A DNA stretch of 64,000 nucleotides from Rhodospirillales bacterium (GCA_028824295.1 JAPPED010000003.1:124001-188000); one strand, 5' to 3'. Shown: positions 1-64,000, counted from the stretch's first letter. The notes: generated from the sequence alone by a model not told the origin. A program made the numbers and translations.

Positions 1-60
1 CGGTCGGATCTTCGGTCGAACGCGCACAACCCCGCGCCATCTCTGGAGCGCGCGCAGGGT

Positions 61-66
61 CTTGAA
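61..66 (+). promoter_or_regulatory. possible heat-shock -35 element before lon
   Basis: A CTTGAA hexamer lies 72 bases before the lon start. This matches the -35 core of RpoH (sigma-32) promoters, which often drive lon. I do not see a good matching -10 at the right distance, so the assignment is weak. The first 137 bases of the window otherwise hold no gene I can support. Confidence 0.2.
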
Positions 67-137
67 ATAGGGCTTCGGAGTTCACAACTCTGCTAGGCAC
101 CGCCAGCCGTTTCCGGAGCCACTAAGGACACATCACC

Positions 138-2588
138 ATGCAAGAAGACACCGAGAAGGCCGTCCCCACGGTGCCGGAACCCAAGAACAGGGTCTTGCCG
201 GTGTTGCCGCTGCGCGACATCGTCGTGTTCCCGAACATGATCGTGCCGCTGTTCGTTGGACGCGAAAAGACGGTGCGCGCCCTGGAAGAGGCCATGGCGA
301 ACGACAAGCAAATCCTGCTCGTCGCACAACGGGAATCCACGGAAGACGATCCAGGGCCGGACGATGTCTATCCGGTCGGCACAGTCGGGAAGATCGTCCA
401 GCTGCTCAAGCTGCCCGACAATACGGTGAAGGTGCTGGTCGAGGGTGTGATCCGGGCGTCCATCGAAGAGTTCACGGTCACCGACAAGTTCTTGCAGGCC
501 AGGATCACCGACCTTCCCGATGAAACGCCAGCGTTGGACAGCACTCTTGAAGCCCTGCTACGCGCCGTACACGCAAGGTTTGAGACCTACGCCAAGCTGA
601 GCAAGAAGATCGGACAGGAGATGGTGTCGTCGATCGCGCAGATCGACTTTACCGATCCCGGCCGAATCGCGGATGCGGTATCCGCCCAAATCGGCAGCAA
701 GATCTCGGACCGGCAAACGCTGCTGGAGACCGGCGACATCCGGAAGCGGCTTGATCTGATCCATTCGCTGATCGAGGCCGAAATCGAGGTACTGAAAGTC
801 GAGCGCAAAATCCGGACCCGCGTCAAGACGCAGATGGAACGGTCCCAGCGGGAGTACTACCTCAACGAGCAGATGAAGGCGATCCAGCGCGAGCTGGGTG
901 AAGGCAGCGACCGCGACGAGGACGATGCCGACAACTTCCGCTCAAGGATCATGGCGACCAAGTTTTCCAAGGAAGCCAAAGCAAAGGCTCTGGGAGAACT
1001 GCGCAAGCTTCGTTCCATGAGCCCGATGTCCGCCGAGTCCACGGTCGTCCGAAGTTACATCGAGTGGTTGCTGGACGTCCCATGGAAGAAGTCCAGCCGG
1101 GTCAATCGCGATCTCAAGAGGGCGGAGAGAATCCTGAACGAAGACCACTACGGATTGGAGAAGGTCAAGGAGCGGATTCTCGAGCACCTCGCTGTTCAGC
1201 AACGAACCAAGCGCGGGCACGGGCAGATTCTGTGCCTGGTGGGCCCGCCCGGTGTGGGCAAGACCTCCTTGGGTGAATCCGTTGCCCGAGCGACGGGCCG
1301 GAAGTTTGTACGCGTGGCGCTTGGCGGAATTCGTGACGAGGCGGAAATCCGCGGGCATCGTCGTACCTACGTCGGTTCGATGCCAGGTCGCATCATCCAG
1401 GGAATGAAGAAGGCCAAGGTGTCCAACCCGCTCTTTCTGCTGGATGAAATCGACAAACTGGGTGCCGACTGGAGAGGCGATCCGACGTCCGCCCTGCTTG
1501 AAGTTCTGGACCCGGAACAGAATGTCACCTTCAACGATCACTACCTGGAGGTCGATTACGATCTGTCGGGAGTGTTTTTCCTGACCACCGCGAATACGCG
1601 CAGCATGCCGCAACCACTGTTGGACCGAATGGAAATTATCCCACTGCCGGGCTACACGGAACGCGAGAAAATCGAGATCGCGAAATCGCATTTGATCGCC
1701 AAGCAGATGAAACGCAACGGAGTTCGTCCGCACGAGTGGAAGCTGCAGGACGATGCGCTGGAGACGATTATCCGTCGCTACACCCGTGAAGCCGGGGTTC
1801 GCGGACTTGAGCGGGAAATCGCAAAGCTATGTCGAAAAGCTGTCCGCAAGATCGTTGGCGATGAGATCGAGACGGTGGAGGTGGCACCGGAGGACCTGGC
1901 CGAATACCTAGGACCGCCGCGCTATCGCTACGGTGAAATCGAAAGCGAGCAGATGGTGGGCGTGGCAACCGGACTCGCATACACGGAAGTGGGTGGCGAC
2001 CTTCTCACCATCGAGGCCGTGACCATGCCTGGCAAGGGGCGCCGTCAAATCACCGGCCAACTGGGCGATGTGATGCAGGAGTCGGTCAAGGCGGCGGTGT
2101 CGTACTTGCGTTCGCGCGCACCGCTCATGAGCATCGACCCGGAAGCATTCGATACCCGGGACATTCATCTCCACGTGCCCGAGGGCGCGACGCCGAAGGA
2201 CGGTCCTTCCGCGGGACTGGCGATCGTCACGTCGATTCTCTCGGCGCTTACCGGAATTCCTGCGTCGGCTCGCGTTGCGATGACCGGAGAAGTCACCCTG
2301 CGGGGGCGGATCCTCCCGATCGGCGGGTTGAAGGAAAAGCTCCTGGCGGCGCTTCGAGGGAGCATTCGAACGGTGCTGATTCCGAAAGACAACGAGAAGG
2401 ACCTGGCTGAGGTCCCGGATGAAGTCAAGGACGGGCTTGAGATCGTGCCCGTCAATGAGGTCGATGAGATCCTGTCGTATGTACTCCCGGAACTTACGAC
2501 CCGCGAATGGAGCGACGACATGCGAGAGCTCACCATTCCCGCGGGCCCGCCAGTCAAACCGGTTGGCGACGACGTTACGCGCCATTGA
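138..2588 (+). CDS. lon: ATP-dependent protease Lon (LonA type)
   Basis: Cytosolic ATP-driven serine protease that degrades misfolded and regulatory proteins. The 816 residues match a full-length LonA. The N-terminal substrate-binding domain begins with the family's LPLRD-VVFPNM region. The AAA+ module has Walker A GPPGVGKT (around residue 369) and Walker B with DEIDKLG. The C-terminal protease domain carries the catalytic serine in KDGPSAG (around 691) and the lysine in GGLKEKL (around 734). The ATG at 138 follows an AAGGA ribosome-binding site 9 bases upstream. In many alphaproteobacteria lon sits between clpX and hupB; here two dehydrogenase genes follow instead. All catalytic motifs look intact. 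Confidence 0.97.
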   Translation: MQEDTEKAVPTVPEPKNRVLPVLPLRDIVVFPNMIVPLFVGREKTVRALEEAMANDKQILLVAQRESTEDDPGPDDVYPVGTVGKIVQLLKLPDNTVKVLVEGVIRASIEEFTVTDKFLQARITDLPDETPALDSTLEALLRAVHARFETYAKLSKKIGQEMVSSIAQIDFTDPGRIADAVSAQIGSKISDRQTLLETGDIRKRLDLIHSLIEAEIEVLKVERKIRTRVKTQMERSQREYYLNEQMKAIQRELGEGSDRDEDDADNFRSRIMATKFSKEAKAKALGELRKLRSMSPMSAESTVVRSYIEWLLDVPWKKSSRVNRDLKRAERILNEDHYGLEKVKERILEHLAVQQRTKRGHGQILCLVGPPGVGKTSLGESVARATGRKFVRVALGGIRDEAEIRGHRRTYVGSMPGRIIQGMKKAKVSNPLFLLDEIDKLGADWRGDPTSALLEVLDPEQNVTFNDHYLEVDYDLSGVFFLTTANTRSMPQPLLDRMEIIPLPGYTEREKIEIAKSHLIAKQMKRNGVRPHEWKLQDDALETIIRRYTREAGVRGLEREIAKLCRKAVRKIVGDEIETVEVAPEDLAEYLGPPRYRYGEIESEQMVGVATGLAYTEVGGDLLTIEAVTMPGKGRRQITGQLGDVMQESVKAAVSYLRSRAPLMSIDPEAFDTRDIHLHVPEGATPKDGPSAGLAIVTSILSALTGIPASARVAMTGEVTLRGRILPIGGLKEKLLAALRGSIRTVLIPKDNEKDLAEVPDEVKDGLEIVPVNEVDEILSYVLPELTTREWSDDMRELTIPAGPPVKPVGDDVTRH

Positions 2589-2630
2589 ACGGCTGACTTG
2601 GCGACAGCCTGAGATTTCAGGAGCTAGTGG

Positions 2631-3395
2631 ATGAATTTCAGTAACGCCCATGCATTTGTGACAGGTGGCGCGTCGGGGCTGGGTGCTGCGACGGTTGAGG
2701 CCGTGGTCGAGGCGGGCGGCCATGCGAGCATCGTGGATATTGATGGCGATCGCGCGGCGGCGCTTGCAGCCCGGTTGGGAGCGCGGAGCCGGGCGGCGGC
2801 GCTCGATGTGGCGGACGAGGCGGCCGTGGCCGATGCAGTTGCCGCCAGCGTCAGCGCGTTCGGCCCGCTCAACCTTGTGGTCAACTGCGCAGGCGTGGCA
2901 ACGCCGGGGCGGATCGTAGGTCGCAACGGTCCCCTGCCACTAGAGGCTTATGTCAGGGTGATCCAGATCAATCTGGTCGGAACGTTCAACGTCATGAAGG
3001 CGACTGCGGCCGTCATGCAGGAGAACGAGCTGGACGGCGACGACCGGGGCTTGATCGTCAACACGGCGTCGGTGGCAGCGTTCGACGGCCAGATTGGTCA
3101 GGGCGCGTACGCCTCGTCAAAGGGCGGCGTGGCCGCGCTGACGCTGCCGGCGGCCCGTGAACTTGCACGGTCGGCGATTCGCGTCGTGACCATCGCGCCC
3201 GGACTGTTCGAGACGCCGATGCTGGCCGGGTTGCCGGAAGCAGCCAAGGAATCGTTGATTGCATCCACGTTGCAGCCGTCGCGTCTCGGACGTTCCGAGG
3301 AGTACGCGACGTTGGTTCGCCACATCTACGAAAACCCGATGATCAATGGTGAGACCATCCGGCTCGACGGTGCGGTCCGCCTAGCACCCCGTTAG
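2631..3395 (+). CDS. short-chain dehydrogenase, HSD17B10-like (3-hydroxyacyl-CoA dehydrogenase type 2 family)
   Basis: Predicted NAD-dependent alcohol/ketone oxidoreductase with the classical SDR fold, 254 residues. The cofactor motif TGGASGLG is at residues 11-18, an NCAG motif follows strand 4, and the catalytic YASSK is around residue 160. The aspartate after strand 2 (VDID) favours NAD over NADP. The overall pattern (GLFETPML, NGETIRLDGA) is that of the HSD10 family, which oxidises short branched 3-hydroxyacyl-CoA in fatty acid and isoleucine breakdown. It starts 42 bases after lon and is followed 8 bases later by a second SDR, so the pair is probably co-transcribed. Substrate is inferred only from family resemblance. 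Confidence 0.85.
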   Translation: MNFSNAHAFVTGGASGLGAATVEAVVEAGGHASIVDIDGDRAAALAARLGARSRAAALDVADEAAVADAVAASVSAFGPLNLVVNCAGVATPGRIVGRNGPLPLEAYVRVIQINLVGTFNVMKATAAVMQENELDGDDRGLIVNTASVAAFDGQIGQGAYASSKGGVAALTLPAARELARSAIRVVTIAPGLFETPMLAGLPEAAKESLIASTLQPSRLGRSEEYATLVRHIYENPMINGETIRLDGAVRLAPR

Positions 3396-3403
3396 AGAAA
3401 GAC

Positions 3404-4225
3404 ATGCCGGCACTATCCGGAAAGACCGTCCTGATCACCGGCGCAAGCCGGGGAATCGGGAAGGCCATTGCGCTTCGCTGTGCACGCGACGGCGCCAACG
3501 TAGTTGTGACCGGGAAGACCGAGGACCCACACCCGAAATTGCCCGGCACCATTCATTCGGCCGCCGAGGAAGTGGAACAGGCAGGAGGGAAGGCCCTTGC
3601 CGTGGCGCTGGACGTCAGAGCCGAGGAGCAGGTGGCCGATTGCATCAGGCGGACGGTCGAGACATTTGGGGGTATGGATGTGCTGGTCAACAATGCCAGC
3701 GCCATCCACTTGGCCGGGGTGGAAGGGACACCGGCTAAACGGTTTGACCTGATGTTTGCAATCAATGTGCGTGGTACGCACGTGGTATCGCACCACGCAA
3801 TCCCGCACCTTCGGCAGGCCTCGAACCCGCACATCCTGACCTTGGCACCGCCCCTGAATCTCAATCCCGACTGGTTCGCGCCACACGCTGCCTACACGGC
3901 CTCCAAGTACTCGATGTCCATGCTGGCCATTGGCATGGCCGGGGAACTGGCGGAAGCCGGCATTGCGTCGAACGCATTGTGGCCGCGCACGACCATTGCG
4001 ACGGCGGCGGTCGAATTTGTTGTTGGTTCCGAGCTCATGGAGCGAAGCCGGAAGCCCGCCATCATGGCGGACGCGGCGCACGCCATCGTGACTCGTCCCG
4101 CGCGATCCTGCACAGGAAATACCTTCATCGACGAGGATGTCCTGCGTGAAACGGGGCTCAACAGCTTCGAGTCCTATGCGGTCAAACCCGGCGCCACGCT
4201 CAAGCAGGACATTTTCCTGGACTGA
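3404..4225 (+). CDS. short-chain dehydrogenase, HSDL2-like
   Basis: Predicted NAD(P)-dependent oxidoreductase of 273 residues. It has TGASRGIG near the N-terminus, NNAS after strand 4 and a catalytic YTASK around residue 165. The stretch GKTEDPHPKLPGTI is characteristic of the HSDL2 (hydroxysteroid dehydrogenase-like 2) group, which is linked to fatty acid metabolism. Unlike animal HSDL2 it has no C-terminal SCP2 sterol-carrier domain, as is usual for bacterial members. It lies 8 bases after the preceding dehydrogenase gene, suggesting a shared transcript and related acyl or ketone substrates. The true substrate cannot be read from sequence. Confidence 0.83.
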   Translation: MPALSGKTVLITGASRGIGKAIALRCARDGANVVVTGKTEDPHPKLPGTIHSAAEEVEQAGGKALAVALDVRAEEQVADCIRRTVETFGGMDVLVNNASAIHLAGVEGTPAKRFDLMFAINVRGTHVVSHHAIPHLRQASNPHILTLAPPLNLNPDWFAPHAAYTASKYSMSMLAIGMAGELAEAGIASNALWPRTTIATAAVEFVVGSELMERSRKPAIMADAAHAIVTRPARSCTGNTFIDEDVLRETGLNSFESYAVKPGATLKQDIFLD

Positions 4226-4376
4226 GCGCTTCGCGGGGGCCGACTGTCATACCTCCTGCCACGAAGTAATGCAGAATCAGCATGGCTAACATCAAATATT
4301 GCGGTGACATTCACCCGCGGTCCTGGGCAGGACAGGGGTAGGAACGCCATTCAGACCTAACCCCAATGCTGGTTGT

Positions 4377-4395
4377 AGTTGGCTAATGGCCAACT
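4377..4395. repeat. perfect 7-5-7 inverted repeat upstream of a small ORF
   Basis: AGTTGGC and GCCAACT are separated by TAATG. The site lies in the 306-base gap between the HSDL2-like gene and the small ORF at 4532. It could be an operator or an RNA hairpin. No downstream T-run is present, so it is not an obvious terminator. Confidence 0.4.
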
Positions 4396-4531
4396 TCGGA
4401 ACGTCAGAGTCGGGATCAAGCCATGCAACTTCTGCATGATTGATGCGCAAGTTCGCCTCTTGGGTAGGCGTTACCAATTTCCTACATGGTTCTGCAGGCA
4501 CGGGTATCGCGTGCTTGAAAGGAACAAGGTG

Positions 4532-4729
4532 ATGAACACCCAATCATTCCGGTCTTCAACCGGTTTGCCCATCGTCGGCTCGCTGGAAGCGGATTACTCT
4601 GAGTTGGCCCGGGCCGGTCGTGCCCTGCAGGGCAGGGCCGTTCGGGAAGCAATCGTCGGAGTCTTCCGTTGGATTGGCGCGGGCTTGCAGGCTCGGTTGA
4701 TCGGCGGGCGCCTCTCCCGCCACGCCTGA
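4532..4729 (+). CDS. small hypothetical protein
   Basis: A 65-residue reading frame starting at an ATG preceded by GGAACAAGGTG, a usable ribosome-binding region. The C-terminal half (roughly residues 28-60) is an alanine- and arginine-rich amphipathic stretch with VFRWIG in it. This is similar in general character to short alphaproteobacterial membrane-surface peptides, but I cannot assign a family. It converges with rluC, ending 67 bases before the rluC stop. A longer frame from 4379 is open but has no better start signal. Function unknown, and a spurious ORF is possible. Confidence 0.4.
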   Translation: MNTQSFRSSTGLPIVGSLEADYSELARAGRALQGRAVREAIVGVFRWIGAGLQARLIGGRLSRHA

Positions 4730-4796
4730 GCGGTTCGCAAAGCCAGCGAGCGTGGGGCGGGGCTGACCGTACGGCATTGCTTCGCCCCGGAGTGCG

Positions 4797-5741
4797 TTAC
4801 TGGGTGTCAGCCGCATCCGGATCCCTGAAGCCGGATCGTACGAAGCGGGATCGCATCGTCTCGGGCAATGGCGCTTCGATCCGGAGCGTGAACCCGTCCA
4901 GGTCCGGCACGGTGAGTTCGCGGGCGTGTAGCTGAAGCTGGCCGCCCGCTTCAGCACGAGCCCCGCCGTACTTCGAATCCCCGTGAATGGGGCACCCGAT
5001 CATGGCGCAATGAACCCGCAGTTGATGGGTTCTGCCGGTCTCCGGGCGTAATTCGAGCCACGACGTGCCATCCGAGAACCCTCTTGTGCAGTAGTGGGTG
5101 GTTGCGGTCCGCCCTGTGAGACTGCCGATCATGCGTCGCTCACCGCCGGCAGTGACCTTCCGCAAATGGCCGGAAATCTTCCCGGTGCGGGGACTAGGGG
5201 CACCGACGACCAGCGCCCAATAGACCTTGCTGGCGCGACCTTCCCGGAACAACTGGGCGCAATGTTGCGCAGCCTTGCGGGACCGTGCCAACAAGAGTAC
5301 GCCGGTCGTATCCCGATCCAGACGATGGACCAGCCGCGGTCGCTCATCGGCGCCGAATCGCAGGGTGTCCAGCATGCCGTCCAGGTGACGGGAAATCCCT
5401 GATCCGCCCTGGACGGCGAGTCCTGCCGGCTTGTCAAAGGCGATGAAGTGATCGTCCTTGTAGAGGATGCGGTCCGCCAGCGCCGCGACGTGCAGTCCAG
5501 CCGAGGCGTGTGCCCGTACCCGGCGGACCTGACCCCGGACAGGGGGAATGCGCACCACCTGGCCCGCGGCCAGTCGAAGATGGGCTCTCGCGCGATGCCC
5601 GTCCACGCGGACCTGGCCGGTGCGGATAAGCCTCTGGATCAGCCCGAAAGGCAGTTGGGGCAGCTGCTCGCGCAGCCAGCGATCAAGCCGAATTCCGTCG
5701 TCGTCGGGACGGACCGTTTCCGGAGTGGGGTTGCTCGTCAC
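4797..5741 (-). CDS. rluC: RluC/RluD-family rRNA pseudouridine synthase
   Basis: Isomerises specific uridines in 23S rRNA to pseudouridine. The 314 residues contain an N-terminal S4 RNA-binding domain (about residues 15-75) and a catalytic domain with HRLDRDTTG, in which D142 is the nucleophilic aspartate. The later RPETGRTHQLRVH motif is also typical. I place the start at the GTG whose GTGA overlaps the crcB stop codon; the longer open frame upstream only reads crcB in another frame. The crcB-rluC order is common in Alphaproteobacteria. RluC versus RluD specificity cannot be settled here. Confidence 0.92.
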   Translation of the reverse strand: MTSNPTPETVRPDDDGIRLDRWLREQLPQLPFGLIQRLIRTGQVRVDGHRARAHLRLAAGQVVRIPPVRGQVRRVRAHASAGLHVAALADRILYKDDHFIAFDKPAGLAVQGGSGISRHLDGMLDTLRFGADERPRLVHRLDRDTTGVLLLARSRKAAQHCAQLFREGRASKVYWALVVGAPSPRTGKISGHLRKVTAGGERRMIGSLTGRTATTHYCTRGFSDGTSWLELRPETGRTHQLRVHCAMIGCPIHGDSKYGGARAEAGGQLQLHARELTVPDLDGFTLRIEAPLPETMRSRFVRSGFRDPDAADTQ

Positions 5742-6118
5742 GATAGGGCCAACCGCACGCCCCCGGCACCGAGATAGAAGCCGCCAATGCAAAGTGAGAC
5801 AGAAAGCCCGACATAGAGGATGCCGGAGATCATCGCTTGGCGATCGAACAGGTTGGCTGCATCCAGCGCAAATGTCGAAAACGTGGTGAAGGCCCCCAGG
5901 AGCCCTGTGGCGATCAGGGCACGCAGCTCGGGCGTCAGCTTCAAGGTCGATGCACCGGCTTCGACAACGGCGCCGAGGGCAAGGGATCCGAGCACGTTGA
6001 CCGTCAGGGTCCCCCACGGGAAACCAAAGCCCAACCAGCTGTACATTCCAGTACTTACGGCGTGGCGGAGTACGGCGCCGATGGCGCCGCCGACAGCGAT
6101 TGCTAGGAACATGTTCAT
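5738..6118 (-). CDS. crcB: fluoride channel CrcB (Fluc)
   Basis: Small dual-topology membrane channel that exports fluoride and protects the cell from it. The 126 residues form four hydrophobic helices. Family motifs are visible: GGAIGAVLRH near the N-terminus, GTLTVNVLGS in helix 2, and GLLGAFTTFSTF in helix 3, which holds the phenylalanines lining the pore. The stop codon overlaps the rluC start as GTGA, implying translational coupling. I looked upstream for a fluoride riboswitch but could not identify one with confidence. Confidence 0.95.
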   Translation of the reverse strand: MNMFLAIAVGGAIGAVLRHAVSTGMYSWLGFGFPWGTLTVNVLGSLALGAVVEAGASTLKLTPELRALIATGLLGAFTTFSTFALDAANLFDRQAMISGILYVGLSVSLCIGGFYLGAGGVRLALS

Positions 6119-6523
6119 CCGTCGGACACACTATTCCGATCTGGCAGACGTGCGTGGTGTGACAGCTACGTGGCGACAGGACTCGGGCAACTGCGCGTTG
6201 CGGTCACGGCGTCCTGGCGAGCGCCTGCGCAGTATGCGCTACGAAACGACTCTTCGCATCGGGCCGGAGCGTGCAACCGTCGAGGCCATTCGTGCTGGGT
6301 CTCCACAGCCTTCGGACCAGGATTTCGTGTTGGCGGATCGCGCAATTCTCATTGAGGAAGCCCGTCAGCGGTCCCGTGCAGGGCGGTTGCGAGATTCCGC
6401 TGGGTGCGCGCCGCACTCGGGCCGTGCCAGGGCCGGTCTGAACGACGATGACGGTCGGCAGGGGGCGGGACTGCTTGTTGAGGGGTCAGGCGGAGCGTTG
6501 TCTGAGAAGGCTCAGGCGCACGT
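6119..6523. other. intergenic region with no supported gene
   Basis: About 400 bases between divergent crcB (minus) and the decayed gene at 6524. An open frame from 6234 exists, but its translation resembles no family I know and reads like an out-of-frame shadow. The region should contain the crcB promoter. Confidence 0.4.
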
Positions 6524-7385
6524 ATGCGTCTGGCGGCCATGATGCTCCGTCGCCTGATGTTGTGGGCGCTGCGCCGACTTGCCAAACCATTGGTGCCATT
6601 TGCCGCATTCCTCGTGCTGGTTTACGTCGTGGTCGGCCGGGAGGAAGGATGGGAGAGCCCTGGCGTATCCTCGCCGGGTGAGCAGTCGGGGCACGGCGAG
6701 TCCTGGCAAGCGCCCAGCCGACTTGAGACCGATCCGTTCGCCCGGGTGAGTTGCGTCTTGGGTCCGCGAGGGCCATGCGAACGATACGTCGCCTTCGCTG
6801 TCGGCTATCAGGCGTGGCTCGCGCAAGCCCGGGACGCTAGGGCCAGTGCGCGACTGACTCCCGAGATGGTGGCCGCCCTAGCGGGTGCAGAGCGACGCGC
6901 CAGACGAGCGGTACGGCGACGCGCCTTCGACGAAGCCCTGCAGGAGTTGCACACTGCGAGAAGCACTGCTGAAGCTCAGCTAGCCCGGACGGAGTTACTG
7001 ATTGACGCTCAGGATTCGGCGCCGACAGACGCGAGCGCACCAGCAGGGACCGGGCATTCCGAAGTTGAGAGAGATCGGTAGTCAACCGTCCCGGCCGCGG
7101 ACGGAAAGTGGCTTGCAAGAAACTGACGCGCGGCACACAACAGTCGAACCCGACCCCGGTGATCGCCCGGTCGAGGTCACGGTGGTGTCCGACTAGGCCA
7201 CAGTGGTGATGATTCGCGGAGTTCGGTCGCTGGGGCGGATCGATCGAACGACAGTGACCCTGCGTCCAGGGACCTATGTCTTTCAGGGGTACCGGGCAGG
7301 TTTTCGGGCGACTCAGGTGGAGGTGCGCGTGACTGCCAGCAGCAAGCCCGGTGAGGTGGTGGTCATCTGCGATGAACGGATCTGA
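6524..7385 (+). pseudogene. broken membrane-anchored protein with PEGA-like C-terminal domain
   Basis: Three open pieces appear to come from one gene. The first (6524-7081, 185 residues) has an N-terminal arginine-rich segment, one transmembrane helix (around residues 24-40) and an alanine/arginine-rich helical region. The reading then seems to shift to another frame, which ends with PVEVTVVSD and an in-frame TAG at 7194-7196. Directly after the TAG, in the same frame, 7197-7385 encodes a PEGA-like beta domain (SLGRIDRTTVTLRPGTY, then CDERI). Intact proteins of this kind, as I recall them, run continuously from VTLVSD into the PEGA part. So a frameshift plus an amber codon have probably inactivated the gene. 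Sequencing error is an alternative. Confidence 0.5.
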
Positions 7386-7647
7386 GCCGGCCGCCAATGG
7401 TGGTTTGGGAGCGGTGACGGGAAAATCCGGGACGGGCCGAGGCCGGTTCCCGCACATGCGGAGTGAGCACGGATTCAAATCACCCGAGGTCGCGAGTACC
7501 ACGTACCGCGGTCGGGAACCAGGATCGTGGAGGGGCCGGACCTGAGCGGTCGGCGGCGACATCGGCGTCCAGCCGACCGATTTAGCAGTGGTTCCGGTGG
7601 TATCTTGAGTCCGTGCCACCGGCCGCCCTGATGCGAGCATTTTGAAG

Positions 7648-8907
7648 ATGGCCTCACGAGATGCACCGGAATCCAACGGCCCGGCTTCCACCGCGCAGTC
7701 AGGTCCATCCGCTGTCTCGGCTACGGCCCCGGCAAGCTCGAGGAAGGACGAGGCCGTCGGTGCAGGGACGAAGCAGACTGTCCAGGACGGGCAGGAGGCC
7801 GCGAAATCTCAAAGCGGGAAGCGCGCGGGCCAGCCGTCAGTTCCGTCATCAGCTGGTGCAGGTCCGCGCGCGAAAGGCACGCGGCGCGCGTCCACCGCGT
7901 CCATCGGGCAACGGCGACCTCGATGGCCACGTCTGGCCGTCGTATGGGTTGGAGTCGTCTTGGTGCTTGCCACCATTGGTGTTGCTGTCTGGGAACTCCG
8001 GCGTCAATTCACGGCGGCAATTGAGGAGACTCGGACCCTGGATCTCCGTGTCCAGGAACTCGAGCAGCAGGTATCGAACATTGGGGCGCAAGCGCTGACC
8101 GACGCAGACTTGCGGCAGCTGAACGTTCAGGTGGAGCGACTCACGGCCCACCAGGACTCCTTGGCGTTTCGCAGCGAGGTGGATGCACTCGGCGATTCTC
8201 TGGGCCGGCAGCTCCGCGCAGTCGAGGACAGGCTGGCAGCGCTGGTGCTGCTTCCGGGAACCGAGGCTGAGGCGATTGCGATGACTAGGCAATTCGCCGA
8301 GATTTCCCGCACGGTGGCGGCGGACAGAGCCTGGCTGCAAGCCGGGCTTCGCGCCCTTGCCACGGCCCAGATCCTGCAGTGGATCGGCACGGAAGTGGAG
8401 CACGGCAGGCCCTATGCGGAGCCGCTGGCGCTGCTTCGCGAATTGGTTGACGGTGATCCACAGCCGGCGGCTGCCCTCACGGTGCTGACGCCATACGCAC
8501 TGACCGGCTTCGCAACGCAGGCGGAGCTGGCTCGAAAGTTCTTTGCTTCGGAGCAGTCAGCCCGTGCGGCGCTTGGAGATCCCACGGCGGTCGGCCTGGA
8601 CAGGTTGCTCGACCGCGTGGCCGGGCTGGTCGAGGTCCGACGGACCGAAATACCAACGGGCGGATCACCGGACTCGGTGCTGAGCCGGGTGAGTTTTCTC
8701 GTCGAAGCCGGCGATCTCAGGAAAGCCTGGCAGGAAAGCGGTGCGCTTCCGGAGGCGATTCAGGCCGAGCTTGCCGAGTGGCAACGCGAAGCGGAAGCGG
8801 TGTTGGCCGCGCACGACGCCCTGCAGGCACTGGAACGATATGCCGACGGGCAGCTTGCGGATCTGGTCCGAAATGCGGAATTGGAACCTTTGCCGGGGTC
8901 ACGATGA
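7648..8907 (+). CDS. alphaproteobacterial Mic60/mitofilin-like inner-membrane protein
   Basis: Predicted single-pass inner-membrane protein of 419 residues. The first ~85 residues are low-complexity (Ser/Ala/Pro/Gly/Lys), then a transmembrane helix follows (about residues 92-112). A coiled coil comes next (TRTLDLRVQELEQQV onward), then a helical C-terminal region containing LTPYALTGFATQAEL. This layout and its position directly before hemY match COG4223, the bacterial relative of mitochondrial Mic60 that shapes inner membranes. The ATG at 7648 is preferred over the TTG two codons upstream. The stop overlaps the hemY start as ATGA. In gammaproteobacteria the gene at this place is hemX; the C-terminal motif here fits Mic60 better. 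Confidence 0.72.
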   Translation: MASRDAPESNGPASTAQSGPSAVSATAPASSRKDEAVGAGTKQTVQDGQEAAKSQSGKRAGQPSVPSSAGAGPRAKGTRRASTASIGQRRPRWPRLAVVWVGVVLVLATIGVAVWELRRQFTAAIEETRTLDLRVQELEQQVSNIGAQALTDADLRQLNVQVERLTAHQDSLAFRSEVDALGDSLGRQLRAVEDRLAALVLLPGTEAEAIAMTRQFAEISRTVAADRAWLQAGLRALATAQILQWIGTEVEHGRPYAEPLALLRELVDGDPQPAAALTVLTPYALTGFATQAELARKFFASEQSARAALGDPTAVGLDRLLDRVAGLVEVRRTEIPTGGSPDSVLSRVSFLVEAGDLRKAWQESGALPEAIQAELAEWQREAEAVLAAHDALQALERYADGQLADLVRNAELEPLPGSR

Positions 8908-10268
8908 TTCGACTGCTGGTTCTGCTGGCGGTGCTGTCGGCTGTCGGGATGTCGGCTGCCTGGCTTGCCGACGTGCCCGGTCAATTGCGTCTCCAATGGC
9001 AGGGCTGGGAAGTCCGTGCCGCACCCGGTCTGTTAGCGGCAGCGCTCGTGGTCTTGGCTGTGCTGGTGCTCGGCGCACTTTCGTTGTTCAGGCTCTTGTG
9101 GAGGCTCCCGCGGCGGGCGGTGACCGCGTGGCGGGATCAGCGGGTCCGGCGGGGATGGCGCTCACTGGAAACCGGCTTGACGGCAGCGGCGGGCGGTGAC
9201 GAACGTGGTGTTCGCAACGCTCTCAGGGGCGTGCGGGTGCTGCCCGCGGACGCGCCATTGCGGCTGTTGCTCGAAGCGCAGGCGGCCATGCTTGTCGAGG
9301 ACGTAGCCAGTGCTCACGCTGCGTTCGAACGAATGGAACACGGGGCCAGCACCAAGCTCGCGGCGCTCCGGGGCTTGGTCGCCGAGGTGCGGCAGCAGGG
9401 CCGGCTTGCCCAAGCTCTCGACCTCGCAGAACGTGCGGCCGAGCAGGTGCCATCGCCCCGTTGGGCCCTGCAGGAGTGTCTGGACCTCAGCTTGCGGCTC
9501 CGTCGATGGGGCCGGGCCAAGCAGGCTGTTTTCGCAATGCGGCGTAGCGGACACATGGACGAAGCGGCCGCGCGCCGAGCCCGAGGGGTGATTGCCGTTG
9601 AAGTGGCGAGGGCCTGCCGAGCGGACCGGGATGCGGCCGGGGCACAAAGGGCAGCATCCGAAGCAGTTTCGATGCTACCCGATTTCGCGCCAGCGGCCGC
9701 AATTGCCGCGGAGGTATGGTTGAATGCGGGCCGCTCGTCCCGGGCCGCGCAGGTCATCCGTGCGGCGTGGAAGTCGCAGCCTCATCCCGACTTGGCGTTC
9801 CTGCTGCTGAGAGCAAGTGGTGCGGACGGTCCACTCGCTGGGGTCGGTCCATTGGAAGAGTTGACCGAACTGACCCCGGATACGATGGAGGGAAATCTCG
9901 CGCTGGCGGAAGTGGCCTTGCGTGCCAAACTATTTGGGGTTGCCCGCAAGTATCTTGAACTGGTGCGGGGAAGCCAGCACGACGAGCGCGTGTATCGGAT
10001 ACTTGCCGATTTGGAACGGGTCAGCAACAACGATGCCGAGGCGGCGTCGAAGTGGCTGTCGGCAGCACTGGACGCTAAACCGGCACCGACCTGGCTGTGC
10101 AACGCTTGTACCGAGGAATATCTGCGCTGGCAGGCAGTCTGTGACCGGTGCGGCTCGTTCGACCGCATCACATGGGGAGTGGATGGCGAGGCAAGCATGC
10201 AGGCACCAGTCAGGCAACTCCAGCGTCTGCCGGCGGAACCCGCCGCGTTGGCCGGGGCAACTCCATGA
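8904..10268 (+). CDS. hemY: HemY N-terminal domain/TPR protein
   Basis: Inner-membrane protein with two N-terminal transmembrane helices (about residues 3-23 and 42-65) followed by the HemY_N domain and helical TPR-like repeats, 454 residues in all. It is not the Bacillus HemY oxidase; the role of this family in haem metabolism or envelope organisation is unsettled. The C-terminus carries two CxxC pairs (CNAC and CDRC) in a rubredoxin-like zinc ribbon resembling that of LapB. The start ATG overlaps the preceding gene's stop, and its own stop overlaps the start of the L,D-transpeptidase gene, so three proteins are translationally coupled. Confidence 0.85.
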   Translation: MIRLLVLLAVLSAVGMSAAWLADVPGQLRLQWQGWEVRAAPGLLAAALVVLAVLVLGALSLFRLLWRLPRRAVTAWRDQRVRRGWRSLETGLTAAAGGDERGVRNALRGVRVLPADAPLRLLLEAQAAMLVEDVASAHAAFERMEHGASTKLAALRGLVAEVRQQGRLAQALDLAERAAEQVPSPRWALQECLDLSLRLRRWGRAKQAVFAMRRSGHMDEAAARRARGVIAVEVARACRADRDAAGAQRAASEAVSMLPDFAPAAAIAAEVWLNAGRSSRAAQVIRAAWKSQPHPDLAFLLLRASGADGPLAGVGPLEELTELTPDTMEGNLALAEVALRAKLFGVARKYLELVRGSQHDERVYRILADLERVSNNDAEAASKWLSAALDAKPAPTWLCNACTEEYLRWQAVCDRCGSFDRITWGVDGEASMQAPVRQLQRLPAEPAALAGATP

Positions 10269-10762
10269 TTAGGAGAACATTTTTCTCCGCGCTCCTTGCC
10301 ATGCCCTGGGTTCTGGGTGCGAGCACGTCCGTGGCAGGTTCCGTTGATCTCGTGATCGTGGAAAAACGACAGCGCACACTTCGTCTCTTGCGCGGAGGTC
10401 GCACTGTTCGAACGTACCGGATTGCGCTTGGCTTCAATCCCGAAGGCCACAAGTCGCGCGAGGGCGATGGCCAAACTCCAGAAGGCTTCTACCGGATCGA
10501 CGGATTTGTGGCAGAGAGCGCATACCATCGGGCGCTGCACATCAGCTACCCGAACGCATGGGATCGCCGCCGGGCAATGGAGGCCGGGTACGATCCCGGA
10601 GGCCAGATCATGATTCATGGCCTCCCCAACGGTGTATCGGCTCAGGAAGTCGGGCATGGAAGCGAGGATTGGACCAACGGTTGCATTGCCGTCACGAATC
10701 GCGAAATTCGAGAGTTGGTGGCGTTGGTCCCTGTAGGTACGCCGATTCTGATCCGGAAATAA
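10265..10762 (+). CDS. L,D-transpeptidase (YkuD/ErfK family)
   Basis: Periplasmic enzyme expected to cross-link peptidoglycan or attach proteins to it. The 165 residues begin with a signal peptide (about residues 1-25). The YkuD domain follows, with IMIHG and the catalytic DWTNGC motif (C140) followed by conserved AVTNREI. The spacing between His and Cys motifs is normal. Its ATG overlaps the hemY stop (ATGA), which ties a cell-wall enzyme to the Mic60-like/HemY membrane pair. It is short, with no LysM or other binding domain. Confidence 0.9.
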   Translation: MIRRTFFSALLAMPWVLGASTSVAGSVDLVIVEKRQRTLRLLRGGRTVRTYRIALGFNPEGHKSREGDGQTPEGFYRIDGFVAESAYHRALHISYPNAWDRRRAMEAGYDPGGQIMIHGLPNGVSAQEVGHGSEDWTNGCIAVTNREIRELVALVPVGTPILIRK

Positions 10763-11081
10763 AGGGGTTGACCTCGACGAGCTGTAACCACCCATGACAC
10801 CAACCATGGCAAGAGGGTACGTTGACGCGGGATGCGCGTGGATGATCGCTCTTGGGAGAACGCTTTAAGTCGTGGGCGGTCCCGAGATTCTGGTCTGTCG
10901 CCAGTGCGATCGCCGACGTATCAACAGCCCGGCGTGTGAGTCCCTGGCGCAGGTAACGCTGCCGTCACTCATTCTGTCGGAAACGTCCGGCCGGGCGAGC
11001 TAAATGCCTGCCGCGGGCGTGCGCACAGCAATTCAATAACGCGATATGTCGCCGCTGTTAACGCCGTCAAACGAGTTGAAA

Positions 11082-11097
11082 GGGCTAACGTTTGCCC
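11082..11097. promoter_or_regulatory. AACGTT-centred palindrome, distal, upstream of PKS
   Basis: GGGC-T-AACGTT-T-GCCC: a 16-base inverted repeat with a single mismatched pair. It lies about 77-92 bases before the PKS GTG at 11174. A second palindrome with the same hexamer core lies 54 bases downstream (centre to centre). Paired sites of this kind suggest a dimeric regulator, but none is identified. Confidence 0.35.
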
Positions 11098-11138
11098 TCG
11101 TCCAAGACTATATTCAATGCCTTGACCTAGTTGCGCTA

Positions 11139-11148
11139 CCAACGTTGG
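11139..11148. promoter_or_regulatory. AACGTT-centred palindrome, proximal, upstream of PKS
   Basis: CCAACGTTGG is a perfect 10-base palindrome, with partial flanking complementarity (GCGCTA on the left, CGC on the right). It lies 26 bases before the first possible PKS start codon. It shares the AACGTT core with the site at 11082-11097. Confidence 0.35.
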
Positions 11149-11173
11149 CGCTGCTCCGTAGATAGGGCTTGCA

Positions 11174-14100
11174 GTGGTGAAATCGGCACAGGGAACACCA
11201 GCCATGACCCGAGACGCTCGTCAACGTCGTCCAGCAGCGTCTCCGATCGAGCGCCATTCGTCAGAACACGGGTTCCCCGAAAATAGCGAGCTGATCGCAA
11301 TCGTCGGCATGGCATGCCGGTTTCCCGGAGCGGACGACCTTTCCGCCTTCTGGCGCCTGTTGGACGATGGCGTGAATGCCGTGACCGAAGGAATTCCTGG
11401 CTCTGGAGTCGGACGCATTGGCGAACTGTTCCCCGACCCCGATGTGGAGCCCAGGGCATGCCGCTTTGGCGCCTATCTCGAGAACCTAGATCAGTTCGAC
11501 GCCGCGTTCTTCCGTATCTCGCCCGTTGAGGCGCAAATGTTGGACCCGCAGCAACGGTTGATGCTGGAAACCTGCTGGCGGGCGCTGGAAGACGCCGGCA
11601 TGGACCCGGATGGCCTCAAGGGCAGCCGTACCGGCGTCTACGCGGGAATCAGCAACAACGAGTACCGCGGCCTGATCATGGAATCGAGCGAGACGGCCGA
11701 GGCCGCCGCGAGCTTGTACGCGGTCACGGGAACGTCTTTCAATACCGCCATTGGAAGGGTTGCCTACGCGCTCGGCCTAGAAGGCCCCGCGCTTGCGCTC
11801 GATACCGCATGTTCGTCGTCATTGGTGGCGATCCACCAGGCTGCAGCCGGACTGCAGCGCGGCGAAGCGGATCTGGCGATGGCCGGAGGCGTGCATACGA
11901 TCCTGTCCGGACGCCTGCTCGAATTGCGCGCCAAGGCCGGAATGTTGTCGCCGGACGGGCGCTGCGCCACGTTCGATGCGGCGGCGAACGGCTATGTGCG
12001 CGGCGAAGGCTGCGGGATCGTGGTGCTCAAGCGGCTCGCCGAGGCAGAAGCCGACGGTGATCGGATCTGGGGCGTGATCCGTGGCTCAGCCCTGAACCAG
12101 GACGGGGCAAGCCCTGGACTGACGGTTCCAAGTGAACCGGCCCAAGAGAAGGTTATTGCGGCGGCGCTAGAGCGGGCAGGGATTGCTGCCACGGAAGTTG
12201 ACTATGTCGAAGCGCATGGCACGGGGACTGAAGTCGGCGATCCGGTTGAGGTGCAGGCGACGGGAACGGCATACGGTTACGGGCGCGAGGCGGACCAGCC
12301 GCTACTGATCGGATCGGTAAAGACCAACATAGGTCATTTGGAGGCCGCTGCCGGCGTGGCCGGAGTGATCAAGGTCGTCCTGGCAATGAACCGGGGAGTC
12401 ATCCCCAGACACCTCCATTTCCGCACTCCGAACCCGGTCATGGACTGGGATCGGCTGCCGCTGGAGGTCACCGCGACGCCGACAGACTGGCCAGTGGTTT
12501 CTGGGCGTCCGCCGCGGGCAGGCGTCAGCGGCTTCGGCTGGTCCGGCACGAACGCCCACGTCATCTTGGAGGGTTACGGGAGGCCCGATGGTGCGGCTGC
12601 AGCGGGGCCGGAACACTGGGCCGCCGGCCCAGCAAAGGCGGTGTCTGCCACGTTCGCGACGGAGGGAGCGCAGGCGACCTCGGCGGAGGCGTCACTCGTG
12701 GGGCGCGCTGTCCGATTGCTGCCGCTTTCCGGCAAGACTGACGCGGCGCTCGGTGCGGCGATAGAACGGCATCTCGCTTGGCTTGACCAGCGGGCGGATG
12801 CGCTCGCAGCGGAAGGCCAATGCGCGGACGTGTTGGCCGACATGGCTTGGACAGCCAGCATCGGGCGCAGCCATTTCAGCCGTCGTGCGGGCGTGGTGTT
12901 CGGTGACGCCGAATCGTTGCGTGAGGGTTTGCTGGAGCTCTCCGTTGTGGACGAAGGCAGCGTTTCCCCGCCAGCGAGCAAGGTGGCGTTCGCCTTCACC
13001 GGCCAGGCCAGTCAATGGGTCGGCATGGGGGCTGCGCTCTACGACAGCGAGCCGGTGATGCGCGCAGTTCTGGATCGCTGCGACACCCTGCTCCGAAACG
13101 AGCGAAACGGCGGGTCGCTACTGGACGTGATGTTCGGCCGCCCGGGGACCACAGGCGATCTTGACGATCCGCAGTGGAAACAGCCGGCGATCTACGCGCT
13201 GGAGTGCGCGCTGACCGAGCTGTGGTCGAGCGTTGGGATTCGGCCCGACGTCGTATTCGGCCACAGTCTCGGGGAGATTGCGGCGGCGCGGTGTGCGGGC
13301 GTGTTCAGTCTGGAAGATGGGCTGCGCTTTGCGGCCGCGCGGGGTGCCCTCATCGGGGCGCTGCCCGGCGAAGGTGCGATGGCGGCCGTCTTCGCTCCAC
13401 CCTCTGGGGTCGCAGCGGCGCTGGACGAACACAATGCCGGCTCGTCCGGGGTCGGCCTTTGCATCGCTGCTGACAACGGCGCACATCAGGTCGTTAGCGG
13501 TCCCCGGGACGAAATCGAGGAGCTCCTCGAGCGACTGGACGCGCAGGGCGTCCGGGTTGCGCGGTTGAGGAAGAGTCCCGCCTATCACAGCGCCATGGTG
13601 GAACCGGCGCTGGACGGTTTGGCAGCGGTGCTCTCTGCCATCACTTTCTCGCGACCGTCGCTGACCTTCGTCAGCAACCTGACGGGCGACGTGGTTGAAG
13701 TGGCCGACGCACTCGAGTCCGATTACTGGCTGCGCCAAGCCCGCAGCCCCGTGGCCTTCCGCAGCTGCGTTGAGGCCCTGGCTGCCGTCGGGGTCGATGC
13801 AGTCGTGGAGATTGGCCCACACGCCGTGCTCGGCCCCATGACGACCCTCGCCTGGCCGGAGTCGGCGGGAAACGCCACGCCGACGGTTTTGGCGAGCCTC
13901 CGGCGACCGTCGAAGGACGAGGCGCCGCCTGCGCCGGGTTCCGGCGGCGGCTTCGTGGAGGCGGTTGCCGAGGGCTACAAGGCAGGTCTCCCGATCGACT
14001 TCACGGGACTTTTCGCGGGAGAGGCACGCCGCCGGATTTCGTTGCCCGGCTATCCGTTCCAGCGAGAACGTCACTGGGTTGAGACGTCGAGGCGGCGTCG

Positions 14101-17100
14101 GCACGGTTCAGGGCATCCGCTTCTGGGCGAGCGCCATGATTCTGCCAGCGGCGAAACCGCGTTCGATACCGGGGTCTTGCCCTCGGACCCGGCTTGGCTG
14201 AACGACCATCAGGTATTCGGCCATCTGGTGGTTCCGGGCGCGCTCTACGGGGCCATGGCAGCGTCTGCGTCCCTTTTGGAGGGAAGCGCGTCAGCCGTAG
14301 TTGAGGACTTCCAGATCCAGACGGCACTGGTTTTTCGGAGCGAAGGCGCCGACGAGGCCTCCGACCATCCGGGCCGACGGCTTCAAGTCCTGCTCGGTGA
14401 CTCCGAAGACGACGCATCGCGCAGGGTTCGGCTGCTCAGCCGGGGCGACGGGGAGGAGATCTGGACGCTGCACGCGGAAGGACGGATCTCCACATCCGTC
14501 GCCACCCCGCCAGAAACGGTTCCACCGCTCGATCTCGACCGCATGAAGGCAGGCTTCGCCCCTGTGGAACTGCCGGCCTACTACCGCGCCAAGGCGGCCG
14601 TCGGCATCGACCTCGGCCCCGCGTTCCGCACCCTGGAGGCATTGTGGTCGGGACCCGGCGAGGCACTGGGGGAGATCGCGCTCCCTGCCGGTCTCGAGGA
14701 GAGCCGGTTCGAGGTGCACCCGCTCTTGCTCGACGGCTGTTTCCAGGTCATGGGGGCGGCCCGCGATTGGGAAGGGGATGAAGGCGGCATCACGTACCTT
14801 CCCTTCGCGTGGGAGCGGCTGTGGCTGCCGGACCGGCTACCCGATCAGCTGATTTGCCACGTGCGGATGCGGGCGGGCCCCGCTGAAGGAACGGCGGGAT
14901 CGGAAGACGCTGAACTGCGGGAAGTCCAGGCCGCAGATCTGCAACTCTACGACCGAAGCGGTCATCCGGTCGGTCAACTGTCCGGCTTTACCGTGAAGCG
15001 GGCTACCCGGGCCGCACTGCTTTCGGCGATCGAAGGTATCGACGACCTCCTTTATGAGGTGGTCTGGCGTGACAGCGCCCTGCCGCCCGGCATGCCTCCA
15101 GCCGATTTCCTCACTCAACCCTCGACGGTTGCAGGGGAAACCGATCTGTTCGCCGAATATCTCGCGAACGAAGGTGTCGGCGCCGAAGATCGGGCCAACT
15201 TGCTGGCCGATCTTGAGCAGTTGGCCCACGTGTACGCCGTCGCGACCCTCGATGGGCTGGGATGGGAACGCACCGCAGGGGCGGAGATTGATTCCGCGGC
15301 GTTGCGGAAGCACCTCGGGGTGGGCTCGGAACACGAGCGGCTATTCCGCCGGCTGCTGGAGATGCTGACGCGCGGCGGGATCCTGGCGGAGGCCGGCGAC
15401 GGTTTTCGCGTTGCGATCGCGTCCGGGGAACCGCTGCCGGCAGGACTGGCGGACGATCCCGACACCATTGCGGCCCGTATGGCAGAGAAATATGCGCACG
15501 GATCAAACGAGATCGGGCTGTTTCGTCGCAGCGCCGCCGCTTTGCCCGAAGTCCTTCGGGGGAATGCGGACCCGCTAACACTCCTGTTCAGCAGTGGCGA
15601 GCCGACCGCTGCGGACCTGTACCTGAAGGCGCCGGTGGCGCGCGCGGCGAACCGCATGCTGGCCGAGGCGATCGCGGCTCTCCTGCGGTCCCTGCCGCCC
15701 GGTCGGCGGTTGCGAATCCTCGAGGTCGGGGCTGGAACGGGTTCCGCGACGGCCGCCGTGCTCTCCGAACTCCCGGAAGGGCTCTACGACTACGTCTACA
15801 CCGACATCTCGGCAGGTTTCTTTGCGGAAGCCGAAGCCCGGTTTGGAGGACCAGAGGCTTCGATCGACTACCGCGTGCTGGATGTCGAGAAGGACCCGAT
15901 CGAGCAGGGATTCGACCGGCACGGCTATGACCTGCTGATCGCGTCCAACGTACTGCATGCCACGAGGTATCTGAACGAGACCCTCGCACACTGCCGCGCG
16001 CTCCTGGCGCCGTCGGGTCAATTGGTGGCGCTGGAGAATCTGCGTTCACAGGGATGGCTGGATCTGACGTTCGGGCAGTTGGACGGCTGGTGGCGGTTCG
16101 CCGACAGCTATCGTCCGCACCACGCCCTTGCCAGGCCTGGCGTCTGGCGCCAAGCGCTCGGCGACGCAGGTTTCGAGGACATCGCGATCTTGGGATTCGA
16201 CGAGGCGGATCCCCATGCGAACCCGGACCGCGGTGTCATCGTGGCGCAGGGACCGAAGGAAGTGACCGAGGCGCCCGGTGTATGGGTGTTGGCTGGCGAT
16301 CGGAGTGGTGTCGCGGAGGAGCTGGCGCGGGAACTGGCAGGACGCAATCAGGTGGTGGTGCTGGTACGCGCGGATGGCAGAGCCGCGGATGGGTCGGGGT
16401 CGGTTCCGGCTGGACTGCTTGAGGTGTCCGTGGAGACGGAACGACGAGCGGCGTGGACGACGCTGTTCCAGGAGCTGCCCGGAGACGCGCCACTGGCGGG
16501 CGTCGTACATCTGCTTGGGCTGGACGGACACGGCACGGAAGCGACCACGAGCGAGATGGCGGGAGACATACGCCAGGCGACCGCGACCGCATTGGCGATG
16601 GCGCAGGGTATCGCGGACGCGGATGTGGAGCCGGCCAAGGGGGTGTGGTTCATCACGCGCGGAGCCCAAGTGCTGGAGATCGAGCGCGGCGGAACTCTCG
16701 CTGGTGCCACGTTGTGGGGCCTTGGCAAGGTGATGGCCCGGGAAGCGTCGCAGCTGCAGCCCAGGATGCTCGATCTGGACACTGTCGGGTCGGTACCTTG
16801 CGCCGACCTCGTGAACGAGCTGTTGTATCCCGATTCCGAGAGCCACCTTGCCTATCGTTTCGGCCGGCGCCAGTGCGCGCGGCTGGTCCCGGCCACAGCT
16901 GTCGTTGACCGGCTCGCCCTGCCGGACGAACCGGGTTGGGCGCTGGCGCCCGATGCCGGTGGTGCACTCGACGGGATGCGGGTGGAGCCCCTGCCGGACC
17001 GTGCCCTTGAGCCCGGTGAGATACGCGCCTCGATCGAGGCATTCGGTCTCAATTTCCGGGACGTGTTCATCGCGATTGGCCTCGTCGAAGACTCCATGGG

Positions 17101-20100
17101 AGGGGAGTTCTGCGGTCGGGTCTTGGAAGTGGCGGACGGCGTCTCAAGTGTCGCCGTCGGCGACCGCGTCGTCGGATTGACGTTCCGCGCCTTCGGGTCC
17201 GAGACGGTGACTCTCGATACGATGGTGGCTCCGGCCCCCGACGGGTTCTCGGTCACCGAACTTGCGACGGTGCCGACGGCGTTCGTGTCGGCTGCACTAT
17301 CGTTTGAACTCTCAGGTCTGAACGCCGGTGACCGCGTGCTGATTCACGCCGGTGCCGGGGGTGTCGGGCTGGCGGCGATCCAGCTGGCGCAGGCGGCTGG
17401 TGCGGAAGTGTTCGCCACTGCCAGCGAGCGCAAGCGAGACTTTCTGCGCTCGCTCGGTGTAGCGCATGTGTTCGACAGCCGCACCACCTCGTTCGGCGAG
17501 GACGTGCTGGCGGCCACGGCAGGTGCCGGGGTCGACATGGTCCTGAACAGCCTGACCGGTGAGGGCTTCATCGAGACGTCTCTCTCCTGCTTGGCCCAGG
17601 GCGGTCGCTTCGTGGAAATGGCCCGGGTCGACATTCTCAGCGAGGAAGAGATGGCGGCGAAGCGTCCGGACGTTGCCTACGCCATCCTCGCAATCGATGC
17701 CTTGAAAGAAGAGGACCCGGAACGGGCCGGACATATTCTGCGACGGGTACTGGGAATGTTGGAAGCCGGGACGTTGACCCCGCTACCGCATGCGAGATGG
17801 CCGCTGGCCGAGGCAGGACCGGCGATGGAATGCATGCGTGCGGGCCGACACGTCGGCAAGATCGTCTTCACCAATTCGCCGTTGGCCCGCGGTCGGCTGC
17901 GCGCGGACCGGTCGTACCTGGTGACTGGAGGCCTTGGGGGCATTGGTTGCGCGGTGGCAGGCTGGCTGGCCGAGCGCGGTGCCGGTGTGATCGTGCTTAA
18001 CGGTCGCCGACCGCCCGAATCTGACGTAGCAGAAGCGATCGAGGTATTGCGCCGGCGCGGCTCCACGGTTCATGTGGAACTTGCGGACGTGACGGATGCG
18101 GGCGCGATGGATGCCATGTTGGAGCGGATGGATGCGGAACTGCCCCCGCTCGGAGGCGTCATCCACAGCGTCGGCGTACTGTCCGACGCTGCAATCGGCA
18201 ATCAGAGCTGGGAGACGTTCGAGACAGTGCTCTGGCCAAAGCTGTTGGGAGCCTGGCACCTGCATCGAGCGACGGTCGACCGCGATCTGGACATGTTCGT
18301 GCTCTTCTCCAGTGTCGCCGGCGTTCTCGGCAATCCGGGCCAGTCCAACCACGCTGCAGCCAATGCGTTCCTTGATCAGCTAGCCGCCCACCGGCGTGCG
18401 TTGGGGCTCCCTGGGCAGGCAATTGCTTGGGGAGCTTGGTCGGAAATCGGCGAAGCTGAGGAGCAGCGTGAGCGCATGACGCAGCGTTCCGCAACCAGCG
18501 GGATCGAGTGGATCACGCCGCAGCAAGGCCTTCGGTCGTTCGATCGGCTGGTCCGGGAGGACGCGGCAACCGGGGTAGTGCTGGCGAGGGATTGGGTCGC
18601 GTTCGGCGAGTCGCTCGAGGTCCGTCCACCCTTCTTGGAGGAGGTGCTGGCCGACGATGCGGAGGATGGGACCCAGTCGTCGTCGTCCGAGGACCTGCTG
18701 TCCAGGCTGCGGGATACGCCCGCGGGGACGCGCGAAGAAGAGCTGGTGTCGTACTTGCAGGGAGAGGTCCAGGCAGTCTTGAGGCTTCCTGCCGCTCCGC
18801 AGTCCACAGTGGGTTTCTTCGACCTGGGAATGGACTCCCTGATGGCGGTGGAATTACGCAACCGGCTGAACCGCGCATTGGCCGGAGCGTACACGGTGTC
18901 CAACACCGCGGTGTTCGACTACCCAAGTATCGCCGTCCTCGCTACCCACTTGACCGAGGAGCTCGCCGGGTTGGTCGGGGTGTCTACTCCGGTGGTGCAG
19001 CCTGGGCCGTCGCAACCGCCAACGACCCCTCACGCTCCCGGCGGCGAGGCAGATGCCGTTGCAATCGTGGGAATGGCATGCCGGTTCCCGGGCGCGAGAA
19101 ACCTTCGGGCTTTCTGGGACCTGCTCGCAGCCGGCACCGACGCCCTGCAGGACGCACGCCGTGAGGCGCGGCCTTGGTCCGATTTCCTCGACCTTCTGCC
19201 TGACCAGTACTCCGCTTATTGCCGTGGTGGGTTTGTCGAGGGCATCGATCAGTTCGATGCGAAGTTCTTTGGAATCTCACCCATCGAGGCCCGACTGATT
19301 GACCCGCAGCAACGAATGCTGTTGGAGACTGGTTGGCAGGCATTCGAGGATGCGGGCATCAATCCGGACCGGCTGAGTGGCAGTCGCACCGGGGTGTATG
19401 TCGGCGTCGCCACCAGCGAATACCGGGACCTCATGAAGAACAGCGACTATGGCATTGGCTATCTGAGTACCGCCGCAAGCATGGCGGTTGGCCGGCTTTC
19501 CTACTACTTCGGCTTGGCCGGGCCGACCATGCCAGTGGAACTGAACTGCGCATCGTCGCTAGTCGCCGTACATCAGGCGGTCGACGGTTTGCGGCTGCGC
19601 GAGGCGGATCTTGCCCTTGCCGGTGGCGTGAGTGCCGTGCTGTCGGCGCCGATTACAAGAGAAATGGCGGATCTCGGACTGCTGTCCCGCGAAGGCGCGT
19701 GCAAGACCTTCGACGCCTCTGCGGACGGTTTCGTCCGAGGTGAGGGCTGCGGCATGGTCATCCTGAAGCGCCTCGTGGACGCGGAGGCCGATGGCGACCG
19801 CATCTGGGCAGTAATTCGCGGAACGGCCGTCAACCAAAATGGGGCGAGCGCGGGACCGACAGTCCCCAACGGCTCAGCGCAGGAACGGGTGATCAGCCAG
19901 GCATTGTCGCAGGCTGGTATCCCGCCTTCCGACGTGGACTACCTTGAGGCCCATGGAGCCGGATCCGCCTTCGGTGATCCCATCGAGGTGCAGGCTGCCG
20001 CGGCCGTCTACGGTCAGGAACGTCCGGAGGAAAGCCCGCTGCTGATCGGGTCTGTCAAGACCAACATCGGTCACTTGGAATCGGCTGCTGGCATTGCGGG

Positions 20101-21616
20101 CTTGATGAAAACGGTGTTGGCGATGAGCCGGAGGGTCATCCCACAGCATTTGAACTTCGACAAGCCCAGTCCGCTCATCGAATGGGACCGGCTGCCGGTG
20201 CGGGTGGCGAGCACGGTGGCTGCGTGGCCTGCTGCGTCTGGTCGGCCACCGAGGGCTGCGGTCAGCGCGTTCGGGATCTCCGGGGTGAATGCGCATGTCG
20301 TCTTGGAAGGGCACGAAGGGGCCGACGGCAGCGTGGATGAAGACGATTGTCTGCCCGAGGGCGCCGCCTGGCGGGTCCCTGCCAGTTTGCCGCAGACGCT
20401 TGCCGGGCCTGCCCAAGGCGATGACGGGTTCACGGCGCGTGATGCGCGACTCCTGCCTCTGTCCGCGAAGTCGGGCGGGGCGCTGCAGGCCTTGGCCGGG
20501 GAATATCTGGCGTGGCTGGATGAACGTACCGACCTGCTGTCGACGAATGGTGACGCATCGGGCCCACTCCTTTCAGACATGGCGTGGACCGCCGGAGTGG
20601 GACGGAGCCACCTTGCCGTACGAGCCGGCGTGGTGTTCCGTGACACCGCCTCTCTGCGAGAGCGCCTGCAGGCCCTAGCCAAAGCCAAAAGCAGTTCGGG
20701 CGATTCAGCGGGCGTGAAGCTGGCGTTCGTTTACCCTGACGAAATTGGCCGATGGGCGGAAGTCGGTAAGGCTCTGTACGAGAGCGAGCCCGTGGTGCGG
20801 GCCGTCCTCGACCGATGCGAGACGGTGCTGCACGACGAGCGCGGGGCCTCGTTGCTGGATGCAATGTTTGAGCGGGGCGAACCAGCAGAGGCGCTCAACC
20901 AATCGGATTTGAGAGGTCCGGCCGTGTATGCGCTGGCCTGCACGCTTACTGCCCTTTGGTCAAGCATTGGCATTCGGCCGAGCGTAGTCGGCGGACAGGG
21001 CGCCGGTGAAATCGCAGCCGCCCAGGCCGCTGGCGTATTCGATCTGGAGGACGGGCTTCGGCTCGCGTCGATATGGGAGCCGCGACGCCAACAGCTGCAC
21101 AACGGCGCGGCTGGCGGGACCGATCCAGGTGAACTCGATGCCACTCTGGACGGGATCAGTTTCGCGCCACCCTCGATCGGACTTCTGAGCGGCGCGACGG
21201 GTCAGCCGGTAGAGGCTGGCAAGACACTGGATGCGGCGTACTGGCGTGCGCAAATGCAGGAGTCGTCGCCGTCCGAGCATTGGGCAGACGCGCTCGGGAC
21301 GCTGGAGGTCCAGATGGTTGTCGAGATCGGCGTGCACGCCGCGCTAGGGTCGAAACGGGGCCGCGAAGGGTCGGAGTCGGTAAACGGCGCCGCAACACCG
21401 ATGCTGCTTTCGAGTCTGCAGCCATCAGGTTCCGACGAGACGAGTTTGGCGTCGGTGTGCGGCACCGGTTTCCTGGATGCGGCTGCCAAGGCATACGAAG
21501 CCGGGCTGCCGGTTTCCTTCGAAGGACTGTTCGCCGGTGAGGAACGCCGTCGCGTCTCGCTACCGGGCTATCCGTTTCAGCGTCGAGCTCACTGGCTCCA
21601 GAAGCAGCGGAGTTGA
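11174..21616 (+). CDS. type I polyketide synthase, KS-AT-DH-MT-ER-KR-ACP-KS-AT(degenerate)
   Basis: A 3480-residue megasynthase. KS1 spans about 38-468 (C213 in [19 protein letters not shown]). AT1 spans 602-905 (S698 in GHSLGE; YHS). DH has H1012 in HxxxGxxxxP and D1187. The C-methyltransferase has its SAM motif GAGTGS near 1518, the ER GAGGVG near 2059, and the [10 protein letters not shown] near 2250. ACP1 has S2555 in GMDSL. KS2 spans about 2628-3060, with C2792 and both histidine motifs present though altered (HGAGS). AT2 reads GQGAGE where GHSxGE is expected (Gly at 3276 replaces the serine), and about 100 residues including the YHS histidine are missing. There is no final ACP or thioesterase. 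The first-module order matches iterative highly reducing PKSs, so a methyl-branched saturated acyl product is likely. The start could be this GTG or the ATG at 11204. Confidence 0.96.
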
Positions 21617-21675
21617 GGTCAATTCGATCGGCAGCGCGCCGGCAGCAACGAAGCTGGCCTCGCGATGCGAGCCCT

Positions 21676-21699
21676 GACTGCCCCGCATCGGGGGCAGTC
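21676..21699. terminator. hairpin between convergent PKS and ACP genes
   Basis: GACTGCCCC and GGGGCAGTC form a perfect 9-base-pair stem with a 6-base loop, 60 bases after the PKS stop and 61 bases beyond the ACP stop. The position between convergent genes fits a shared terminator. There is no clear T-run on either side, so termination may be weak or Rho-assisted. Confidence 0.5.
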
Positions 21700-21759
21700 G
21701 TTGAGCACGTTTGACGTCAGGTGGCGGTCGGCCAGGGGCGGCCGGTCACCAAGAAACGG

Positions 21760-21990
21760 TCAGGCGGCGCGTGCGTCGATGTGGGTTACCAAATCCCGCA
21801 GCGTATCGAACTGCATGCAGTCCTCGGCCACCATCTTTAGGTCGAACTCGTCGTTGACCAGCTTGAAGAATGCCACCGCTTGCATGGAAGTGACCCCGGC
21901 ATCGCTGAACGCCCTGTCGAAATCTGGCTCATGATCCAGATCAAGGTTCTCGTTGATGAGCTGCCTCAGGCGGCTTTCTGTTGACGACAT
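21760..21990 (-). CDS. discrete acyl carrier protein
   Basis: A free-standing 76-residue carrier protein. The phosphopantetheine serine is S35 in DAGVTSMQAV, replacing the usual DSL with TSM. The surrounding four-helix pattern, acidic N-terminal half and length fit an ACP. The ATG at 21990 follows AAAGGAA about 10 bases upstream. The gene points toward the PKS and ends 144 bases beyond the PKS stop. Since the second PKS half has KS but no ACP, this protein is the obvious candidate to work with it in trans. It is unlikely to be the housekeeping fatty-acid ACP, whose serine sits in a GADSLDTVE context. Confidence 0.85.
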   Translation of the reverse strand: MSSTESRLRQLINENLDLDHEPDFDRAFSDAGVTSMQAVAFFKLVNDEFDLKMVAEDCMQFDTLRDLVTHIDARAA

Positions 21991-22232
21991 GTGTTTGGGT
22001 TCCTTTCTTGCATTACGTTCAAGCGGAATGCTGGCCTCTAGCTTCGCCCCCGCCTACCTTGGAGGTGGGGTTTAGATAGCTTGAAACTAGATGACACAGG
22101 CGAGCGAGAAGCGTCCGCAAACTAGCGCAAGCTCATGCTGCCCGCAAGCACGTTTGCGAGACGTTGCCATGCTATCGTGGTTGCCGACACGACGATTGGA
22201 GCCGGCTGCAGACGCCCGACTGCCCGAATGAA

Positions 22233-23429
22233 ATGGCGATGAAGACCAAGCTGCGCGAAAAGCAATGGGTCGAGAAGTACCCTGATGTCGGAACCGAGCC
22301 GCTCCCAACCGAGCCCTACCTTTCCCAGAAACGTTTCGCCCTTGAGCGTGATCTGGTCTTTCGCCGCAGCTGGATCAATGTGGGACGCGTCGACGAGATT
22401 CCAGGCATCGGCGACTACTTCGTGCGAGATATTGCCATCTGCCAGGCTTCCATCCTGGTCGTCCGGGGCTCGGACGGTATCGTACGCGCCTTCCACAATG
22501 TCTGTTCGCATCGCAGCAACACCCTGGTGCTGGACGAACGGGGAACGTGCCCGGGCAGGCTCAATTGCCACTTCCATAACTGGGTGTACAGCGACACAGG
22601 AGAGTTGCTCTGGGTCCCGGACGAAGAAAACTTCTTCGATCTTGACAAGCGGGACCATGGCCTGACTCCAGTCAACATGGACATTTGGGAAGGTTTCGTG
22701 TTTGTCCATCTGGACCCGGAGCCGGCCCAGACGCTGCAAAGCTATCTTGGAGGTGTCGCCGATCAGCTAGCAGGCTGTCCGTTCGACAAGATGCCGCTCA
22801 GCCAAACCTACCGTGTCGAGGAACGCGCCAACTGGAAGATCGGACTCGACGCCCAAAACGAACTCTATCATTTCCCGTTTCAGCATCGTCATGTGGCCGG
22901 CGATGCGTTCAGGACCAACGACAAGCATCAAAGCCGCTATCAGGACCTCAGGCTCTACAACTATCACAGTGTCTGGTCATGTGAATACGGCGAGAGCCAC
23001 AAACTCACGCCGATAGCCTCCACTCTCTACAAGTTCGACGGAATTCTTCGGGCGTTCACCATTCCGCAGATGATCGGTGAGATGGATTTCTTCACCGTGT
23101 TCCCGAATTTCGTGATCCTGCTGTACCAGCTAGGCACATCGACGAGTTACCTCACTTATCATTTCTGGCCACTGGCTGTCGATCGCACAATCTGGGAAAT
23201 CCGCGTCTATTTCAGGGAACCCCTGTCCGTTCGGGAGCGAATCCGGCAGGAGTACTTCAAGTGCATTTCCAGAGATACGCTGCAGGAAGACACGGCCATG
23301 CATGAGGCCGTCCATTCTGGCCTCGCCTCGCGCGCCAAGCCCCACATCATCCTGCAGGACAACGAGATCGCCATCCGCCACTTCCATAGGGTGATGGAAG
23401 ATCGGATCGGCGCTGGTCTGCCAACTTGA
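22233..23429 (+). CDS. Rieske non-haem iron oxygenase, alpha subunit
   Basis: Predicted ring-hydroxylating or monooxygenase component. The N-terminal Rieske domain has C91-S-H93 and C112-H-F-H115 for the 2Fe-2S cluster. The catalytic domain has the mononuclear iron histidines H213 and H218 in ELYHFPFQH. From the chosen ATG the protein has 398 residues, normal for the family; an ATG two codons later is an alternative, and the frame is open back to 22164. No reductase or ferredoxin gene lies nearby, so electrons must come from elsewhere. It is divergent from the ACP gene and followed at once by a small unknown gene. Its substrate may be the PKS product, but that is inference. Confidence 0.9.
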   Translation: MAMKTKLREKQWVEKYPDVGTEPLPTEPYLSQKRFALERDLVFRRSWINVGRVDEIPGIGDYFVRDIAICQASILVVRGSDGIVRAFHNVCSHRSNTLVLDERGTCPGRLNCHFHNWVYSDTGELLWVPDEENFFDLDKRDHGLTPVNMDIWEGFVFVHLDPEPAQTLQSYLGGVADQLAGCPFDKMPLSQTYRVEERANWKIGLDAQNELYHFPFQHRHVAGDAFRTNDKHQSRYQDLRLYNYHSVWSCEYGESHKLTPIASTLYKFDGILRAFTIPQMIGEMDFFTVFPNFVILLYQLGTSTSYLTYHFWPLAVDRTIWEIRVYFREPLSVRERIRQEYFKCISRDTLQEDTAMHEAVHSGLASRAKPHIILQDNEIAIRHFHRVMEDRIGAGLPT

Positions 23430-23785
23430 TCAGCGACAGCGACGGAGGCGGGATGCCGGCGATGGACGGGCCGTCATTGCCGGAGGAGTTCGGGGATCTC
23501 CAGCCCTATCTCGAGTGGGCGCTTGAGCCCGAACGCGCGCGAACTGAAAAGAGGGTCGCGTCCTCGATGGCCGAGATCCGCGATTTCTACGACACGGTCC
23601 AGCCGCGGCTAGAAGCGATGATTCGCTACCTGGAAGACTTCCGCGACGACCCGATGCCGGCACCCGCACATCGTCTCTACCTGATCTCGCTGTCGCTGGT
23701 CGAGGTGGCCAACTTGGTGGAGCTCTACAAGCGAAAAGAGGTGTTCGAGGGATGTGATCCCTTGCGGTACGCGTCCGACCAGTGA
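23426..23785 (+). CDS. small protein of unknown function following the Rieske oxygenase
   Basis: Up to 119 residues. The open frame starts with a TTG overlapping the Rieske gene's stop; an ATG at 23453 is an alternative start. The sequence is acidic in its first half and predicted almost fully helical. A tail LVEVANLVELYKRKEVF is followed by CDPLRY. I recognise no domain, cofactor motif, signal peptide or membrane helix. The overlap with the oxygenase gene implies translational coupling, so a partner or assembly role for the oxygenase is the simplest guess. Confidence 0.6.
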   Translation: MISDSDGGGMPAMDGPSLPEEFGDLQPYLEWALEPERARTEKRVASSMAEIRDFYDTVQPRLEAMIRYLEDFRDDPMPAPAHRLYLISLSLVEVANLVELYKRKEVFEGCDPLRYASDQ

Positions 23786-24106
23786 TCGGCAACGGGACTG
23801 CGGGGCGCCTTGCAACGGCCCAACATGGATGACTGCCCGGGATCCGAGAGACTGCGGAAGACAGATGCGGGGTCCGTCGAGGGAAGAGAAGCGCGCTCGG
23901 CGACTCGTGAGGGGAGCCAGCGGCGGAAGCGCCGGTACCACCGAAGCCGGGTAGGCCCTCGGCATTCGTGCCGATCGGGCACTCAGGGCGCAGTGCGCTC
24001 CGGTTGCGATACATCGCAGCCGGAATCACTGCATCGGCACACCTCGTAGGTTCAGCCAGCGGCCCAAGACAGAGTATTCTTCGCCGCATTTGGCAGCGAG
24101 GCGCGT
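23786..24106. other. intergenic region with no supported gene
   Basis: About 320 bases between the small Rieske-linked gene and the thiamine-diphosphate enzyme. Open frames here read like shadows of one another. I see no hairpin or promoter that I would defend. Confidence 0.35.
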
Positions 24107-25771
24107 ATGCGTGGACGCCACGTCTTCATGGACAGCCTATCCGCCCATGGCGTCAGGTACATCTTTGGCAATCCCGGGACTACCGAGAACCCGTTGATCG
24201 GAGCGTTGTCGGACTGCCCTGATCTGCAATACATCCTGACGCTGCACGAAGGCATTGCCGTGGGCGCGGCCAGCTATTACGCGCAGGCGAGCGGCAACAC
24301 CGGTCTGATCAACCTCCATGCGGCCCCCGGGCTCGGCAATGGCCTCGGGATGCTGTACGGCGCTCTGAAGGCGAACTCACCCATGATCGTCACCGCCGGT
24401 CAGCAGGACACGCGAATGCGACTGCGTGAGCCGCTGTTGAGTCATGATCTCGTTGCGATGGCGGCGCCAGTGACGAAATGGAGCACGCAGGTGGAGCGCG
24501 CCGACGAGATTGCGGACATCATGCGCCGAGCGTTCAAGATCGCGCATGATCCGCCGGCGGGCCCGGTGTTCGTAGCGCTACCGATCGACGTGATGGAACG
24601 GGAGACGGACGTCGGCGCCGCCAACGCCGGCGACCTGTTTCGGGCCGCCAGTGCGGATCCTGCGGGTATCTCCGCTGTGGTCGACCACCTTCTCGCCAGC
24701 GACAAGCCCGCGGTCGTTGCCGGAGATGACGTGGCGCGCTCGGGCGCCAACGACGAACTAGTACGGTTGGCCGAGACTGTCGGGGCATCGGTCTGGTTCG
24801 AGGGGCTCCACCAGCGGGTCGCGTTTCCGACCGGTCATCCGAACGCGCGCGGCGGATTGCCGTTTGACGCCGCGCGCATTGCGGCGGCACTCCGCAGTGC
24901 CGATCTCGTAGTGATGGTAGGTGGGCCGTTCTTCGAAGAGGTCTGGTACTCGGACGGCAGCCCGTTCCCCGCGGGTGCACAGGTAGTGCAGATCGAGGAG
25001 AGCACCGAGCGCCTCGCTTTCAATCACCCGGTGACCGCCGGTCTCGTTGGCCATCTGCCGAGTACGCTCGCAGCGATGAATCGGGCCCTCCAGCAGCGGG
25101 CGAGTGCAAAATTCGCCGGTGCAGCGAGGGAGCGCAACACCGAATTGCGGCAGAAAAAGGCGGACGAAGCGAGCTTCCAGAAGCTCCGGGTCGAGCAGGC
25201 ATGGCATCGCGAGCCGCCGGCGCTACCAAGGGTGGTGGAAGAGATCCGCAGCGGCCTCCCGCCCGACACCATTGTTGTCGACGAGTCCATAACGGCTAGT
25301 TCGGACCTGAGTAGGACGATCCAGTTCAAGACGGCCGACGACTATTTCGGTGGGCGAGGCGGCGGGATCGGTCAGGGCCTGGCCGGGGCAATCGGTGTGA
25401 AACTGGGCCACCCCGACCGACCACTGATCGCGATTTCCGGTGACGGTTCGGCGATGTACAGCATCCAGGCCCTCTGGACAGCGGCCCATCACGATTTGGC
25501 GATCGTCTTCGCGATTCTGGCGAACCGCGAGTATCGCGTGCTGAAGCACAACATGGACCACTACCGAACACGTTTTGATATCCCGTCGAATGAGGGCTAC
25601 CCGCAGATGGACCTTAACGAACCCGTGCTCGGCTTTGTCGAATTGGCAGCTGGTATGGGCGTCGCCGGTACACGCGTCGCCGAAAGCGATGAAATCAGTA
25701 CCGCAATCAAGTCTGCGTTCGATTCCGGGAAGCCCCATCTGGTCGAAATCGTCATGGAAGGCAAAGCGTGA
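24107..25771 (+). CDS. thiamine-diphosphate enzyme, benzoylformate decarboxylase-like
   Basis: 554 residues with the three-domain layout of the pyruvate decarboxylase/acetolactate synthase family. The N-terminal GNPGTTEN motif and the cofactor-activating glutamate in LHEG resemble MdlC (benzoylformate decarboxylase). The C-terminal thiamine-diphosphate and magnesium site runs from GDGS (around residue 444) to LANREY. MdlC-type enzymes decarboxylate 2-oxo acids to aldehydes and can also join two aldehydes. GAGG lies 6 bases before the ATG. In this locus it could process a 2-oxo acid or aldehyde starter or product; no active-site feature visible here fixes the substrate. It lacks the FAD-site features I would expect of an acetolactate synthase. 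Confidence 0.85.
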   Translation: MRGRHVFMDSLSAHGVRYIFGNPGTTENPLIGALSDCPDLQYILTLHEGIAVGAASYYAQASGNTGLINLHAAPGLGNGLGMLYGALKANSPMIVTAGQQDTRMRLREPLLSHDLVAMAAPVTKWSTQVERADEIADIMRRAFKIAHDPPAGPVFVALPIDVMERETDVGAANAGDLFRAASADPAGISAVVDHLLASDKPAVVAGDDVARSGANDELVRLAETVGASVWFEGLHQRVAFPTGHPNARGGLPFDAARIAAALRSADLVVMVGGPFFEEVWYSDGSPFPAGAQVVQIEESTERLAFNHPVTAGLVGHLPSTLAAMNRALQQRASAKFAGAARERNTELRQKKADEASFQKLRVEQAWHREPPALPRVVEEIRSGLPPDTIVVDESITASSDLSRTIQFKTADDYFGGRGGGIGQGLAGAIGVKLGHPDRPLIAISGDGSAMYSIQALWTAAHHDLAIVFAILANREYRVLKHNMDHYRTRFDIPSNEGYPQMDLNEPVLGFVELAAGMGVAGTRVAESDEISTAIKSAFDSGKPHLVEIVMEGKA

Positions 25772-26009
25772 CGAGTCCGCTCTCATCGGATGGCACCACA
25801 CCGAGCGGGTGACAAGCCGGCACAGAGCCGCGAGAAGTATTGGGGTCTGCAGTTTTCGAGACCGCGCCCCATGCCGGTGCATGGAAGCATGATCCGTCTG
25901 CCTCGGCGGGGCAGATCGTGTTGCTCCCCCCAGCCGGGACACGGACGCTCGGCAATGTTGCCGGAGCCGGTTCAACTGGGGCCATTGCGCGGGAGAAGTC
26001 GAGCGGTTC

Positions 26010-26729
26010 TTATCCGCGGGTCGACGTCGGGGGTAGTTTGTAGGCGAGCGCGGCGGCAAACCGCGGCTCCCCAAGATCCAGGAGACGCCATGCGGCCGAG
26101 GGGGCGTGCGGAAACCGAAACACGCTGGATCGAACGCCCTGCAGCATCGCGCCCGGTACTTCGAAACCGCATGGGTCAAGCGAGAATCCAGAACCGAGCG
26201 CTTTGATCAGCGCCTCCTTCAAACTCCACAGCCGAAAGAAGCGGTTGATCTTCTGTTGTCCGTCGACACTCGCAAGGGACTGCCGTTCCCTCGGGCTGTA
26301 GACCATGCTGCCGATGCCATCGAAGTCGCGACGTGCGATGCGTTCTTCGACATCAACCCCGATGCACGTTCGGTGCCCAAGCGCGATCAGTCCATGGCGC
26401 CCGCTGTGACTCACGTTGAACCCCAGCGACACCGGCTGTCCGGCCACGGTGGCGTACGGCTTGCCGTGTTCCCGGTAGTGGAACGACAGCTGGCTGGCAG
26501 AGCAATCGAGGCGCTCCGACAGGCTGAAACGTAGCGCAGCGCGGCAGAGTGCGAACTCGCGTCGCGGGCGGTCCGACACAAAGCGATGCCAGCGCTCTTG
26601 TTCGTCTTCATCAAGTACAGCGCGGGCATGACGCTCGTGCTCGTGGTTGGCAGTCAGATCGACATGTAGGACCGTAGCACCACTGACTTCGCGCCATGGT
26701 TGCCACCACCTTGTCGCCGGGTCTGTCAT
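26010..26729 (-). CDS. Sfp-type 4'-phosphopantetheinyl transferase
   Basis: Transfers phosphopantetheine from CoA to the serine of carrier proteins, making them active. The 239 residues are typical of the Sfp/EntD class. Visible motifs are FNVSHSG, IGVDVE (magnesium-binding acids) and FFRLWSLKEALIKALG, which contains the W-x-x-KE signature. It is the natural activator of the two ACP serines in the neighbouring PKS and discrete ACP. Its ATG overlaps, as ATGA, the stop codon of a truncated Anbu-peptidase frame, so translation of that remnant may drive its expression. It points toward the end of the thiamine-enzyme gene. Confidence 0.93.
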   Translation of the reverse strand: MTDPATRWWQPWREVSGATVLHVDLTANHEHERHARAVLDEDEQERWHRFVSDRPRREFALCRAALRFSLSERLDCSASQLSFHYREHGKPYATVAGQPVSLGFNVSHSGRHGLIALGHRTCIGVDVEERIARRDFDGIGSMVYSPRERQSLASVDGQQKINRFFRLWSLKEALIKALGSGFSLDPCGFEVPGAMLQGVRSSVFRFPHAPSAAWRLLDLGEPRFAAALAYKLPPTSTRG

Positions 26730-27049
26730 GTCAGGGAGCGGTCTTGAGTGGTCGTCTTCATGCCGTGCAGGGTGTTACCGGCCGCCCGGGCCACCTGGAA
26801 CATCGACGGTGCCTCACGGAGCGACGGCTTGCAGCCGGGTGGGGACTGCGTGCATTCGTCCAGCAGGCTTGTTGCCGCTTGGGTCGTCGTCAGGTTGCCC
26901 GCGGCAATCAGCGTGATGACCGGCTTTCCTGGCGTGGCCCAAGTGAGCATCTTCCGAAAGACGGAAATATCGTCCGCGGCCGCGTTGATTCGCGTGCCGG
27001 AGAGAAGAACGAGTCCCTGATCGAGGTTCAGGCCGACGCAACCGGTCAT
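26726..27049 (-). pseudogene. N-terminal remnant of Anbu (proteasome-type peptidase)
   Basis: A 107-residue frame starting MTGCVGLNLDQGLVLLS, which matches the start of Anbu/bacterial proteasome-like peptidases. Thr2 is the expected nucleophile. Further matching stretches are FRKMLTWATPGKPVITL, AAGNLTTTQA and APSMFQVAR. Anbu proteins have roughly 245 residues, so more than half is missing. The usual SDTRTNAG is SGTRINAA here, another sign of decay. The last residues do not resemble Anbu, and the stop overlaps the phosphopantetheinyl transferase start. The frame keeps a ribosome-binding site (GAGG before ATG), so it may now serve only to couple translation. The usual Anbu partners (transglutaminase, ATP-grasp, alpha-E) are absent. 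Confidence 0.65.
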
Positions 27050-27162
27050 ACTGACCTCATCGTTCTGCTCGGACGGCGACTTGCACGCGTTTGCCGGCGT
27101 GGCAGAGTGGACGGCAGTCACGCAATTGTTGGACCGCAATCACCATCCAGGCAATTGCACTT

Positions 27163-28089
27163 TCAGGCGCCGCGCAGGCCGTGCTCGTGCGGCGCCAGGG
27201 CGGCGTACACGGTGCGGTGGGTGGGCGTGTCAATCCCGAGCTGCCGACCCAAGCGCTCGACCGCGCCGCTCAGTGCCGAAATCTCCAGCCGCTCCCGCCG
27301 CTCCAGAGCAACGAGCAGCGATGCTTTCATCGTGGCTGGCAGCCTGTCCAGGAGTTCCAGCGTCCGTGCTTCCTGATCGTCGGGCATGGACACCCCGAGC
27401 GCCCGTGCCACGGCAACCGTTTCGGCCGTCAGGCGTGCCATCATCGCCCGGGTCGCAGGATTGGCCCGACAGGGCCCGAGCGACAAGCGCGTGAGGCAGT
27501 TGGCCCCAGCGAGCGTGCAGATCATCGCCGCCTTCTGCCAGAGTTCGTATTCGATATCGTCGGGAGGCGGGCAGTCGATGCCGGCCGCGGTGCAGGCTTC
27601 GCGCAGGGCCTGAACACGCTTGCTCGGCGAATTGTCCATTTCGCCGATTCGGAGCGTCTGCATGCGGTCGAAATGTCGGATCACCCCTGGGGCTTCGATC
27701 AGTGCGCTGATCTGCGCGACGCCGCCCAGAATCCGTCGAGGCCCCAACATCCCGCGGAGCATGTCGATGTGTTCGATACCGTTGAGCAGCGGCACGACGC
27801 CTGTGGCGCTTGATAGCGCGGGACGGACGAGTGCAGCCGCCTGTTCACAGTCATAGCTCTTGACTGTGAACAGGACGTAGTCGGGCGACGCAAACACGGC
27901 CGGATCGTTGCTCGCGTGCACCTGCTTCAGCGCGATGTCACCAAGCACACTGCGTACCTTGAGGCCGTGCTCCTGCATCGCCCGAAGATGCCGGCCGCGG
28001 GCGACGAACCCGACTTCGTGCCCGGATGCTGCAAGCCGGGCGCCGAAGTATCCGCCGACGCCGCCTGCCCCCATCACGATGAACTTCAT
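27163..28089 (-). CDS. panE: 2-dehydropantoate 2-reductase (ketopantoate reductase)
   Basis: Reduces ketopantoate to pantoate with NADPH, a step toward pantothenate, CoA and phosphopantetheine. The 308 residues open with the nucleotide-binding motif GAGGVGGYFG at residues 7-16. The N-terminal Rossmann domain contains FTVKSYD, with the conserved substrate-site lysine, and the C-terminal helical domain contains WQKAAMICTLAGANCLT. It lies upstream of the Anbu remnant and the phosphopantetheinyl transferase on the same strand, separated by 113 bases from the remnant. The grouping of a CoA-pathway gene with a phosphopantetheinyl transferase is suggestive. PanE-like proteins also include reductases of other 2-oxo acids. 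Confidence 0.85.
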   Translation of the reverse strand: MKFIVMGAGGVGGYFGARLAASGHEVGFVARGRHLRAMQEHGLKVRSVLGDIALKQVHASNDPAVFASPDYVLFTVKSYDCEQAAALVRPALSSATGVVPLLNGIEHIDMLRGMLGPRRILGGVAQISALIEAPGVIRHFDRMQTLRIGEMDNSPSKRVQALREACTAAGIDCPPPDDIEYELWQKAAMICTLAGANCLTRLSLGPCRANPATRAMMARLTAETVAVARALGVSMPDDQEARTLELLDRLPATMKASLLVALERRERLEISALSGAVERLGRQLGIDTPTHRTVYAALAPHEHGLRGA

Positions 28090-28381
28090 TCCCCGACATC
28101 CGCGCCAATGTGGAGCCCCGGATGATGGCCGGTGCTCGACGGTTTCTCAATCGATATCTGACGGCGGACGGGGTGCCGGCGCGAGCGTTGACGGACCGTG
28201 GAACGGCATGCATGTCATGAGCTGCACCGGGCGGGGGGATACGGCGGCCGGTGGCCATTGAGCCCGATGTCCTTCTGGCGCGCGAACTGACCGGGGTCAA
28301 CACGGGAACAGTGGCCGACGGGTTACCGGATCCGGTGGATGCGCAAACCGCCGTCGTTGACGTAGCAAGGGGCAACCCAAG

Positions 28382-28396
28382 TTGAAATGCTTTCAA
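28382..28396. promoter_or_regulatory. perfect palindrome TTGAAA-TGC-TTTCAA upstream of porin 1
   Basis: A perfect 6-3-6 inverted repeat 35 bases upstream of the proposed -35 box of the porin promoter. The position suits an activator-binding site. The regulator is unknown. Confidence 0.35.
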
Positions 28397-28430
28397 TATC
28401 AACCGTGTGAAAGCGAAATCGTAAACATGG

Positions 28431-28458
28431 TTGTCGATACCATATGCATCGCTATAGT
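28431..28458 (+). promoter_or_regulatory. sigma-70-like promoter for porin 1
   Basis: TTGTCG and TATAGT are separated by 16 bases. The -10 matches four of six consensus positions including the key T-A and final T. Transcription would begin near 28465, giving a leader of about 95 bases before the porin ATG. Confidence 0.4.
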
Positions 28459-28560
28459 CTGACACGGTGCCGGTGGCCATCGCTCGAAGATACGTAGGTT
28501 TTCCGGTCAACTCCGAGCATTGCCACTCGCCGTCCGCCCTCACGTTCGCTGGAACTGCCG

Positions 28561-30117
28561 ATGCTTCTTCGCCTGCTCACGTATGCGTACGCCATTGCTT
28601 TTGTCGTCGGAATGGGAACCCAGGCATTCGCTCAGGAAAGTGGTTCTGCCGAAACAGATGCGCGGATTCAGGCGCTTGAGCTCCGCGTTCAGCAGTTGGA
28701 AAAGGCATTAGCCGAGGCGTTGGGGATCGAGACCGCTGAACCGCCACCGCCGGCGGAAGATGCAACCACCGTGGCGCAGGCCGAGCCGGCTCCGAACGGA
28801 AACAACCGATCGGACATCACCGGCCAGCAGGGGGCGTACAACTACGACAAGGCCTTCTTCGGCCCGATTGCGCCCTTGTCGTCAAGCGATGGGCGTTTCA
28901 AAACGTTCCTGTACGGAAACCTGCAGACTGATCTGGCGGCGTACAGCGAGAGCGGAGATTGGGAAGGCGTCTTCGGGGACGACTACTACATCGGGAAGGG
29001 CGACACGGACTTCAGTGGTGGCGCCAAGATGCGGAGGGCCAGCTTTGGCATCGCGAACGTCGTCGAGCAGGACTGGATCGTGTTCATGTCGTACAACCTG
29101 GCGGACGGTGGCGAACAGGTTGACAGCGGGCTTCGCGCGGCCGCCATCGTGTACCGGGGCATCAAGCCCTGGTGGCTGATGGCGGGGCAGTTCGGCAACT
29201 CGGTCGGACTGGAATCGTCCACATTCAACAGCTTCCTGGGCATGGCGGAACGCCCGATGATGTCGAACGCGTTCGCCTATGCGCCGAGCGCGCCGGTGAT
29301 GGCGCTGATTGCGTCTCACCGCGGGAAGCTCACGTACTCCCGGTTCGGTGTCTTCGGAAAGAACTCCGGTGTGGACAGCGACTTTGACGAGGGGTGGGGT
29401 CTCCATGGCCGTTTCCTGCTGCAGCCGCATAGAGAGCGGAGGCTGAGTTCCCACATCGGCGTGAGCGGGTACTGGCGCAAGCCTGAGGAGGAAGTCGTGG
29501 GCGCCGACCACATGCGCTCGTGTCCGGAAGGCTCGATGGGCAGCGGCTTCCGCTTCAGGGCGTTCGGTATTTCTGCAGTCGATGGCACGTCCCTGGTGAA
29601 TACCGGCAAGTTCTGCGCCGTCGAGGACTACACGTACGTCGTTGCCGAGGGCGCCCTTTCTCGAGGCCCGGTTTCCCTTCAGGGAGAATGGGGCACTGCA
29701 CAGGTCAACACAAAGTCGAGCGGTAGCTACGAGTTCAGCGGCGGATACGTCGATGTCGGATACTTCCTGACCGGAGAGAGCCGGAACTACAACCCATATT
29801 TCGGTCAGTTCTGGCGCCTGAAGCCGGACAACGATCTGGGACAGGGCGGGCTCGGAGCATTTGAACTACGGGCGCGCTGGCAAATGATCGACCTGAACGA
29901 TCGGCTGGCTGTCGTTGATGGCAACGTCACCGGCGTCACTGGCGGTGAGGCCAGCGGCTTTACGGTCGGGCTTAACTGGTATTTCAACGCATTCACCCGC
30001 GCCATCTTCAATGCCGGCCGCATCGATGTGGAGTATCCGACGGCGGTCGGGGGGCGTCTGGGCACGCGGGAAGCGAGCGTCGACGAGTACGTGGCACGCG
30101 TCGAGATCTTCTTCTGA
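28561..30117 (+). CDS. phosphate-selective porin O/P family outer-membrane protein (porin 1)
   Basis: Predicted trimeric outer-membrane beta-barrel of 518 residues. A signal peptide (about residues 1-24, ending AFA) precedes a short coiled coil (RIQALELRVQQLEKALAEAL), a proline-rich linker and a long barrel region with alternating aromatic residues. The last residues VEIFF end in phenylalanine, the outer-membrane insertion signal. The coiled coil plus barrel layout is that of Porin_O_P (OprP/OprO). Phosphate preference cannot be inferred without the channel lysines. No transporter gene flanks it. Confidence 0.8.
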   Translation: MLLRLLTYAYAIAFVVGMGTQAFAQESGSAETDARIQALELRVQQLEKALAEALGIETAEPPPPAEDATTVAQAEPAPNGNNRSDITGQQGAYNYDKAFFGPIAPLSSSDGRFKTFLYGNLQTDLAAYSESGDWEGVFGDDYYIGKGDTDFSGGAKMRRASFGIANVVEQDWIVFMSYNLADGGEQVDSGLRAAAIVYRGIKPWWLMAGQFGNSVGLESSTFNSFLGMAERPMMSNAFAYAPSAPVMALIASHRGKLTYSRFGVFGKNSGVDSDFDEGWGLHGRFLLQPHRERRLSSHIGVSGYWRKPEEEVVGADHMRSCPEGSMGSGFRFRAFGISAVDGTSLVNTGKFCAVEDYTYVVAEGALSRGPVSLQGEWGTAQVNTKSSGSYEFSGGYVDVGYFLTGESRNYNPYFGQFWRLKPDNDLGQGGLGAFELRARWQMIDLNDRLAVVDGNVTGVTGGEASGFTVGLNWYFNAFTRAIFNAGRIDVEYPTAVGGRLGTREASVDEYVARVEIFF

Positions 30118-30663
30118 GCGTGATGGCGCCGGCGCCACCCGGAGACGGTCAGGACTGTCGGTCACCGTCGGCCCTTGTCCCTGCGCCGGAATCTCAGCTG
30201 GGACGCTGAACCTCCGAGAGGTTGCACTCGGCCGTCTTCATTGGTGTCGAGGCGCCGCCTGCCGCGTAGTTCCGCGAGGTGTTGACCTGCGAGGCCCCCC
30301 GGGTGATGCGCGGGACCGCCGACGGCGCAGGCTACGGTGTTCGAGTCTGTGAGCGCGGCATGCGGTTAGTATGATGGAGCTTGGCATTGTGGCGGGGTCT
30401 GTTGCCTGCTTCGCGCATTGAGCCACCGGATGACTGATGGCCTGTATGGACACCTGAAGCGCCGCGATGGCGATTCTCGGGCGCCGGGCGTGGGCCGGGC
30501 GGGACCGGCCGGTGTGATGTAATGGTCATGCCGCAGGCAGGTGTCGGTTTATGTGGACGGGCTTCGGAGCACTGGCCCACGGGCCCGCTGGCATCGCGAC
30601 AGATCCGCTGCGAGCGGCATTGATCCGGCGCCCGCTGCCACGGCTGACAGGCCACGGAAGGTC
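30118..30663. other. intergenic region before the cysteine desulfurase gene
   Basis: About 550 bases without a supported gene. The cysteine desulfurase frame is open back to 30541, but the upstream part does not resemble the family. No IscR-like regulator gene or clear promoter is visible. A perfect GC-only palindrome of 14 bases lies at about 30124-30137, just after the porin stop. Confidence 0.4.
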
Positions 30664-31839
30664 ATGCAACTGATGGCGCCACAGCATCCGATTTATCTCG
30701 ATTGCCAGGCCACCACGCCGCTCGACCCTGAAGTGCTCGACGCGATGCTTCCCTATTTCCGTGAGCAGTTCGGGAACCCGCACGTCGATGCCCACGCGTT
30801 CGGCCGGGCAGCCGCCTCCGCTGTCGAATCAGCACGTGCCGAAGTTGCGGAATTGATCAACGCCGACTCCCGCGAGATCGTGTTCACTTCTGGTGCGACT
30901 GAATCCAACAATCTCGCTATCAAGGGAGCCGCGCGGTACCGCCGCGAACGGCATGGCTTGGATCATGTCGTCACGGTCGCTACCGAACACAAGTGCGTGC
31001 TCGAATCGTTCGCGCGCCTTGAGCGCGAAGGTTTTCGGTCGACGGTCCTGCCGGTCGAGCCCTCGGGTCTTGTTGATCTGAAGTGCGTAGAGGCGGTGCT
31101 GGAGGCCGGTGTCGCACTCGTCTCCGTCATGGCTGCGAACAACGAGATTGGCACGGTGCAGCCCCTGCAGGAGGTGGGCAGTCTTTGCCGGGAACGCTCC
31201 GTGGTGTTGCACACCGACGCCGCACAGGCTGCGGGAAAGATTCCCTTCGACGTACAGGCGCTGGGTGTTGACTTGGTCAGCCTGTCTGGACACAAGCTGT
31301 ACGGCCCCAAGGGAGTGGGCGCGCTCTACGTTCGCCGCCGGCCGCGTGTGCGCATCGAGCCGCTCTTCGATGGCGGCGGCCAGGAGCGCACACTTCGCTC
31401 CGGGACCGTACCGGTGCCCTTGGTCGTGGGCCTCGGGGTCGCCGCGCGCATTGCCCGCCAACGGCTTGCCGAGGAGGCGGAGCACACTCGGATGCTGCGG
31501 GATCGCATGCTCTCCCGATTGCGGGTTCGGCATCCGGACGTGGTCGTTCACGGCGAAATGGATGCGCGGCTGCCCGGAAACCTCAGCGTGGGCTATGCCG
31601 GAATTCAAGCCCATCGCCTCGTGCGGGAACTCGGTGACGTCGCTCTGTCGACCGGATCCGCGTGTTCGGATACCTCCGTCGAGACCAGCTACGTGCTGCG
31701 GGCCCTCGGGGTGTCCGAGGCGCTGGCAGCGGGCACCTTCCGAATTTCGCCAGGCCGCTTTACGACCGAAGCGGAGATCGACCGGGCAGCCGTGGCCATT
31801 GCCGACGGTGTAGATGCGCTCCGAGCACAGTGCGCCTAG
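30664..31839 (+). CDS. cysteine desulfurase, NifS/IscS class
   Basis: PLP enzyme that takes sulfur from cysteine for iron-sulfur cluster and thiocofactor synthesis. From the ATG at 30664 it has 391 residues, normal for the family, starting just before YLDCQATTPLD. The PLP lysine is K211 in SLSGHKLYGPKG, and the persulfide cysteine is C334 in STGSACSDTS. The loop around that cysteine fits group I (NifS/IscS). The next gene is a 2Fe-2S ferredoxin whose ribosome-binding site overlaps this stop codon. There is no iscU, iscA or suf gene beside it, so it may serve a specialised target. Confidence 0.92.
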   Translation: MQLMAPQHPIYLDCQATTPLDPEVLDAMLPYFREQFGNPHVDAHAFGRAAASAVESARAEVAELINADSREIVFTSGATESNNLAIKGAARYRRERHGLDHVVTVATEHKCVLESFARLEREGFRSTVLPVEPSGLVDLKCVEAVLEAGVALVSVMAANNEIGTVQPLQEVGSLCRERSVVLHTDAAQAAGKIPFDVQALGVDLVSLSGHKLYGPKGVGALYVRRRPRVRIEPLFDGGGQERTLRSGTVPVPLVVGLGVAARIARQRLAEEAEHTRMLRDRMLSRLRVRHPDVVVHGEMDARLPGNLSVGYAGIQAHRLVRELGDVALSTGSACSDTSVETSYVLRALGVSEALAAGTFRISPGRFTTEAEIDRAAVAIADGVDALRAQCA

Positions 31840-31852
31840 GAGTCAGCTGTCC

Positions 31853-32182
31853 ATGCCGCGCGTGATCTTCCACCAGCCTGATGGATCGGTACTCGAAGTA
31901 GATGAGGCCGCGGGGCAGTCGATCTTGGACATCGCCCACAAGCACGGCATCGATATCGAAGGGGCCTGCGAAGCGTCTCTCGCGTGCTCGACCTGCCATG
32001 TGATCGTCCACCCCGACTGGCACGACCGTCTGCCCCTGCCGACCGACGACGAGGAGGACATGCTGGATTTGGCATGGGGCGTCACACAAACGTCGCGCCT
32101 GGGGTGCCAGGTCGAGCTGACCGAGCAGCTCGACGGCCTGGTCCTCAACGTACCCAGCAACTCACGCGACGCCCGGGGATAA
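31853..32182 (+). CDS. fdx: 2Fe-2S ferredoxin, ISC/adrenodoxin type
   Basis: Small electron carrier of 109 residues. Cluster ligands are C39, C45 and C48 in CEASLACSTC, plus C85, matching the adrenodoxin/ISC-type spacing. The ATG at 31853 follows AGGAG that begins in the stop codon of the cysteine desulfurase gene, so the two are co-transcribed and probably act together in cluster assembly. It could also carry electrons to oxygenases such as the Rieske enzyme at 22.2 kb; that is speculation. Confidence 0.93.
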   Translation: MPRVIFHQPDGSVLEVDEAAGQSILDIAHKHGIDIEGACEASLACSTCHVIVHPDWHDRLPLPTDDEEDMLDLAWGVTQTSRLGCQVELTEQLDGLVLNVPSNSRDARG

Positions 32183-32189
32183 CCGCGGC

Positions 32190-32206
32190 AACCGGCCGAG
32201 CCGGTT
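32190..32206 (+). terminator. hairpin after ferredoxin gene
   Basis: AACCGGC and GCCGGTT form a perfect 7-base stem with a 3-base loop, 8 bases after the fdx stop. The T-run is short (TTT), so this is a weak candidate. Confidence 0.4.
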
Positions 32207-32378
32207 TGGCAGAGCCTGGCTGTCGACGCGAACGGGCCTGGTTCCCGGGCTCCGCAAACTGGACCTGCCGGTATGTCCCACGGAGTGATGCGACGACCTC
32301 CCGGGAATGCGGCGGGGGTCTCATGAGCATCGGATTTCCGCCGAACTGATCGATACGTCCGCAGTGCTGGATCGGACG

Positions 32379-32678
32379 TCAATCGTGCTTGTGGAACTGG
32401 TCCTTCAAAGCCTCGACCCGGTCCGCGGGTTGCTCCTTCTGGAACTTCGCCTTCCAGTCGGCGTAGGGCATGCCATACACGGTCTGCCGAGCGTTCTCGT
32501 ACGTCACGTCCTCCCCGCACTCCTCTGCCGCCGCGCTGTACCACTTGGAAAGGCAGTTCCGGCAGAAACCGGCCAATTCCATGAGGTCGATGTTCTGCAC
32601 GTCGGGGTTTTCCCGAAAGTGCTCGACAAGGCGGCGAAACACGGCTGCTTCAATCTCTGTACGGGTTCCTGCGTCCAT
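32379..32678 (-). CDS. DUF1244 family protein
   Basis: 99 residues with the near-invariant DUF1244 core: AAVFRRLVEHFR, DVQNIDLMELAGFCRNCLSKW and VYGMPYADWK. The family is found mainly in Alpha- and Gammaproteobacteria. It is cytosolic and helical, and its function is unknown; the two conserved cysteines (FCRNC) could bind metal. It converges with the cysteine desulfurase-ferredoxin pair. There is no sign of decay. Confidence 0.9.
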   Translation of the reverse strand: MDAGTRTEIEAAVFRRLVEHFRENPDVQNIDLMELAGFCRNCLSKWYSAAAEECGEDVTYENARQTVYGMPYADWKAKFQKEQPADRVEALKDQFHKHD

Positions 32679-33230
32679 GGAAGAGTTCCTTACGGGAAGC
32701 TTGGGGGTATGTTCCGAGCGCCGTCAGGATAGGGTGTCACTGGTCTTCGGCAAAGCAAAGGTCGTTGCGCTTTTCGTCGAATCTTCGGACCATCTTCGCG
32801 ACACTGCCTGGACGTTTATCGATGGCCCCATCACCAATGGCGCCGCCCGGACGCTGGGGTTGCCGCGCGTAGCGGTCGGCCCTTGTCCCTTGTGGCATGG
32901 CTCTGGGTCGGTAATGGTGTGAACGATCAGCCCGCGCCACCGAGTGAATGGCTCGTGCCATTCGCACAGCCGTTGACCGTCGCAAGGGGGTCGGGGATTT
33001 CGCTCCGTCAGAGCAGAACTGAACCTCGCCTTGGATGTCTTCGGCCTGATTGCCTGCGTGGCCGCCAGTGCCCGCCATCGCCTCGACTGCAACTCCCAAC
33101 GACCGAGGTGCGGATCTGCACCACCAGTAGGCCCGTCGAGATGGGAATAGTCGATACAAGAACTCATGATGGAGCTTTAGCCATTCCCCGCGCGGTCGCG
33201 TAGCCGTCACGGCTCGGGTGGTCTAACGTC
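32679..33230. other. intergenic region with overlapping open frames but no supported gene
   Basis: About 550 bases. Several frames on both strands stay open for 100-157 codons (for example 32737-33210 minus), but their translations are compositionally biased (Arg, Pro, Ser) and resemble no family. This is expected by chance at this GC content. I see no RNA gene here. Confidence 0.4.
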
Positions 33231-34532
33231 GTGGCCACCGATCAGCGACTGCCTGTCATGTACACGCTCCTCTTTCTCGAGCCCGGCCACTTCCACGCCG
33301 CGCTCACGCTGCGTGTGAACAACCCCAGGGTCGACCCCACTATCCATCTCTACGCCGGTCCCGGCTTGGAGCGCGACTCTTTCATCGCTCTGGTCCGCTC
33401 GTTCAACGCGCGAGACGACAAGCCGACGGGCTGGAATATCCGGGTGCACGAAACCTCGGACCCGGAGCGGGCATTGATTGAGGAGAGGCGCGGGGACGTC
33501 GTCGTCCTTGCTGGGCAGAACCAGCCCAAGCTTGGCACCGTTGCCCGCCTGCACGCCGCGGGGCTGCACGTGCTGGCCGACAAGCCCTGGCTCACTGACA
33601 GTGCGGCTCTCCCGCATCTCGTGCAGGTAACCGCGGGTTGGCCGCTCGCGATGGACATCATGACCGCTCGCCACGACGCGGTCGCACGACTCGCGCAGAT
33701 GGTCGTGGCCGACACGAAACTGTTCGGCACCCTCGACGGAGGCACGGACGAGCCTGCGATCGACATGCATTCCGTGCACCACCTGCTCAAAGAGGTGAAC
33801 GGCACGCTGCTCCGGAGACCTTCCTGGTACTACGACACCCGCATTCAGGGCGACGGCATCGTTGATATCCAGTCCCACATGGTCGACGAGGCTCAGTGGA
33901 TTCTCGGTGACGGCCCGGGCTTCGTATTCGAGCGAGACTACGAGCTCGAAAACGCGTGTCGCTGGAACACCCGGGTACCACGCGAACTCTTCCACGCTAG
34001 CACCGGTGTCGAGGAATTCCCGGCTGTGCTGGCGCGGTACGTGGATGCCGGGGTGTTGCACCTCGCCTGCAACAGTGAGATCCGGTATCGCCTTCGCGGA
34101 GTGGCCGTCCGGCAGCGAGCGGAATGGGGTCGGCGCGAACCCGACGGCGGTGGCGATGCACACCGGATGACCGTCCGAGGCGAGCACGCAACGGTCGTCG
34201 CGCGCCGCGGACCCGAGACCGGCTTCCGGAGTGAACTGCACGTCGTGCCGCGCGAACCGGCACGCGGCTTCGGGATGCGCCTCTCGGAGAAGCTTGCCGC
34301 ATGGGGGGCCGAGCGGCCCGGCCTCTCGCAGCGCCAGTCCGAGCTCGGGCACGAAATTGTCATCCCAGCTGAGCTCCATACCCCGCACGAAGCACACTTT
34401 CCGATGGTTCTCGACGACTTCCTCGATCTTCTCGACAGCGGCGATTGGCCTGCTGCGCTCGCCGCGCGGATCCGTTCGCGTTACGTACTTCTCGCGCGGG
34501 CACAGGCGCACTGCGCTGCGGGTCGCGACTGA
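33231..34532 (+). CDS. Gfo/Idh/MocA-type oxidoreductase with extended C-terminal domain
   Basis: Predicted NAD(P)-binding oxidoreductase of 433 residues. The N-terminus has EPGHFHAAL, and further along VVVLAGQN and HVLADKPW, the pattern of a divergent Gfo/Idh/MocA group that has its own C-terminal domain. The classical GxGxxG motif is not present. IDMHSVHHL and DIQSHMVDEAQWIL are probable active-site regions rich in histidine and acid. The start could also be the ATG at 33258, which fits the family's usual N-terminus better. The downstream gene encodes a macrodomain protein on the same strand. A role in sugar catabolism is likely, but the substrate is unknown. Confidence 0.75.
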   Translation: MATDQRLPVMYTLLFLEPGHFHAALTLRVNNPRVDPTIHLYAGPGLERDSFIALVRSFNARDDKPTGWNIRVHETSDPERALIEERRGDVVVLAGQNQPKLGTVARLHAAGLHVLADKPWLTDSAALPHLVQVTAGWPLAMDIMTARHDAVARLAQMVVADTKLFGTLDGGTDEPAIDMHSVHHLLKEVNGTLLRRPSWYYDTRIQGDGIVDIQSHMVDEAQWILGDGPGFVFERDYELENACRWNTRVPRELFHASTGVEEFPAVLARYVDAGVLHLACNSEIRYRLRGVAVRQRAEWGRREPDGGGDAHRMTVRGEHATVVARRGPETGFRSELHVVPREPARGFGMRLSEKLAAWGAERPGLSQRQSELGHEIVIPAELHTPHEAHFPMVLDDFLDLLDSGDWPAALAARIRSRYVLLARAQAHCAAGRD

Positions 34533-34603
34533 CGAGTTCCCAACTGTGCCGGGTGGTCCGAATTCAGGCGTCGCACGTCACTGCCTACCGATGGAGAACA
34601 CGG

Positions 34604-35158
34604 ATGGGTACTCGTATCGAGGTGATCGAAGCTGACATCACGTCGTTGTCGGTGGACGCTGTCGTCAATGCCGCCAATTCCACATTGCTGGGCGGCGGCG
34701 GTGTCGATGGCGCCATTCACCGGGTGGCAGGCCCACGCCTTCGGGAAGACTGCGGTGCCTTGGGCGGTTGCCGCACTGGTGACGCTAAGGTCACCAGCGG
34801 ACATGACCTCCGCGCTCGTTGCGTCATCCACACCGTCGGCCCTGTCTGGAAGGGCGGCGAAGCTGGAGAGGCGGTACTCTTGGCCAGTTGCTATCGACGT
34901 TGCTTCGAGATTGCCGCCGAGAGACAGTTCGCGTCGATCGCATTTCCCGCGATCAGCGCGGGGGCCTATGGCTACCCCTTACAAGATGCGACACAGATCG
35001 CTGCAGTCCAGACAAGAAACCACCTGGAGCGCGGCAGCGACCTAGACAGAATCGTGTTTGCATGCTTTGGCGAGGAGGTACGGGAAGTGTATCTGGCGAC
35101 TTTTGAAGACATTTTCGGGCCGAACCTTTTCTCCACCGACATACCGGGTACCCCCTGA
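34604..35158 (+). CDS. macrodomain protein, YmdB-like ADP-ribose hydrolase
   Basis: 184 residues forming a single macro domain. DAVVNAANSTLLGGGGVDGAIH is the ADP-ribose-binding and catalytic loop; AISAGAYGYP is the second phosphate-binding loop. YmdB-type enzymes hydrolyse O-acetyl-ADP-ribose and remove ADP-ribose from proteins, acting in the cytosol. GGAG lies 8 bases before the ATG at 34604. It follows the oxidoreductase gene by 71 bases. The product is full length. Confidence 0.93.
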   Translation: MGTRIEVIEADITSLSVDAVVNAANSTLLGGGGVDGAIHRVAGPRLREDCGALGGCRTGDAKVTSGHDLRARCVIHTVGPVWKGGEAGEAVLLASCYRRCFEIAAERQFASIAFPAISAGAYGYPLQDATQIAAVQTRNHLERGSDLDRIVFACFGEEVREVYLATFEDIFGPNLFSTDIPGTP

Positions 35159-35375
35159 CCGCGGCCGGTACACGCGCTGGGCCAGGCGGCGGGAGCCGTG
35201 TGCGACTGGCATCGGGAGCAGACCCGTCGAAATCGGCCGGCAGCAGAATTCGGGCGCCCGTGACGGCTGCTCAGGACCCCCGCCGATGTGTCGCGCCATC
35301 TGCGAACAGACTGATGTCCACTCGGCATTGGACTGACGGGCCATGCGGGCTAGCGGGAGGCGGGCAGCGCGATCA

Positions 35376-36275
35376 TCAGGGCTGAACGCTCGCTAGGAAC
35401 GGCAGTAATTCGGCGAGTAGCTCATCCGGCGCCTCCTCAGGAATGAAATGGCCACAATCCAGTGCCCTGCCGCGAACGTCGTTTGCTCGCATTCGCCAGA
35501 CGTTCAACATGTCCAGCGACGTGCCGGTTTGCCAGCCGGGGCGCTTCGGCATCTTGCCGGCCCACAGGACGAGAGTCGGACAGGAAAGCTTTGTCCCACG
35601 GTCTTCCCGGTCGTGTTCAAGATCAAGCGCCACGGCTCGATAGTCGGCACACATTGCGCGGACGGTGTCGGGATCTGAGAAGCAACGGAGATACTCCGCG
35701 TAAGCTTCGTGGTCAAATGCATTTGGGACTGCCGTCCATTGGTCGAGCAGGAAGTCCAGGAAAAGCTTGGCATTGCCGGTAATCAAGGTTTCCGGGAAAG
35801 GGAAGGGCTGACGCATCAGATGCCAGTGAAACCAGGAAAATGCCAAGGTGGCATCCATGTGCTCGAACGCTTCTGCGGACGGCACCACGTCGAGATTGGT
35901 GAAGCTCAGGACCTTGCCCGGATGGTCCAGCGCCATCCGGAGGCCGACTCGCACCCCCCGGTCGTGGCCGACCAGATGAAAGCGCTCAAAGCCGAGCGTC
36001 CGCATTACCGCAACTTGGTCGTGGGCGGAAGTCCGCTTGCAGTACGCCGAATGATCCACGCCCGATGAGGGCGGTTTGTCGCTGTCGCCGTAGCCGCGGA
36101 GATCCGGGCACACCACGGTGAACCGTTCTGCCAGGGGCGGTGCCACCTTGTGCCATTCGACATGGCTTTGTGGATAACCATGAAGCAACAGTACCGGTGG
36201 GCCCGAACCGCCATGCCGAACAAAAATGCGGCAACCACCGGCGTCGACACGGGTTCCCGTAAATCCAGGAAACAT
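35376..36275 (-). CDS. alpha/beta hydrolase, haloacetate (fluoroacetate) dehalogenase-like
   Basis: Predicted hydrolase of 299 residues. It has HGYPQ at the oxyanion hole and GHDRGVR, in which D105 is the nucleophile and R106/R109 would bind the substrate carboxylate. FHWHLM contributes H150 and W151, which in fluoroacetate dehalogenases hold the halide. The final histidine is in DCGHFIPEE. This set separates haloacetate dehalogenases from epoxide hydrolases and haloalkane dehalogenases. The start at 36275 has GAGG about 8 bases upstream; the frame is open further but lacks family similarity. Activity on fluorinated or chlorinated acetate is inferred from motifs. Confidence 0.82.
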   Translation of the reverse strand: MFPGFTGTRVDAGGCRIFVRHGGSGPPVLLLHGYPQSHVEWHKVAPPLAERFTVVCPDLRGYGDSDKPPSSGVDHSAYCKRTSAHDQVAVMRTLGFERFHLVGHDRGVRVGLRMALDHPGKVLSFTNLDVVPSAEAFEHMDATLAFSWFHWHLMRQPFPFPETLITGNAKLFLDFLLDQWTAVPNAFDHEAYAEYLRCFSDPDTVRAMCADYRAVALDLEHDREDRGTKLSCPTLVLWAGKMPKRPGWQTGTSLDMLNVWRMRANDVRGRALDCGHFIPEEAPDELLAELLPFLASVQP

Positions 36276-36708
36276 GGGCGACCTCGGGCTCTTCGTCGTG
36301 GGGCTAACGCCCGACCACCATACGTGGCGGTGCCGCTGCTGCACACGGGTGTCCTTCGGCACCGGCCCGCACGAACCGAGTGCCACGCACTACGCCGGCC
36401 CCGGGGGGCTCCCGCCACGGCCAGCATTGCGATGAGGTTTCCGGCGTCCATGGCTGCGGCCCACGGTGGAGGCTAGGTTGGCCCGTCCAACCTTCCGATG
36501 CCAAAGCACCTTGGTCCGGGCGTTCAGTCGACCTGTTCGCCTGGCTCGTCGTCACTTATCCAGCGTCCTCCTTTGTCCAACGTTGCCAACAGAGCGCGTT
36601 CCGTCGGCTCTATTCGGACAGTGATGCTGGTGAGCGGCCAGTCGGCGCCTACAATCCGGTCCGAAGAGCACGTTGAGCAGGCCCTAAGTTGGAGTCGGGT
36701 GCCGAGCG
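36276..36708. other. divergent intergenic region with no supported gene
   Basis: About 430 bases between the dehalogenase-like gene (minus) and the Gfo/Idh gene (plus). It should contain both promoters. I see no strong hairpin or gene. Confidence 0.35.
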
Positions 36709-37785
36709 ATGAACACGAAACCATACGGGGTCGGCATGGTCGGGACGGGGCGCATCTCCGATCTACATGCCATCGAATACTTGCAGAACCCGCACGCAAG
36801 GATCGTGGCGCTCTGTGATCGGGATGTCGAACTTGCCCACCGACGTGCGTCCAAATGGGGAGTGGACGACGTACGTATCACCGGCGACATCGACGAACTA
36901 CTTGCGGACCCGGAGGTGGACCTCGTCGAGATACTGCTGCCCCACCACCTGCATCTCTCTGCTGCCGAGAAGGCCATCGCGGCCGGAAAGATCGTCTCCC
37001 TCCAGAAACCGATGTGCATTTCCATCGAGGAGGCCGACCGGTTAGTCGCGGCGGCAGAGCTTTCCGAGCGACCGTTCAAGGTGTTCGAGAACTTCGTCTT
37101 TTTTCCGCCCGTGATTCGGGCAAAGCAGTTGATCGACGAAGGGGCGGTAGGGCGGCCGCTGGCGATCCGCTTGAAGAGCAACAAGGGGTCGAACCGGACC
37201 GCCTGGGAGGTGCCCGGGCCGACTCGTGCGTGGCGTCAGGAACGAGGCAGCGCGGGCGGCGGCCCGCTGGTGTTCGATGACGGACACCACAAGTTTGCAC
37301 TGGCCTGGCACTTCATGGGCATTGCGAAGGAAGTGCATGCGTTCATCGGCAAGACGACCTATCCCGATGGGTCGTACGTGGACGCACCGTCGATCATCTC
37401 ATTCCGGTTCCCTGGGAACCGGATCGGAAGCCTGGAGCTCGTTGATTCCCCGGAAATGGAGGTGATCACCAAGCACTACGCGCAGGACGACAAGGTGGAG
37501 ATCACAGGCACCAAGGGGGTACTCTGGATCAATGTCGGCCACGGTCGCCTGGGCGATCCGGCGCCCGTAGCGCTCTATCGCGACGGAACCGTCACGACGT
37601 ACCACGACATGGCGACAGGTTGGGAGGAGAGCTTCGTGCTGTCAACGCGCCATTTCCTGGAGGTGCTTCGGAATGGTGGCTCGCCAGTGCTAACGGCCGT
37701 GGAGGGCAGACAGGTGCTGCGGTTTGCGCTGGCAGCCGAGGAATCGGCTCGGACCGGCCGGACCGTACGTATCACGGCCGATTAA
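36709..37785 (+). CDS. Gfo/Idh/MocA family oxidoreductase
   Basis: NAD(P)-dependent sugar or cyclitol dehydrogenase, 358 residues. The N-terminal Rossmann fold has VGMVGTGRIS and ALCDRD; the family's EKP-type motif reads LQKPMC here. The C-terminal domain has DDGHHKFALAWHF with the conserved catalytic histidine. It lies 18 bases before an IolD-like gene, and the two probably form one operon. Together they suggest breakdown of an inositol-like compound, with this enzyme making the keto intermediate. Confidence 0.9.
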   Translation: MNTKPYGVGMVGTGRISDLHAIEYLQNPHARIVALCDRDVELAHRRASKWGVDDVRITGDIDELLADPEVDLVEILLPHHLHLSAAEKAIAAGKIVSLQKPMCISIEEADRLVAAAELSERPFKVFENFVFFPPVIRAKQLIDEGAVGRPLAIRLKSNKGSNRTAWEVPGPTRAWRQERGSAGGGPLVFDDGHHKFALAWHFMGIAKEVHAFIGKTTYPDGSYVDAPSIISFRFPGNRIGSLELVDSPEMEVITKHYAQDDKVEITGTKGVLWINVGHGRLGDPAPVALYRDGTVTTYHDMATGWEESFVLSTRHFLEVLRNGGSPVLTAVEGRQVLRFALAAEESARTGRTVRITAD

Positions 37786-37803
37786 GGCAGGAGTCCGACG
37801 CCC

Positions 37804-39696
37804 ATGGAATCACTGCCAACGACGATTCCTTCCGGCGTCGAGAAACGTGCGGCGTGGTTGGCACGGGCCGGCGGGATCGAAAAGGCAATCCGCGGTGGCT
37901 TGTTCTCCGCACCGGTCGCGTTGCCGCTGGTCGAAACCCTGGTGCTAGGTCTGATGCGCCAGGGCGTCACCAAGTATCTCGCCATATTCGGGCACGGCTC
38001 CACGACCATCGGCGAGATCCTGCGCATCTATTCGAAGCACGGACTGGTGCGGTGCTGGCAGTTTCGCAATGAGGTTGAGATGGCCCACGCGGCGACCGCG
38101 CTCCGCTGGATCTACGGGGAGCCTTCGGCAGTGGTTACGTCGATCGGGCCAGGCGCCTTGCAGGCGATGGCTGCCTCGCTCGTGAGCGCTTCCAACGGCG
38201 TCGGTGTCTATCACCTGTACGGGGACGAGACCACCCACGGGGAAGGCTACAACATGCAGCAGGTCCCCAAGCCCGTGCAGGGCCTGTTCGGCCAGATTAC
38301 GTCGCTGATGGGTCAGTCCTACACCTTGCACAGCCCCGGAGCGTTGCGGGCAGCGCTCCGGCGCGGTGCCGTGACCGTGTTCCATCCATGGCGCCCGGGT
38401 CCGTTCTACATCAACCTGCCGCTCAACACGCAGCCGCGGGAGACCCGGATCCGGGTCGACGCGCTGCCCGAGCTGCCACGGCTCGCGCCCGCCGTTCCGG
38501 GCACCGACGAAGGCCTGGCTGAGGCAGCCCGCCTGATTGCTGAATCGAGGCGCGTGGCCATCAAGGCCGGGGGTGGAGCCCGTTCGTGCGCAACAGCTGT
38601 CCGGGAGTTCGCCGAACGCACCGGTGCCGCCGTCGTACTGGGACCCAGTTCGACGGGCGTGCTGCCGGATTCCCATCCGCAGAACATGCACGTCGGCGGT
38701 TCCAAGGGATCCATCAGCGGCAACTACGTCATGGACGAGGCTGAAATCCTGGTGGTGATCGGGAGTCGCGCCGTGTGCCAGAGCGATTGCTCGGGAATCG
38801 GCTGGCCGAACGTCCGGGACGTCATCAACATCAACGCGGATCCGATAGACGTCCAGCACTACAACCGGACAACCGCACTCTGCGGGGATGCCGGCCAGGT
38901 ACTCAGGCGATTGCACGCACGCATCGTTCGTGACTACCCGGGATGCGCTGAGGCGAAGACTGACTGGTTGAAGGCGTGCGCCGAGAAGAAGTCGGAGTGG
39001 TGGAAATTCAAGACCGCACAATTCAACGCCGAACTCCCGCTGGACCCGGTGTGGGGACGGCGCGTCCTGTCCCAGCCGCAAGCCATCAAGATCGCTTCGG
39101 ATTTCTGCAAGGAACGCGACGTGCTCAAGCTGTTTGACGCCGGGGACGTGCAGGCGAACGGATTCCAGATCGTCGAAGACGACAAGCCGTTCGAGACCTT
39201 CACAGAGGCGGGCGCGTCGTACATGGGGTTTGCGGTATCGGCTTTGCTGGCTGGTGCCATTGCGGATCAGGGCCGCTATGCGATGGCCTTTACTGGTGAC
39301 GGTTCATTCATGATGAACCCGCAGGTCCTCATTGACGGCGTCGAGCACGGCGTGCACGGAACCATCCTTCTTCTCGACAATCGCCGAATGTCGGCGATCA
39401 GCGAACTGCAGGTCGCGCAGTACGGTGAAGCGTTTCGCACATCCGATTCCGTTGTCGTTGACTACGTGCAGATGGCGTCGTCAATAAATGGGGTCATGGC
39501 TTTGTACGGCGGTGATGACGGCGAAGCTCTGAAGGCTGCGCTGCGCGCGGCCTATGCGCATTCGGGCCTCAGCCTGGTGCACGTTCCGGTCTATTTCGGA
39601 CCGGATGCCGCGTCGGGCATGGGGGCCTATGGCCGATGGAACGTGGGGAGTTGGTGTGAGGAGGTGGAGCGAGACTACGAACACACGCTGATCTGA
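37804..39696 (+). CDS. IolD-like thiamine-diphosphate enzyme
   Basis: 630 residues of the thiamine-diphosphate family, closest in layout to IolD, which opens the ring of the diketo-inositol intermediate. Recognisable parts are GHGSTTIGEIL near residue 60, the activating glutamate in RNEVEMAHAA, the central domain with KAGGGARS, and the thiamine-diphosphate/magnesium motif GDGSFMMN to LLDNRRM. It follows a Gfo/Idh dehydrogenase gene by 18 bases. The other iol genes (iolB, C, E, A) are absent nearby, so the substrate may differ from myo-inositol. Confidence 0.82.
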   Translation: MESLPTTIPSGVEKRAAWLARAGGIEKAIRGGLFSAPVALPLVETLVLGLMRQGVTKYLAIFGHGSTTIGEILRIYSKHGLVRCWQFRNEVEMAHAATALRWIYGEPSAVVTSIGPGALQAMAASLVSASNGVGVYHLYGDETTHGEGYNMQQVPKPVQGLFGQITSLMGQSYTLHSPGALRAALRRGAVTVFHPWRPGPFYINLPLNTQPRETRIRVDALPELPRLAPAVPGTDEGLAEAARLIAESRRVAIKAGGGARSCATAVREFAERTGAAVVLGPSSTGVLPDSHPQNMHVGGSKGSISGNYVMDEAEILVVIGSRAVCQSDCSGIGWPNVRDVININADPIDVQHYNRTTALCGDAGQVLRRLHARIVRDYPGCAEAKTDWLKACAEKKSEWWKFKTAQFNAELPLDPVWGRRVLSQPQAIKIASDFCKERDVLKLFDAGDVQANGFQIVEDDKPFETFTEAGASYMGFAVSALLAGAIADQGRYAMAFTGDGSFMMNPQVLIDGVEHGVHGTILLLDNRRMSAISELQVAQYGEAFRTSDSVVVDYVQMASSINGVMALYGGDDGEALKAALRAAYAHSGLSLVHVPVYFGPDAASGMGAYGRWNVGSWCEEVERDYEHTLI

Positions 39697-39766
39697 CACG
39701 CGCACGCTGTGCTCACGACCATTTGCGGTTCGGACGCACCCATGGATCCGTTGTCAATAAGAATCC

Positions 39767-39789
39767 CCCGCCGCGCCAAGCGCGGCGGG
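39767..39789 (-). terminator. terminator hairpin between IolD-like gene and porin 2
   Basis: CCCGCCGCG and CGCGGCGGG form a perfect 9-base GC stem with a 5-base loop. Read on the minus strand, the stem is followed by a T-rich stretch (ATTCTTATT), so it best fits an intrinsic terminator for porin 2. It may also stop transcription from the plus-strand operon. Confidence 0.65.
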
Positions 39790-39825
39790 AGTTACCGTGC
39801 TCACGATATGTTTAGGTTTGGGCTC

Positions 39826-41211
39826 TTACCACTTGTATTGCCATCGAACACCGTGGATCCAGAATTCATCGGTCACGGATTCGTCTTCGCCATAGGTACC
39901 GCTGGTGGCTTCGTTTAGGCCCACGCGAATTGTGTTGAACATGATGCGTGTATTGCCGTCGAGGTACCAGTTCAGACCGAGAGTGACGTTCGACTGCTTC
40001 CCGTAGTGTGACGGAGTTGCTGTGTCGATACCGAAGTCCATGACACTGTATCGAGCAGCAAGTTCGATTACGCCCGTGCCCTTTAGCGGGAACGGGTTCT
40101 TGACCTTCGGTCCAGACCAGGCGCCCTTCTTCATGCTGTAGCGCTTGGCGCCGCCGATTACGTAACCGGCCTGCACGTAGTACCCGTCGGCTTCCACGTC
40201 CGGGCCGGAGGATTTCTCAAACGTACCGTTGATGTATTCGGTCTGGGCCCAGAACGGACCGTTCAGATAGGCGAGTTCCAGACCGTAGTGGACCATTGCG
40301 TCGAGACCGCTGTTCTCGCTGGAGCCGTACAGTAGCTTGTAGTCCGCGACGTTTAGTTCGGTCCGGTAACCCCAGCGCGCTGAAGCAACCGGGCCACCCG
40401 AGCGGTCCATCCAGCCGCCTAGGTGCAGTGCAGACGTCTTGGTCTTGATCGGCGCGTAGACCGCACGAACCGTGAAGCCCACGTCTTCCGCACCGCCGCC
40501 GATACCATCTATCTCGGTATCTCCCCGGGCATGAACCGCAGCTTCGATAAGGCTTTGCGCGCCGTACACCCAGATTTGCGCGTTGACGGCCTTCGGACCC
40601 AGAGTCTTGTCGGTGAACATGTCGACCGGTAGCGAGCGTTCAATGAAGCTGATGTCGTTCGAGGACGTACTTTCTTCAAACGTGACCGGGATTTTCATCT
40701 TCCCGAAGCCGATCTTGATCATTTTCGACGGCGAGTAATAGATCGCGGCTTCGTCGATCTCGGCTTCGTTGTCGTCGTCGGCCGAACCGCCGACATCGAT
40801 CGTCAGGTTGTAGGAAAACCCGCCGGACTTGCCTTTAACGCCCAAGCGGCCACGCCGCAGGTTCGTGCCTGTGTCGAAATTCTCGCCCTCGAACTTGTCG
40901 GACGGGTAGATACCCACGTCCCAGTGCAGACGTCCCGTCAGCCCAACCGAATTGCCCCCCTTCGAGATTGAGAGCCCGGGGCCAACCGTGATCTTGGGCT
41001 CGTCGCCCTTTACGGCCTGTGCTTCAGCCTGAGCCGCCTGCTGTGCCTCAAGGCCATTCAGCTTGATCTGCAGGTTCTGAATGGCCTCCTTCAGAGCTTG
41101 GATCTCGGCGTTCTGCTCTGCCTCGGCATCCTGTGCCAAGGCGGGGCCTGCGGCCGCGAGGCCGGCCATCAGCGCGGCCGCAGCCGCTAGTGCACTCAGC
41201 GTGCGGTTCAT
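39826..41211 (-). CDS. phosphate-selective porin O/P family outer-membrane protein (porin 2)
   Basis: 461 residues. A clear signal peptide ends ALA (about residue 26). A coiled coil follows (AEIQALKEAIQNLQIKLNGLEAQQ), then a beta-barrel starting near residue 70. The pattern is Porin_O_P, the OprP/OprO group. It ends WQYKW rather than the more common phenylalanine. A strong GGAGGG ribosome-binding site sits about 9 bases before the ATG, suggesting high expression. Codon use is notably regular, another mark of an abundant protein. It may be the main porin of this cell. The second such porin, at 28.6 kb, is only distantly similar. Confidence 0.85.
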   Translation of the reverse strand: MNRTLSALAAAAALMAGLAAAGPALAQDAEAEQNAEIQALKEAIQNLQIKLNGLEAQQAAQAEAQAVKGDEPKITVGPGLSISKGGNSVGLTGRLHWDVGIYPSDKFEGENFDTGTNLRRGRLGVKGKSGGFSYNLTIDVGGSADDDNEAEIDEAAIYYSPSKMIKIGFGKMKIPVTFEESTSSNDISFIERSLPVDMFTDKTLGPKAVNAQIWVYGAQSLIEAAVHARGDTEIDGIGGGAEDVGFTVRAVYAPIKTKTSALHLGGWMDRSGGPVASARWGYRTELNVADYKLLYGSSENSGLDAMVHYGLELAYLNGPFWAQTEYINGTFEKSSGPDVEADGYYVQAGYVIGGAKRYSMKKGAWSGPKVKNPFPLKGTGVIELAARYSVMDFGIDTATPSHYGKQSNVTLGLNWYLDGNTRIMFNTIRVGLNEATSGTYGEDESVTDEFWIHGVRWQYKW

Positions 41212-41592
41212 GGAAGAACCCTCCCGGTAATTCAGGGTGGTAGTGGGCTATTGCCTCGTAACGCGGCGAGGGTGGCGGTCGCGGTGCGCCGGTCCCCGCG
41301 TGCAAACCTGCCGGTGGTTTGTTGCGTTTCCTTTACAGCAGCGTGACGATTGCGGGTTGGAGTTCGATTGCTGCGTGTCAAGCGGTTGAACCAATGTCGT
41401 AAACGGGGGGAACCATTCATCGTGTCGCATTTGGAACTGGGTATGACATTTCCGGCACGATCGAAGGCGGACACGCCGGTTGCAGCGCTTCGCAGCGTGG
41501 CCAGGAAGCCCGTACGGATCTCGCCCGTTTCTGGCTTCTTTGGCTCCTCGGTGGCAGGCTAACGGGGCGTCGACGAGCCAGAGGGCCACTAC
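41212..41592. other. divergent intergenic region, porin 2 / nnrDE
   Basis: About 380 bases. It contains the porin ribosome-binding site and, presumably, promoters in both directions. No gene is supported. Confidence 0.35.
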
Positions 41593-43071
41593 ATGCGGCT
41601 GATGTCATCTGGACCGGCGTTGCCGCCGGAAGTCCTGACGGTGGAACAAATGGCGGCGGCCGACCGCGCCGCCATTCGTTCCGGCACACCCGGCATCGTG
41701 CTGATGGAAAATGCCGGGCGGGCAGTTGCGGAGGCCGTGGAAGCTCGCTGTCCGAGCGGTACCGTCGTGGTCTTGGTCGGGCCGGGCAACAACGGCGGCG
41801 ACGGATTCGTCGCGGCGAGGCATCTCGCGCGACACGGGCGGGACGTCCGCCTCGCACTCTTCGGTGCCCGCGAAGCGCTGACCGGCGACGCGGCCTTGGC
41901 CGCCGCCCGCTGGATGGGCGAAATCCATGCCTGGGACCCTGCGCTCATCGAGGGGGCGGCGACGGTCGTGGACGCGGTATTCGGCGCCGGATTGTCGCGG
42001 CCGCTACCGGTCAGCGTGCAATCCATGTTCGATGCGGCTCGGGATCTGCCTTGCGTCGCCGTAGATCTTCCTAGCGGGGTCCAGGGCGATACCGGCGACG
42101 CGTCGACGGGCGTACTTCCGGCCCAGGCAACCGTCACCTTTCACCGGCTGAAGCCGGCGCATGTCCTTTTTCCCGGTCGCGCCTTGGCTGGCGAGATCGT
42201 GCTCGCTGATATCGGCATCCCGGCGAACGCCGCAACGGGAGTGGCTCTCCTCAATGGTTCCGAACTCTGGCGCGAGCAGTTGCGGCAGCCAGACTGGCGC
42301 AGCCATAAGTATCAGCGTGGCCACGTGGTGGTCGTAGGCGGCCCGCCTCAGCGCGCTGGCGCTGCGCGTCTTGCCGCACATGCCGCGTTGCGCACGGGAG
42401 CAGGACTGGTAACGCTTGCGGTGCCTAGTGACGCGCTCGTCGCATACATTGGCGATCCGAAGGCTCTGATGGTGGCGCCCGCTGCCGAGCCCGACTCCTT
42501 GCAGGGACTGATCGCGGATACAAAGGTCCGGGCGGTCGTCTTGGGACCCGGTAACGGCGTGGGACCTGCGACCCGGAGGCGGGTGGCCGTTGCAGCGGAG
42601 GCTGGCCTGCCTCTGGTGCTGGACGCCGATGCGCTGACGAGCTTTGTCGATGAAGTCGATTGCTTGGGAGCCCTCTGCACAACCGCGAAGGCGGTCGTGT
42701 TGACGCCGCACGATGGGGAGTACCGGAGACTGTTTCCCGACATTCAGGGGGATCGCGTGGTTCGGGCACGGGCGGCAGCCGAACGAACAGGCGCCGTGGT
42801 GGTCAGCAAGGGGCCGGATACCGTCGTGGCCGGCAGGGACGGGGGTGTCATCATCAATGCCAATGCGCCGGCAAGTTTGGCGACGGCAGGTTCGGGTGAT
42901 GTGCTGGCCGGAATCATCGGAGGCCTGCTGGCCACGGGCATGGAGCCCTTCACGGCAGCCGCTGCGGGCGTTTGGCTGCATGGCGAAGCTGCATCAGTGC
43001 ACGGTACGGGTCTGATCGCAGATGATCTGCTGAGTGGTCTCCCGTCTGCTCTCCAGTCAGCGCAATGCTAA
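41593..43071 (+). CDS. nnrDE: bifunctional NAD(P)H-hydrate repair enzyme (epimerase + dehydratase)
   Basis: Repairs hydrated NADH and NADPH. The N-terminal YjeF/NnrE epimerase domain (about residues 1-215) has GPGNNGGDGFVAARHL, which binds the nicotinamide nucleotide. The C-terminal NnrD dehydratase domain (about 225-490) has VVLGPGNG, a VLTPHDGEYRRL segment, and the ATP-site motif NANAPASLATAGSGDVLAG. At 492 residues it is a full-length fusion as in most bacteria. The ATG at 41593 may be replaced by a nearby ATG six bases later. Confidence 0.95.
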   Translation: MRLMSSGPALPPEVLTVEQMAAADRAAIRSGTPGIVLMENAGRAVAEAVEARCPSGTVVVLVGPGNNGGDGFVAARHLARHGRDVRLALFGAREALTGDAALAAARWMGEIHAWDPALIEGAATVVDAVFGAGLSRPLPVSVQSMFDAARDLPCVAVDLPSGVQGDTGDASTGVLPAQATVTFHRLKPAHVLFPGRALAGEIVLADIGIPANAATGVALLNGSELWREQLRQPDWRSHKYQRGHVVVVGGPPQRAGAARLAAHAALRTGAGLVTLAVPSDALVAYIGDPKALMVAPAAEPDSLQGLIADTKVRAVVLGPGNGVGPATRRRVAVAAEAGLPLVLDADALTSFVDEVDCLGALCTTAKAVVLTPHDGEYRRLFPDIQGDRVVRARAAAERTGAVVVSKGPDTVVAGRDGGVIINANAPASLATAGSGDVLAGIIGGLLATGMEPFTAAAAGVWLHGEAASVHGTGLIADDLLSGLPSALQSAQC

Positions 43072-43233
43072 CCCCGCAGAACGGCGGTTCGCTACCACGG
43101 TCCTACCGCTCTGGGCCGGGGACAGGACCTTATGATGGATTGAAATTCCCTATGCGACTTGACGACTCTGGAGAACAAAGACACCCTGCACATCGACGGG
43201 CTCCGTGTAACGCGTTCTAAGGTTGTTCCTACC

Positions 43234-45795
43234 ATGAGATTGTTGTTGCGTTCGGCGCGCCAATTCGGCGTGCCGGCGTTGGGTGCGGTTGTGCTCGTCG
43301 CAGCCGGATTCGGCGCAGTTCCCGTCGTCGCCCAAGAAACCTTGCCTGAGGTTGAGGTCATCGGCGTTACCCCGATGCCTGGTACTGGAGTGGCACGCGA
43401 TCGCGTTCCTGCTGCAGTCCAAACGATCACGGACGAGGAAATCGACGCGCTGCAACCGCGCAATTTGACCGACCTCGTCGAACAGACGTTGCGCGGTGTC
43501 AGTGTGACGGATGTGCAAAACAGCCCGTACCAGCAGAACCTTTCGTACCGCGGCTTCACGCTCTCGCCGCTTCTCGGGGAGGCGCAAGGGATCGCCGTGT
43601 ACTTGAACGGTGTCCGCGTCAACGAGGGCTTCGGCGACACCATGCAGTGGGACCTGGTGCCGGAAGCGGCGATTCGGCGGATCGATCTCGTGGGTGGCAA
43701 CCCTGCGTACGGTCTGAACGCGCTGGGTGGCGCTTTGTCGCTCCAGACGCAGAGCGGCCTCTCTTTCAGCGGCTCGGAGTTGGAAGTCAAGGGTGGCTCG
43801 CACGGCCGTCTCGACACTGCGGTGCAGGTGGGCGGCAAGCTCGAAGCGACAGCAGTGTACGTGGCCGCAGAGCGGGGCGAGGAGGACGGCTGGCGCGACC
43901 ACAGCGACAGCAGCATTCTGCGGCTGTTTGGTGATGCGACGCACGTCTTCGATCGTGGCTCCCTCGGTTTCAGTGCCCTGTTTGCCCGGACCGAAATCAC
44001 CGGGAACGGCGCGACGCCGGAGGATTTACTCGGAATTCGACGGGAATCTGTGTTTACGTACCCGGACATCACTGAAAACGAATTGGGCATGTTCACGGCA
44101 CGTGGGGAATTTGAAGTTTCGGACAATCTGCGGATATCGGGCTTGGTCTACCACCGGGGATTGCAGCGCGACACGATCAACGGAGACGAATTCGACGGTG
44201 GGTTCGGTGATGACGGCTTCCTGCGTGCCGGAGAGGGTGAAGATGATGATGACGACGACGACGACAACGGAAACGGCCACGTCATGAACGGCAATGGTGA
44301 TGACGATGACGAGGAGGAGGAACAGACCATCCTGTTCGGCTCGGTCGAGGGGGCCGGCGGCACGCCGGAGGCGATTTACCTGTTTGGTGACGACGATGAT
44401 GACTTCCCGACGGCGGGCGCACGCAACCTGACCTTCACCGACACCCAAACCCAAGGGATTTCGCTGCAGGCAGACTTGACCTACGGGGCGCACCAGGTGG
44501 CGTTCGGAACGGTGTACGACCAGTCCGAAACTACCTTTTCGGGCCACACGCTCGTTGGCGAGATGGAAGCGGACCGGAACGTGCCAGCGATGCTCTTCGC
44601 CGACGGTCAACCGCGCATCGTGACTCATGAGTGCGAAGCGGATGACTTCGAAGCCGATGAAGCAGAGTGTGAGGAGGAACTCGAGGAGTCCGACGCGGGA
44701 CCGCTCGATGTGGTTTCGGACTCGCAGGCATGGGGGCTCTACGTTTCCGATACGATGGCCCTGTCCGATCGCACCGACGTGACATTCAGCGGGCGCTTCA
44801 ACCACGTTGCCATCGATCTCCAGATCGACGATGACGACACCGAGTCCCACACCTTCCGGCGTTTCAATCCAGCCGTTGGATTGACCCACCGCCTGACTGA
44901 CCGAATGACCGTGTTTGCCGGCTACCGTGAGGCGAACCGGGCGCCAACGGCTGCGGAACTTGGCTGCGCCGATCCCGAGGAACCGTGTCGCCTGCCGAAC
45001 GCCTTCATCGCTGACCCGCCGCTGGACCAAGTGGTGACACGCTCGGTCGAGGGTGGCCTACGAGGACGCACGGCAACCGCAGTTGGTCCCCTGGCCTGGG
45101 AGGTGTCCGCGTATGCGAGCACGAATCGGGACGACATCATCTTTGTTGCGGTTCCGGAAACCGGCGCGCAGCCGGGTCTCGGGTACTTCCAGAACTACGG
45201 TGAGACCCGACGTGCAGGCTTCGACGGTCAGATCGGAGGCAGCTTTGATCGCTGGGATTGGAATGCCAACTACAGCCATGTTCGGGCCACGTTTGCAGAG
45301 GACGCGGAACTTCCCGGCGCTAACCATCCGGAAGGCAGGGAGATCGAGGGTGCAGACGAAGCCAAGCTGATCGACGTCAGCTCGGGCGACACGATCCCCG
45401 GTATCCCGGAGCATTCGGTGAAGGTCGGGCTCGGCTACACCCTTGACAACGGTTTGCGCATCGGCGCGAACTGGGTGGCCCGTTCCGGCGTGTACCTGCG
45501 CGGCGACGAGTCCAATCAGTTGGCCCAGACGAACGACTACAACGTCGTCAACCTGACGGTCGACTGGACCTTCGGGGCTCTGACACTGTTTGGGCGGATC
45601 GAGAACCTCCTTGGCGAGGACTACGAGACGTTTGGTATCCTCGGTGAGTGCGAGCTTGAGGAGGAAGGCGAGCCGTGTGAAGGCGAAGTCGCCATTCTGA
45701 ACCACGGCCTCCCTGACGACGTGCACCACACGAATCGCTTCCTGTCGCCGGGAGCCCCGCAGTCCTTCTACATCGGGATGCGCTATCACTTCTAG
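43234..45795 (+). CDS. TonB-dependent outer-membrane receptor with acidic loops
   Basis: 853 residues from the ATG at 43234, which starts a good signal peptide ending VVAQ; the frame is open further upstream from a TTG. The plug domain (about residues 45-165) starts LPEVEVIGVTP and includes PRNLTDLVEQTLRGVSV and NGVRVNEGFGD. A 22-strand barrel follows and ends MRYHF. Unusual are a run of eight aspartates (codons 44242-44265), a second acid-rich stretch near 44305, and three acidic loops with cysteine pairs (near 44630, 44965 and 45650). ExbB, two ExbD and TonB genes follow, so this receptor likely has its own energising complex. The ligand is unknown; an iron or other metal complex is favoured by context. 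Confidence 0.92.
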   Translation: MRLLLRSARQFGVPALGAVVLVAAGFGAVPVVAQETLPEVEVIGVTPMPGTGVARDRVPAAVQTITDEEIDALQPRNLTDLVEQTLRGVSVTDVQNSPYQQNLSYRGFTLSPLLGEAQGIAVYLNGVRVNEGFGDTMQWDLVPEAAIRRIDLVGGNPAYGLNALGGALSLQTQSGLSFSGSELEVKGGSHGRLDTAVQVGGKLEATAVYVAAERGEEDGWRDHSDSSILRLFGDATHVFDRGSLGFSALFARTEITGNGATPEDLLGIRRESVFTYPDITENELGMFTARGEFEVSDNLRISGLVYHRGLQRDTINGDEFDGGFGDDGFLRAGEGEDDDDDDDDNGNGHVMNGNGDDDDEEEEQTILFGSVEGAGGTPEAIYLFGDDDDDFPTAGARNLTFTDTQTQGISLQADLTYGAHQVAFGTVYDQSETTFSGHTLVGEMEADRNVPAMLFADGQPRIVTHECEADDFEADEAECEEELEESDAGPLDVVSDSQAWGLYVSDTMALSDRTDVTFSGRFNHVAIDLQIDDDDTESHTFRRFNPAVGLTHRLTDRMTVFAGYREANRAPTAAELGCADPEEPCRLPNAFIADPPLDQVVTRSVEGGLRGRTATAVGPLAWEVSAYASTNRDDIIFVAVPETGAQPGLGYFQNYGETRRAGFDGQIGGSFDRWDWNANYSHVRATFAEDAELPGANHPEGREIEGADEAKLIDVSSGDTIPGIPEHSVKVGLGYTLDNGLRIGANWVARSGVYLRGDESNQLAQTNDYNVVNLTVDWTFGALTLFGRIENLLGEDYETFGILGECELEEEGEPCEGEVAILNHGLPDDVHHTNRFLSPGAPQSFYIGMRYHF
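44242..44265 (+). repeat. GAT/GAC trinucleotide repeat encoding eight aspartates
   Basis: Three GAT codons followed by five GAC codons inside the TonB receptor gene. Slippage would change the length of the acidic loop without shifting the frame. Confidence 0.8.
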
Positions 45796-45837
45796 CTGCA
45801 GTGCCGTCTGATTGCGGGGCCGATTGGGTTCGGGTTT

Positions 45838-45854
45838 TTTCGGATGTTCCGAAA
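45838..45854. promoter_or_regulatory. perfect 7-3-7 palindrome upstream of exbB
   Basis: TTTCGGA-TGT-TCCGAAA lies between the receptor and exbB, 57 bases before the exbB start. It overlaps the end of a T-run (45835-45840) that follows a weak CCGA/TCGG stem, so the segment could combine a terminator for the receptor gene with an operator or hairpin for the exb operon. Confidence 0.45.
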
Positions 45855-45911
45855 TGACCGCCATGTATACAGTTGGCCCCGCAACGGAATGCACGATGTA
45901 CGGAGTACGAT

Positions 45912-46535
45912 ATGCCGGAACTGAGCCTGGAGCACTGGAATGCTGCGGCAGACCTGCTCCAAAAGGGGGGCGCCGTCATGTACGTCCTGCTCCTCTTGTC
46001 GGTCTCGTCGCTGGCAGTGATTCTTTTGAAACTATTGCAGTTTTGGAGAATCGGTGCGAGGCGTTCTGGCATGATGGAACTCATCGCGACCGGATCTACC
46101 CACGAAATCCGGCGCCGAATGGCGCTGTCGCGCCATCCGGCTGCGCGCGTGGTCGAAACGGCACTCGACACGGGTCATCTGCCGCGTGAACTCCAGGAAG
46201 CCGAGATCGAACGCATCGGGTCGGTCGAAATCCGCACCCTGGAGACGTACATTCGCTCACTGGAGGTGGTGGCGAACTTGAGCCCGCTGATTGGGCTCCT
46301 CGGGACCGTGATCGGAATGATCAAGGCGTTCGGGCGCCTAGAGGAGGCGGGCGCACGGGTGGATCCCAGCCAGCTTGCTGGCGGGATCTGGGAGGCACTC
46401 CTCACGACTGCTTTCGGACTGATTGTGGCGATTCCGGCGCTTGGTGCCGTGCACTACTTTGAACGCAAGATTGAGGGGGTGCGAGCGCTGATGCGCGACG
46501 CGGCCGCCCGCGTGATCGCGTCGCAGTCGGTCTAG
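45912..46535 (+). CDS. exbB: ExbB/TolQ-family proton channel
   Basis: Inner-membrane proton channel of the TonB energising complex. The 207 residues contain three transmembrane helices (about 20-42, 110-135 and 155-175). The family signature is intact: LSPLIGLLGTVIGMI and the later EALLTTAFGLIVAIPA. The ATG at 45912 follows GGAG. The length is slightly below E. coli ExbB. It heads a tightly packed run exbB-exbD-exbD-tonB. ExbB versus TolQ is decided by the neighbouring TonB receptor. Confidence 0.92.
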   Translation: MPELSLEHWNAAADLLQKGGAVMYVLLLLSVSSLAVILLKLLQFWRIGARRSGMMELIATGSTHEIRRRMALSRHPAARVVETALDTGHLPRELQEAEIERIGSVEIRTLETYIRSLEVVANLSPLIGLLGTVIGMIKAFGRLEEAGARVDPSQLAGGIWEALLTTAFGLIVAIPALGAVHYFERKIEGVRALMRDAAARVIASQSV

Positions 46536-46575
46536 GGAGTCGTCGCCGGCATCGGCAAGCAATCAGGATTCCACC

Positions 46576-46983
46576 ATGAACTTCGGCGAACAGGAGCGCC
46601 GCCGCGCGGAACTTTCGATCGCGCCGTTGATCGACATCGTGTTCCTCTTGCTGGTGTTCTTCATGCTGGCCGGATCGTTCCTGAACCTGGAAGCGCTAGA
46701 TCTTGCGAGCCCGGGTACCGCAACCGCGGCGGGAGGCGGCGGCGAATCAGACGCGCTCGTGATCCGCTTGCACGACGACGGAGCGGTGACGTTCGGGAAC
46801 GTTGTGGTTGACCCGGATGAGATCGTCGAGCGTGTCGAGCGGGCGCGAGCAGAAGACGCTGATCTGAAGGTGGTGGTAGTGGCGCCTTCCCAGGAGGCGG
46901 TGCAACGACTGATAACAGTCGTCGACGACATCCGTATGGCCGGGGTCGAGGCCATCGCGATCGCGGTGCGAGACGAACTGTGA
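46576..46983 (+). CDS. exbD: ExbD/TolR-family protein 1
   Basis: 135 residues with one N-terminal transmembrane helix holding the essential aspartate in LSIAPLIDIVFLLLVFFML, followed by a periplasmic domain. It works with ExbB to couple the proton gradient to TonB. Its stop overlaps the next gene's GTG start (GTGA). Confidence 0.92.
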   Translation: MNFGEQERRRAELSIAPLIDIVFLLLVFFMLAGSFLNLEALDLASPGTATAAGGGGESDALVIRLHDDGAVTFGNVVVDPDEIVERVERARAEDADLKVVVVAPSQEAVQRLITVVDDIRMAGVEAIAIAVRDEL

Positions 46984-47393
46984 AATTCGAGGGAGCCCCG
47001 CGCCATCGGCAGCACGCGATCAACATGGTGCCTTTGATCAATATCGTCTTTTTGCTGCTGATCTTTTTTATCCTGACCAGTACATTTCGAACCATCGATC
47101 CGATTGACCATCAGCTCCCGGAGGCTGACAGCAGCGAGCCCGGTGTCGCGGTTGAGGCTGTGTTAACAGTGGCGGCCGACGGCGAACTCACGATCGACGG
47201 GGAACCGGTGGCCCGGGGTAGCCTTCCGGCAACCTTTCGCGCGGCGGTGGCGGCAGACAAGACGACGCTCCTGATCAAGGTGGCGCAGTTGGCCACTATC
47301 TCGATGCTCCGCGACGTCATGGATGAGGCCAAGGTGGCGGGCTTTGATCAGGTGCTGCTTGCCACGCGCCGGACCGAGCTCGAGGCACCGTGA
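46980..47393 (+). CDS. exbD: ExbD/TolR-family protein 2
   Basis: 137 residues, again with a single helix carrying NMVPLINIVFLLLIFFIL. Here the usual aspartate of the family (LIDIVF in ExbD 1) is an asparagine (LINIVF), so this copy may not carry protons itself. Two ExbD genes in tandem are known from several TonB systems and may form a heterodimer in the ExbB pore. Start and stop both overlap neighbours as GTGA, implying coupled translation. Confidence 0.9.
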   Translation: MKFEGAPRHRQHAINMVPLINIVFLLLIFFILTSTFRTIDPIDHQLPEADSSEPGVAVEAVLTVAADGELTIDGEPVARGSLPATFRAAVAADKTTLLIKVAQLATISMLRDVMDEAKVAGFDQVLLATRRTELEAP

Positions 47394-48670
47394 TCCCCCA
47401 GGCCGTTGCCCGCGGCGCAAACGAGATCAATTTTCTGGATGTGACAGGAGCCGCCATTGTTGCCGTTGCGCTCCACGTCATGGTCCCGGCAGTCGTCGGG
47501 ATCTGGGCGCTGAGCGAGCCCGAACTCGATTTGGAGAATTACATTTCCCTCGAGCTCGGGCACGACGTACCTCTCGGAGACTTGCCGCCCGACGCACTGG
47601 CGGCAGCCCTGCCGGACCAGGATGTTCTGCCGCCGGCAAATGAGCCTCCCGCCGCCCTGACGCCACCGCCCGAGACCCCACCTGTGCCTACGGACACGCC
47701 GCCGCCCGTAGTCGAGACCGTCCCCGACCTCCCGCAACCGCCGCCAGAGATTGAAGCTCCCCCGACGCCGGTGACGCCCCAGACAAGATTGCTGGAGCCG
47801 GAACCGACCGAAGTTCTCGTTGAGCCCGTGCCCGAACCGCCACCACCACCGGAAGTACTGCCGGAGCCCGAGCCCGAGCCGCTGAGCGAGCCCGAGCCGC
47901 CCGCCGTGCCCCAGCCGCCGGAACTTCCGGATACCCCGCAACCACGTCCCGACGTCGCACCTCCACCTGCCCCAACAGAAGTGCGGCCGGTCGAGCCGCC
48001 CCCGCTGGAGCAGGTGCTGGTACCTGATCTCGAACCGCCACCGCCACCGCCCCCCGCCGTGCCTGCACCTGAAACCGTAGTCGAACCCGACCTTGCTCCG
48101 CCGCCACCGCCGCCTCCTCCAGCTCCCCCGGCTTCACGAACGGCACCGGCCACGGTCACACCACCGCCGGCACGCACGACCGAGGCACCGCCGCCGGTCG
48201 CCGCCAACGTACCGATTGCTGCACCCACGCCCGTAGAGGCTCCGCCATCTGCGGAACCCCCGCCGGCGCCCCAAGCGCTGTTGGCGTCGGCGCCCCCTGC
48301 GGTGACTGCCCCGCCGGCGCCGCCGGCACGCCCCGAGTCGGCCTCGGCCAGGGCGGCGCGTGAGGCGGGGGTTCCAGAGGCCTACTACGTCCGCCTGCGT
48401 GGCCAGATCAGCACGATCGCGGCCCGAAGCTATCCGCGCCGCTCTCTCGATCTAGGCGAGGAGGGGACCGTCGTCATGCTGATCCGGGTACGCGAGGACG
48501 GGAGCGTCGTCGACATCACGATCGAGGAGGAACGCACGAACGCATCGCTTCGCATCCGGCGAGCAGCGCAAAGAGCGGTGTTGCGCGCGGCACCGTTCGA
48601 ACCGCTGCCGGCAGGGGCGGGTGTCAAGTCGATCCTGTTGCCAGTGGTGTACCGGATCGCCGAACGCTAG
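47390..48670 (+). CDS. tonB: proline-rich TonB-family energy transducer
   Basis: 426 residues. An N-terminal transmembrane helix (about residues 20-42) is followed by a very long proline/glutamate-rich spacer (roughly 85-315, with many PEP, PPP and EPEP repeats). The C-terminal TonB domain (about 320-426) ends with the LPVVYRIAER strand. E. coli TonB has 239 residues, so the spacer here is unusually long and could span a wide periplasm. It starts with GTG overlapping the exbD stop. It should contact the receptor encoded upstream. Confidence 0.92.
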   Translation: MIPQAVARGANEINFLDVTGAAIVAVALHVMVPAVVGIWALSEPELDLENYISLELGHDVPLGDLPPDALAAALPDQDVLPPANEPPAALTPPPETPPVPTDTPPPVVETVPDLPQPPPEIEAPPTPVTPQTRLLEPEPTEVLVEPVPEPPPPPEVLPEPEPEPLSEPEPPAVPQPPELPDTPQPRPDVAPPPAPTEVRPVEPPPLEQVLVPDLEPPPPPPPAVPAPETVVEPDLAPPPPPPPPAPPASRTAPATVTPPPARTTEAPPPVAANVPIAAPTPVEAPPSAEPPPAPQALLASAPPAVTAPPAPPARPESASARAAREAGVPEAYYVRLRGQISTIAARSYPRRSLDLGEEGTVVMLIRVREDGSVVDITIEEERTNASLRIRRAAQRAVLRAAPFEPLPAGAGVKSILLPVVYRIAER

Positions 48671-48896
48671 AGACGGCCAGCCGGTCCAATACTTGGCGAG
48701 TGGAGGATTTGCGACCGCCGGCAGCGGGCTGCTGGTATCTGGACACCGCAGCGCTAGCGGACTATGAAACGAGTCATCTCGGTCGTACGGTTAGCGGCCG
48801 ACCATATGGCGCCTGGCAGCGAGGAGGAGCCGCTGCCGGCGACAACAGCGAGGGTGTTCCCCGAGCGGGCACCCGGAAAGGTCTCCTCGTACCGTG

Positions 48897-50135
48897 ATGA
48901 GAACACGAGCCTTGTCGTCGCGGCATGCGGCCGCCGCGCTTCTCCTGTCAGCCTGCTTGCTCTGTGGTCCTGTGTCCATGGTGACCGCGGACCAAACTTC
49001 TGGAGCGGTTGCTCGGGTATATGCCGACATCGCAATTGCCGGCTACGAAGATTCACTCTTGCGGGCAGGGCTGCTGCAGCAGGCTGTAACAGACCTGATT
49101 GAAGCGCCTTCCAGTGCCACGCTGGCGGCCGCAAGAGAAGCCTGGAAGCAGAGCCGGATTCCCTACATGCAAACCGAGGTGTTCCGGTTCGGAAACACGG
49201 TGGTCGATGACTGGGAGGGACGGGTGAACGCCTGGCCACTCGACGAAGGTTTGATCGACTACGTGGTCGGTAACCCGGATGCGGTCAACGTCATCGCCAA
49301 TCGCACACTGCTGATCAACGGCACCTCCGTGACGGCGGATCCGATCGACGTTGCCTTGCTGCAAGACGTGCTGCACGAAGCCGAGGGCATCGAGACGAAC
49401 GTTGCGACCGGCTATCACGCCATTGAGTTCTTGTTGTGGGGACAGGACTTGCACGGGACCGGGCCGGGGGCTGGAAATCGCCCAGCGACGGATTTTGACC
49501 CGGCCCGCTGCACAGGCGGAAACTGCGAGCGACGAGTCGCCTATTTGCGCACGGCTACGGACCTATTAGTAGCCGACCTCGAGTGGATGACGGGCGCGTG
49601 GCGTGAGGGCGGGGCCGCCCGCACTTCCCTGGAGAATCTGGACGCGGCAGGTGTTGTACGCGTGATCGTAACCGGGCTGGGCAATCTTGCGGCCGGCGAG
49701 CTCGCGGGGGCCCGCATGCAGGTCGGTCTGGAGTTGCACGATCCGGAGGAGGAGCACGATTGTTTTTCCGACAACACGCATGAATCCCACTACTGGGATG
49801 CGGTGGGGTTGCGAAACGTCTACATGGGGCGATACCACAGGGTTGATGGATCGATGATCGAGGGTCCGTCACTGTCCGAACTGGTCCGTGCCGCCGACCC
49901 TGAACTCGACCGGAAGCTTCATGATGGAATCGACCGGGCGATCAGGCGAGTCGATGCGATTCGGGATGCTGCCGCCGGTGGAAAGGCCTATGACCAACTG
50001 CTGGCTCCAGACGATCCCGAGGGAGGCGAGCTGATCGGCGAGGCCATCCAGGCGCTCATCGCTTTCAGCGAGCAGCTCAGGGAAGTCGGGCCGCTGCTTG
50101 GCGTCGGCGAGTTCCAGTTCGAGATCGAGGGATAG
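48897..50135 (+). CDS. imelysin-family (IrpA/ICMP-like) periplasmic protein
   Basis: 412 residues with a signal peptide (about 1-31) and two helical repeats of the imelysin fold. The GxHxxE metal-site motif is present as GYHAIEFLLWG. A long insert with CTGGNCE and a conserved HDCFSDNTHESHYWDAVGLRNVY segment place it in the IrpA group (COG3487). Members are iron-regulated periplasmic or outer-membrane-attached proteins thought to bind iron or haem. A cytochrome-like gene follows 24 bases later, an arrangement common for this family. The double ATG/GTG at the start leaves a one-codon uncertainty. Confidence 0.9.
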   Translation: MRTRALSSRHAAAALLLSACLLCGPVSMVTADQTSGAVARVYADIAIAGYEDSLLRAGLLQQAVTDLIEAPSSATLAAAREAWKQSRIPYMQTEVFRFGNTVVDDWEGRVNAWPLDEGLIDYVVGNPDAVNVIANRTLLINGTSVTADPIDVALLQDVLHEAEGIETNVATGYHAIEFLLWGQDLHGTGPGAGNRPATDFDPARCTGGNCERRVAYLRTATDLLVADLEWMTGAWREGGAARTSLENLDAAGVVRVIVTGLGNLAAGELAGARMQVGLELHDPEEEHDCFSDNTHESHYWDAVGLRNVYMGRYHRVDGSMIEGPSLSELVRAADPELDRKLHDGIDRAIRRVDAIRDAAAGGKAYDQLLAPDDPEGGELIGEAIQALIAFSEQLREVGPLLGVGEFQFEIEG

Positions 50136-50159
50136 GATCGGCTTCCCGGGAAAACACCC

Positions 50160-51644
50160 TTGATTGCCCGCATTACCTCGGACACCGTCGCGCGCCTGGC
50201 AAAGGCGGCAAGGGTACTGCTGCTTGGTCTGGTGATCGTCCATGGTGCAGCCGCGGCCAACGGTCCCGATGGGGCGCCACGGTCCTCCGCAGATGCAAAG
50301 CTGGCTGCGGAGCTGACCGCATGGCCCGGGGACTTCTCCAGACCGGAGGCATACGAAGGTCACGCAGGGGGAGCGGGGACAAGTTTCCACGCGCCGACTC
50401 GAAATGCGTTCTCGCATCCGGCCCAGAATCTTGCCCCTTCCCAACGCACCCGATTCCGGGTGGGAGACGCGATCTTTCGCAAGCTTTGGGTAACGGCCCC
50501 AGCTTCCACGGCGGCGTCAGACGGGTTGGGTCCGCTGTTTAATGCCCGATCCTGTCAGCGATGCCACCGCAAGGACGGTCGCGGTCGGCCGCCACTCAAC
50601 GAGGACGATCGAGGCGGCACGCTGCTCCTGGCCTTGACGCATCCGGACGGCGCAGATCCGGTGTACGGCAGACAGTTGCAGACCCACGCGGTCCCGGGAA
50701 TCCCGGCCGAAGGCAAGATCTCGATCACGCACCGAATGATCCCGGTGGCGGGGCAACCGGATCTCGAACTCCGCAGCCCCCAGTACGGTGCACTGAACCT
50801 CAGCTGGGGGCCGCTGGATCCACGGACTGGACTGTCTCCACGGGTAGCACCGCCAATGATCGGGCTCGGACTACTGGAGGCGATACCCGACGCAGATATC
50901 CTGGCCCATGCGGACCCTGACGACGCTGATGATGACGGGATTTCTGGCCGGCCGTCCTGGGTGGCTGCGGAGGCCGGCGGCGCCCCTGTGCTCGGCCGGT
51001 TTGGTTGGAAGGCTGCTGTTCCCACCGTCCGCATGCAGGCAGCGAAAGCCTTCTTCGAGGACATCGGCATCGGCAGCGGGCTGTTTCCGGGGTCCGCCGG
51101 CGCCTGCACGGAGGTGCAAGCCGAATGCCGGAATGCGCCCGGTGGAGACCACAATGACGACGGGATCGAGATACCGGCACGGTTGTTCGACCAAGTCGTG
51201 TTTTACTCGCGGAACTTGGCGGTGCCGGCCAGACGGGATCCCGACAATCCGGACATCCTGGCCGGAAAGCGGATCTTTTTTGACAGTGGCTGCGCCGACT
51301 GCCACGTGCCGAAGTTCGTAACCCAACGAACCGCGGACCGACCCGAACACAGCTTCCAGTTGATCTGGCCCTATACGGACCTGCTGCTGCATGACATGGG
51401 CGAGGAACTTGCCGACACCGGAGCTGACCCGCTGCGTCGCGAATGGCGAACGCCGCCCCTCTGGGGCATTGGTCTGACCGAGACCGTGAGCGGCACGTTC
51501 AGGTTGCTGCACGATGGTCGGGCCGACGGGCTCATGGAGGCCATCCTTTGGCACGGAGGAGAGGCCGCCGCGTCGCGAGACCGCGTGGTGCAGTTGTCAG
51601 AGGAGGAACAGGAGCGCCTGCTGGAGTTCCTACGCTCACTCTAG
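50160..51644 (+). CDS. di-haem oxidoreductase, COG3488/DUF1111 family
   Basis: 494 residues with a signal peptide (about 1-35), so the protein is periplasmic. Two c-type haem motifs are present: CQRCH (around residue 131) and CADCH (around 379). Between them lies the DUF1111 domain with conserved segments such as GLGLLEAIPDADIL and GRFGWKAAVPTVRMQ. The start is a TTG; no in-frame ATG precedes the signal sequence. The family pairs with imelysin proteins in many genomes and is proposed to take part in iron oxidation or reduction at the cell surface. Confidence 0.9.
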   Translation: MIARITSDTVARLAKAARVLLLGLVIVHGAAAANGPDGAPRSSADAKLAAELTAWPGDFSRPEAYEGHAGGAGTSFHAPTRNAFSHPAQNLAPSQRTRFRVGDAIFRKLWVTAPASTAASDGLGPLFNARSCQRCHRKDGRGRPPLNEDDRGGTLLLALTHPDGADPVYGRQLQTHAVPGIPAEGKISITHRMIPVAGQPDLELRSPQYGALNLSWGPLDPRTGLSPRVAPPMIGLGLLEAIPDADILAHADPDDADDDGISGRPSWVAAEAGGAPVLGRFGWKAAVPTVRMQAAKAFFEDIGIGSGLFPGSAGACTEVQAECRNAPGGDHNDDGIEIPARLFDQVVFYSRNLAVPARRDPDNPDILAGKRIFFDSGCADCHVPKFVTQRTADRPEHSFQLIWPYTDLLLHDMGEELADTGADPLRREWRTPPLWGIGLTETVSGTFRLLHDGRADGLMEAILWHGGEAAASRDRVVQLSEEEQERLLEFLRSL

Positions 51645-51982
51645 TACGCGACGGTTCGGTCGGTGTCCCAACCGTGTCCGAGCGAAGCTGACTGCCAGCT
51701 TGGAAGGCCGTTCCGGCCGACAGCGAGCCATTCCGGGTCGGCATCAGCCGCCAGCCAGCAAGAAGAGCCTACATTGTGCTCCGCGTACTCCCTTTCGCAC
51801 TCCTCTGCCCGAGTGTCGCTGCCGCGCAAAGAGCAACCCGACGTTGCTGCGCAGTCAGAACTGTCGCGGAGAGGTCTGCCCGAGCGGATGACTTCCCTGT
51901 CGTTGGCTGTGCCGCGAACAACGCATCCTGAGACTGTACAACGAAGGCTTGAACGGACCCTGCCGTTGCGGAGCAATTTCCT
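51645..51982. other. intergenic region with no supported gene
   Basis: About 340 bases between the di-haem gene and the PaiB-like gene. Open frames here are shadows. No hairpin or promoter is defensible. Confidence 0.35.
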
Positions 51983-52615
51983 GTGCACCCAAATCCGATG
52001 TTTCGACGGGAGCCGCGCACACACTTGCTGGCATTCGCCAAAGAGCGCGGCTTCGGCGCGTTCACGATCGTGGGCTCGGAAGGAGTGATTGCCGCTCATG
52101 CCCCCTTTGTGGTGCAGGAGGAGCGAGTTGCCGCCCATTTGGTCAGAGGCAACCCGGTGGTTCGCGCCCTGCAGGGTGGCCCACTTTCAGCGCTGCTGAT
52201 CGTTGCGGGTCCGGACGGGTACATATCGCCGGACTGGTACGGTACCGACGGGCGGGTACCTACCTGGAACTACGTTGCCGTCCACCTTCGAGGGACGTTG
52301 CGGCAGGTTGCACAATCTAAAATTCGCGCGCATCTTGACCAGCTTTCCGCCAATTTCGAGGAACGGCTGGCGCCAAAGCCCCCTTGGACGACGGACCAGG
52401 TTGACACGGCAGTGCTGGCCGATCTGACGCAGCAGATTGTTCCGGTGGCGATGACGATCGTATCGGTTGAGGGCACGTTCAAGCTCAACCAGAATCGCAC
52501 GCCCCGGGAACGTGCAGGCGCCACGTCAGCACTCGATGGGGGAGCTACGCCGGGCCTGGACACCCGTGCTCTGGCAGCACTCATGCGGGCTCGCGCGGAA
52601 GCTGGCGATCCGTAG
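51983..52615 (+). CDS. PaiB-like FMN-binding protein
   Basis: 210 residues of the PaiB/FMN-binding split-barrel family (named negative transcriptional regulator). Typical segments are MFRREPRTHLLAFAKERGFG at the N-terminus, VRGNPVVRAL, and ISPDWYGTDGRVPTWNYVAVHLRG. Start is GTG at 51983, with ATG at 51998 as alternative. Bacillus PaiB affects protease and sporulation genes, but many members are likely flavin reductases or haem-binding enzymes. No operon partner is visible. Confidence 0.88.
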   Translation: MHPNPMFRREPRTHLLAFAKERGFGAFTIVGSEGVIAAHAPFVVQEERVAAHLVRGNPVVRALQGGPLSALLIVAGPDGYISPDWYGTDGRVPTWNYVAVHLRGTLRQVAQSKIRAHLDQLSANFEERLAPKPPWTTDQVDTAVLADLTQQIVPVAMTIVSVEGTFKLNQNRTPRERAGATSALDGGATPGLDTRALAALMRARAEAGDP

Positions 52616-53235
52616 TCGCGCTGCCTTGCGAGCCCGCCGACGGACATCGTGACGGCCCTGCAGGATCAGTTGTCGTGATGGACACCTCCGCGGCTTCTGG
52701 CTGACCAATCACGTAGGCCGGGGATCGCGGCAGGACTGCTTGGCATTAGGAGCTTGACCGGGGAGCCGGACACCGTGCTAACGAGTCGCTTCATATCGGT
52801 AGGGTTCGCTGGTGCGTCTCGAGCGGTCGGGGTAGGCCGTCATGTTGTGCTGGAACGCATCCCCCGCCGTCGGAAAGGACCCGGCCATGGCACGCTTTTC
52901 AGCGAGGTGGCCGCCTGAGAATCTGGGAACCGGGGTGGCCGCCAACGGCTATCGGCGGGCGCAACCCTGTCGCGCGAAACGGGTCCCGGCGAAGCAAGAA
53001 CCGGACTGCAAGCCTGAACAGTTCACTCCGGACGTTGTCAGCTCTGCGCAGGTTCCGGAGAGCAGAGGCGTGCGATCATCTTTTCGCCCCGAACTGCGGG
53101 CGCTTCAATAAGGATCCGGTCCCGGCGCAGGCGCATTGCCGTTGCTGGGGCTCGCGCGATGGGAGGCGGCGAGGGTAGAACGTTGATCAGGCCCCCTCCC
53201 AGGTTTGGCCGGCGCAGCTGAGCCGGCGCGGGAGA
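52616..53235. other. gene-poor region downstream of PaiB-like gene
   Basis: About 620 bases with no credible gene. Together with 53911-54564 it flanks the toxin-antitoxin pair, so the pair sits in a gene-poor island of nearly 2 kb. No inverted repeats of an insertion element are visible. Confidence 0.4.
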
Positions 53236-53670
53236 CTATCGCAAGGGATCGACCACACTGAGAAACGGGAACCGATGAAAGTCGGTATCGCGGGTGCAGA
53301 TCCGGCTTACGCCATTCTCACGCATCAGGACCGCGGTGCGCAGGTGGTGGAACAAGTTCCCGCTCACGTCGGGCAACTCCTTCATGACCTGTGCCAATAC
53401 CGCCCCATGGCGAGACGTCGCTACGAGCAAGTCAAATCCAGGAGTTTCGAGCAACGCCGAGAGAAAATTCCAGGACTGTACCGGCTTCCACGGAGAGGCG
53501 GACGCACGTGGATGGGTGGTGACCCGTAGAAACTCGTAACCGATGCTCCAGGTTAGATACGCTGGCGATGGATCATTGCGGGCCTGCAGGACCCGCTGTC
53601 GGCATGGGTCGTGATAAGGGGAATCCTCATCGACTGCGTAGATCAGGACATTGGTGTCAAAGACCAACAC
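53236..53670 (-). CDS. vapC: VapC-like PIN-domain toxin
   Basis: 144 residues of the PIN ribonuclease fold, the toxin half of a VapBC-type module. Acidic residues D5 (FDTN), E46 (YEF), D128 and D130 (TRDTDF) fit the active site. In relatives, the segment before ALMRE usually reads GNLVHDAH, with an aspartate that helps bind magnesium; here it is GNLFHHLR, with H109 in its place. This may weaken or abolish RNA cleavage. It begins with GTG directly after the antitoxin stop codon. Confidence 0.87.
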   Translation of the reverse strand: MLVFDTNVLIYAVDEDSPYHDPCRQRVLQARNDPSPAYLTWSIGYEFLRVTTHPRASASPWKPVQSWNFLSALLETPGFDLLVATSRHGAVLAQVMKELPDVSGNLFHHLRTAVLMRENGVSRICTRDTDFHRFPFLSVVDPLR

Positions 53671-53910
53671 TCACACCCCGTCGAGAAGCCGGTAGAGCTC
53701 TTCGCGGTTGGCGATGTCAACCCTGATCCCCCCGCTCTTCCAGGTCGGCAACGGCGGTAGGGTGTCCGGGATTCCCGCGCCTGGTCCGGAGTTCGCGAGA
53801 ATCCGCCTAAGCCCAGCTTCCACCAGGGACGACATGGTGGTTCCCCGCCGTGCCGCCTCTTCTCGCAGTTGCCGCATGACGGCCTCATCGATATTCAGCG
53901 TCGTTTTCAT
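53671..53910 (-). CDS. vapB: VapB-like ribbon-helix-helix antitoxin
   Basis: 79 residues from the ATG at 53910. MKTTLNIDEAVMRQLREEAA and TMSSLVEAGLRRIL form a ribbon-helix-helix DNA-binding domain. The C-terminal part (SGGIRVDIANREELYRLLDG) is the likely toxin-binding tail. Its stop codon directly abuts the toxin's GTG. As in related modules it probably represses its own promoter. An upstream ATG adds 12 residues but gives a poorer match to the family start. Confidence 0.87.
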   Translation of the reverse strand: MKTTLNIDEAVMRQLREEAARRGTTMSSLVEAGLRRILANSGPGAGIPDTLPPLPTWKSGGIRVDIANREELYRLLDGV

Positions 53911-54564
53911 ATGGAAAACCGCATGTTCAGTATTCCAGTATGGCAAAGGGGTCGTGGATGCGGTGTTCCGTCCCTTGCAGGAGACGCGAGCCCCCGGTGG
54001 GGCCGTGCGCGTGGTACGGCGTACCGTCGCGGCCCGGCCTTGCGGCGGTCACGTGCCTGGCATCGAGCAACCAGAAGGACTCGATGATGGTCCGGGCAGG
54101 GCTGGACGGCATGGGCGTGGCGCTGGGTCAGAGGGTCCGTGGGTCACGGTTCGACGGCGCATCGTGCCGGTCGCAGGTTGCACAGCGGGGAAGTTGCCCG
54201 GCGTCGTGAAGTTGTCGCGGTCGGGACGCTGGGCCGCGGCTGCTGTTCGACATTGGGCGACGTTGCCCTGCCGCTCCCGTATGGGCTTCCGGCCCCTCGG
54301 CAGCGATCCATCCGTATGGGTCAAGCTTAATGGCGTAAACATGCCATTGGACCCAACTCTCAGGCACGCCGCCAGCGAAGCGGAGCGCTCGATCGAGGGC
54401 ACCCGGCGGAATTCAGCAGCGGGTGTTCACGGTCTAAAGCCGGTCCTTGCCGGGTGTCTGCCGTTTCCTGATCAATACTCACTGCGGTCGGGCAGGATCG
54501 CTCAAGTTGAAGTTTGCGGCAGGTGCTCCAATAATGAATATCCAACGTGTGAGAAGGAGTACCA
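53911..54564. other. long intergenic region between antitoxin and proX
   Basis: About 650 bases. It holds an AATGGC/GCCATT inverted repeat with an 8-base spacer (54329-54348) and a promoter-like pair near proX (listed separately). Long open frames across it look like chance GC-rich frames. Confidence 0.4.
54507..54535 (+). promoter_or_regulatory. sigma-70-like promoter for the proXWV operon
   Basis: TTGAAG and AATAAT are separated by 17 bases, 29 bases before the proX ATG. A clear AGGAG ribosome-binding site follows at 54555-54559. Confidence 0.4.
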
Positions 54565-55590
54565 ATGATGTTGAGATTAATTCAGGCACTCGCACTCACC
54601 CTGGTCTCGACATCGGCGGGCGTGGCGCTGGTGTCGGCTCAAGCCGAAGCGTCCGAGTGCGGCAGTGTCACGATCGCCGACATGAACTGGAACTCCGCAA
54701 CGTTCATTGCCAACCTCGATCGATTCATCCTCGAACACGCCTATGGCTGCAGCGCCGAGCTTGTCGCGGGCGACACGATGCCGACCGGGACATCAATGGT
54801 GGAGAAGGGCGAGCCGGATGTCGCGCCTGAGCTTTGGAGTAACTCGTTTAGGGCGGCGATCGACACCGGAGTGGCCGAGGGCCGGTTGGTCTTGGCTGGA
54901 AAGGTGTTCTCCGACAGTGGTGAAGAAGGATTCTGGGTTCCGGGCTACATGGTCACCGAGCGTCCAGAACTTGCGACCATACAGGGCGTGATTGAACACG
55001 CGGACCTGTTCAAGAACCCGGAAGACCCCAGCATGTCGCTCCTAATGGGGTGTCCGTCAGGCTGGAACTGCCAGATTTCTGCAGAGAATCTGTTTCGGGC
55101 ACTGAACCTCGAGGAGGCAGGGTTCGAACTTGGAGATCCTGGTTCCGGAGCGGGATTGGCCGGGTCATTGGCGAAAGCCTACGAACGCGGGGAGCCGTGG
55201 TTCGGTTACTACTGGGCACCGACCGCGCTGCTCGGCAAGTATCAGATGGTCAAGGTTGATTTCGGCTCCGGCGCAGACGTCGAGGAGTTCCGCAGCTGCA
55301 CCACCCAGCCGGACTGCCCGGACCCGAAGCCGACCATGTATCCGCCGTCTCCAGTGCACACTCTCGTTACGGCCGACCTTGCCGAACGATCGCCCAGCGC
55401 CATTGCCTATCTTTCTCAGCGGGCGTTTAGCAACAGTTTTCTGAACGCGTTGCTTGCCTGGATGGAGGAAAACCAGGCCGATGGTGAGACCGCCATGGTG
55501 CATTTCCTGACCAACAACGAAGATATGTGGCGTCCTTGGGTGCCAGACGACGCCTTGCCGCGAGTAAAGGCCGCGCTCGCCGAGCTCTAG
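54565..55590 (+). CDS. proX: glycine betaine/proline ABC transporter, substrate-binding protein
   Basis: Periplasmic binding protein of 341 residues with a signal peptide (about 1-25) and the OpuAC fold. Conserved pieces include MNWNSATF near the mature N-terminus, VAPELWSN, and GYYWAPTALLGKY with aromatic residues suited to a quaternary ammonium ligand. Cysteines in GCPSGWNC and SCTTQPDC could form disulfides. AGGAG lies 5 bases before the ATG. The permease and ATPase genes follow. The permease gene begins 293 bases later, an unusually wide gap within an operon. Ligand could be betaine, proline betaine or choline. Confidence 0.9.
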   Translation: MMLRLIQALALTLVSTSAGVALVSAQAEASECGSVTIADMNWNSATFIANLDRFILEHAYGCSAELVAGDTMPTGTSMVEKGEPDVAPELWSNSFRAAIDTGVAEGRLVLAGKVFSDSGEEGFWVPGYMVTERPELATIQGVIEHADLFKNPEDPSMSLLMGCPSGWNCQISAENLFRALNLEEAGFELGDPGSGAGLAGSLAKAYERGEPWFGYYWAPTALLGKYQMVKVDFGSGADVEEFRSCTTQPDCPDPKPTMYPPSPVHTLVTADLAERSPSAIAYLSQRAFSNSFLNALLAWMEENQADGETAMVHFLTNNEDMWRPWVPDDALPRVKAALAEL

Positions 55591-55883
55591 TCGCTCGTGC
55601 CGGCGCGGTGGTCCTTTGCCACCAGGGCCGGCTTGTGGACCTCTGCCATGCTGCCGCTCCGACGCGGCAGTCGAGCGCTGCCGCGCGTTCCCGGACAGAA
55701 CAACCATTTGCGGCGAAGCCGGCCGCCGTGCTGCGTCCTCCAGCTCATTTCTGCTGTGGAAGTTCGCGAGGTTCCGGGCGGCAAACTTCTCCTGGCGTGC
55801 TGGACGGCCTCGATACGTCAGTAGGAGGGAGCTGCCGCACCCGCGCAATCACGAATCGGCCATGAACTTGGGAGACCGCACCA

Positions 55884-56783
55884 ATGGCTAGCAAAGCATG
55901 GTGGATCGAGTTTCCACAGATGGAGCGCGAGTCCCTGGTAGCACTTCGCAAGACGCTCGACGGTGCCTATCGAGAATTCTCGCGGTCCTATGGCGAATTG
56001 ATCGAAACCTTCTTCGAGCCGCTTCTCAAGTTCCTTGTCTGGTTCGAGAGGATTCTGCTCAATGCTCCGTGGTGGGTGGTTCTGCTTGCGGTTTGTGCGT
56101 TCGCCTTCCTTGCGAGCCGTTCATGGAAAATCGTCGCCGGAACAATCGTCGCGTTTCTGCTGATCGGTTATTTCGGCATGTGGGAAGACACGATGAGCAC
56201 CATGAGCATGATCGCCGTGTGCACGCTGCTGTCGATCGTGCTCGGGGTTCCGATTGGCATACTGATGGCCAGGTCGGATCGTACTCAGGCCGTGGTAACC
56301 CCGCTGCTTGATGTGATGCAAACGATGCCAGCGTTTGTGTATCTCATTCCGGTCGTGATGCTGCTCGGTATCGGCAAGGTACCAGGTCTGATTGCCGTTG
56401 TGATCTATGCCGTTCCCCCGGTGATCCGTCTTACCAATCTCGGTATTCGTTTGGTGGACCGCGAGGTACTGGAGGCCTCCGACGCGTTCGGGGCAAGCGG
56501 CTGGCAGCGGTTGGTCGGAGTCCAGATTCCCCTGGCATTCCCGACCATCATGGCGGGGGTAAATCAAACGATCATGATGGCCCTGGCGATGGTCGTAATC
56601 GCGTCGATGATTGGTGTTCAGGGCCTGGGACAGCCTGTCCTTCGATCGATTACCAACCAGTACTTTACGTTGGGGCTGCTCAACGGTCTCGCTATCGTAG
56701 CCTTGGCAATCATCTTCGACAGGGTTTCGCAAGCCTATGGCAAGAGGCTTCAATTGCAGTACAAGCAACCCCATCATGCCTGA
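55884..56783 (+). CDS. proW: glycine betaine/proline ABC transporter, permease
   Basis: Inner-membrane permease of 299 residues with about six or seven transmembrane helices. The ABC-coupling EAA loop reads EASDAFGASGWQRLVGVQIPLAFP. The N-terminal ~60 residues are hydrophilic, as in ProW. The last 8 bases overlap the ATPase gene start, so the two are coupled. The start ATG follows GGGAG about 12 bases upstream. Confidence 0.92.
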   Translation: MASKAWWIEFPQMERESLVALRKTLDGAYREFSRSYGELIETFFEPLLKFLVWFERILLNAPWWVVLLAVCAFAFLASRSWKIVAGTIVAFLLIGYFGMWEDTMSTMSMIAVCTLLSIVLGVPIGILMARSDRTQAVVTPLLDVMQTMPAFVYLIPVVMLLGIGKVPGLIAVVIYAVPPVIRLTNLGIRLVDREVLEASDAFGASGWQRLVGVQIPLAFPTIMAGVNQTIMMALAMVVIASMIGVQGLGQPVLRSITNQYFTLGLLNGLAIVALAIIFDRVSQAYGKRLQLQYKQPHHA

Positions 56784-57810
56784 GCCCATGGTTCTCATCC
56801 GAGGTCTCTACAAGATCTTCGGACCTCGCGCAAAGAAGGTGCTGCCGATGGTGCTTGACGGCATGGGTAAGCAAGAACTTCTTGACAGTCACGGTTGCGT
56901 ATTGGGCCTGCGCGATATCAATTTGTCAGTGCCGCGACATTTCATTCAAGTCGTCATGGGACTTTCAGGTTCCGGAAAATCGACCCTGCTTCGGCACATC
57001 AACCGGCTGATTGCGCCGACCGCCGGGGAAATCGTCGTGGATGGTCTTGATGTGTCGACCATGGACGAGCCGACGCTGCGCGAGTTTCGGCGACACCGTG
57101 CGTCAATGGTGTTCCAGCGTTTCGCACTCCTGCCTCACCGCACCGTCCGCGATAACATTGGTTTCGGCCTGAGGATTCAGGGGCTGGAAAGCGCGGAAGT
57201 CGAACGGCGCGCGTCCCGCTGGATCGAACGTGTCGGTCTTGAAGACTTCGCTGATCGCTATCCCGGAGAACTCTCCGGCGGCATGCAGCAGCGGGTTGGC
57301 TTGGGCCGGGCGTTGGCAACGGATCCCGATATCCTGCTGATGGACGAAGCATTTAGCGCTCTCGATCCGCTGATCCGATACGACATGCAGAACATGCTCA
57401 TCGACCTGCAGAAAGAGCTCAAGAAAACAATCGTCTTTATCACGCATGATCTTGAGGAGGCGTTGCGCATCGGCGACAACATCACGATTTTGCGCGACGG
57501 AGGGGTTGTGCAACAGGGCACCGCGCAGGAAATCGTGCTCAAGCCCGCAGACGACTATGTCGCGGATTTCGTCAAGGACGTCAATCGGGGCAAGGTCATC
57601 AGGGTGGAGAGCATCATGAAACCGGCGACCGAATGCGCCGACACCCCCGCAATTCCGGTTGGGACACGGCTCGAACGCGCTGCGCTCGCGCTATCGGAGG
57701 CGACGTCGGAAAGAGGAACGGTCACGGGTCGGGATGGGAAGGCCCTCGGGAGCATTTCACAGCTGGACCTACTGAGCGCGATGGTGCGGCGAAAGCAGCC
57801 AGCCAACTAG
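56776..57810 (+). CDS. proV: glycine betaine/proline ABC transporter, ATP-binding protein
   Basis: 344 residues. The ATPase domain has Walker A GLSGSGKST, Q-loop MVFQRFALLPH, signature ELSGGMQQR, Walker B ILLMDEAFSALD and the switch histidine in FITHD. As in ProV there is an N-terminal extension, and a C-terminal regulatory tail begins near residue 275. The tail is shorter than two full CBS domains. The start at 56776 overlaps proW by 8 bases; ATG at 56788 is an alternative. It powers uptake of compatible solutes and protects against salt stress. Confidence 0.93.
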   Translation: MPEPMVLIRGLYKIFGPRAKKVLPMVLDGMGKQELLDSHGCVLGLRDINLSVPRHFIQVVMGLSGSGKSTLLRHINRLIAPTAGEIVVDGLDVSTMDEPTLREFRRHRASMVFQRFALLPHRTVRDNIGFGLRIQGLESAEVERRASRWIERVGLEDFADRYPGELSGGMQQRVGLGRALATDPDILLMDEAFSALDPLIRYDMQNMLIDLQKELKKTIVFITHDLEEALRIGDNITILRDGGVVQQGTAQEIVLKPADDYVADFVKDVNRGKVIRVESIMKPATECADTPAIPVGTRLERAALALSEATSERGTVTGRDGKALGSISQLDLLSAMVRRKQPAN

Positions 57811-58040
57811 GAAATTTCGTTTCACGGAACCTTTGCCCCCGCGCCAGGGTCGGCCGGCCTGAGTCGCCGATCAACTCGCACCAGTTGGCCGGTCCCGCCG
57901 GCAAGTATGGCGTCCGTCGGATCCGTGGTCCGTCGAATTCGGGCTTCATCCCAATCGTCAACTTCGCTGCAGAGAAGCGTTGTCCGTCCGCTGAAACCAC
58001 CTGATACGATGCCCGACCGCGGCTCACCGAAAGCACTTCG

Positions 58041-58862
58041 ATGCGACTACCGATCTATCAGTTGGATGCCTTCACCGACCGGGCGTTCGGCGGCAATCCT
58101 GCCGCCGTGTGCCTGCTGAACGAATGGCTGGACGATGCCACTCTGCAGGCAATAGCGCTCGAGAACAATTTGTCCGAGACCGCATTCCTGGTCGCCGGTG
58201 ACAACGGAGACTACGAGCTTCGCTGGTTCACGCCGACGCTGGAGGTCGACCTCTGCGGGCACGCCACGCTCGCGTCCGGCTGGCTGATCCTTCATCGGTT
58301 GGCGCCCGATCGGGAAGAGGTCGGATTCGCGACACGCTCAGGGCGCCTGACCGTCCGACGCAGTGACAGCGGCCTCCGCATGGATTTCCCGGCAGACCCG
58401 CCAGCCTCCATTCGCGTACCGGACGGTCTGGAAGCGGTGCTCGGCGCCACGCCCGAGGCGGTACTGATGGGACGTTATTGCATGGCAGTCTTGGGTACCG
58501 AGGCGGAAGTTCGCGCCATGGCGCCCGATCTGGACGGGATTGGGAAGTTGACCGCGGGCCACCTGATCGTGACGGCCAAAGGCGCGCAAGTGGATTTTGT
58601 TTCCCGCTTCTTTGCCCCCGGTTCCGGCATTGCAGAAGACCCGGTAACCGGCAGTGCTCATTGCATCCTCGCTCCCTATTGGGCGAAGCAACTAGGGAAG
58701 CGGAGCCTGACAGCTCGCCAGGTGTCAGCCCGAGGCGGTGAACTCCGCTGCACGCTGGATGGCGATCGTGTCGGCCTCATAGGCAGCTGCACCTTCTACA
58801 TGGAGGGATGGATCGAGATTCCGGATGGGGGTTGTCCGAGCCCACGGCTTGCCGACGATTGA
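58041..58862 (+). CDS. PhzF/YddE-family isomerase-like protein
   Basis: 273 residues with the two-lobed PhzF fold. The N-terminus is IYQLDAFTDRAFGGNPAAVCLL, and the catalytic glutamate is E46 in NNLSETAF. DLCGHATLASG and EDPVTGSAHC are further family motifs. PhzF isomerises a dihydroxyanthranilate precursor in phenazine synthesis, but most members have unknown substrates. No phenazine genes are present, so the phenazine role is not supported. It stands alone after proV. Confidence 0.92.
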   Translation: MRLPIYQLDAFTDRAFGGNPAAVCLLNEWLDDATLQAIALENNLSETAFLVAGDNGDYELRWFTPTLEVDLCGHATLASGWLILHRLAPDREEVGFATRSGRLTVRRSDSGLRMDFPADPPASIRVPDGLEAVLGATPEAVLMGRYCMAVLGTEAEVRAMAPDLDGIGKLTAGHLIVTAKGAQVDFVSRFFAPGSGIAEDPVTGSAHCILAPYWAKQLGKRSLTARQVSARGGELRCTLDGDRVGLIGSCTFYMEGWIEIPDGGCPSPRLADD

Positions 58863-59086
58863 GATTTCGCAAGAACCCGCCTGCGGGGCTGGCCGCACGC
58901 GGCGCTGAGGCGCCCTGTCGGCACACGTGGTGGCGGAGGGTCGACGTCGGTCGGGTGACCAGCATTCTCGATAGTACTGGTGTCGTCGCAGCCAGACGGT
59001 CACGGTTGCCTGAACCATGTCGGTGGGCTAATTACGCGGCATCGAGATTTCAGACAGGGTCAGCCCAACAGCTGCGGCAGGCGGTT

Positions 59087-59584
59087 ATGCGGACGACAAT
59101 TTCCATTGGCAGCGCATGGTGCGCGGGTTTGGCGGCGGTGGCCGTGTTCGGGTGGGCGGTCCTGGTCGATGCCGCCGAGATCACCGACGACATGCGTGCG
59201 CGAGCGGCGGACGCGGGTGTCGTCATCGAGTACCCCCACGATCCCAAGCGTCCGTACCAGAGCACTGATTACCTCCTTAGGGATACCAATGTCCGCTACA
59301 TGCAAGGACTTCGGTACGCGTCGGTATTTCAGCTTGGCGACGCCTTCGAGATGTTTCTGTTAGGGGCCAGGCGCGGACATGCCCTGTCGCAGATTCACTT
59401 GGGCAAGTACTACGCCAACGGACAGGGGACGGAAGTCGATCTCGTAGAGGCGTACAAGTGGTTTCGCCTATCCGGCGAACCCAACGCGGATTACTACATG
59501 GATGTGCTGACGGAGCAGCTGACCGCGGGCGAGGTCGCCGAAGCCGAACAGCGCGCCCGCGATTTCGTCGGATCCTACGAGTAG
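59087..59584 (+). CDS. Sel1-repeat-like exported protein
   Basis: 165 residues from the ATG at 59087. A signal peptide (about 1-30, ending VDAAE) is followed by a helical region with GARRGHALSQIHLGKYYANG and DLVEAYKWFRLSG, one recognisable Sel1/TPR-like repeat pair. Such proteins act as periplasmic scaffolds. The last 10 bases overlap the convergent phytanoyl-CoA dioxygenase-like gene. Frame upstream of 59087 is open but lacks resemblance to anything. Confidence 0.75.
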   Translation: MRTTISIGSAWCAGLAAVAVFGWAVLVDAAEITDDMRARAADAGVVIEYPHDPKRPYQSTDYLLRDTNVRYMQGLRYASVFQLGDAFEMFLLGARRGHALSQIHLGKYYANGQGTEVDLVEAYKWFRLSGEPNADYYMDVLTEQLTAGEVAEAEQRARDFVGSYE

Positions 59585-60462
59585 GCTGCCTGCCGGGTAT
59601 CTGCCTCATCGAAGAACCGGTGGGCTGCAGCTCGCTGGTTTTCGAAGATGGACCCCGGATGCAGGGCGGGCGGCAGGGGGATGCGTACCGGGACGTCCTC
59701 CAAGCGTGGCGTGAGTGTCGGGCTGCCGCGTACTACCCGCTCGTTGAACTCCTCGAGATCACCCGCTCCCATCAGCGGCCACGCGTCCGCAGCAGCGTAC
59801 TCCCACAGCAGCAGTCGCCGCGGCTTGCCGGAACGGTTGGCGCTGGAACCGTGCACGAGCCGGACGTGATGTACGCTGATTGACCCAGCCCGGCCGGTTA
59901 CGGTCTCCACCTTGCTGAAATCCAGGTCACAGGTGTCAAGATCAATCGCGCCGGAGAACTTGCCTCCGGCGTGGTGGTTGTACACGGGCCCCCGGTGAGT
60001 CTCGGGAAGCATCAAGATCGGGCCGTTCTCAAGGTTCATGTCGTCCAGCATCACGCCGACTGCGAGGAGATCGTCATTGGTGTGCGGGTAGAAGGCCCAG
60101 TCCTGGTGCCATTCCACGGCATCTTCGGCCTTGCCCGGCTTGAGATTGATCTTGCCGCCATGCAGACGGACGTCACTTCCCAGCAGGTCCGCCATGATGT
60201 CGGTGAGGACGGGATCGGCGGCGAACTGGCGGAATTCGGGGTGGGCCTTGTGGGGGAGCTTGATCCGTCGAACCAGCGGAGCCTCAGGAGTGTGACCGTC
60301 GGCGACGTCGTACACGTCATCGTGCCCCGGCACGCCCGCCGCATTGTCGACGAATTCCTGGGTCAGCGCTTTGAGCCTGTCGATCGTGGAGGCGGGAATG
60401 ACGTCCTCGATGACGAGATAACCCTTCTCCCGATAGGTATCGATTTGGGCAGGCGTGAGCAT
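59575..60462 (-). CDS. phytanoyl-CoA dioxygenase (PhyH) family protein
   Basis: Iron(II)- and 2-oxoglutarate-dependent oxygenase of 295 residues. The HxD iron motif is in EWHQDWAFYPH; the second histidine is in SVHHVRLVHGS, and the 2-oxoglutarate arginine follows in the GKPRRLLLWEY segment. This set is complete, so catalysis is likely. PhyH proteins hydroxylate branched acyl-CoA, ectoine or small metabolites. It could act on methyl-branched lipids such as the predicted PKS product, but it is 38 kb away and that link is only speculative. It diverges from dapA. Confidence 0.9.
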   Translation of the reverse strand: MLTPAQIDTYREKGYLVIEDVIPASTIDRLKALTQEFVDNAAGVPGHDDVYDVADGHTPEAPLVRRIKLPHKAHPEFRQFAADPVLTDIMADLLGSDVRLHGGKINLKPGKAEDAVEWHQDWAFYPHTNDDLLAVGVMLDDMNLENGPILMLPETHRGPVYNHHAGGKFSGAIDLDTCDLDFSKVETVTGRAGSISVHHVRLVHGSSANRSGKPRRLLLWEYAAADAWPLMGAGDLEEFNERVVRGSPTLTPRLEDVPVRIPLPPALHPGSIFENQRAAAHRFFDEADTRQAAYS

Positions 60463-60631
60463 GCTGGAAGGCCTCCTTCGACCGAGCCCGAACGCGCCGG
60501 TCTCGTACGATCCCTCACTAACGAAGACTGCCGGTCCCGGCGCAGTATCTGGCTGTGCGCTGGAGCGGCAACCTCAGGAAGCATAATATAGTCATGGATC
60601 ACACCTTCGCGCGAACGGATACACATGTGCC

Positions 60632-61522
60632 ATGTTTCAGGGTTCCCTCTGTGCGTTGATCACCCCGTTTCGCGACGGCGAAGTGGATGAGGCCGCGATC
60701 CGGGAGATCGTGGACTGGCACGTAGCCGAGGGCACGACCGGCCTCGTGCCGTGCGGCACAACCGGCGAATCGCCGGTCCTGTCACACGAAGAGCATGATC
60801 GGGTTGTCAGCCTGACGATCGAGTGCGCTGCCGGCCGAATCCCGGTGATGGCCGGGACGGGCTCGAACTCGACCAGGGAGGCCATCCGCCTCACGCAACA
60901 CGCGCGGGCCGCCGGCGCCGACGCGGCCCTGCTGGTCATGCCGTACTACAACAAACCGACACAGGAAGGGATGTACGGCCATTTCCGGGCGGTGCACGAC
61001 GCCACCGATCTGCCTCTGTACATCTACAACATCCCGGGTCGGTGCGTGGTCGATATGTCGATCGACACGATGGTCCGACTGGCTGAGCTTCCCCGGATCG
61101 TCGGGGTCAAGGATGCGAGCAACGATCCCGTTCGGCCGCATCAGCTGCGTGCCGCGCTGGCGGATCGCGAATTCAACCAGTTGTCGGGCGAAGACGCATC
61201 TCAGCTTGCCTTCCTCGCATGCGGAGGCCATGGAACGATTTCTGTCACCGCGAACGTCGCACCTCGCGAATGCGCGGCCATGCATCAGGCATGGCAGGCC
61301 GGCAATGCCGCGAAGGCGCTGGCACTGCACGAACGCCTGATGCCTCTGCACGAGGCGTTGTTCGTGGAGACCAGTCCGGGGCCCGTGAAGTTTGCAACTT
61401 CCCTGCTCGGCAGATGCAGTTCGGAGATTCGATTACCGCTGGTGGAGCCGGGACCATCGACACAGCAGGCAGTGCGGGCCGCCATGGCCAGTCTCGATCT
61501 CCTCGCAGACGGGGCCGGGTGA
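60632..61522 (+). CDS. dapA: 4-hydroxy-tetrahydrodipicolinate synthase
   Basis: First committed enzyme of lysine and diaminopimelate synthesis, condensing pyruvate with aspartate semialdehyde. The 296 residues have GTTGES near 42-47, the catalytic Tyr in YIYNIPGR (Y132), and the Schiff-base lysine K160 in VGVKDAS. It heads the block dapA-smpB-folK-rpoZ-rsh, an order typical of Alphaproteobacteria. smpB begins 4 bases after its stop. Confidence 0.97.
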   Translation: MFQGSLCALITPFRDGEVDEAAIREIVDWHVAEGTTGLVPCGTTGESPVLSHEEHDRVVSLTIECAAGRIPVMAGTGSNSTREAIRLTQHARAAGADAALLVMPYYNKPTQEGMYGHFRAVHDATDLPLYIYNIPGRCVVDMSIDTMVRLAELPRIVGVKDASNDPVRPHQLRAALADREFNQLSGEDASQLAFLACGGHGTISVTANVAPRECAAMHQAWQAGNAAKALALHERLMPLHEALFVETSPGPVKFATSLLGRCSSEIRLPLVEPGPSTQQAVRAAMASLDLLADGAG

Positions 61523-61526
61523 CGCG

Positions 61527-61982
61527 GTGAGGCACCCGGTCGCGGTCAATCGCCGCGCCCGCCACGATTACGAGCTGGGAGAGAAGTACGAGGCCGGTCT
61601 CGTGCTTCAGGGCAGCGAGGTCAAGTCGCTTCGTGCCGGTGGCGCAAGCCTTCGCGAAGCGTACGCGGAGCCCAAGGACGGGGAACTCTGGCTGGTCAAT
61701 GTCCACATCGCGCCTTGGCGGTCGGCGGCAAAAGGGCACCAACACGAACCGAAGCGCCCGCGCAAGCTCCTGCTGCACCGACGGCAGATCGATCGGATCA
61801 CGGTGGCCATCAACGAGCAAGGCATGACGGTCGCCCTGCTGTCGATCTACTTCAACGAGACCGGTACCGCCAAGGCCGAGATCGCGCTTGCACGGGGGCG
61901 CAAGAGTCGGGATCGCCGGTATGACATTGGCAAGCGGGAATGGCAGCGTGAGCGGGCGCGCGTGATGCGGGAACGAGGCTGA
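61527..61982 (+). CDS. smpB: SsrA-binding protein SmpB
   Basis: 151 residues. Binds tmRNA and delivers it to stalled ribosomes. NRRARHDYELGEKYEAGLVLQGSEVKSLR is the family's start. The basic C-terminal tail (RGRKSRDRRYDIGKREWQRERAR) inserts into the empty mRNA channel. The start is the GTG at 61527, immediately after dapA. The frame is open upstream, but only inside dapA. No tmRNA gene lies in this window. Confidence 0.95.
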   Translation: MRHPVAVNRRARHDYELGEKYEAGLVLQGSEVKSLRAGGASLREAYAEPKDGELWLVNVHIAPWRSAAKGHQHEPKRPRKLLLHRRQIDRITVAINEQGMTVALLSIYFNETGTAKAEIALARGRKSRDRRYDIGKREWQRERARVMRERG

Positions 61983-62221
61983 ATGTGCCTGCAATGGCCA
62001 AGACAGCGAAGGTGCTGCCTGAGGGATTTGCCTAGGCGGTCAGCCGGCACTGGACGACGCGCGGTTGCCCGGGAGATCGTGGCTGCGGATCGGGCGACAC
62101 GATCGTTCCGGACGCCCTGCTGCGTCAGCGCACTCAACTGGGGTGGTCGGGGCGCGCCGCTATTGCCGGCGTTCGTGTGCCTGGTCGAACCGGACTGGGC
62201 CGCTGACTGGTCGTTGCTGAC

Positions 62222-62899
62222 GTGAAACGGCGGCCGGGCCCATTCGGAAGATCAGGGAGTCGGGCAAGGCGCCGGTTGCCGGCGACAGCCGATGCCCTGC
62301 ATCACTCACCACCCGGCGCGCGCACCCGGCCTCGGGGCCTGCAGGTTCCGCTGTCCGATGCGGTCCTGATCGCCATCGGGGCCAATCTTCGGGCCCCGGG
62401 CTTCGGCCCGCTCACGTCCCGACCGGCGCTCGTGTCGCTTCGTCTGGCGCGCGCCGGTTTGCGTCCAGAACGACTTTCCCGGTTGTACTGCGCGCGTCCC
62501 TGGCCAGTCGGACTGGGCCCGGCGTATGTCAATGCGGTCGCGCTGGTTCGGTCCCGACTGGCACCGCCTGTCATTCTCGGACGCCTGCTCAAGATCGAGC
62601 GCGCGTTCGGCCGTCGGCGACGTCGTCGGAACGACCCACGTACACTAGACCTCGACCTGTTGGCTGCTGGCACGACCGTGACGGGAGAAGCCTGCGCCCC
62701 GGTCCTTCCTCACCCGAGGCTGCACGACCGAGCGTTCGTGTTGCGGCCGCTACTTGATGTGTGCCCGCGTTGGCGCCATCCCGTGCACGCGTCCCCGCTG
62801 TCGGTACTGCTGGCAAGAGTATCGCGACCAGGGGATACGTGGCCCTGGAAGCGGTCCAGCCGGCGACGAAAAGGGGCATTACGGTTGAAAACGCGCTAG
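62222..62899 (+). CDS. folK: 7,8-dihydro-6-hydroxymethylpterin pyrophosphokinase
   Basis: Transfers pyrophosphate from ATP to the pterin precursor of folate. VLIAIGANL starts the domain near residue 48, and NDPRTLDLDLL carries the magnesium-binding aspartates. PHPRLHDRAFVLRPLLDV is another hallmark. At 225 residues from the GTG it has an N-terminal stretch of about 45 basic residues that the family lacks. No start codon better suited to the domain is available, so the start is uncertain. The protein is strikingly arginine-rich. Confidence 0.87.
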   Translation: MKRRPGPFGRSGSRARRRLPATADALHHSPPGARTRPRGLQVPLSDAVLIAIGANLRAPGFGPLTSRPALVSLRLARAGLRPERLSRLYCARPWPVGLGPAYVNAVALVRSRLAPPVILGRLLKIERAFGRRRRRRNDPRTLDLDLLAAGTTVTGEACAPVLPHPRLHDRAFVLRPLLDVCPRWRHPVHASPLSVLLARVSRPGDTWPWKRSSRRRKGALRLKTR

Positions 62900-62973
62900 T
62901 TTCAGGCTAAACGGGCGAACCTTGGCGGGGCGGCCCCATCCGGGCGGTCTCGCTGTTACCGAGGAGAGATGCT

Positions 62974-63498
62974 GTGGCGCGCGTAACGGTCGAAGACTGC
63001 ATTCCTGTCGTCAACAATCGCTTCGAGTTGGTGCTCTACGCGGCGGAGCGGTCACGCGCGATCGCCCGAGGATCCGAGATTACGGTGCAGAAGGACGACG
63101 ACAAGGATTCGGTGGTCGCGCTCCGGGAAATCGCGGAGGGCAACCTCGACCTCGAGGCGCTACAGGAAGGGATCGTGCGATCGCTTCAGAATCACTTCGA
63201 GCGGGACGAGGCTGACGAGGATCCCATCGAGGCATACGCTCGCTCGCTGGGGCTGGACCAGGTTCCTGTCGTTCCGGATGCAGACATGCTGTCCTCAAGC
63301 GAGGTTGAGGCCGCCAGTGTCCCGGACGCGGAGCAGGCCGGCATGCATGTTGCGGATTCGGCTGCGGAGCTGAACTCCGGAGACGACGAGGACACCGACA
63401 TGGAAGGCGACCTCGATGATCGGGAGGAGCCGGACATGGCGCTGGGTCTCGAGGCCGAACCCGGCGACGCGGGCTTTGACGAGGCTGGCGAGGATTAG
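62974..63498 (+). CDS. rpoZ: RNA polymerase omega subunit with long acidic tail
   Basis: 174 residues from a GTG preceded by GAGGAGA. The first ~65 residues are a standard omega domain (ARVTVEDC, NRFELVLYAAERSRAI, KDDDKDSVVALREIAEG). The rest is a long acidic tail with few basic residues (for example GDDEDTDMEGDLDDREE). E. coli omega has 91 residues and most alphaproteobacterial ones about 120-135, so the tail is long. It helps assemble RNA polymerase and contributes to a ppGpp site with the beta-prime subunit in some bacteria. The next gene is the ppGpp enzyme. Confidence 0.95.
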   Translation: MARVTVEDCIPVVNNRFELVLYAAERSRAIARGSEITVQKDDDKDSVVALREIAEGNLDLEALQEGIVRSLQNHFERDEADEDPIEAYARSLGLDQVPVVPDADMLSSSEVEAASVPDAEQAGMHVADSAAELNSGDDEDTDMEGDLDDREEPDMALGLEAEPGDAGFDEAGED

Positions 63499-63531
63499 GT
63501 GCCGGCGACGGATTAAGCTACTCACTGTGAC

Positions 63532-63536
63532 GGAGG
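63532..63536 (+). promoter_or_regulatory. strong Shine-Dalgarno sequence before rsh
   Basis: GGAGG lies 7 bases before an ATT codon. It fixes the rsh start there, since no ATG, GTG, TTG or CTG exists between the upstream in-frame TAA (63514) and this ATT. Confidence 0.75.
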
Positions 63537-63543
63537 ATCCACC

Positions 63544-64000
63544 ATTCGCCAGCAAGAGCTGATTGAACGGGTTCGCGAATACGACCCTTCGGTCAATGAG
63601 GCGAAACTCAACCGCGCGTTCACATTCTCCATGGAGCGTCATCACGCGCAAAAGCGCGAATCTGGTGAGGCGTACTTTTCGCATCCGCTCGAGGTCGCCG
63701 GCATCTTGGCAAGGTACCGGCTGGATTCCGCCACGATTGCCACCGGCCTGCTGCATGACACCATCGAGGATGGGGTTGCGACCGAGGAGGAGATCCGGCG
63801 CGAGTTCGGTACAGAGGTATCCAAGCTCGTGGACGGCGTCACGAAGCTGTCCAAGATCGAGCCGCGGGCTGCGGCCACCCGAGGCGACCTCGGCAAGTTC
63901 GTGCTGGCGATGTCGAAGGATGTCCGGGTCCTGCTGGTCAAGCTTGCCGACCGCCTTCACAACATGCGGACCCTCCAGCACATCCAAAGGCCGGAACGGC
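63544..64000 (+). CDS. rsh: RelA/SpoT homologue (Rsh), partial, with apparent ATT start
   Basis: The 5' part of the ppGpp synthetase/hydrolase gene; it runs off the window. The visible 152 residues begin IRQQELIERVREYDPSVNE, matching the conserved N-terminus of alphaproteobacterial Rsh (MMRQYELVERVKAYDP-like). The hydrolase HD domain has FSHPLEVA, LLHDTIED and KLADRLHNMRTL, so the metal ligands are intact. The codon at the expected start is ATT, 7 bases after GGAGG. The first ATG lies 30 codons further on, inside the conserved domain. Either ATT is used, as in E. coli infC, or the base is a sequencing error. Confidence 0.88.
   Translation, partial: MRQQELIERVREYDPSVNEAKLNRAFTFSMERHHAQKRESGEAYFSHPLEVAGILARYRLDSATIATGLLHDTIEDGVATEEEIRREFGTEVSKLVDGVTKLSKIEPRAAATRGDLGKFVLAMSKDVRVLLVKLADRLHNMRTLQHIQRPER

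Follow-up and report, generated by a model that had tools for sequence, protein, structure and literature searches.

A probable LutH-like lanthanide-uptake operon with the only TonB of a Rhodospirillales bacterium, next to a separate imelysin–di-haem gene pair

Seven genes, all on the + strand and with strong Pfam matches, were verified between positions 43234 and 51644 of the window, i.e., the whole stretch of 64,000 nucleotides that was analysed. This confirms the gene content given in the initial annotation (a receptor, ExbB, two ExbD proteins, TonB, an imelysin and a di-haem protein). The genes are organized in two units. Unit 1 (43234-48670) starts with a LutH-like TonB-dependent receptor (43234..45795, +; Plug E 4e-15, barrel E 9e-38), which has very acidic (Asp/Glu) loop inserts and carries the clade signature PTAAELGCADPEEPCRL. 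It is followed by ExbB (45915..46535, +; MotA_ExbB PF01618, E 5e-29), for which an ATG start was chosen within the listed ORF 45873-46535, and by two ExbD proteins that both match PF02472. ExbD1 (46576..46983, +) keeps the transmembrane Asp in APLIDIVFLLL, whereas ExbD2 (46980..47393, +) has an Asn at the Asp25-equivalent position, in VPLINIVFLLL. The unit ends with TonB (47390..48670, +; TonB_C PF03544, E 4e-8), a protein of 426 aa with 35% Pro across residues 51-340, which bears out the long proline-rich spacer described before. ExbB, ExbD and TonB_C domains are all present, together with the membrane-helix Asp in ExbD1, as expected for a TonB-ExbB-ExbD system. There are 4-bp overlaps between ExbD1 and ExbD2 and between ExbD2 and TonB, and unit 1 is presumably transcribed as an operon. 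A tRNA-Pro call within tonB was rejected as a probable false match in Pro codons. An Rfam scan gave no matches.

Unit 2 (48897-51644) consists of an imelysin and a DHOR gene. It is separated from TonB by a gap of 226 bp (48671..48896), while 24 bp lie between its own two genes. The imelysin (48897..50135, +; PF09375, E 6e-83) is of the ICMP type, with an M75 domain and GYHAIE at 172 as its GxHxxE motif, and its nearest structure is P. aeruginosa ICMP (PDB 7xrx, E 1e-106). The DHOR or COG3488 di-haem protein (50160..51644, +; PF06537, E 8e-89) has two CxxCH haem motifs, CQRCH and CADCH. Terminator and sigma-70 scans of the 226-bp gap remained at chance level. Convincing Fur, Irr/ICE or IRO-type sites were found neither there nor upstream of the receptor; the best Fur-like match upstream of the imelysin, 11/19, was equalled by 10/200 shuffles.

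Within the genus, synteny extends over the porin, NNR, receptor, ExbB, ExbD, ExbD, TonB, imelysin, DHOR and FMN-binding genes, in this order, and the seven genes are kept completely at three loci (L026, L028, L029) and partially at three others (L025, L154, L155). The flanking genes, including the upstream porin and NNR, are equally conserved, so that the order at genus level is by itself no proof of a functional linkage. Outside the genus, the two blocks are found apart. The five-gene order without an imelysin after TonB occurs in genome G151 from another family (locus L201) and in genome G010 from another genus of the same family (locus L202, on a contig that stops ~0.6 kb past TonB). In G010, the imelysin and DHOR genes are located on a separate contig, >29 kb from the start of that contig. 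In two further genomes, G008 and G011 (L151/L152), the gene immediately upstream of TonB encodes a receptor from the clade of the window receptor, and imelysin-DHOR is present on other contigs. Moreover, none of the 79 named imelysin loci from other genera or phyla has the five-gene arrangement of the window. The seven-gene order is conserved within the genus but not beyond it. The grouping of the receptor with ExbB-ExbD-ExbD-TonB as one unit is supported by G151 and G010. Imelysin-DHOR is joined to the receptor-TonB block in this genus only.

The association of the imelysin with the di-haem protein, described earlier as a known couple, is indeed general, as almost every locus retrieved beyond the genus had a DHOR close to the imelysin. 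The canonical operon is longer, i.e., imelysin-DHOR-second imelysin-DUF1513, for example in Azospirillum, and it is reduced here. Unit 2 is a canonical imelysin-DHOR pair, probably involved in periplasmic or surface iron handling; an FTR1/EfeU permease is absent from the genome. In P. aeruginosa, the imelysin/DHOR operons are linked to iron and Fur (PMC3143127), and in Leptospira, lruB is upregulated under iron limitation (PMC7567364). Both reports would suit the route originally proposed, in which the receptor hands iron to imelysin and DHOR within one self-contained iron or haem system, as would the adjacent, co-directional seven genes throughout the genus and the presence of a receptor within 10 kb of the pair in 8 of the 79 named loci. 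Nevertheless, such a route is unlikely, and the seven genes probably do not make up a self-contained importer of iron or haem: the five-gene block exists without imelysin and the pair without the block, a gap of 226 bp separates the two, and the Fur-like matches in the receptor promoter region do not exceed chance. In sister genera, the pair and TonB are not linked, which speaks against the pair being part of the receptor's route. The TonB content of the genome and the ancestry of the receptor oppose this route as well.

The genome (3.02 Mb, 97.9% complete) encodes 12 Plug-domain matches, i.e., receptors, and one TonB_C protein above cut-off, which is the TonB of the window. A single TonB is also found in six of the seven genus genomes (G004 has two). 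A weak TonB-like match at C12:23343, beside a single ExbD/ExbB pair, was not retained as a second TonB; it is most likely TolA within a Tol-Pal locus. As there is only one TonB for 12 receptors, the energiser cannot be private and must serve the other 11 receptors too. The assumption of an energising complex dedicated to this receptor is consequently not supported, since the genome has no second, general TonB above cut-off.

To place the receptor, a maximum-likelihood tree of 56 proteins was used, comprising 32 clade members and 24 others (the Burkholderia cenocepacia relative is absent from it). The window receptor and its plasmid-borne relatives, the best of which have ~31-39% identity to it, form one clade with UFBoot/SH-aLRT support of 100/100. 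Its closest outgroup is E. coli PqqU (95/91). E. coli FepA, FhuA, FecA, CirA and BtuB fall outside the clade, as do the genome's other receptors and all six imelysin-linked receptors in the tree. The label LutH-like is anchored on a clade member beside LanM on a Methylobacterium nodulans plasmid, not on a LutH of proven function. The receptor thus belongs to a LutH-like, lanthanide-associated clade that stands apart from iron, B12 and imelysin-linked receptors, which argues against iron or haem as its cargo. Hemin and siderophore receptor matches in NCBIfam scored far below cut-off, and a haem receptor was rejected. Searches against PDB sequences gave only weak matches to the colicin I receptor, and no relative was found on viral contigs.

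The clade is marked by a Cys pair in the motif EL-C-AD--PC-L, which is common to all 31 core members and absent from PqqU. As a regular expression, this signature was recovered in 27/32 clade members versus 0/24 of the other proteins. Besides this signature, the whole clade has an acidic large loop following NGD(E/A). Its acidity is extreme in this genus, where the net charge per 25 residues ranges from -14 to -19 (-14 in the window receptor); the other receptors of the genome reach -5 to -8. By standard TonB-receptor topology, these long acidic loops would be extracellular, and they are likely to bind Ln3+. Acidity alone cannot pick the metal, as Ca2+ and Fe3+ are conceivable ligands of such loops, too.

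The neighbours of the receptor's relatives point to quinoproteins. A PQQ methanol/ethanol dehydrogenase adjoins the relative in Variovorax, Burkholderia multivorans and B. cenocepacia (the last by tblastn), the Sphingobium and Novosphingobium relatives lie within ped/quinoprotein clusters, and the Paraburkholderia relative is located beside pqqBCDE. On the M. nodulans plasmid, a true LanM (NCBI lanmodulin model NF053806, 174.8 bits with a cut-off of 135) is encoded at a distance of ~0.9 kb from the clade receptor. No PQQ or LanM-type neighbour was present within 6 kb of the Caballeronia, Methylocalor, A. vitis and Ideonella relatives, and no PQQ-alcohol dehydrogenase (PQQ-ADH) was present within ~7 kb at the 14 class-level relative loci. 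Among control receptors, i.e., own paralogues and imelysin-linked ones, a PQQ-ADH was found in the examined flanks of 0/17 loci. Two side observations were made here: methanobactin-type genes lie near the Ideonella relative, and a LanM fragment on a plasmid of M. extorquens CM4 has no annotated receptor adjoining it. Neither lut ABC genes nor LanM lie beside the window receptor; those ABC genes of the window that lie closest to it belong to the choline/betaine type, and an EF-hand protein elsewhere in the genome scores 34 bits against the LanM cut-off of 135. An adjacent lut ABC transporter or LanM is typical of Methylobacteriaceae, and is not a general requirement for LutH-like receptors.

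The genome itself is rich in PQQ-ADHs, with nine matches to TIGR03075 and 8-10 per genome across the genus, counts that include a few fragments or matches below the family cut-off. The catalytic Asp motif DYD/DWD is present in all six PQQ-ADHs of the genome that were inspected, and its second Asp is generally taken to identify enzymes of the lanthanide type (Keltjens 2014, cited in PMC12482762). Among 289 genomes of the class, a PQQ-ADH occurs in 14/17 with a receptor relative versus 57/272 without (p=4e-7), and in 11/14 with a relative when the genus is left out (p=1e-5), although these 2x2 p-values overstate independence because the compared genomes are related. At E<=1e-100, no PQQ-ADH was detected in G156 and G193, nor in G010, which yet has the receptor-TonB block. 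These three genomes, together with the ambiguity of loop acidity, would fit the import of another hard cation (Ca2+, Fe3+) or of a metallophore, in which case the link with PQQ enzymes would be indirect. With LanM adjacency and a PQQ-ADH association that extends across classes, we consider this improbable.

The same association raises the question whether the receptor imports PQQ itself, like PqqU, to supply the many PQQ enzymes. PqqU being the nearest outgroup, the relatives adjoining PQQ enzymes and the presence of the receptor in G010, where pqqC was not found, would all agree with this. However, pqqC is present in 7/7 genus genomes, which probably make their own PQQ, so that import is less likely. 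The PqqU signature residues Y99(F/W), R304 and R365 (PMC12124388) are not kept either: the clade has L/A/Q/V at Y99 and a gap or another residue at R304, while R365 aligns to R in most members, in a low-identity alignment that leaves two of the three positions unaligned. The receptor scores 62 bits with the PqqU model, for which the cut-off is 1200, and its acidic loops fit a cation, not a tri-anion. Altogether, PQQ import is highly improbable.

The explanation that we favour, and hold to be probable, is that unit 1 is a LutH-like lanthanide-uptake operon containing the only TonB energiser of the cell, located beside a separate, ordinary imelysin-DHOR pair. A lanthanide is the likely substrate of the receptor, and the dehydrogenases presumably use the imported metal. 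Trivalent lanthanide ions, free or chelated, would most likely be bound by the acidic loops and the barrel vestibule. TonB would then pull the TonB box of the receptor plug, driven by the ExbB-ExbD1-ExbD2 motor and the proton gradient. The metal would enter the periplasm and load the many periplasmic PQQ-alcohol dehydrogenases, while the same motor would also power the other 11 receptors. In this genus alone, the imelysin-DHOR pair has come to lie downstream of unit 1.

The motor itself may be unusual. The difference between ExbD1 (PLIDIVFLLL) and ExbD2 (PLINIVFLLL) concerns the proton-carrying position, and the same Asp/Asn split is present in the genus, in G010, G151, G036 and G060, and in Actibacterium. 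ExbD2 has Asn in every complete tandem pair examined (at one locus, L156, the partner ORF is unreadable). A few ExbD1 proteins of the genus read ASLIDIVFLLL and retain the Asp, as do single ExbD/TolR proteins. No ExbD2 relatives were matched on plasmids. In E. coli, ExbD D25N has been described as inactive (PMC11658791), and no description of an Asp/Asn split was found in the literature searched. The split predicts an obligate ExbD1/ExbD2 heterodimer with one proton site. An obligate asymmetric motor of this kind, in a lanthanide-uptake operon whose receptor is hard-wired to the only TonB, is a tentative proposal that we rate as rather doubtful. If true, it would represent a natural Ton motor with one proton site. 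The conserved Asp/Asn pair in any case offers a natural test of the number of proton sites that the Ton motor needs. According to an ocean survey, the lack of a known residue signature makes it difficult to find rare-earth receptors that are not Methylobacteriaceae-like (PMC11996626). The receptor clade, the Cys-pair motif and the acidic loop together provide a testable signature for such receptors. They furthermore suggest that the TonB-dependent transport of some bacteria is centred on lanthanide uptake.

Compared to known systems, the receptor most resembles LutH of the Methylorubrum extorquens AM1 lut cluster, which is needed for La import and repressed by La (PMC7391723), and the LutH-like receptors (PMC12482762). 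They have in common a receptor clade with a lanM-adjacent member, a genome rich in lanthanide-type PQQ-ADHs and relatives on plasmids of unrelated taxa. In contrast to LutH, the window receptor lacks a lut ABC transporter or LanM, has ExbB-ExbD-ExbD-TonB as its partners and carries much more acidic loops. PqqU (YncD in E. coli), the nearest characterised outgroup, is likewise tied to quinoproteins; it differs in the PQQ signature residues, which the window clade has not kept, and the host here probably makes PQQ. Unit 2 is similar to PA4370-4373 of P. aeruginosa and the lruB operon LIMLP_14170-14180 of Leptospira, in which a GxHxxE ICMP-type imelysin is followed by a di-haem DHOR, but it has no second imelysin and no DUF1513, and an FMN-binding PF04299 gene comes next. 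Lastly, tonB1-exbB1-exbD1-exbD2 of Sphingobium SYK-6 is, like unit 1, a main TonB operon with tandem ExbDs that serves several receptors, and it is the main Ton system of that species, which cannot be disrupted (PMC8599685). Both ExbDs have Asp25 in SYK-6, whereas ExbD2 of unit 1 carries Asn instead, and the first gene of unit 1 encodes a receptor.

The two tandem ExbD proteins of the window (46576-47393) differ at the proton-carrying position: ExbD1 has Asp there, ExbD2 has Asn. At least six genera of Alphaproteobacteria keep this split in their tandem pairs. The tRNA-Pro(cgg) that ARAGORN calls at 47851-47925 on the minus strand, antisense to the Pro-rich spacer of tonB, is probably a false positive. 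Further downstream, two adjacent small genes (53236-53946, minus strand), encoding a PIN-like product and a small partner, look by eye like a VapBC-type toxin-antitoxin pair, and 54565-57810 holds a choline/glycine-betaine-type ABC transporter (binding protein, permease and ATPase). In genome G003, the match to DHOR, the di-haem partner of imelysin, is split into three pieces with gaps between them (locus L030, 788-2218), and the gene may be frameshifted.

A possible second metal-receptor locus of the window's genome lies on contig 27 (L068, 6227-10058), where a further receptor is found approximately 0.7 kb after a small EF-hand protein of 167 aa with weak lanmodulin likeness (34 bits, under the cut-off of 135). 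Receptors of the LutH clade, to which the window receptor belongs, adjoin two-component systems at two loci (L213, 10422-12303; L214, 10370-11698), one of the systems having a LapD/MoxY-like sensor domain; lanthanide or methanol sensing is a possible role. Lastly, a LutH-clade receptor in genome G168 (L204, 6553-9638) adjoins a protein of 186 aa that contains two PepSY stretches and recalls the lanthanide-binding protein LanPepSY.
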